33,482 nucleotides of DNA from Methylophaga sp. (GTDB lineage Bacteria > Pseudomonadota > Gammaproteobacteria > Nitrosococcales > Methylophagaceae), in assembly GCA_013139345.1 (NCBI GenBank), contig WTAY01000134.1, positions 1-33,482 of the forward strand. Reading direction: 5' to 3'. Position 1 is the stretch's first letter. Each line of letters opens with the position of its first letter. The translations under genes and the position numbers were made by a program. Shown in pieces: positions 1 to 33,482 of this stretch. The notes beneath the pieces are model-generated. The model was not told the DNA's origin. It worked only from the letters and a program-made list of their open reading frames with translations, and ran no database searches.

Positions 1-258
1 GATCTTATCCCACGATTAGACACGGAAAAGTTAGATTTGATACTGGTCGAAGGCTTTAAGCATGAAGTCATTCCTAAAGTTGAACTCTACCGCCCTGCAT
101 TAGAAAAACCATTACTGCACCCTAATGATTCTAATATCATTGCGATTGCAACAGATGAGCCACTCAACACCAGCGTAAGTATCGATCAGATCGATCTCAA
201 TAATATCGCTGAAATGGCTGATTATATTCAAACCTTTATTGCTAACTGGAAGGCTTAG
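1..258 (+). CDS. mobB: Molybdopterin-guanine dinucleotide biosynthesis adapter protein MobB, C-terminal part (5' end outside window)
   Basis: Frame is open from base 1 (DLIPRLDTEKLDLILVEGFKHEVIPKVELYR...), with the LVEGFK-x-x-xxPKxELxR pattern typical of MobB; directly upstream of moeA. Confidence 0.85.
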   Translation, partial: DLIPRLDTEKLDLILVEGFKHEVIPKVELYRPALEKPLLHPNDSNIIAIATDEPLNTSVSIDQIDLNNIAEMADYIQTFIANWKA

Positions 259-260
259 AT

Positions 261-1520
261 ATGGCTGAATTTACTCCCCAACCAAGTTGTGCCGATGCTC
301 ATGAGCCCAATAGTTTAAGTGTTCAAGAAGCTAGGCAACGCATTAAAAACCTCATTACTCCCATCACAACATGGGAAAAACGTTCATTACGTGATGCCTT
401 GGGTTATATCTTAGCTGAATCCATTATCTCGCCTATTAATGTCCCACCTCATAACAACTCAGCAATGGATGGTTATGCTATTCATGGCAGTGATTTAAGT
501 GACAAGCCTGTTACTGTTAAACAAGTCGGAATAGCCTTCGCTGGACAACCCTATGTGGGTTCTATTAAGTCAGGTGAATGTATTCGAATTATGACTGGGG
601 CCATGATGCCTGATGATTGTGATACCGTCATAATGCAAGAGCATGTTGACGTTAATGATTCATCTATCACCCTACATGGCACACATTCAATCGGACAAAA
701 TGTTCGTTCTGCCGGTGAAGATCTGCAACAAGGTGAAGAAGTCTTAACGCCAGGTCATAAAATAATGCCTGCCGATCTTGGTTTAATCGCCTCTTTAGGT
801 ATTGCTGAACTCACCGTTAAACGAAAACTGCGTGTTGCCTTTTTCTCAACGGGTGATGAGCTACGCTCAATTGGCGAGACTTTAGAAGAAGGACAGATTT
901 ACGACAGCAACCGTTATACCTTATACGGTATGCTCAAGCGCATTGATGTTGACTTCATTGATATGGGCGTTATTCCTGATCAAAAAGCGGCATTACGTCA
1001 GGCACTCCAATTAGCATCAAAACAAGCGGATGTCGTGCTAACGTCAGGTGGGGTCTCTGTTGGTGATGCCGACTATGTGAAAGAAATGCTCACTGAACTT
1101 GGTCACGTTGATTTCTGGAAAATAGCAATGAAGCCAGGCAGACCGCTCGCCTTTGGCAAAATAAATGATGCTTTATTTTTTGGTCTACCGGGCAACCCAG
1201 TATCTGTAATGGTAACGTTCTACCAGTTTGTAAGTGCTGCATTACAACAACTGGCGGGACTACCTGAACAAGCAAGCCAACATATGCAAGTCAACTGTGT
1301 CAGTACTATCCGTAAACGTGCAGGTCGGTTTGAGTTTCAACGCGGTATTTTATTTCAAGATGAGCGCGGTCTTACTCAAGTTAAAACGACAGGTGAACAA
1401 GGTTCAGGCATATTACGTTCAATGAGTGTTGCCAACTGCTTTATCTTATTAGAAGAACAATGTGATGGTATCAAGCCTAATACTACTGTCACAGTACAAC
1501 CATTTTCAGGTCTTATTTAA
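261..1520 (+). CDS. moeA: Molybdopterin molybdenumtransferase MoeA
   Basis: 419 aa; NSAMDGYA, GxxVRxxGED, TGDEL, GQIYDSN, TSGGVSVGDADYVKE, MKPGRPLAFG and GLPGNPVSVMVTF motifs. Confidence 0.97.
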   Translation: MAEFTPQPSCADAHEPNSLSVQEARQRIKNLITPITTWEKRSLRDALGYILAESIISPINVPPHNNSAMDGYAIHGSDLSDKPVTVKQVGIAFAGQPYVGSIKSGECIRIMTGAMMPDDCDTVIMQEHVDVNDSSITLHGTHSIGQNVRSAGEDLQQGEEVLTPGHKIMPADLGLIASLGIAELTVKRKLRVAFFSTGDELRSIGETLEEGQIYDSNRYTLYGMLKRIDVDFIDMGVIPDQKAALRQALQLASKQADVVLTSGGVSVGDADYVKEMLTELGHVDFWKIAMKPGRPLAFGKINDALFFGLPGNPVSVMVTFYQFVSAALQQLAGLPEQASQHMQVNCVSTIRKRAGRFEFQRGILFQDERGLTQVKTTGEQGSGILRSMSVANCFILLEEQCDGIKPNTTVTVQPFSGLI

Positions 1521-2387
1521 ATGACAGCCACAATAGCCAAAAAGAATTTAGAACTCAATAAATTAAAGAAGCGTTTACGCCGTAATGTAGGTCAAGCAAT
1601 CGCTGACTACAATATGATTCAAGATGGCGATAAAGTCATGGTCTGCCTATCCGGTGGTAAGGACAGTTATACCCTTCTTGATATTTTAATGAATCTACAA
1701 AAACATGCGCCGATTGACTTTGAGATAATTGCTGTCAACTTGGATCAAAAACAACCCGGTTTCCCAGAACATATTCTGCCTGAATACCTCTCTAAAATTG
1801 GTGTTCCTTTTCATATTATCGAGAAAGATACCTACAGTATCGTCAAAGAAATTGTACCTGAAGGTAAAACAACGTGTGGTATTTGCTCACGCTTACGCCG
1901 TGGGTCTCTTTATGGTTACGCCCGTCAAAATGGTATTACCAAAATTGCCTTAGGTCATCACCGTGATGACATCATTGAAACAGCTTTTCTAAATATGTTT
2001 TATGGCAGTAAAGTAAAGGCTATGCCACCTAAACTATTAAGTGATGATAAAACCAATATTCTGATTCGCCCTCTCGCCTACTGTAAAGAATCTGATATTA
2101 TTCGCTATTCTGAACAACAAGACTTCCCTATTATTCCTTGTAACCTTTGCGGCTCCCAAGAAAATATGCAAAGGCAAGTAATCAAAGAAATGCTGCAAGG
2201 CTGGGAAAAACAACACCCAGGTCGTTTAGAAAATATATTCCGTAGTCTGCAAAATATATCACCATCACAATTAGCTGATAACGCACTTTTCAACTTTAAA
2301 GATCTTGAATTACAACGTCAGAAACCGACGGGCAATGAAGATACCGCTCATGATGATTTACAATATCCACTAGCACGGGAAGGGTAA
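1521..2387 (+). CDS. ttcA: tRNA 2-thiocytidine biosynthesis protein TtcA
   Basis: PP-loop [10 protein letters not shown], CxxC (CGIC) and C-x-x-C (CNLC) motifs, [11 protein letters not shown]. Confidence 0.96.
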
Positions 2388-2388
2388 A

Positions 2389-3591
2389 ATGCAACAACCT
2401 ATAGTAAACCCACAGCCAGTTAAAAAATTTGCCTTATTCGAACTCGGCTTTAGACCTTTTTTCTTATTTGCTAGCTTATTTTCCATCATCGCAACATCTA
2501 TCTGGATGGCAGCATACACATTTGGCGTATCACTACCTATCAGTAGTTATACCAGTCCCATCGCATGGCATGGTCACGAAATGGTCTTTGGTTATACTAT
2601 TGCCATTATTGCTGGTTTTCTGCTCACCGCGGTTAAAAACTGGACTGGCGTACAAACTATTAAAGGCTGGCCGCTAGCCAGCTTGGTTTTAATATGGATT
2701 CTTGCCAGAACATTTCCTTTATTAGGTTTACCACTCTTATTTGAATGGGCTGCACTGCTAGACCTGCTCTTTCTTTTGGGACTTATTCTTGCAGTCCTTT
2801 ACCCGATAGTTAAAGTAAAGCAATGGCGTCAACTAGTGATAGTCTCTATTCTCGTACTGGTTTTTGCTGCTGATCTTCTATACTACCTTGGTGTATTACA
2901 CATTGTTGATCAAGGTATCTCATGGGGGCTATTCTCAGGCGTTTACCTTATCATGGCACTGATTTTTATCCTAACTAGACGTGTTATGCCTTTTTTCATC
3001 GAACGCGGTGTTGGCTATCAGGTTCAGCTTAAAAACTGGTCTTTTATTGATGCATCAAGCCTGCTCTTTTTGGCTGCATTATGGATCGTTGATGTCTTCC
3101 TAAAACAGGCATTATTAACGGCACTGTTCTCGTTAGTATTGGTCGTATTACACGGTACTAGATTATGGGGCTGGTACACCAAAGGAATTTGGAATAAACC
3201 TCTTTTGTGGGTACTATTCCTAGGCTACAGTATGTTTGTATTAGGCTTTGCACTAAAAGCTATCAACTTCTTTAATCTGTACCCAACATCCATTCCACTT
3301 CATGCCTTCACTTATGGCGGTATAGGTTTAATGACATTAGGCATGATCTCTCGTATATCACTAGGCCATACTGGAAGAAATATAAACGAACCACCCAAAG
3401 CATTAACATGGGTATTTCTTACCCTCTTCGTAGGTGCAATAACTCGAGTAATAATGCCAATACTCCTGCCTAGTGCCTACCTTCATATAATAGGGCTCGC
3501 TCAAGTATTATGGATAATTGCTTTCAGCATCTTTTTATATCATTATCTAATGATCTTTATTAGACCTAGGGCTGATGGACAAGCTGGCTAG
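2389..3591 (+). CDS. nnrS: NnrS family membrane protein
   Basis: 400 aa polytopic protein; FELGFRPFFLFAS N-terminus, WHGHEMVFGY, HAFTYGGIGLMTLGMISRISLGHTGR, all characteristic of NnrS. Confidence 0.93.
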   Translation: MQQPIVNPQPVKKFALFELGFRPFFLFASLFSIIATSIWMAAYTFGVSLPISSYTSPIAWHGHEMVFGYTIAIIAGFLLTAVKNWTGVQTIKGWPLASLVLIWILARTFPLLGLPLLFEWAALLDLLFLLGLILAVLYPIVKVKQWRQLVIVSILVLVFAADLLYYLGVLHIVDQGISWGLFSGVYLIMALIFILTRRVMPFFIERGVGYQVQLKNWSFIDASSLLFLAALWIVDVFLKQALLTALFSLVLVVLHGTRLWGWYTKGIWNKPLLWVLFLGYSMFVLGFALKAINFFNLYPTSIPLHAFTYGGIGLMTLGMISRISLGHTGRNINEPPKALTWVFLTLFVGAITRVIMPILLPSAYLHIIGLAQVLWIIAFSIFLYHYLMIFIRPRADGQAG

Positions 3592-3639
3592 TTTAAAACT
3601 AGTGTTACTTTTAAACACTTACCCGCCTCTAAGTATCGG

Positions 3640-3669
3640 AACTTGCCAACCGCTATGTGTTGGCAAGTT
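3640..3669. repeat. Perfect 11-bp inverted repeat with 8-nt loop (aacttgccaac-cgctatgt-gttggcaagtt)
   Basis: Read directly; lies 49 bp after the nnrS stop. No following T-tract, so not a canonical intrinsic terminator. Confidence 0.8.
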
Positions 3670-3702
3670 AACGAACACCCTTTTCAAGACCTTAATATTA
3701 CT

Positions 3703-3865
3703 GTTATACCCATGATAAATGAAGATACATGTTCCCCACTTCGTCATTTCCATAAAAATGGGAATCCATGGATAATGAAAATAGTCACTATCGTTAGATC
3801 CCCGTTTTCACGGGGATGACGAGCTTTATTAAATCAACTGCACCTTGAATGATATGGGTATATAA
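3703..3865. repeat. Nested inverted-repeat element, MITE/BIME-like: outer termini TTATACCCAT.../...ATGGGTATAT, inner REP-like arms cgtcatttcc...gggaatcca / agatccccgttttcacggggatgacga
   Basis: Outer arms 3704-3724 and 3844-3865 are imperfect inverted repeats; inner arms 3741-3768 and 3796-3822 are imperfect inverted repeats, the latter containing the perfect hairpin ccccgt-tttc-acgggg. Confidence 0.7.
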
Positions 3866-3913
3866 GGGGAGTGGTTTACTTCAACTTAGAACCCTAAAAA
3901 TCAAGTCATACAT

Positions 3914-3934
3914 CTTGAATGATTACAGGTATAA
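3914..3934 (+). repeat. Additional degenerate copy of the element terminus (CTTGAATGATTACAGGTATAA)
   Basis: cacCTTGAATGAT at 3841 and catCTTGAATGAT at 3911 are near-identical direct repeats, both followed by a GGTATA core. Confidence 0.55.
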
Positions 3935-3974
3935 ACGATTGATGCGTTGATAATTAACATCAAAAACAATGGGG

Positions 3975-4364
3975 TTATTGAACGCGAAAAGTAGCTAATT
4001 CCATACCATTATTAAGCTCTTCCACTAACCATAATGGTCTTTTTCCAAACCCTTTCCATGTTTTGCCTTCATCACTAGGGTGCTGGTATTTAATTTCAGC
4101 TTCAACACGCGGTTTGCGGGATGCTGTAATTGAAATTCGCATAGATTTTGCTACAGCGATAAGGGCAACAGATGGCGATACTTTTTTCTGCTTCGATAAA
4201 GAACGCACAGCATCTGCCACCAGCATGACATCAGTATCCTTACTATTTAATTCTGATGTTTTTTTTACTTTTAATTTCTTAATTTGTTTCTTTGACTTCG
4301 AAATTAGGCTTTGTAATTCTTTTTCCGATAACTGACCTAACTCTGTTGATAATTCATTCATCAT
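3975..4364 (-). CDS. H-NS family nucleoid-associated protein
   Basis: 129 aa; coiled-coil-like N-terminus, basic C-terminal domain IKYQHPSDEGKTWKGFGKRPLWLVEELNNGMELATFRV matching the H-NS DNA-binding pattern (Y-x-P...TWxGxGxxPxWL). Confidence 0.85.
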   Translation of the reverse strand: MMNELSTELGQLSEKELQSLISKSKKQIKKLKVKKTSELNSKDTDVMLVADAVRSLSKQKKVSPSVALIAVAKSMRISITASRKPRVEAEIKYQHPSDEGKTWKGFGKRPLWLVEELNNGMELATFRVQ

Positions 4365-4447
4365 GATTCTCCTTCCATAGGATTTAAAACAGAAATTCGA
4401 TTATAACCCTATCAAACTAAAACCTCAAAAGAACAACTTTCTTTCAA

Positions 4448-4702
<255 letters not shown>

Positions 4703-4754
4703 TTAACACTCCAAATTAAAACTTATTTGATAGATCTTAGCGGTTATTGAACAA

Positions 4755-5801
<1,047 letters not shown>

Positions 5802-5821
<20 letters not shown>

Positions 5822-7106
5822 CTAATACCGTAATCATTTTATCTGCTTTAACACGTCGAGAATACGCATCTTTTATTTGCTCAATTGTAATTGCATTTAC
5901 TTTTGACTTAAATGTGTCTAAATAATCTAAAGGTAAACCATAGAAGCCTATCATTGCTAAATAGCCAGCAATTTTACTATTACTATCCAATCTTAGGGCA
6001 AAACCACCTGTAATATTTTGTTTTGCGGCAACTAACTCCGTTTCCGTCGGCCCTTTTTCAGTAAACACCTTTAAGGTATTTTTCATCACATTTAAGGCTT
6101 CTTCAGCTTGGTCGTTTCGGGTTTGCAAGCCAAACTGATACGGACCTAACTCTCTCATCGGTCTAAAGTAGCTATAAACACTATAAGATAAACCTCGCTT
6201 TTCACGCACTTCATTACTTAGCTGCGACACTAAGCCGCTACCGCCCAAAATATGATTACCAACATAGAGTGCAAAATAGTCTTTATCACCACGGTTCATC
6301 CCTACTTGTCCCATCACGATATGTGTTTGGCTAGATGGATGCTCAATAATGATTGTTTTCTCTTGTGATACAGCTGTCACTGGGGTTAATGCTTGTGCCG
6401 AGTCACCCGCTACGAGCCCTGACGATAGCTGCTCAGCAATACGTTTGGCTTCCTTAATTGTAACGGCACCGACTAAAACAATAACTGCATTTTTAGCCAC
6501 ATAATACTGTTGATAAAATGCCTTTAATGATGCAAGTGTCAGTGTTGAAACAGAGTCTTCATTGCCTGCTGGCATTGATGCATAACTATGTTCGCCATAG
6601 ACATTACTATAAAAAGCCCGTGAAGCAAGTGCAGAAGGTGATTGCTTCTCAGCTTGCAAGCCAATCAACATTTGTTTTTTAATTCGTTCAAATGAGTTTT
6701 CTGGAAAATCAGGCTTGCTCAACACCTTGGTAAACATCGCTAATGCAGGGGTAAATGCCTCTTTCTCAGTTAACGTTCGTAAACTGACTACCGCCATATC
6801 TCGCTGGGATGAATTACCAAACTGGGCACCAACATCCTCAAACGCTATCGCAATCTGATCGGTATCTAAACCACCAGCACCTTCATTCAGCATGGCATTC
6901 GTCAATAATGCTAAACCTGACTGTTTGCCATCTCGTGCCGCACCGGCATCAAATGCAACGGTAATATCAACCATTGCTAACTCAGGTGCAGGGACAAAAT
7001 AAACCTTAGCACCATTCTCTGTCTGCCAATGCTCAATATTGGGGCTGGCGTGTACTGATACCGTTAGCAATAAACTCAATAAAACACCTAATAGTTTAAC
7101 GTCCAT
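5802..7106 (-). CDS. M16 family peptidase-like protein lacking the HxxEH zinc motif (inactive-subunit type)
   Basis: M16 fold signatures (VAFDAGAARDGKQSGLALLTNAMLNEG, GSGLVSQLSNEVREKRGLSYSVYSYF) but no HxxEH. Confidence 0.9.
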
Positions 7107-8466
7107 GACGAGCTCCTGCTGATGCTACGGGTCTTTTACTATCAAGAGGCATTGGAATAAGTTCAGCCACTGTTAACCCTTTATCTTTAAAGTATTTTTT
7201 CGCCACAGCTTGAACTTGCTCTGCGGTTACCGCTTGCACATTTGCCACATACTGATCAGTTAATTTCCAGTCCAGTCCTATTGTTTCTAACATGCCAATT
7301 TGCATTGCTTGATAAAACACACTATCTCGTTCATACACCGCGTTAGCCACAACTTGCGCTTTAATTCTGTGCAGCTCTTCTTCACTCACTAATTCTGTTT
7401 GTAGCTTTTCAATTTGGCCCATTACTGCCAGCTGTAGCTCTGCGATAGAGTTGCCTTTTGCCGGTGTGCCAACAACTAAAAACATATCTGCCAAACGAGA
7501 AAACAAGCCATAGCCAGCCCCCACACTAGCCGCCACTTCATCACCACGAACTAACTCGCGACTAAAACGAGCGCTTTGCCCCCCATCCAAAATACCCGCC
7601 AGCATTTCTAATGCATACGGTTCCCAGCTTTGTTCTTTATCTACCGTGTTCACAACAGGTACCTTCCACCCCATCATCATATAAGGTAATTCAGCAGGAG
7701 CTTGTACTTCAATTGTTCGTTTTCCTCGTTGCTCAACTTCTGTTTGAGGTTTCAATTGCGCAGTGGTTTCTGGTTTTAATGGGCCAAAATATTTTTTTGC
7801 TAAGTTATAAACAGCCTCAGGCTCAACATCACCTACAATGACTACTGTTGCATTATTCGGTGCATACCACTTCTGATACCACTGGCGTAAATCAGTCGCC
7901 TCATAATGGTTAATATCACTCATCCAACCAATAACGGGATGATGATAGGGACTATTCACAAAGGCCGTGGCGTTAAACGCTTCTCGAACTAAGGCATGTG
8001 GATTGTCTTCCGTGCGCATTCGACGTTCTTCCGCAACGACTTCGCGTTCTTTTAGCAATTCGGCCTCATCAATCACTAATTTGCGCATTCGTTCAGCTTC
8101 TAAACGAAAACTTACTTCTAAACGATCTTTCTCTAATGTTTGAAAATAAGCCGTATAGTCTCGACCAGTGAAGGCATTTTCACGGCCGCCATTGGCAGCA
8201 ATAATCTGAGAAAATTCATTAGGGCCGAGGTTTTCAGTGCCCTTAAACATCATATGTTCAAGTACATGCGATATACCTGTAATGCCATTATGTTCGTAAC
8301 TTGACCCCACTTTGTACCAGACTTGTGACACCACAACAGGCGCACGATGATCTTCCTTAACGATAAGTTTTAAGCCATTATCCAACTGATATTCACTCAC
8401 ATTAGCAGTGGCTATCACTGGTACGACTAACAATAATCCAATTATTCTTTTAAATTTAGTAAGCAT
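7096..8466 (-). CDS. M16 family zinc metallopeptidase (active-site-containing partner); likely start at internal Met (MLTKFKR...)
   Basis: HVLEHMMFKG (HxxEH) and signal-peptide-like MLTKFKRIIGLLLVVPVIATA. The track ORF begins at 8505 but the signal peptide starts at 8466. Confidence 0.92.
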   Translation of the reverse strand: MLTKFKRIIGLLLVVPVIATANVSEYQLDNGLKLIVKEDHRAPVVVSQVWYKVGSSYEHNGITGISHVLEHMMFKGTENLGPNEFSQIIAANGGRENAFTGRDYTAYFQTLEKDRLEVSFRLEAERMRKLVIDEAELLKEREVVAEERRMRTEDNPHALVREAFNATAFVNSPYHHPVIGWMSDINHYEATDLRQWYQKWYAPNNATVVIVGDVEPEAVYNLAKKYFGPLKPETTAQLKPQTEVEQRGKRTIEVQAPAELPYMMMGWKVPVVNTVDKEQSWEPYALEMLAGILDGGQSARFSRELVRGDEVAASVGAGYGLFSRLADMFLVVGTPAKGNSIAELQLAVMGQIEKLQTELVSEEELHRIKAQVVANAVYERDSVFYQAMQIGMLETIGLDWKLTDQYVANVQAVTAEQVQAVAKKYFKDKGLTVAELIPMPLDSKRPVASAGARHGR

Positions 8467-8535
8467 ATGCTTCTCACAACCGTGACATGATAAAATTTGT
8501 AGCAATTATAGTAAGTGTAACGACAAGCAGAGAAT

Positions 8536-9600
8536 ATGTTTAGTTTCCTAAGAAAAAAAAATAAAGTAACAGAAGAAGTTCAGCAAGACAGTGAACAATT
8601 AGAAACCCAAGTCACCGAGCTTGATAATACTAATGAGACATTGCCAACAGTCCAAGCTGAACCCACAGAACAAAAGACAAGCTTATTTGGCCGTTTAAAA
8701 CAAAGTCTGAACCGTACAAGTTCTAAACTAACTGAAGGCTTTGCATCGCTCGTTCTTGGTAAAAAAGTCATTGATGATGACTTATTAGAAGAACTTGAGA
8801 CACAATTGCTAACCGCCGACTTAGGTGTTGATGCCACGCAAACAATCATTGGTGACTTAACCCAACGTATTGCCCGTAAACAACTGGGTGATGCCGAAGC
8901 GCTTTTCACCGCACTGCGTGATGACATGGTTAAAATTCTCCAACCAAGTTGCATACCGTTAGTGATTCCTGAGCAAGAAGGTCCGTATGTCATTTTAATG
9001 GTCGGCATCAATGGCGTTGGTAAAACCACCACGATTGGTAAGCTGGCAAAACAATTCCAAAACCAAGGCAAGTCGGTCATGCTCGCAGCAGGTGATACCT
9101 TCCGTGCTGCGGCAGTAGAGCAACTTCAAGTTTGGGGTGAGCGTAATGATATTGCTGTTATCTCTCAACATAGTGGGGCAGATTCAGCATCTGTTATTTA
9201 TGATGCATTACAGGCAGCTAAAGCACGAAATATAGATATTCTTATCGCTGATACTGCCGGTCGCTTGCATACTCAAACCAATCTAATGGAAGAGCTCAAA
9301 AAAGTAACTCGCGTGATGGGGAAACTCGATAATAGTGCCCCACATGAAGTCATGTTAGTACTGGATGCAGGTACTGGACAAAATGCGCTCTCTCAAGCCG
9401 TGCAATTTACTTCTGCGGCAGGCGTTTCAGGTATCACATTAACTAAATTAGATGGCACAGCTAAAGGCGGTATTATCTTTGCAATCGCTAAAAAGACAGG
9501 CCTACCTATCCGTTATATTGGTGTTGGCGAAGGGATTGATGATCTTCGCTCATTTCAGGCGGAAGAGTTTGTTGATGCACTTTTAGGTCGTGAAGACTAA
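8536..9600 (+). CDS. ftsY: Signal recognition particle receptor FtsY
   Basis: NG-domain motifs GINGVGKTTTIGKLA, AAGDTFRAAAVEQL, DTAGRLHTQTNLMEELKK, TKLDGTAKGGI, GVGEGIDDLRSF. Confidence 0.98.
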   Translation: MFSFLRKKNKVTEEVQQDSEQLETQVTELDNTNETLPTVQAEPTEQKTSLFGRLKQSLNRTSSKLTEGFASLVLGKKVIDDDLLEELETQLLTADLGVDATQTIIGDLTQRIARKQLGDAEALFTALRDDMVKILQPSCIPLVIPEQEGPYVILMVGINGVGKTTTIGKLAKQFQNQGKSVMLAAGDTFRAAAVEQLQVWGERNDIAVISQHSGADSASVIYDALQAAKARNIDILIADTAGRLHTQTNLMEELKKVTRVMGKLDNSAPHEVMLVLDAGTGQNALSQAVQFTSAAGVSGITLTKLDGTAKGGIIFAIAKKTGLPIRYIGVGEGIDDLRSFQAEEFVDALLGRED

Positions 9601-9605
9601 AAAAG

Positions 9606-10265
9606 ATGATTTTCTTTACTGACGTGTATAAACGTTACTCTAATCGGTTTGAAGCTTTATCGGGACTGAGCTTCCATATAAATAAAGGTGAAATGGCATT
9701 TCTGACGGGTCATTCAGGCGCAGGGAAAAGTACCCTACTGAAACTCATTGCCTTAATCGAACGCAGTTCTCATGGACAAGTGCTCGTTAACAATCAAAAC
9801 CTAACGAGATTACCAAAACGAAAGATCCCTTATTACCGTCGCCAAATTGGTATTGTGTTCCAAGATCACAATTTATTACATGATCGTACTGTCTTTGATA
9901 ATGTTGCTTTGCCACTGATTATTGCTGGTGAAAACCACCGAGAAATAGGTCGTCGGGTTCGGGCATCGTTAGATAAAGTAGGTTTGCTTGGCAAAGAACG
10001 TAGTTTACCGATTGCGTTATCAGGTGGTGAACAGCAACGTGTGGGAATTGCTCGAGCCGTCGTTAACCGCCCCCCTATCTTACTGGCTGATGAACCTACA
10101 GGTAACCTAGATCCTGAGTTATCTCGAGACATCATGTCCTTATTTGAGCAGTTTAACCAAGTAGGTACCACGGTCTTTATTGCCACTCATGATCTTGATT
10201 TAATTAATACATTGCCACACCGTCAGATCACGTTAGATTCTGGCCGTTTAGCTGAGCAGCGCTAA
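9606..10265 (+). CDS. ftsE: Cell division ATP-binding protein FtsE
   Basis: Walker A GHSGAGKST, LSGGEQQRVGIARA, LLADEPTGNLDP; between ftsY and ftsX. Confidence 0.97.
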   Translation: MIFFTDVYKRYSNRFEALSGLSFHINKGEMAFLTGHSGAGKSTLLKLIALIERSSHGQVLVNNQNLTRLPKRKIPYYRRQIGIVFQDHNLLHDRTVFDNVALPLIIAGENHREIGRRVRASLDKVGLLGKERSLPIALSGGEQQRVGIARAVVNRPPILLADEPTGNLDPELSRDIMSLFEQFNQVGTTVFIATHDLDLINTLPHRQITLDSGRLAEQR

Positions 10266-10266
10266 T

Positions 10267-11202
10267 ATGAACTTTCCAAAGTTAAACCTTGCAAACTATC
10301 TATTACGTCACTTACAAGTGATGTTATTTAGTTTGGGACAATTATGGCGGCAACCACTTTCAAGCATGATGACCATTATTGTCATTGGTATTGCTTTAGC
10401 GTTGCCTGCTGGCTTATATGTACTGCTAGATAATGTTAAACAAGTGAGTGACCAATGGGATGATGCCACTCAAATATCATTGTTTTTGCAACAAGATGTG
10501 AGCCCAGAACGCGCCACAAAATTAACGAGCCAACTGAAACAGTGGCCTCAAATCACCAATACTCACTACCAATCATCTAATCAATCGTTAGAAGAATTCC
10601 GTCAACTATCAGGATTAGGGACATTATTGGATAGCCTACCTAGCAACCCCTTACCTGCCATTATTATTATTCAACCCAATGAAAATGATCTTCGCCCTGA
10701 TGCGATTGGTAGTTTATTAGCAAGAGTCGAAGCATTGCCAGAAGTTGAGCAAGCCCAACTCGATATGGAATGGCTATTACGCCTGCGTAGCATTAATAAA
10801 ACAGTTGAACGTGGCATTAGTATTTTAGGGCTACTTTTATCATTAAGTGTTTTGCTTATTATCGGCAACACAATTCGCCTCGCAATTCTAAGCCGCCAAA
10901 GTGAAATCCGCGTTATTAAATTAGTGGGAGCCACCAATGCATTTGTTCGTCGGCCATTTTTATACACTGGCTTTTGGTATGGCATTCTTGGTGGACTAAT
11001 GGCTTGGCTCACCCTGACGTTGAGCCTAAGCCTTATTAATAGCCCCGTAAATGAACTGGCTAAACTCTACAGCAGTCAATTTACCTTACATTGGCTATCA
11101 GCCCTATTGCTGGTTCTCTTACCTGCTACTGGATTAGTTTTAGGTGTGCTCGGAGCATGGATATCTGTTGGCCGACACCTAAGTAGTATTGAGCCAAGTT
11201 AA
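10267..11202 (+). CDS. ftsX: Cell division permease-like protein FtsX
   Basis: 311 aa with FtsX-type transmembrane layout; directly after ftsE and before rpoH (conserved order). Confidence 0.96.
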   Translation: MNFPKLNLANYLLRHLQVMLFSLGQLWRQPLSSMMTIIVIGIALALPAGLYVLLDNVKQVSDQWDDATQISLFLQQDVSPERATKLTSQLKQWPQITNTHYQSSNQSLEEFRQLSGLGTLLDSLPSNPLPAIIIIQPNENDLRPDAIGSLLARVEALPEVEQAQLDMEWLLRLRSINKTVERGISILGLLLSLSVLLIIGNTIRLAILSRQSEIRVIKLVGATNAFVRRPFLYTGFWYGILGGLMAWLTLTLSLSLINSPVNELAKLYSSQFTLHWLSALLLVLLPATGLVLGVLGAWISVGRHLSSIEPS

Positions 11203-11323
11203 GTTCAAAGCGCTTCATAGCGTTCATTATTAAGGAACTTTCTCCTAAAAATCGTGTCTTAGTGTTTGAATTTACTAGTTTAATGTTACTATTGACCGAA
11301 TGACTTCTATGGAGGCGACAAAT

Positions 11324-12184
11324 ATGACAACAGATGTAGCCAGCTACAATTTAGCTTTAGCTCCTATTGATAACTTGAGTTCTTACACTCAGGTCGTCCA
11401 TAACACTCCGTTATTAACGGCTGATGAAGAGTACGACCTTGCTACGCGTTTACAACAGCATGGCGATCTTAAAGCGGCACACCGCTTAGTATTGTCACAT
11501 CTTCGTTTTGTAAATCGTATCGCAAAAGGCTATGGTGGTTATGGCTTACCTGTCGCTGATTTGGTGCAAGAAGGTAATATTGGTTTGATGAAAGCGGTTA
11601 AACGTTTTGACCCTGATAAAGGTGTCCGTTTAGTCTCATTTGCTGTTCACTGGATCCGTGCTGAAATTCATGAATATGTGATCCGTAATTGGCGTATTGT
11701 TAAAATTGCGACAACGAAAGCACAGCGTAAACTATTTTTTAATCTTCGTAGTGCTAAAAAGCGCCTTGGTTGGATGAATCAAGAAGAAGTTGTCGCTATT
11801 GCTGAAGACTTAGGCGTTACGACTGAGAATGTGATGGAAATGGAACGTCGTCTAGCTTCTCCTGATGCCACATTTGATCTACCTTCTAATGCTGATGAAG
11901 AAGAAAATAGCTTTTCACCAGCAGCCTATTTAACAGGCCCTGAAAACTCTGACCCATCATTAGAAATAGAACAAATTGATTATGCCGATCATCAAGAGAA
12001 AAAACTGACGAATGCTTTAGCAACATTAGATGATCGCAGTCGTGATATTGTTAGCCAACGTTGGTTAAATGATGAAGGGAAATCGACATTACATACCTTA
12101 GCTGAGCAATATCAAGTATCGGCTGAGCGTATTCGCCAAATTGAAAATAATGCGATGAAAAAACTTAAAGTATTAATGGCCTAA
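11324..12184 (+). CDS. rpoH: RNA polymerase sigma factor RpoH (sigma-32); start refined to 11324
   Basis: [64 protein letters not shown]; atggaggcgacaaatATG gives a GGAGG-like RBS before 11324. The track ORF starts at 11300. Confidence 0.96.
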
Positions 12185-12200
12185 CGTTACAAAGTTACCA

Positions 12201-12239
12201 GACATAAAAAAGCCCGCATTAGCGGGCTTTTTTATGTCT
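12201..12239. terminator. Bidirectional intrinsic terminator between rpoH (+) and fdxA (-)
   Basis: gacataaaaaagcccgc-atta-gcgggcttttttatgtc: GC-rich stem flanked by A-run and T-run. Confidence 0.93.
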
Positions 12240-12252
12240 ATAAATTTTATAT

Positions 12253-12576
12253 TTAGCGTTCAAGTAATGGTGTCTTGCCTGTTTTACCATCCCACTCTTC
12301 AGCATCATCTAATGCATCTTTTTTCTCTGCAATTACTGGCCAAACCCGAGATAATTCTTCATTAATTTGGATAAATTCATTTTGATCTTCAGGTAAGTCA
12401 TCCTCAGAGAAAATGGCTTCAGCTGGACATTCAGGTTCACACAATGTGCAATCAATACATTCTTCAGGATCAATAACTAAAAAGTTAGGTCCTTCGTGGA
12501 AACAATCTACCGGACACACATCTACACAATCGGTATATTTACATTTAATACAGTTTTCAGTGACAACAAATGTCAT
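12253..12576 (-). CDS. fdxA: Ferredoxin FdxA ([3Fe-4S][4Fe-4S], Azotobacter FdI type)
   Basis: [51 protein letters not shown] and a long C-terminal extension. Confidence 0.95.
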
Positions 12577-12705
12577 GTTTAACTCTCCAAAACAAGCAAA
12601 GTACGAACTCGTACTACAATTTCAAATTGCAATTTTACATGATTTCAATCTAGTCTGGGCAATTTTAAGGTATGATCAATCGTATCTAGCCAAGGAATAT
12701 TAACC

Positions 12706-12999
12706 ATGCGTCGAATTGTGACTATTGCTGTTTTCATTACTGTTTTTGCGATTGGAGCAGCGTTTTCAGCCATTAATACAGATCCAATTGCTGTTAATTA
12801 TTATCTTGGTTCTATTATTGCGCCATTATCAGTGATCATCGTTTTGTCGATCGTAGCAGGCATCATTTTAGGTGCAACAATCATCTTCAGCAGCACCTTA
12901 CGATTACGCTATGAAAACCGCCGACTAAGTAAAAAACTCAAAGTGTCAGAACAAGAAATAGATAGTCTTCGTATCCTACCCATTAAAGATGAACACTAG
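12706..12999 (+). CDS. lapA: LapA domain (DUF1049) membrane protein
   Basis: Two TM helices, NTDPIAVNYYLGS motif, immediately upstream of lapB. Confidence 0.88.
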   Translation: MRRIVTIAVFITVFAIGAAFSAINTDPIAVNYYLGSIIAPLSVIIVLSIVAGIILGATIIFSSTLRLRYENRRLSKKLKVSEQEIDSLRILPIKDEH

Positions 13000-13010
13000 G
13001 CTACTCTGCT

Positions 13011-14192
13011 ATGGAATGGCTTTTCTTCTTACTTCCGCTCGCCGCATTATCAGGTTGGTTGGCTGCCCGTAATCATTACAAAAAACGTTATGCTAAACAA
13101 AGTAGTCCATTTAATCCTGACTACTTTAAAGGCTTAAATTATTTGCTTAATGAACAACCAGACAAAGCCATTGATGTTTTTATTCGCCTATTAGAAGTAA
13201 ATAGTGAAACGGTTGAAACACATTTAGCCCTTGCTAATCTTTTTCGAAAACGTGGTGAAACAGACCGTGCTATTCGCATTCATCAAAACCTCATCGCTCG
13301 GCCAACATTGACGCAACAACAACGTAATCTAGCTCTTGCTGAGCTAGGGCTCGACTATATGAATGCGGGTGTGCTCGATCGCGCTGAACACCTCTTTCTT
13401 GAACTTTTAAATAGTCCCTCTCCTCCATTTCAGGCTTTTGAACAGTTACTTCGTATCTATGAGCAAGAAAAAGACTGGCCCAAAGCAATTGAAATGGCGA
13501 AAAAAATACAAGCTCAAGGTAAGAAAAATCTCGGCCCTGTCATTTCTCAGTTTTACTGTGAACTGGCTGAGAAGACGAGTCAAAACTCAACTAGTACAGT
13601 TCTTGAATTAATCAAGCACGCTCACGCCAATGACCCTAACTGCGTTCGAGCGACATTGATTGAAGCTAATGTACATATTAATGCTAATAAATTTCGCAAA
13701 GCATTAAAATTCTTACTTCATATTGAGCAACAAAATTACCTTTACCTTCCTGAGTCGTTACCACTATTACTTAAGTGCTATCAGCAACTTAATAAGCTGG
13801 ATGCCTTTGAAAGTTGGTTGCATGCCCTACTTAAACGTCACCCCAACATGACAAGCGCTCGAATAATGCTTGCGGATGTCATCCAGCAGCAATATGGTGG
13901 TCAAAAAGCCCAAGATTATTTGCATCAACAACTGCAAGAACATCCATCCATTGAGGGGCTTCACACGCTTATTTCATTAGGTGAGCCGTCAAACCCTATT
14001 CTTGTGCCTTTAATTCAAGGCATAACAACGACATTAGTTCGCAGAGGGCACCGATATACTTGTCCACACTGCGGTTTTTCAGGAAAGAAATTACATTGGC
14101 ATTGTCCAGGCTGTAAACGGTGGGGCACAATTCGTCCTACAGAAATCCACCTTTCCGCTTTAGAAACATTATTGGAGCCATCACATGAGTGA
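13011..14192 (+). CDS. lapB: Lipopolysaccharide assembly protein LapB (TPR + rubredoxin-like metal-binding domain)
   Basis: DYFKGLNYLLNEQPDKAIDVFIRLLEVN, TPR repeats, C-terminal YTCPHCGFSGKKLHWHCPGCKRWGTIRP. Confidence 0.95.
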   Translation: MEWLFFLLPLAALSGWLAARNHYKKRYAKQSSPFNPDYFKGLNYLLNEQPDKAIDVFIRLLEVNSETVETHLALANLFRKRGETDRAIRIHQNLIARPTLTQQQRNLALAELGLDYMNAGVLDRAEHLFLELLNSPSPPFQAFEQLLRIYEQEKDWPKAIEMAKKIQAQGKKNLGPVISQFYCELAEKTSQNSTSTVLELIKHAHANDPNCVRATLIEANVHINANKFRKALKFLLHIEQQNYLYLPESLPLLLKCYQQLNKLDAFESWLHALLKRHPNMTSARIMLADVIQQQYGGQKAQDYLHQQLQEHPSIEGLHTLISLGEPSNPILVPLIQGITTTLVRRGHRYTCPHCGFSGKKLHWHCPGCKRWGTIRPTEIHLSALETLLEPSHE

Positions 14193-14535
14193 TATTTCTA
14201 TCTACCATAATCCTCGCTGTAGTAAATCTCGCCAAACATTAGCTTTATTAGAAGAGAATGGCATTAAAGCAGACGTCATTGAATATTTGAAAACACCGCC
14301 AACAGTTGAATCACTCGGCGATATTCTTGAGCAACTTGGCTTCACAGCTCGCCAACTACTACGCAAAGGCGAAGCTATTTATAAAGAACTGAACTTAAAA
14401 GATGAGACATTGACAGAGAACCAACTGATTCAAGCAATGTGTGAACATCCTAAACTTATTGAACGTCCTATCGTTATCCATAATGGCAAGGCAAAAATAG
14501 GTCGCCCACCTGAATCTGTTCTTGAGATTCTATAA
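14185..14535 (+). CDS. arsC: ArsC-type arsenate reductase (glutaredoxin)
   Basis: IYHNPRCSKSRQTLALLEENG, YLKTPPT, RPIVIHNGKAKIGRPPE. Confidence 0.93.
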   Translation: MSDISIYHNPRCSKSRQTLALLEENGIKADVIEYLKTPPTVESLGDILEQLGFTARQLLRKGEAIYKELNLKDETLTENQLIQAMCEHPKLIERPIVIHNGKAKIGRPPESVLEIL

Positions 14536-15473
<938 letters not shown>

Positions 15474-15536
15474 GCCTCAAAATACATCGCTATAATCGGC
15501 TATATTGAGCAAGTCTACTCTTTTGGGAGAGTTATT

Positions 15537-15767
15537 ATGAGTACAATACCTGCCCTACAATCAGGCATTTCTGGCATTCAATCTGGTATGCAAAGCCTCA
15601 ACCGTAATGCTGCTAAAATCGCTGATGCTAATGCGATTCAGTCCGGCGCAGATCTGACTGAACCTTTGGTTAATATGCTTCTTGATAAACAACAAATTCA
15701 AGCTTCTGCAAAAGTAGTTGAAGCTAGTAGTAATATGATTGGTAGCATTTTAGATATCAAGGCATAG
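15537..15767 (+). CDS. Small protein resembling the C-terminal segment of flagellar rod/hook proteins (FlgC/FlgG-like)
   Basis: N-terminal SGISGIQSGMQSLNRNAAKIAD and C-terminal EPLVNMLLDKQQIQASAKVVEASSNMIGSILDIKA pattern of axial flagellar proteins; good RBS (gggagag). Confidence 0.7.
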   Translation: MSTIPALQSGISGIQSGMQSLNRNAAKIADANAIQSGADLTEPLVNMLLDKQQIQASAKVVEASSNMIGSILDIKA

Positions 15768-15768
15768 C

Positions 15769-16299
15769 ATGCACATTCATGCCACTACGGCATCCCCACC
15801 ATTAGGTACAACACCGACAATACGGGTCAATTCCATTGCCAATAATAACGATGAAACAGTTGAACTATCAGAGCAAGATCTTCAACAAATTCAAGAGCTA
15901 AAATCACGAGATCAGCTTGTACGAGCACATGAGTCCGCCCATATTGCCGCAGGCAGTGGCATTACTCGTGGAGGTGCCAACTTCAGTTTTCAACGTGGCC
16001 CAGACGGTGTTCAATATGCCATCGGTGGTGAAGTCAAAATTGATGCTTCAAAAGTAGCAGGCGATCCCGAAGCCACTTTACAAAAAGCAGAACAAATTCA
16101 AGCGGCCGCCTTAGCCCCTACTCAACCATCAACACAAGATCGTAATGTCGCAGCAAAAGCAGCTCAAATGGCTGTTGAAGCACGAGCAGAAATCAATCAA
16201 CAAGCCACCAGTACTGAAACATCTCAAACGACAATCATATCTTTTGTCGAAAAAGAAGCTGAGGAATTAACAGGGAATCTTCTTGATTTGACCACTTAA
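15769..16299 (+). CDS. SprA-related / putative metalloprotease CJM1_0395-type family protein
   Basis: LKSRDQLVRAHESAHIAAGSGITRGGANFSFQRGPDGVQYAIGGEVKID...AAKAAQMAVEARAEIN; contains HESAH (HExxH). Confidence 0.82.
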   Translation: MHIHATTASPPLGTTPTIRVNSIANNNDETVELSEQDLQQIQELKSRDQLVRAHESAHIAAGSGITRGGANFSFQRGPDGVQYAIGGEVKIDASKVAGDPEATLQKAEQIQAAALAPTQPSTQDRNVAAKAAQMAVEARAEINQQATSTETSQTTIISFVEKEAEELTGNLLDLTT

Positions 16300-16343
16300 T
16301 GCTAAAATAGCAGTCATTCTCCATTTAAATAACTAACACCACA

Positions 16344-17147
16344 TTGGCATCTCACGACTTCCCACCTTTATCTCTAACAGAAATAAATACATTCCTTAAG
16401 CAAAGTACCATTAATAAACTTGATGAAATTCTGATTCATTCCTCAGTTCCATCAACAAATGATGAACTTTGGCAGCGACTCTCTCAGGGAAAAACAACTG
16501 CCGCAGTGTGCCTTAGTGAAACTCAAACAGCAGGCCGTGGTCGTCGTGGTGACGAATGGCAATCCCCCGCTTCTGGCAATCTTTACCTATCCATATCGTG
16601 GCCATTTCCCGCAGAAACAGTACAAAATGGCTTAAGCATTGCGATTGGTATAAGTTTGATAAATATACTCAAATCGGAAGGAATCAATAACTTACAACTA
16701 AAATGGCCAAATGACATTTTATATAAAAGACAAAAGCTAGCAGGAATTCTAGTAGAATCACGCTTCGGTAAAACATTGAATACCGTCATTGGCATTGGCC
16801 TTAACTTTAAGCTTCCAAGTGCCACCAAAAATAAAATACAACAACCAACCACCAGTCTTCAACAGCTTTGTACAGATGTACCCTGTCGAAATAGACTGGC
16901 AGGAAAAATTATTCAAACAATGATTAACACATTAGAACAGTTTCAAACTTCTGGATTACGTGACTTTATTCCACAGTGGTCATCCTATGATGCACTTGCC
17001 GATCAAGCAGTTACCTTAATTGATAAAGATAACCATACACATGTTATTGCTCGAGGCATCAATGAGCACGGCGAACTACAGTATCAACTAGACAATAAAA
17101 TCCACACTCTATCCAATAGCCACGTAAGCATTAGGTTCTCATCATGA
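16344..17147 (+). CDS. birA: Biotin--[acetyl-CoA-carboxylase] ligase, apparently without N-terminal HTH; TTG start
   Basis: SSVPSTNDELWQR, ETQTAGRGRRGDEWQSPASGNLYLSISW, LKWPNDILYKRQKLAGILVES. Confidence 0.93.
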   Translation: MASHDFPPLSLTEINTFLKQSTINKLDEILIHSSVPSTNDELWQRLSQGKTTAAVCLSETQTAGRGRRGDEWQSPASGNLYLSISWPFPAETVQNGLSIAIGISLINILKSEGINNLQLKWPNDILYKRQKLAGILVESRFGKTLNTVIGIGLNFKLPSATKNKIQQPTTSLQQLCTDVPCRNRLAGKIIQTMINTLEQFQTSGLRDFIPQWSSYDALADQAVTLIDKDNHTHVIARGINEHGELQYQLDNKIHTLSNSHVSIRFSS

Positions 17148-18343
17148 AATTATTAGTCGATATTGGTAACACTCGAATCAAATGGGCTCGCATCGAGTCA
17201 GGTCCAATAGATAGCCAAAGCTTTAACCGCAGTAAAACAGGTGTTAAAGCCTCATTGAACAGCCATTGGAAATCATTAGAAGACATCACTTCAGTCCATG
17301 TCTCTAATGTTGCAGGCGACAAAATCGCTCAGCAACTAACTGAATGGGTGGAAAAACAATGGAAGATTACTCCTGTTTTTGTACGCAGTGAGAAGAAACG
17401 CTTTGGCGTCACTAATTCTTATGACCAAGCAGAATTATTAGGTGTTGATCGCTGGTTGGCTCTAATTGCTGCTCGCCAACATGCACGACAAGCAACATGT
17501 GTTATTGACTGTGGTACGGCAATTACCGTTGATATTGTGACTAAATATGGTGCACATCAGGGCGGCATGATCCTGCCCGGCCTCACATTAATGCGCGAAA
17601 CCCTGACAAACAATACCAGCGACTTAAATGAAACGGATGAATCAAGTGACTTTAGAACACTTGCCGTAAATACTCAAAGCGCAATTAAAGCTGGAACCCT
17701 CTACAGTGTTACCGCTACATTAGACCGTATCGTTGATGATCTTAAAGAACAATATAACAACCGTATTCGTTTCATCATTACAGGCGGCGATGCCGAGCTA
17801 TTAAAGCCACTATTACCCTCATTCATTGCTCACTACCCTGATATCGTCTTAAAGGGCTTAGCGTATTATGCTCGCCAAGGTGATCGAAAGCCTAAACCGC
17901 AAGAAACTGTAGATACTACTGAAGTTGTAGAAGTAGCAGAAGTTTCTGAAACGGCAGAAGTTATTGAAACAGCAGAAGCTGTAGAAACAGCAGAAGTTGT
18001 TGAAACAGCAGAAGTTGTTGAAACAGCAGAGGTTGTTGAAACTACAGAAGTTATTGAAACAGCAGAAGTTGTTGAAACAGCAGAGGTTGTTGAAACAGCA
18101 GAGGTTGTTGAAACTACAGAGGTTGTTGAAACTACAGAAGTTGTAGAAACAGCAGAGGTTGTTGAAACTACAGAAGTTATTGAAACAGCAGAAGTTGTAG
18201 AAACAGCAGAGGTTGTTGAAACTACAGAAGTTATTGAAACTACAGAAGTTGTAGAAACAGCAGAGGTTGTTGAAACTACAGAAGTTATTGAAATAGCAGA
18301 AGTTGTTGACGCTGTTGACGCTGTTGACGCTGTTGACGCATAA
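17144..18343 (+). CDS. coaX: Type III pantothenate kinase CoaX with a long repetitive acidic C-terminal extension
   Basis: Complete kinase core (LLVDIGNTRIKWA, GVDRWLALIAAR, VIDCGTAITVDIV, GGMILPGLTLMRETL, FIITGGDAELL, DIVLKGLAYYA) followed by a repeat tail from about residue 256. Confidence 0.95.
   Translation: MKLLVDIGNTRIKWARIESGPIDSQSFNRSKTGVKASLNSHWKSLEDITSVHVSNVAGDKIAQQLTEWVEKQWKITPVFVRSEKKRFGVTNSYDQAELLGVDRWLALIAARQHARQATCVIDCGTAITVDIVTKYGAHQGGMILPGLTLMRETLTNNTSDLNETDESSDFRTLAVNTQSAIKAGTLYSVTATLDRIVDDLKEQYNNRIRFIITGGDAELLKPLLPSFIAHYPDIVLKGLAYYARQGDRKPKPQETVDTTEVVEVAEVSETAEVIETAEAVETAEVVETAEVVETAEVVETTEVIETAEVVETAEVVETAEVVETTEVVETTEVVETAEVVETTEVIETAEVVETAEVVETTEVIETTEVVETAEVVETTEVIEIAEVVDAVDAVDAVDA
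17909..18340 (+). repeat. In-frame tandem array: about 22 x 18-bp units (consensus gttgaaacagcagaagtt, VETAEV) followed by 4 x 9-bp units (gttgacgct/gca, VDA)
   Basis: Counted directly: 18-bp register from 17909 to 18304, then 9-bp units 18305-18340, then TAA. Confidence 0.97.
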
Positions 18344-18389
18344 AGTTTGTCAGACTACATTATCTAATGTAATCTTTCGCATCTAATTT

Positions 18390-18479
18390 GGAGAGCTGGC
18401 CGAGCGGCCGATGGCGCACGCCTGGAAAGTGTGTATAGGTTTATCCCTATCGAGGGTTCGAATCCCTCGCTCTCCGCCA
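18390..18479 (+). tRNA. tRNA-Ser (anticodon GGA)
   Basis: ggagagc...gctctcc acceptor stem, anticodon loop ctGGAaa, long variable arm (tataggtttatccctat), T-arm gagggTTCGAATccctc, encoded GCCA end. Confidence 0.95.
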
Positions 18480-18485
18480 TATATA

Positions 18486-18516
18486 AAAACACCCTCAATT
18501 GAGGGTGTTTTTTTTA
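18486..18516 (+). terminator. Intrinsic terminator after tRNA-Ser
   Basis: aacaccctc-aatt-gagggtgtt followed by T8. Confidence 0.92.
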
Positions 18517-18563
18517 TAATTCATCCCTACTTAAACACATTCCCAATTTCTATCCCCATACAG

Positions 18564-18584
18564 TTTCATTGATTATGGGTATCT
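18564..18584 (+). repeat. Possible solo copy of the 3703/3865 element terminus (TTTCATTGATTATGGGTATCT)
   Basis: 16/21 match to the reverse complement of the left terminus (CTTCATTTATCATGGGTATAA). Confidence 0.4.
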
Positions 18585-18639
18585 AAGTAAAATAGTAATA
18601 GCCAAAGCCCTGAAAAACCCTTAAAATTACGCTTTCTAT

Positions 18640-18751
18640 GGTGACCCGCACTGGTCTCCTCGCGACGATATGTTGGTTAGCCCGTCAGGCCCGGAAGGGA
18701 GCAGCGGAGCCTTCGGACTCGAGCGCCGAGATTTGGCTGGTGTGGGGCATC
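18640..18751 (+). ncRNA. ffs: Bacterial small SRP RNA (4.5S RNA)
   Basis: Conserved apical domain GTCAGGCCCGGAAGGGAGCAGC, plus pairing gtgacccgcac...gtgtggggcat at the ends; upstream of dnaX as often seen. Confidence 0.93.
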
Positions 18752-18820
18752 GCCCAATATGTTTGACCGAATAAAAAATTAAACATTATCGAAACTAGAC
18801 ACTAGGTATCACACCAGCAT

Positions 18821-20503
18821 ATGAGTTATTTGGTTCTCGCCCGAAAATGGCGACCTAAAACTTTTTCTGAAGTTGTCGGGCAACAGCATGTCCTCCGTGC
18901 TTTAATCAATGGTCTAGATCAAGATCGTTTACATCATGCTTTTTTGTTTTCTGGTACCCGTGGTGTAGGGAAAACAACGCTTTCGAGAATTCTTGCAAAA
19001 TCACTCAATTGTGAGCAAGGTGTTAGTTCAACACCGTGTGGTGAATGTCAGAGTTGCCAAGAAGTTGATGCTGGACGTTTTGTTGATTTAATTGAAGTCG
19101 ATGCTGCATCTCGTACTAAAGTCGATGATACGCGTGAACTATTAGATAATGTGCAATATGCTCCAAGCCGGGGGCGATATAAGGTTTATTTGATTGATGA
19201 AGTGCATATGCTGTCAACGAGCAGTTTTAATGCACTTTTAAAAACACTGGAAGAGCCCCCTCCTCACGTTAAGTTCTTATTTGCAACAACAGATCCTCAA
19301 AAATTACCTGTCACGATTTTATCGCGTTGCCTCCAATTTAATTTACGCCGAATAGAACTTGAGCAAATTTCTGATCATCTTGCCATGATCCTCAAACAGG
19401 AAGAGATTACCTTTGAAGCTAATGCGTTAACAGCATTAGCACGCGCTGCAGATGGTAGTATGCGTGATGCTTTGAGCTTATTAGACCAAGCCATTTCTTT
19501 TGGTGCAGGCACAGTTACTGCTGAGCATGTTCACCAAATGCTGGGCACCATTGAACAACAACAGTTATTCCACATTTTGACTGCGTTGATTAATCAAGAT
19601 GGAAAAACGTTATTACAACAGTCTCAGGAACTTTCAGTTCAAGGCCGTGATTTTAACCTTGTACTTAATGCATTGCTCGCACTATTACAACGTTTAGCAA
19701 CACTGCAATTAGTCCCTAACTTAGAAGTAACCGATGAGGATAATAGTGAGCAATTAAGCACTCTTAGCTCTCAAATCAGTCCGGAATCTGTTCAGTTACT
19801 TTATCAAATTGCATTACATGGAAAACGTGATCTTCCGTTTGCAGCCGATCCCAAAAGTGGCTTTGATATGACATTGCTGAGAATGCTAAGTTTTCAGCCC
19901 AAGAAAATCACCACTTCAATAAGGGATGTGGATAATACTCCACCGGTAACAGAGGTACAGCAACCATCGGCACCGACTAGCTCGCCTGTTAGCAAGTCAA
20001 GACCTCACGTTAAGGCATCAGAGCCAGAAAAAGAAAGCTACTCAATTCAGGACTCTGCACCAGCAGTAATTGCTGAAAAGCCACACGCTAAACCAGCCCA
20101 GAATATTGCATTATCAGCTGACAGCTGGACCTCAACCATTGCCAATTTGAAGCTTGCCGCCTTATCGCGTCAACTGGCTAACAATTGTGCATTCATCAGG
20201 TTTGATGATACAAAAATATATTTATCACTTGCACCAGAACTCGCTCACCTTGCTACTGATAAAGCAAAAGAACGACTTGAAACCGCATTAAAACAACATT
20301 TAAATAGTAATGTTTCAGTGGTGATTGAACACAATGATGCTCAACATCAATCAAATCAAACGTTGGCAACGCAACAAGCTGAGCATCAAACAAGCAGACA
20401 ACAACAAGCAGTAGACTCTATTCACAATGATCCTACTGTTGACGCAATAAAACACGTTTTTAATGGCCAAGTCATTGAAAGTACGATTAAACCTATAGAT
20501 TAA
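18821..20503 (+). CDS. dnaX: DNA polymerase III subunit gamma/tau
   Basis: MSYLVLARKWRPKTFSEVVGQQHVLRAL, GTRGVGKTTLSRI, zinc-binding CGECQSC, DEVHMLSTSSFNALLKTLEEPP. Confidence 0.98.
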   Translation: MSYLVLARKWRPKTFSEVVGQQHVLRALINGLDQDRLHHAFLFSGTRGVGKTTLSRILAKSLNCEQGVSSTPCGECQSCQEVDAGRFVDLIEVDAASRTKVDDTRELLDNVQYAPSRGRYKVYLIDEVHMLSTSSFNALLKTLEEPPPHVKFLFATTDPQKLPVTILSRCLQFNLRRIELEQISDHLAMILKQEEITFEANALTALARAADGSMRDALSLLDQAISFGAGTVTAEHVHQMLGTIEQQQLFHILTALINQDGKTLLQQSQELSVQGRDFNLVLNALLALLQRLATLQLVPNLEVTDEDNSEQLSTLSSQISPESVQLLYQIALHGKRDLPFAADPKSGFDMTLLRMLSFQPKKITTSIRDVDNTPPVTEVQQPSAPTSSPVSKSRPHVKASEPEKESYSIQDSAPAVIAEKPHAKPAQNIALSADSWTSTIANLKLAALSRQLANNCAFIRFDDTKIYLSLAPELAHLATDKAKERLETALKQHLNSNVSVVIEHNDAQHQSNQTLATQQAEHQTSRQQQAVDSIHNDPTVDAIKHVFNGQVIESTIKPID

Positions 20504-20515
20504 ACGGGAGTCAAT

Positions 20516-20824
20516 ATGAAAGGCGGAATGGGTAACTTAATGAAGCAAGCACAGCAAATGCAAGCCAATATGGAAAAGGCTCAGCAAGAACTTGCTAATG
20601 TTGAAATCACCGGACAATCAGGTGGTGGTATGGTTAAAGTCGTTATGACTGGTAAGCACGATGTTAAACGTGTAAGCATTGAAGATGCACTACTGGAAGA
20701 CGATAAAGAAATGTTAGAAGACTTAATTGCAGCTGCGGTAAATGATGCTGTTCGCCAAGTTGAGAAAACAAGCCAAGATCGTATGTCTGGCATGCTTCCT
20801 CCTGGCATGAAACTTCCATTTTAA
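20516..20824 (+). CDS. ybaB: YbaB/EbfC family nucleoid-associated protein
   Basis: [38 protein letters not shown], between dnaX and recR. Confidence 0.96.
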
Positions 20825-20842
20825 GCTGATTACTCCTAAGTC

Positions 20843-21442
20843 ATGGCAAATCTCGGTCCTAATATTGAACAATTAATTGAAGCTTTTCGCTGTTTACCCG
20901 GTGTTGGGCCAAAATCAGCTCAACGCATGACCTTTCACCTACTTGAACGTAATCGCGAAGGTGGGGAGCGTTTAGCCAAGTCACTAACTGACGCATTGAC
21001 GAATGTTCATCATTGTCAGCAATGCAGGATATTAAGTGAAACTGAGTTATGCAATCGGTGTAGTGATGAGCAACGCCGACACGACCAGTTGTGTATTGTT
21101 GAAATGCCCAGCGATGTCTTAGCAATAGAACAAGCAACACATTATCAAGGTCAGTATTTTGTATTATCTGGCCACTTGTCACCATTAGATGGTATCGGCC
21201 CAGAAGCATTAGGTATTCCTCTGCTTATTGAGTTGTTTGATAAAGACTCCATTAAAGAGGTTATTCTTGCTACTAACCCCACTGTTGAAGGTGAAGCAAC
21301 AGCACATTATTTAAGTCAGCTAGCTCACGCTAGACAAATTCATGTCACACGACTTGCACATGGTATCCCGCTTGGAGGCGAACTAGAATATGTTGATAGT
21401 GGTACACTATCTCATGCATTTTCGGGTCGAGAATCGATCTAA
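20843..21442 (+). CDS. recR: Recombination mediator protein RecR
   Basis: [18 protein letters not shown]4 zinc finger [16 protein letters not shown], Toprim [28 protein letters not shown]. Confidence 0.97.
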
Positions 21443-21468
21443 ATAGAAATTAATGAAGAGTAGTCATT

Positions 21469-22653
21469 ATGTCTGAGAAGCGCGCCCCTTTTGAGTTATT
21501 AAAAACATACTCAGGTCTTATTCATCGCCAGCCTCTTTTTATTACTAATCAGCTCGATGTTGAAAGTTACCACCTTTCTTTTTTAACAAAACAAGGTGAA
21601 AAGCTAAGTGATGATACAGAAGTACCAAAATTTATCGAGCAATTGCCAGCAATACTTCCAGCGATAAGCGAGCGACAAAAAGCATTATTATCTCTCCCAG
21701 AATCATGGCGTGAGGCGTTATTAAAAACAGATGACTCAGAGATTAACTTTACTCTCGATGTAAATGGTAATGATGAACCTAATATCAAAAATAGCCACTT
21801 CACATTTGCTCGCCATGCCTCATTAGATAAAGATAGTAGAGATAGCAGTACCTTACTTATTGATATTGAGGAATTTGACCCTAAAACACTAACAGAACAC
21901 CTTCCGACTTGGCGTGAAAGACATTCAATTTTATGTGCAACAAATGTTAATCAAAGAGATGAATTTGCATTCTGTAAACAACATAATTTAGACTTACTTC
22001 AGGGCCAGTTTTATACTTTACCAGCTGCAAATGATAATCAAAAAATATCTCCCTCAACACAAGTTTTAATGGAGTTATTAGTTAAGTTACAAAACCCTGA
22101 TATTGAAGCGAGTGAACTTGCCAGCACCATCAATTTAGATATTTCACTAAGTTATAAATTACTACGTTTAATTAATTCTGCTTTTTTTGGTCTTAGGAAA
22201 GAAGTCAGCAGTATCCAGCAAGCCATTGTTCTACTCGGCTTCACTAAAATTAAAACATGGGCGAGTTTGCTAAGCTTATCTGGTGTCGACGATAAACCAA
22301 AAGAATTACGCATTGTTGCAATGACGCGAGCAAAAATGTGTGAATTGCTGGCAAAATATTATAAAGGCCAAGCAGACATATTCTTTGCTGCCGGTTTATT
22401 CTCCACTTTAGATGCTCTTATGGATAAACCGTTATCATCACTGCTCAATAACTTGCCACTATCTCCCGAACTAGCTAATGCACTGAACAATCACTCTGGT
22501 GCTGCAGGACGCGCCTTGCAAGACGTTTTAAACTATGAAAAAGGTGACTGGGTAGCACTTGATGCATCGCCACTCCCGACAGAGGTGATTGCTAGAGCAT
22601 ATTTAGATGCGATTAATTGGGCCAAAGAACTCAATAGTCAACTACAAGACTAA
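21469..22653 (+). CDS. YuxH-like protein: degenerate EAL domain plus HDOD domain
   Basis: Degenerate EAL remnants (LLIDIEEFDP, HNLDLLQGQFYTLP) without an EAL/ExL catalytic motif; HDOD core INLDISLSYKLLRLINSAFFGLRKEVSSIQQAIVLLGFTKIKTWASLLSLS. Confidence 0.85.
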   Translation: MSEKRAPFELLKTYSGLIHRQPLFITNQLDVESYHLSFLTKQGEKLSDDTEVPKFIEQLPAILPAISERQKALLSLPESWREALLKTDDSEINFTLDVNGNDEPNIKNSHFTFARHASLDKDSRDSSTLLIDIEEFDPKTLTEHLPTWRERHSILCATNVNQRDEFAFCKQHNLDLLQGQFYTLPAANDNQKISPSTQVLMELLVKLQNPDIEASELASTINLDISLSYKLLRLINSAFFGLRKEVSSIQQAIVLLGFTKIKTWASLLSLSGVDDKPKELRIVAMTRAKMCELLAKYYKGQADIFFAAGLFSTLDALMDKPLSSLLNNLPLSPELANALNNHSGAAGRALQDVLNYEKGDWVALDASPLPTEVIARAYLDAINWAKELNSQLQD

Positions 22654-22655
22654 CA

Positions 22656-23378
22656 ATGACCCTACCATGGTTATCATTGTCGAATGACTCTCAATTCCCC
22701 CCCGTTGAAGATGCATTTGATGATGGTCTAGTCGCTGCAGGAGGCGACCTATCGCCTGAGCGACTTCTTAACGCTTACCGTCATGGTTTATTTCCGTGGT
22801 TTAATGAAAATGACCCTATTTTATGGTGGAGCCCTAACCCCCGAATGGTTTTATTTACTGATAAAATAAAACTGTCTAAAAGTCTAAAAAAAACACTACG
22901 TACAACAACACTGACAATTAGCTTAGATCGAGAATTTGAGCAGGTTATGACGGCATGCTCTCTTCCCAGAACAGATATCAAAGATGCTCCTAATAGTGGC
23001 ACATGGATCCATCCCGAAATGATCGATGCCTACATTCAGCTTCACCAACAAGGAAGTGCTCACAGCGTTGAATGCTGGCAAGATGATAAACTTGTTGGCG
23101 GTTTATATGGTGTTGCAATTGGTAAAATGTTTTTTGGTGAATCAATGTTTAGTTCTGTACGTGATAGCTCAAAAGTAGCATTAGTTGCTCTGTGCCAACA
23201 GTTACATCGCTGGGGGTTCGAGCTTATTGATTGCCAAGTATATTCAGAACACCTTGCAAGCTTAGGTGCTGAGGAAATAGATCGAGAAGACTTTATTAGC
23301 CATATTAACGATCTATCTCAGCAAGACACTCCTAACAGACCTTGGCAGATAGATACTGATCTGCCCACACACTTATGA
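22656..23378 (+). CDS. aat: Leucyl/phenylalanyl-tRNA--protein transferase
   Basis: AAGGDLSPERLLNAYRHGLFPWFNENDPILWWSPNPRMVLF, GTWIHPEMIDAY, FFGESMFS. Confidence 0.97.
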   Translation: MTLPWLSLSNDSQFPPVEDAFDDGLVAAGGDLSPERLLNAYRHGLFPWFNENDPILWWSPNPRMVLFTDKIKLSKSLKKTLRTTTLTISLDREFEQVMTACSLPRTDIKDAPNSGTWIHPEMIDAYIQLHQQGSAHSVECWQDDKLVGGLYGVAIGKMFFGESMFSSVRDSSKVALVALCQQLHRWGFELIDCQVYSEHLASLGAEEIDREDFISHINDLSQQDTPNRPWQIDTDLPTHL

Positions 23379-24079
23379 CTGATACTCTCACTTTTTATCA
23401 GGACACGCCTCACGATTGCTCTTATTTAGACGATCAGATGGCCCGTAATATTTACCCTGATCCCAATAAGCCAATGACTTACAGTCTATACAGTCACTTA
23501 ATTCAACATGGGTTTAGACGTAGCGGTAATATCGCATATCGGCCTTATTGTTCAGATTGTAATGCCTGCGTACCTGTTCGCATCAATATTCAACAGTTCA
23601 CACTAAGTCGAAGTCAACGACGCTGTTTAAAACGTAATCAGAACCTCACCATCACCCATCACCCAGCTACTTTTAACGATGAGCATTTTGAGCTCTATTG
23701 CCGCTATTTATCGGCCAGACATTTAAATGGTGGCATGGATAATCCAACCAAGGAAAGTTACTTAAACTTCCTGACCAGTGACTGGGGAAATACTAGTTTT
23801 ATTGAAATTCGCAGTGAATCAAAGCTAATTGCTGTCGCAATAACAGATTATGTTGATAATGCTTTGTCAGCACTCTATACCTTCTTTGATCCTAATATGG
23901 CTCAATACAGCTTAGGAACCTATGCTATTCTCCAACAAATCAATATCGCCCAAAAGCAAGGCCTATCATGGCTTTACCTAGGGTATTGGATTAAAGACTG
24001 TCAAAAAATGCAATACAAACAAAACTTCTCAGCCATTGAGGGATATATTGATCAGCAATGGCAAGCGTTAGAATCATGA
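23375..24079 (+). CDS. bpt: Aspartate/glutamate leucyltransferase (Bpt; arginyl-tRNA-protein transferase family)
   Basis: HDCSYLDDQMARNIYPDP, GFRRSGNIAYRPYCSDCNACVPVRI, SALYTFFDPNMAQYSLGTYAILQQI, LYLGYWIKDCQKMQYKQNF. Confidence 0.95.
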   Translation: MTDTLTFYQDTPHDCSYLDDQMARNIYPDPNKPMTYSLYSHLIQHGFRRSGNIAYRPYCSDCNACVPVRINIQQFTLSRSQRRCLKRNQNLTITHHPATFNDEHFELYCRYLSARHLNGGMDNPTKESYLNFLTSDWGNTSFIEIRSESKLIAVAITDYVDNALSALYTFFDPNMAQYSLGTYAILQQINIAQKQGLSWLYLGYWIKDCQKMQYKQNFSAIEGYIDQQWQALES

Positions 24080-24150
24080 AAAACGTTGAATAATCAGTAG
24101 TTTTACGGCAAAATGGGCATTTAACTTAGAAAATATAGAACAGACATTTT

Positions 24151-24369
24151 ATGGCAAAAGAAGAACATATTGAATTTGAAGGCACCGTTATTGATACAAT
24201 GCCTAACACCACATTTCGTGTTGAACTAGAAAATGGCCACGTTGTAACGGCTCATATTTCTGGCAAAATGCGTAAAAACTACATCCGAATTTTAACGGGT
24301 GATAAAGTTACTGTTCAACTCACTCCATACGATTTAAGTAAAGGACGCATTACTTACCGTGCACGCTAA
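24151..24369 (+). CDS. infA: Translation initiation factor IF-1
   Basis: [70 protein letters not shown]. Confidence 0.99.
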
Positions 24370-24429
24370 TAGGTAAGTAAACTTTACTGTCTGCTGAACA
24401 TCCAAACAACGCCTTAAAAGGAACTCTGG

Positions 24430-25359
24430 GTGATATTTTCATTAAAAGCTAAAATAGATAGCAGTAAAACTGCTGGGGTTTCTATCTCAGCAGAAGGCAT
24501 TGCCTTAGCAATTATTGAACACAACACGATAAGTCCTATACTGCAATACGCACAATTTCATCCGTGCTCCCCCAATGGACAGGCAAGCTTACTTGCTGAG
24601 TTAGTTAGACAACACCAGCTTGATAAACTGCCCTGCAATTTGGTGTTATCACCGGAAGAGTATCAACTGACTCAAGTTGATGCTCCCGAAGTACCCAAAC
24701 AGGAACTCAAAGCAGCATTACATTGGCAGGTTAAAGATCTGATTGATTTTCATATTGATGATGCCGTTATCGATCTTATCGAACTCCCCAACAATAGTAC
24801 ATCGGGCAAGAAGCAGTTGCTTGTCGTAGCCAGTCGTCAGTCTATTATTCAATCACATGTTGATTTATTACGAGCGGCTAACTGCAATTTAGAAACGATA
24901 GATATTGCTGCTCAGTCGGCACGAAATATTATCAGCCACCTTCCATTAGATAATGATAGTGTTGGTTTATTAAACTTGTGGGATAACCTGTCTAAACTCA
25001 GCGTCCTCTTAGATAATGATATTTATATCAATCGTTCATCAAGTATTGGCGCGCAATCTCTCTCATTTATTTCTGAGGATGACATCAGTAGTCAGTCAAT
25101 TCTCGATTCATTAGCCTTAGAATTACAACGCACTTTTGATTATTTCGAGAGTCACTCACGTCAAGCAGCCATTACCCATTTACTGATTCTAAATAATGGA
25201 CAATCAATTGATAATTTAAACCACCTACTCCAGCAAAGGTTAGGGGTTGAATGTCAAACTGTAGATCTAAAAGACAGTCTTACTTTTAGTGACTCAATAA
25301 ATACTGTTAGCAATAATTGCTTAATGGCTATTGGTGGCGCTTTGAGGAGTCATCACTAG
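24430..25359 (+). CDS. mshI: MSHA biogenesis protein MshI (PilM-like), GTG start
   Basis: Actin-like PilM-type features (LNLWDNLSKLSVLLDNDIYINRSSSIG, LALELQRTFDYFESHSRQAAITHLLI); followed by PilN/PilO-like genes. Confidence 0.8.
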   Translation: MIFSLKAKIDSSKTAGVSISAEGIALAIIEHNTISPILQYAQFHPCSPNGQASLLAELVRQHQLDKLPCNLVLSPEEYQLTQVDAPEVPKQELKAALHWQVKDLIDFHIDDAVIDLIELPNNSTSGKKQLLVVASRQSIIQSHVDLLRAANCNLETIDIAAQSARNIISHLPLDNDSVGLLNLWDNLSKLSVLLDNDIYINRSSSIGAQSLSFISEDDISSQSILDSLALELQRTFDYFESHSRQAAITHLLILNNGQSIDNLNHLLQQRLGVECQTVDLKDSLTFSDSINTVSNNCLMAIGGALRSHH

Positions 25360-25937
25360 TGCAAGAAATTAATTTATATCAATCACAATTTCAGCCAACG
25401 ACGGTAATCCTTCCTTCTCGTCAGGTATTTCTGATTGTCATCCTTTTTATTACTATTCTATCTGTTATAAGTCTATATTCGAGCCAAAAAAATAGCGTAC
25501 TTGAAAAGTCAATACGTCAACAACAGCAACAGATGATTAGCGGCATAGAAGCATCGACAGCGAGTCCGCTTCTCAATGCAGAACTACGTACTTTAGAACG
25601 TAAACAACAACAAAAGAAGATGCTTCTTGATTACCTAACTCAGCAAAGTTTTGGTAATTCACAGGGGTTTTCTAAAACACTACGGACCTTATCCCAGCAA
25701 AAAATTAACAATGTCTGGTTAACCCAATTTTCATTACTCAATGGCGGGCAAACAATCACACTACACGGTGAAGCTTTGCAGTCGAGTCAAATTCCACTCT
25801 ATATTGATAGTTTAGGTGAGTCGCCCCACTTTCATGGCAAACAATTTTCTGTTTTCCAATTGCAACAGCCAAAGAATAACACCACACGCTATACGTTCAA
25901 ACTTCATTCAGAACAAAAGACAGGGAGTATTAAGTGA
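25359..25937 (+). CDS. PilN-like MSHA biogenesis protein; likely GTG start at 25359 rather than the track start at 25317
   Basis: VQEINLYQSQFQP N-terminus, one TM, coiled coil, VWLTQFSLLNGGQTITLHGEALQSSQIPLYIDSL; gaggag RBS before GTG. Confidence 0.8.
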   Translation: MQEINLYQSQFQPTTVILPSRQVFLIVILFITILSVISLYSSQKNSVLEKSIRQQQQQMISGIEASTASPLLNAELRTLERKQQQKKMLLDYLTQQSFGNSQGFSKTLRTLSQQKINNVWLTQFSLLNGGQTITLHGEALQSSQIPLYIDSLGESPHFHGKQFSVFQLQQPKNNTTRYTFKLHSEQKTGSIK

Positions 25938-26617
25938 AACAACACTTTCAAGCACTGTCTAATTATTTAGAAGCCCTGAGTGTACGTGAACGTGCCTTGG
26001 TATTATTCGTATCAATGGCTATTATTTATGCAGTATGGGATGGGCTATTATTTAGTAAACAAGGGCAGCACTACCAACATTTACTCAGTAAACAGCAACA
26101 CTTTTTTGAACAGCAGCAAGCAAGAGATGCAGCCATTGCAAAAACAACGGCAATACTCATTGCCAAACAACGAACGGCGGAACAAAATAAACACGCTGTC
26201 AATCAAGCACAGCAATCATTACAGGCAACAAAACTGCAATTAGATTCCGTACTAAACCGATTAGTCCCCCCCACTAAAATAACAGAGTTATTACGCAGTT
26301 TATTATTGCAAACACACGGCCTTAAGTTGCTTAGCCTTAGTAATGAAGCCGTTGAAAATATATCTTTAAATAATAGTAATGAAGAGCAAGCAGAGCAACC
26401 TAATGATGCTGTTACAACCTTACTTTACAAGCACTCAACAACACTCAAGCTCTCAGGAAACTACCAGCAACTTTACCAATACTTATCTGCATTAGAAAAC
26501 TCTGAATGGGGATTGTATTGGGATATGTTGGATTACAAAGTAGTAGAGTATCCTAAAGCAGAAATAAGCATCAAAGTACATACTATCAGTACCGATGAAT
26601 ATTGGATTGGCTTATAA
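25934..26617 (+). CDS. mshJ: MshJ-like (PilO/GspM-type) protein, GTG start
   Basis: Single TM near N-terminus, coiled coil, PPTKITELLRSLLLQTHGLKLLSL, LKLSGNYQQLYQYLSALENSEWGLYWDMLDYKVVEYPKAEISIKVHTIS. Confidence 0.8.
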   Translation: MKQHFQALSNYLEALSVRERALVLFVSMAIIYAVWDGLLFSKQGQHYQHLLSKQQHFFEQQQARDAAIAKTTAILIAKQRTAEQNKHAVNQAQQSLQATKLQLDSVLNRLVPPTKITELLRSLLLQTHGLKLLSLSNEAVENISLNNSNEEQAEQPNDAVTTLLYKHSTTLKLSGNYQQLYQYLSALENSEWGLYWDMLDYKVVEYPKAEISIKVHTISTDEYWIGL

Positions 26618-26618
26618 A

Positions 26619-26984
26619 ATGACAACTAAAAATCAATTTATTGCATTATTTGTAGTTCTATTTTCGCTAGAAGCTTGGGCTGCTGAGCACATCTCCGATC
26701 CAACCATGCCTGCAAATTACAAAGCCGCGATGATAGTCAGCACTTCTGAGCAATCATTATTACCTGAACATTACGAATGGGTACTCAACTCAACCATTAT
26801 TTCCCCTCACCTAAAGCTTGCTATCATCAATGGTAGACAACTAAAGCTTGGAGAAAGTATAAATGGGGCAACGTTAAAACGTATTGAGCACCAGCAAGTT
26901 GAACTTAGCTACCAAGAACAAACAATCACACTATTACTACATCATTCGTTCATTAGCCAAATAAAGTCTAGTTCTAAGCCTTAG
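26619..26984 (+). CDS. mshK: MshK-like protein with signal peptide
   Basis: Signal peptide then DPTMPANYK, LNSTIISPHLKLAIINGRQLKLGESINGATLKRIEHQQVELSYQEQTITLLL. Confidence 0.75.
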   Translation: MTTKNQFIALFVVLFSLEAWAAEHISDPTMPANYKAAMIVSTSEQSLLPEHYEWVLNSTIISPHLKLAIINGRQLKLGESINGATLKRIEHQQVELSYQEQTITLLLHHSFISQIKSSSKP

Positions 26985-26986
26985 CC

Positions 26987-27469
26987 TTATTTACGAAACA
27001 TCTGACCTAACGTCAATACAGCAAGTGATATAAAGGCAACAAGCGTCCAACTAGGGATGCTCAGGCCCATAAACGTCCATAGCACCTCAGCACATTCACC
27101 CGAACCACGCATCACCATCTTAATGGCATCTGCCAATGGGAAGTTATCCAACATAAAGTTTAAGCCAGGCCCACAGCTAGGAACCTGATCTTCAGGCAAG
27201 TTTTGCAACCATACATGGCGGGCTGAAATACTTGCCCCAATGAGTGCAAATAGTCCAGCAATAGCACCGTAAACCTTAACTCCAAGTTTAGCTGGGTTGT
27301 GTATTACAGCTATGAACAATACAACACCAACGAACAAAGTAAAGACACGCTGCAATATGCATAGTGGGCAGGGCTCCAAATGATCAACAAACTGGAAGTA
27401 ACCAGCAATTGATAACATTGATGCACAAAATAAAAAGCCCATAAAAAATAAACCACGAGACGACAACAT
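26987..27469 (-). CDS. dsbB: Disulfide bond formation protein DsbB
   Basis: FVDHLEPCPLCILQRV and LPEDQVPSCGPGLNFMLDNFPL, SGECAEVLWTFMGLSIPSWTL. Confidence 0.96.
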   Translation of the reverse strand: MLSSRGLFFMGFLFCASMLSIAGYFQFVDHLEPCPLCILQRVFTLFVGVVLFIAVIHNPAKLGVKVYGAIAGLFALIGASISARHVWLQNLPEDQVPSCGPGLNFMLDNFPLADAIKMVMRGSGECAEVLWTFMGLSIPSWTLVAFISLAVLTLGQMFRK

Positions 27470-27537
27470 TGCTTACTCCAATTAATAATTATGTGCTAAG
27501 TTACCTTAAACACTTGCTAGTTTAAAGGGAAAATAAA

Positions 27538-28059
27538 ATGAATGAACAAGAACTAGAGAAAAAACTAATTGCTGCTTACGACAAAATGATGGGACGCATT
27601 GAGCAGCTTCTTGATTCTGCAGAGCAACAAGCCTTGCCTGTATTGCAAAAAAATATAGAAAAAGCAAAACAGCAAGCCATTGAATTAAAAGAAATCAGTA
27701 AAGAAGAAGCTGAAAAACTAGGAAATTACCTACGTCGTGACTTACACGATGCAGCAGAACATCTTGAACATACTGGCCAAGAATTATCGACATGGTTGAA
27801 CTTTGATCTCAAATTAATCGAAGAAAGGATCTTAGAGGTTTTTAGCAAAGTAGCCGACAAAACACGCTTAGAGCTTGCGCAACTTGCCGAACAAGCAAAA
27901 CGTGCTACTGAATATCATACGGGTGAAATTACAAGTATCGGTACACTTACTTGTCAAAGCTGTGGCGCAGTCATGAACTTCAAAAAGACGAGTCGAATTC
28001 CTCCGTGCCCTAAATGCCATAAAACAGCATTTACACGTACGAAAAAGAAAAACAGCTAA
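27538..28059 (+). CDS. Zinc ribbon-containing protein (DUF1451/YbeL-like)
   Basis: Coiled N-terminal region and C-terminal GEITSIGTLTCQSCGAVMNFKKTSRIPPCPKCHKTAFTR. Confidence 0.87.
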   Translation: MNEQELEKKLIAAYDKMMGRIEQLLDSAEQQALPVLQKNIEKAKQQAIELKEISKEEAEKLGNYLRRDLHDAAEHLEHTGQELSTWLNFDLKLIEERILEVFSKVADKTRLELAQLAEQAKRATEYHTGEITSIGTLTCQSCGAVMNFKKTSRIPPCPKCHKTAFTRTKKKNS

Positions 28060-29244
28060 CTAATCTTGACTCTCTGAGAGCCAGTTCCAACCACCTTCAG
28101 CAATTAATTGACATAATAAATTTGCCGATGGCACATCTTTTTTAAGTTGCTGCCAGTCAGCACGTGTTATCACACTATTTTCAGCTAAAAGTGGTAAATT
28201 ATCCTGACCCTGCATATCTAAGCAGTATGCTTCACCAGCCATAAACAATTGACCACCTCGCTCATTTTTGGCCCAAGCAAAGCGATAATATAAATTCCGA
28301 CTCAGACTATCACCACTGTCAAACTGGCTTGTAATGTCATCTATTGTTGGCAAGTCAGATAATGACTCCTGAGCTATATTAGCCAAACTAGATTTTGTAT
28401 CTGTTACGAATTTTCCTAAAGCACTCGCTAAGACGGGCTCCGCCTCATCAATACTTTGGTGCAACAATTGTTTTAGCCTTATTATCGCATCGCTATTAAT
28501 TTCACTGCCATATTCACTCACCGCTAGTTCAGGGTCTGTATAGCGGCTTTTCCCCAAATCATGCTCTAACAGGGTATTAATAACTGAGTCTAATAGGTCA
28601 GTACGACTCGGAGCTCTAAAGCCAAATGAAAAGGTCATACCATCATCTAACGCAACACCATGGTGAGCAAAGTGTGGAGGCAAATACAGTATATCCCCCG
28701 GCTCTAAGATCCACTCTTCATCTGGGTTAAATTCAGCTAATATTTGTAGATTAAGCCCTTCGATCAATTGGGCATTATGAACCGGTTTATCACCGATCTG
28801 CCAACGCCGTGTTCCCATAGCCTGCAACAAGAACACATCGTAGCCATCGGTATGAGGCCCTACCGTACCATGCTCAGGCGCATAACTAACCATTAAGTCA
28901 TCACGACGCCAGTCAGGGATAAAACGAAAGGGATCAAGTAGGTATTGTAGCTCTGGTAAGTGCTTCTCAACATCTTGTACAAGCATTGTCCAATGTGTTT
29001 CTGGCAAGCGAGCAAAGTCATCTTCTGATAATGGCCCATTTGTAACTTGCCATGCACCCTCTTGGCCATTTTCTTCAATTAGACGAGATTCTATTTCTGG
29101 CTCACAGGCTAACCCTGCCAAATCATCCGGAGAAATGGGCGTTTCAAAGTCTACAAATGCTTGCCGGATTAATAGTGGCTTTTTCTGCCAATAGTGCTCT
29201 AAAAATTCTTGCTGGCTTAAGCCTGTATTAAAAAATTCTGTCAT
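28060..29244 (-). CDS. roxA: Cupin-fold ribosomal oxygenase RoxA/YcfD-like
   Basis: EHYWQKKPLLIRQAF, GTVGPHTDGYDVFLLQAMGTRRWQIG (HxD), LEPGDILYLPPHFAHHGVAL. Confidence 0.92.
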   Translation of the reverse strand: MTEFFNTGLSQQEFLEHYWQKKPLLIRQAFVDFETPISPDDLAGLACEPEIESRLIEENGQEGAWQVTNGPLSEDDFARLPETHWTMLVQDVEKHLPELQYLLDPFRFIPDWRRDDLMVSYAPEHGTVGPHTDGYDVFLLQAMGTRRWQIGDKPVHNAQLIEGLNLQILAEFNPDEEWILEPGDILYLPPHFAHHGVALDDGMTFSFGFRAPSRTDLLDSVINTLLEHDLGKSRYTDPELAVSEYGSEINSDAIIRLKQLLHQSIDEAEPVLASALGKFVTDTKSSLANIAQESLSDLPTIDDITSQFDSGDSLSRNLYYRFAWAKNERGGQLFMAGEAYCLDMQGQDNLPLLAENSVITRADWQQLKKDVPSANLLCQLIAEGGWNWLSESQD

Positions 29245-29250
29245 AAAAAA

Positions 29251-29694
29251 TTAACTAACAGATTCAACTTGAAACACAACATTGTTCACACTCACTATTT
29301 TTATTTTAGTACCTGCGGGACAATCATCGCCCTCTATCTTCCACGTGGAATCATCCACTTTAACTTTACCTTGCCCATCAATAATCGCTTCTTTCAAAGT
29401 AATAACACGACCAACATATTGTTCTCCGCGACGATTAAGTAGAGGTTCATCTGTCGCTATCGGGTTCTTACTATAATAATGTCGCCAAGCAACAATACTT
29501 ATCACTGAAAGAATAGCGAATAAAAACACTTGATATTCCCACTCCATTCCTGGAATCAGATACAAAGCCACTCCTGTCATGAATGCAGCAACAGCCATCC
29601 ATAAGGCAAAAAAGCTAGGTGCTAATATTTCAATAATGACAAGAGCGACAGCAATCATCCACCAATGCCAAAAATCAGGTACAAATAATTCCAT
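29251..29694 (-). CDS. NfeD family protein
   Basis: Membrane region plus OB-fold C-terminus (LLNRRGEQYVGRVITLKEAIIDGQGKVKVDDSTWKIEGDDCPAGTKIKIVSVNNVVFQVE); next to an SPFH gene. Confidence 0.92.
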   Translation of the reverse strand: MELFVPDFWHWWMIAVALVIIEILAPSFFALWMAVAAFMTGVALYLIPGMEWEYQVFLFAILSVISIVAWRHYYSKNPIATDEPLLNRRGEQYVGRVITLKEAIIDGQGKVKVDDSTWKIEGDDCPAGTKIKIVSVNNVVFQVESVS

Positions 29695-29699
29695 TATAA

Positions 29700-30617
29700 C
29701 TATCCTTTGTTAAAGGTATTTTTGGCTAATTCGGCAATACCACCCAAAGAGCCAATAACACTACTTGCTTCAAGTGGCATAAAGATCACCTTACTATTCT
29801 CTGCTGAAGCCACATCTTTCAGTGATTCAATATATTTCTGAGCAATAAAGTAATTAATAGCTTGAATATCACCTTTAGCAATCGCCTCTGAAACAACAAA
29901 TGTTGCTCGAGCTTCGGCTTCAGCTAGACGTTCACGAGCTTCAGCATCACGAAATGCTGCTTCACGTCGCCCTTCCGCATCAAGAACAACTGCTTGCTTT
30001 TCACCTTCTGCTTTTAATATTTCAGATTGACGTAGGCCTTCTGCCTCTAAAATATTGGCACGTTTTTCACGTTCAGCTTTCATTTGACGCCCCATTGCTT
30101 CAACTAAATCAGCAGGTGGTGCAATATCTTTAATCTCAATGCGGGTTACCTTCACGCCCCATGGTGTCGTTGCATCATCTACAACACCTAATAATCGGGC
30201 ATTAATTTCATCACGTTTAGAGAGTAGCTCATCTAGATCCATCGACCCCATAACAGTACGAATATTAGTTTGAGTTAAATTCAAAATTGCATGATTCAAA
30301 TTGTTCACTTCATACGCCGCTTTGGCCGCATCAACTATTTGAAAAAACACCACCCCATCAACTCGTACCATGGCATTATCTTTAGTAATAACTTCTTGGG
30401 ATTGAACATCTAGAACCTGCTCCATCATATTAATTTTGGCACCGATACTATCCATCACCGGAACAATCAAATTCAACCCTGGTCGTAACGTTTTGGTATA
30501 GCGGCCAAATCGCTCTACCGTCCACTCACTTCCTTGTTGTACTGATTTCACCCCCATCAGTATAATTACGATGGCAAGTACTAGAAAAAAGAGTACAAAT
30601 ACAGAAAAGCCTTCCAT
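29700..30617 (-). CDS. qmcA: SPFH/Band 7 protein (QmcA-like)
   Basis: [73 protein letters not shown]. Confidence 0.94.
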
Positions 30618-30711
30618 TAGATTTCTCCCAAATTATTGATGATTAATAAGTGTTAATAATAACAGTACTATCGTAGTACAGTAAATTTAGAATGGAGCAG
30701 ATGTAGCCAAA

Positions 30712-33482
30712 TCACTTGAAATTGACCAGAAGACTACTAACTTTTTCATAGGCTTGCTGTAATTCTTCCATCTTTTGTGTTGCAACGTCTGTATTTTTAT
30801 ACTCATATTTATCAATGAGTTCATTCCCAATGGCTTCCATTTCTTCATGCTTCTGACCAAGAGAATCTAACCATTCATCTGAAAATAGTGCTTCTTTTCT
30901 TAACCGTCTTCTCCAGGCTTTTAAATGCGTTTTCTTAACGCGTTCAATTGAGCAAACATCACCAGTACCCTGTAGAAAAGCAAGTTTCTTCTTTATACCC
31001 TCGAGCCAATATTGAGATGTCAGAGTTAGTAAGTTTATATTTTGTTCTTGTACTGTTAACTCTTTTTGACCGTTGATTAACCATTCTTGATTCGGAATAT
31101 AGCTCTTTAACCATGTCGGCAACTCCATTGCAGGCATTGGTCTTGCAATTCCATAACCTTGGGCTTCTTCACAGCCCATAAGAAGGAGCATGACTCCATG
31201 CGATGTTGTTTCTACACCTTCTGCAATTACCTCACGGTTAAATGATTCGGCTAAGCCAATAATGCCATCAATAATTGCATAATCATTTGGATCGTCTAAG
31301 ATATCTCGCACAAAGCTTTGATCAATTTTAATCGTTTGAGCAGATAAGTTTCTCATATGAGTTAATGAGGAATAGCCTGTACCAAAGTCATCTAAAGCGA
31401 CACAAATTCCTAGTTCATCTTGGCAGGTTTTTATAAGTTGGCTAATGGCTTTGACATCACCTAACGCACTGCTCTCTAATATTTCCAGTTGCAAATACTG
31501 TGAGCTTACATCAGCATATTTTTCTAACGTATCATTGAGAACAGTAAAAAATAGAGCTGATTGCAAGTGATGGGATGAGATATTGATACTGACTTCTAAT
31601 TCTATTCCTTGCTTTTTCCAACTATCAAGTTGCATCAATGCCTGCTCGATCACCCAGTTACCTAAAGTTATATCTAAATCCGTGCCCTCTAGAATTGGTA
31701 AAAATTCCATTGGGGGAATTAATCCTTTTTCTGGGTGCAACCACCGAATTAATGCTTCTACCCCAAACACTTTGCCTGTTTTCATATTTACCTTAGGCTG
31801 GTAATACATACAAAGTTGATCATCTCGTAATGCCTGTTCAATTTCATTTAAACGATCAATTTTCTGAATAACTTCTTTATCTTGCTCAGCATTAAACAAA
31901 TGGTATCGATTCTTACCTTCAAGCTTAGCTTGATACATGGCTTGATCGGCATGTCTCAGTAAAGTATCTAGATCTGCATTATCCAACGGGTATAGTGTAA
32001 ATCCACTTGATGCGCCTATAGCAATGGTCAGTCCATTTATGAAATAAGGTTGAGATAGTGCGTAATGCAACCTCGTCATCATTTTCTCGCACTGTTCTAC
32101 CGCCCCTATTCCTCCCAGTAATAATGCAAACTCATCTCCTCCTTGACGAGATACAGTATCCTCTTCTCTAATAACGGACTTAATTCTCTCAGAGACAATT
32201 ATCAGTAGTTCATCACCTATTTCATGGCCATAATTATCATTAACGGGTTTGAAATCATCCAAATCAAGAAAACAGACCGCGAGTTGCGTTGATGTTCGTT
32301 TACTATGAGCAATAGCTTGTGAAAATCTATCTGCAAACAGTGTTCTATTGGGTAATTGAGTCAACACATCATAATGTGCTAACTGTAACAGCGTGTCCTG
32401 ATGCTGTTTATTTTCAGTAATATCGGAAAACATGCCGACATAATGTAAAACCTTGCCCTCATCATCTTGAATAGAAGAAATATTCAATAACTCGGCATAA
32501 AGTTCACCATTTTTCTTACGGTTCCAGACTTCCCCATGCCAGTTTCCAGTATTATTCACATCAGCCCACATTTGAGCATAAAACTCTTGGCTTTGCTTTC
32601 CTGAGCTAAATAGACTGGGGTTGTTACCTATAATCTCTTCGCGACTATAGCCAGATATAAAACTCACCGATGGATTAACATCAATAATAATACCAGCGGG
32701 ATCAGTAATAATAATTCCTTCATGAGCTTCGCCAAATACTAATGATGATAACTTAAGATCATCTTCAGTTCGTTTGCGTTCAGTGATATCACGAATAAAG
32801 GCATTAAACTCATAGCCATTTTCTACTTTAATGGGGGAAACTGTTAATTCGATAGGAAATTCATGACCATCAGAATGTAATGCTTCAATTTCAACTAAAG
32901 CGTTAAGGGCTCTAGTCTTTCCTGTCTCTAAAAAGTGTTGCAGCCCTTTTATATGACGGCCACGGTAGCGAAAAGGAATAATGTAGTCATGTAGCTTTTT
33001 ACCCAGAATTTCGCTTGATGACCAACCAAATATAGTCTCAGCCTGATAATTCCAACCGATTACATCTCCATTAATACTCATTTGAATAACGGCATCTTGC
33101 GAAGAATCAATAATTGCCCGAATACGAGCTGCACCTTGTTTTTCTGCTTCTATGAGTGACGCAATATTGTCAGCCATTGAATTAAAACTTCGTCCTATCG
33201 CTGAGAAGTCGCTGTTAGCGTTAAGCTCAACTCGTTTACTAAAGTTACCTTTTGAAAAAGAGGTCGTAAAAGCTGAAATAGCTCTAATGCTAGAAATAGT
33301 AGCTAAGTAAATACCTGTAGAAAAATACCATACGATTAAAACCATTATAAAAACTACAGAAGTACTAATTAATAATGTTTCTTTTGCCTTAATAAGCCGT
33401 TTATTAATCAAGTGTTTCGTTGTTGGTAATAATGTTTCATATAATGTGTCATAACTACTATCAATAGCGACAGTCATTAAGT
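30712..33482 (-). CDS. Membrane-bound HAMP-PAS-PAS-GGDEF-EAL c-di-GMP protein; 5' end may extend beyond the window
   Basis: HAMP (IRAISAFTTSFSKGNFSKRVEL), two PAS/PAC, RQGGDEFALLLGG, EALIRWLHPEKG, ALDDFGTGYSSL, E-x-x-E loop; frame has no stop before the window edge. Confidence 0.95.
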   Translation of the reverse strand, partial: LMTVAIDSSYDTLYETLLPTTKHLINKRLIKAKETLLISTSVVFIMVLIVWYFSTGIYLATISSIRAISAFTTSFSKGNFSKRVELNANSDFSAIGRSFNSMADNIASLIEAEKQGAARIRAIIDSSQDAVIQMSINGDVIGWNYQAETIFGWSSSEILGKKLHDYIIPFRYRGRHIKGLQHFLETGKTRALNALVEIEALHSDGHEFPIELTVSPIKVENGYEFNAFIRDITERKRTEDDLKLSSLVFGEAHEGIIITDPAGIIIDVNPSVSFISGYSREEIIGNNPSLFSSGKQSQEFYAQMWADVNNTGNWHGEVWNRKKNGELYAELLNISSIQDDEGKVLHYVGMFSDITENKQHQDTLLQLAHYDVLTQLPNRTLFADRFSQAIAHSKRTSTQLAVCFLDLDDFKPVNDNYGHEIGDELLIIVSERIKSVIREEDTVSRQGGDEFALLLGGIGAVEQCEKMMTRLHYALSQPYFINGLTIAIGASSGFTLYPLDNADLDTLLRHADQAMYQAKLEGKNRYHLFNAEQDKEVIQKIDRLNEIEQALRDDQLCMYYQPKVNMKTGKVFGVEALIRWLHPEKGLIPPMEFLPILEGTDLDITLGNWVIEQALMQLDSWKKQGIELEVSINISSHHLQSALFFTVLNDTLEKYADVSSQYLQLEILESSALGDVKAISQLIKTCQDELGICVALDDFGTGYSSLTHMRNLSAQTIKIDQSFVRDILDDPNDYAIIDGIIGLAESFNREVIAEGVETTSHGVMLLLMGCEEAQGYGIARPMPAMELPTWLKSYIPNQEWLINGQKELTVQEQNINLLTLTSQYWLEGIKKKLAFLQGTGDVCSIERVKKTHLKAWRRRLRKEALFSDEWLDSLGQKHEEMEAIGNELIDKYEYKNTDVATQKMEELQQAYEKVSSLLVNFK

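Follow-up and report, generated by a model that had tools for sequence, protein, structure and literature searches.

A tandem-repeat-encoded C-terminal tail, predicted to be disordered, on the type III pantothenate kinase (CoaX) of an uncultured Methylophagaceae genus

In the Borg elements of Methanoperedens, coding tandem repeats (aaTRs) create disordered regions in many proteins of an extrachromosomal element; these repeats are enriched among extracellular and membrane proteins and are usually perfect (PMC9879509). Prokaryotic ribosomal proteins often end in low-complexity sequence (PMC6821194), and the C-terminal variable linker of FtsZ and the non-catalytic region of RNase E are disordered C-terminal regions of essential proteins that drift in length and sequence (PMC4435900). 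Surface proteins can vary in length through repeat number, with folded cell-surface domains setting the projection distance (Periscope proteins, PMC8201768). For CoaX itself, the available portion of one report presents the M. tuberculosis protein as a pantothenate-sensing regulator of Dop, showing that CoaX can gain a protein-interaction role, and describes neither a tail nor a repeat (PMC12288473). Known type III pantothenate kinases (PDB 2f9t, 5b8h and 4o5f) stop near the core.

The locus considered here lies in a 33,482-nucleotide stretch of DNA (the window) from a 1.95-Mb draft genome (G000; 261 contigs, 78% complete) of an uncultured Methylophagaceae genus, g1, whose members are methanol-consuming bacteria of a marine type. 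Its coaX gene, for a kinase of pantothenate (vitamin B5), encodes 399 residues (17144-18343, + strand, closing with TAA), and the 3' part of the frame is a tandem array; relative to the known enzymes the tail is extra. The coaX arrays of this family resemble Borg aaTRs in being in frame, with unit lengths divisible by three and disorder-promoting residues including E and T, and in evolving fast, with independent origins, to give new, predicted disordered regions that are missing from ordinary homologues (PMC9879509). Unlike Borg aaTRs, they are chromosomal, occur throughout a bacterial genus and affect chiefly a single housekeeping enzyme of the cytoplasm; the array in the window is, moreover, degenerate. 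The tails of FtsZ and RNase E are likewise C-terminal, disordered and drifting in length and sequence (PMC4435900). As in Periscope proteins, the number of tandem repeats alters protein length, but in CoaX the units are short and predicted to be disordered, and the protein is an intracellular enzyme. Nothing supports a link between the tail and an interaction role of the M. tuberculosis kind, and the window's core keeps its catalytic motifs. A literature search returned no report of CoaX tails in Methylophaga or Methylophagaceae.

The core itself is typical of the family. It matches PF03309 (Pan_kinase) in Pfam (E 3.9e-48, 164.5 bits versus a cut-off of 24.7) and TIGR00671 among the NCBIfam baf/PanK models (131.3 bits versus 58.2), and residues 3-241 match PDB 2f9t (E 1.4e-26). 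The active-site motifs DIGNT, GVDRW, DCGTAIT and GGMILPG are all present; D6, D102, R103, W104, D122 and T125 are invariant in an alignment of 38 sequences, and conservation stops at residue 246 (...YYARQG). Because no CoaA-type kinase passed the cut-off in any of the 29 genomes of the genus, CoaX probably serves as its working pantothenate kinase. The coaX ATG shares the last bases of birA (ATGA overlap), and the gene is followed by tRNA-Ser(GGA) at 18390, a terminator-like hairpin, the small SRP RNA at 18649 and dnaX. The SRP RNA is all that the window has between tRNA-Ser and dnaX; at one related locus (L158, G004:C40), a 775-codon antisense sensor-kinase-like frame lies in that interval.

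Table 1. Features of coaX and its 3' flank in the window
Feature	Position	Strand	Basis or remark
CoaX catalytic core, residues 1-246 (type III pantothenate kinase)	17144..17881	+	Pfam, NCBIfam, PDB, motifs
Non-repetitive start of tail, DRKPKPQETVDTT, basic at first	17882..17920	+	Short K/R/H/P-rich core-tail junction, retained in most relatives
18-bp tandem array, ~22 units E-V-V-E-T-A/T	17921..18309	+	TRF, codon table
54-bp higher-order repeat (three 18-bp units), three copies	18137..18298	+	Unit-by-unit listing
9-bp tandem array, 4 identical copies (V-D-A)	18304..18339	+	TRF
TAA stop of coaX	18341..18343	+	
Candidate tRNA-Ser promoter, TTGTCA-N17-TAATCT	18347..18375	+	Starts 3 nt past coaX stop; cross-family conservation
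tRNA-Ser (GGA)	18390..18479	+	ARAGORN; Rfam tRNA match 18390-18476
Terminator-like hairpin, 3' of tRNA-Ser	18485..18512	+	

An earlier note on this DNA, made from the letters alone, had described an acidic repeat tail on a complete CoaX core, and this is confirmed. Tandem Repeats Finder (TRF) reported 21.6 copies of the 18-bp unit (84% matches, no indels, score 512), the highest-scoring array of the whole window, followed by the 9-bp array (4 copies, 100% matches). Its rank here and that of the coaX array in the control described below place it far outside chance expectation. The note's figure of about 145 residues holds for the acidic V/E/T/A repeat; since the core ends at residue 246, the whole tail comprises 153 residues, starting at residue 247 with DRKPKPQE. 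The composition of the repeat part (E43 V42 T29 A19 I6 D5 S1) bears out the statement that K, R, P, G and aromatic residues are missing from it. Variants between units are mainly GAA/GAG, GTT/GTA/ATT, ACA/ACT and GCA/ACA. Units 13-21 make up the 54-bp higher-order repeat, a sign of nested duplication. Exact repeats inside the array reach 60 nt at most, and 100-150-base reads could therefore in principle order the units. An antisense open frame of 162 codons across the array was dismissed as a trivial result of its periodicity.

AlphaFold2, run with 38 sequences, gave mostly >90 pLDDT for the core and almost exclusively <50 for residues 254-399, where no secondary structure was predicted; the AlphaFold check proposed in the earlier note thus came out in favour of disorder. 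On a charge-hydropathy plot the window's tail falls near the order/disorder boundary owing to its valines, and support for a disordered tail therefore comes mainly from AlphaFold2 and composition. The top phmmer match, PDB 9e5c, is another V/E/T/A-rich repeat protein and was set aside as a chance resemblance of low-complexity sequences.

Named relatives of the CoaX core belong to Methylophaga and Methylophagaceae. In the core tree, g1 forms one starred group, the neighbouring genus g2 joins it (g1+g2, 96*) and Methylophaga lies outside. CoaX was found 25 times among 29 g1 genomes, each time with a tail, which excludes the possibility, raised in the earlier note, that relatives lack the tail because of an assembly error here. 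TRF detected arrays in 24 of these 25 genes, with periods of 6, 9 (15 cases), 18, 36, 54 and 90. The exception is a sister (G009, 96% identical) that differs already a few residues into the tail and whose contig stops after 18 tail residues. Arrays were also present in two of three g2 genomes, and TRF found none at coaX in Methylophaga (0/24) or the outgroup family (0/4). All 26 periods are divisible by 3, and the reading frame stays open through every array except that of G019. In g1 and two of the three g2 genomes, the tail is largely made of in-frame tandem DNA repeats.

Turnover between close relatives is rapid, with unit, length and charge differing by species. Complete g1 tails range from 39 to 158 aa and from -47 to +4 in net charge; some are near-neutral or positive, three related species have mixed-charge tails, and basic tails are frequent in Methylophaga. 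Common types are (VEA)n, (VET)n, (VES)n, (VDA)n, (TE)n, (KAVEET)n and (VEAVQP)n. Species also differ in copy number and in which third base they use, and the unit DNA is species-specific (GTGGAAGCT, GTTGAAGCC, GTAGAAGCT, GTGGAAACT, GTGGAATCT and others), which suggests that arrays are homogenised locally. What persists across species is only low complexity and predicted disorder. Accordingly, the disordered part of the earlier note's "disordered polyanionic spacer" agrees with the AlphaFold2 models, but the polyanionic part is not conserved.

Methylophaga tails are non-repetitive, K/E/P/A/T-rich and mostly 32-109 aa long. Two members of this genus are near-tailless (G074, 6 residues; G060, 11) and G031 (g4) has no tail, indicating that the tail is dispensable in evolution. 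Outside the family, 68 other CoaX proteins from gammaproteobacteria stop no more than 14 residues past the core. Among the 18 long frames checked in a class-wide sample (125 genomes that gave a match, including two g1 genomes), there was one true long tail and one 55-residue run (G053), the end of which resembles tRNA sequence read through. The true one, in a complete genome of another gammaproteobacterial family (G168, L299), is an independent acidic, E/A/P-rich tail of ~106 residues. In the samples searched, the CoaX extension is almost confined to Methylophagaceae.

To gauge constraint, dN/dS was pooled over seven pairs. The value for the tail is 0.44 (95% 0.34-0.58), which leans low as amino-acid-level alignment of low-complexity tails biases dN down; the core gave 0.06 (0.05-0.07). 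Omitting the last eight codons yielded 0.45 for the tail. The tail is about sevenfold relaxed versus the core, yet coding and constrained. As its dN/dS is relaxed but clearly below 1, the tail is very probably translated and under weak constraint. Two frames are broken. In G019 (L170), an extra base puts ~24 copies of GTTAAAGCT, which would encode (VKA)n, one base out of frame and past the stop; in the single-contig Methylophaga genome G063 (L180), the tail is frameshifted relative to G062, which has an identical core, and runs into tRNA-Ser. Both could be sequencing errors.

The extension occupies the stretch that separates the enzyme core from the promoter block of tRNA-Ser(GGA). The layout TTG[CT]CA-N17-TAANCT precedes tRNA-Ser at 22 of 24 Methylophaga loci and at 9 of the 18 g1 loci with a stop codon. 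A simple consensus promoter scan did not list the window's TTGTCA-N17-TAATCT block; its conservation upstream of tRNA-Ser makes it a likely promoter of that gene. At Methylophaga loci such as L178, L183 and L205, the 3' end of coaX overlaps the probable promoter: TTGCCA is translated as Leu-Pro and the coaX stop sits between the two boxes. A C-terminal binding motif, LP[E/D]xx[I/N], was considered and rejected, its TTG CCA codons being the conserved TTGCCA box upstream of tRNA-Ser. This box is kept outside the coaX frame in the near-tailless G074 and G060. The tails of FtsZ and RNase E bear conserved binding motifs, whereas CoaX tails have a motif only as explained by the overlapping promoter.

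For a view of how specific the arrays are to this locus, one 400-kb stretch of the sister genome G028 served as control. The coaX array had the top score of the 37 arrays in it, followed by arrays in the N-terminal region of IF-2, in a small ORF that resembles a lipoprotein and in a CheA-like linker (all named by eye). MreC likewise carries acidic arrays at its C-terminus in one subclade (L237-L240; G017, G010, G012 and G003), with (TET)n, (TEQ)n, VE-rich and (VEA)n units; elsewhere among the relatives, as in the window's own genome, MreC has a short end free of repeats. The repeat process therefore reaches other genes too, though it acts chiefly at coaX. Genome-wide VE-repeat expansion was rejected: in 59 genomes, the matches listed for VE[A/T/S/P]x3 fall almost only at coaX, with exceptions in MreC and a transposase-like gene of G003 and at one unrelated place in G055, although this exact DNA pattern misses the window's own units (VETAEV/VETTEV) and hence undercounts. 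A REP-associated-type transposase-like protein (by eye; L160, G003:C66) contains an in-frame VESVESVES stretch, and at L168 (G032:C14) two mutually similar plastocyanin/cupredoxin-like domains (by eye) of one protein are linked by (EVA)n.

Our preferred explanation, which we hold to be probable though far from assured, is that the tail is a weakly constrained, disordered extension of a normal CoaX, colonised by a minisatellite that turns over through slippage and is tolerated. Among the readings offered in the earlier note, a non-selected C-terminal expansion fits best, given the relaxed dN/dS, the two broken frames and the lack of conserved sequence, length or charge. We infer that the ancestor shared by g1 and g2 had a V/E-rich CoaX tail, which gained a single array, with a unit of 9 bp or another multiple of 3. 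Replication slippage would have been the engine, expanding, contracting and re-homogenising the array, together with unequal recombination, separately in each lineage. Units that leave the frame open and the product soluble would survive because a floppy tail at the C-terminus leaves the kinase undisturbed, and frame-breaking and sticky units would mostly be purged. The tail's own contribution would be at most generic (solubility, excluded volume), with a specific function presumably absent and neither a specific partner nor a catalytic role required. Some observations run counter to a passive tail. Loss was never seen among the 25 CoaX genes of the genus, though a passive tail should vanish more often; V/E/T/A composition recurs at CoaX and, in one subclade, MreC, and is not obviously favoured by blind mutation; and tail dN/dS is clearly below 1. 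The universal tail, together with the rank of the coaX array as strongest of the 37 in the control, points to a likely locus-specific selection or locus-specific mutational hot spot.

A selected, functional disordered tail would account for some of these observations. It might act as an entropic bristle, a solubility tag or a length-tunable element for CoaX oligomerisation, condensation or turnover, its sequence, like that of the FtsZ linker, free to drift provided that hydrophilicity and disorder are kept. The tail is universal in g1 and present in most of the family, its dN/dS is significantly <1, aromatic residues are nearly absent from all CoaX tails, and the unrelated G168 carries one of its own. 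Against this, tails span 0-158 aa and strongly negative to positive charge inside one family, near-tailless members occur, two broken frames are tolerated and the sole conserved motif is accounted for by promoter DNA. On balance we think such a function rather unlikely. The narrower proposal that slippage within populations tunes CoaX solubility, clustering or turnover through a selected tail length is a long shot. A role at the DNA or RNA level, tied to the downstream tRNA-Ser promoter through spacing, an upstream element or translation up to the promoter, is slightly less likely again. The Methylophaga coaX frame does cross the conserved TTGCCA box, which encodes the LP of the C-terminal LP[E/D], and many g1 species have the coaX stop right before TTGTCA. 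Methylophaga, however, shows the same promoter layout without an array, while G008 and G024 keep the array with no tRNA within 700 nt and the tRNA of G018 is 422 nt away. Moreover, the V codon varies freely among species (GTT/GTG/GTA) with the peptide unchanged, which points to constraint at the protein level.

It is very improbable that the array is an assembly artefact or has a wrong copy number in this draft. The incompleteness and fragmentation of the assembly invite the suspicion, as do the seven of 25 g1 contigs and one g2 contig that end inside the tail, and the N run that one has there. Yet 25 genomes that come from separate studies have the array at the same site; for four genomes its other half turned up on a contig end that continues into the conserved tRNA-Ser; and the window's longest exact internal repeat is short. 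Contig ends inside the array are expected where assemblers stumble, and, in a sample of one genome per species, are compatible with copy-number variation within populations. The existence of the array is secure and its exact copy number less certain. A folded repeat domain fused to CoaX, for example a beta-solenoid of hexapeptides, is scarcely credible. It would suit the hexapeptide period with its regular V, and there is a weak match to the Pfam LED repeat (PF20854), at 24.9 bits far short of the cut-off of 59. We rejected it on the AlphaFold2 result, with its low pLDDT and lack of secondary structure, and on unit diversity: sister species have 2-, 3- or 6-residue or irregular units, and conserved capping residues are absent.

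The preferred reading of a tolerated, slippage-driven extension draws on a phenomenon already known, the making of disordered regions by coding repeats; what is unusual is that a metabolic enzyme carries such an array persistently and across a whole genus. One practical caution follows for Methylophagaceae drafts, in which the array affects CoaX length, annotation and contig continuity. If tail length were indeed tuned by selection, the array would be a heritable dial on CoA synthesis, at the enzyme that commits pantothenate to CoA. The family offers a natural series in which one essential enzyme, in >50 related genomes, carries at the same site anything from no tail through non-repetitive tails to pure arrays. 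This series lets one ask directly whether a repeat-built disordered tail is selected or merely tolerated.
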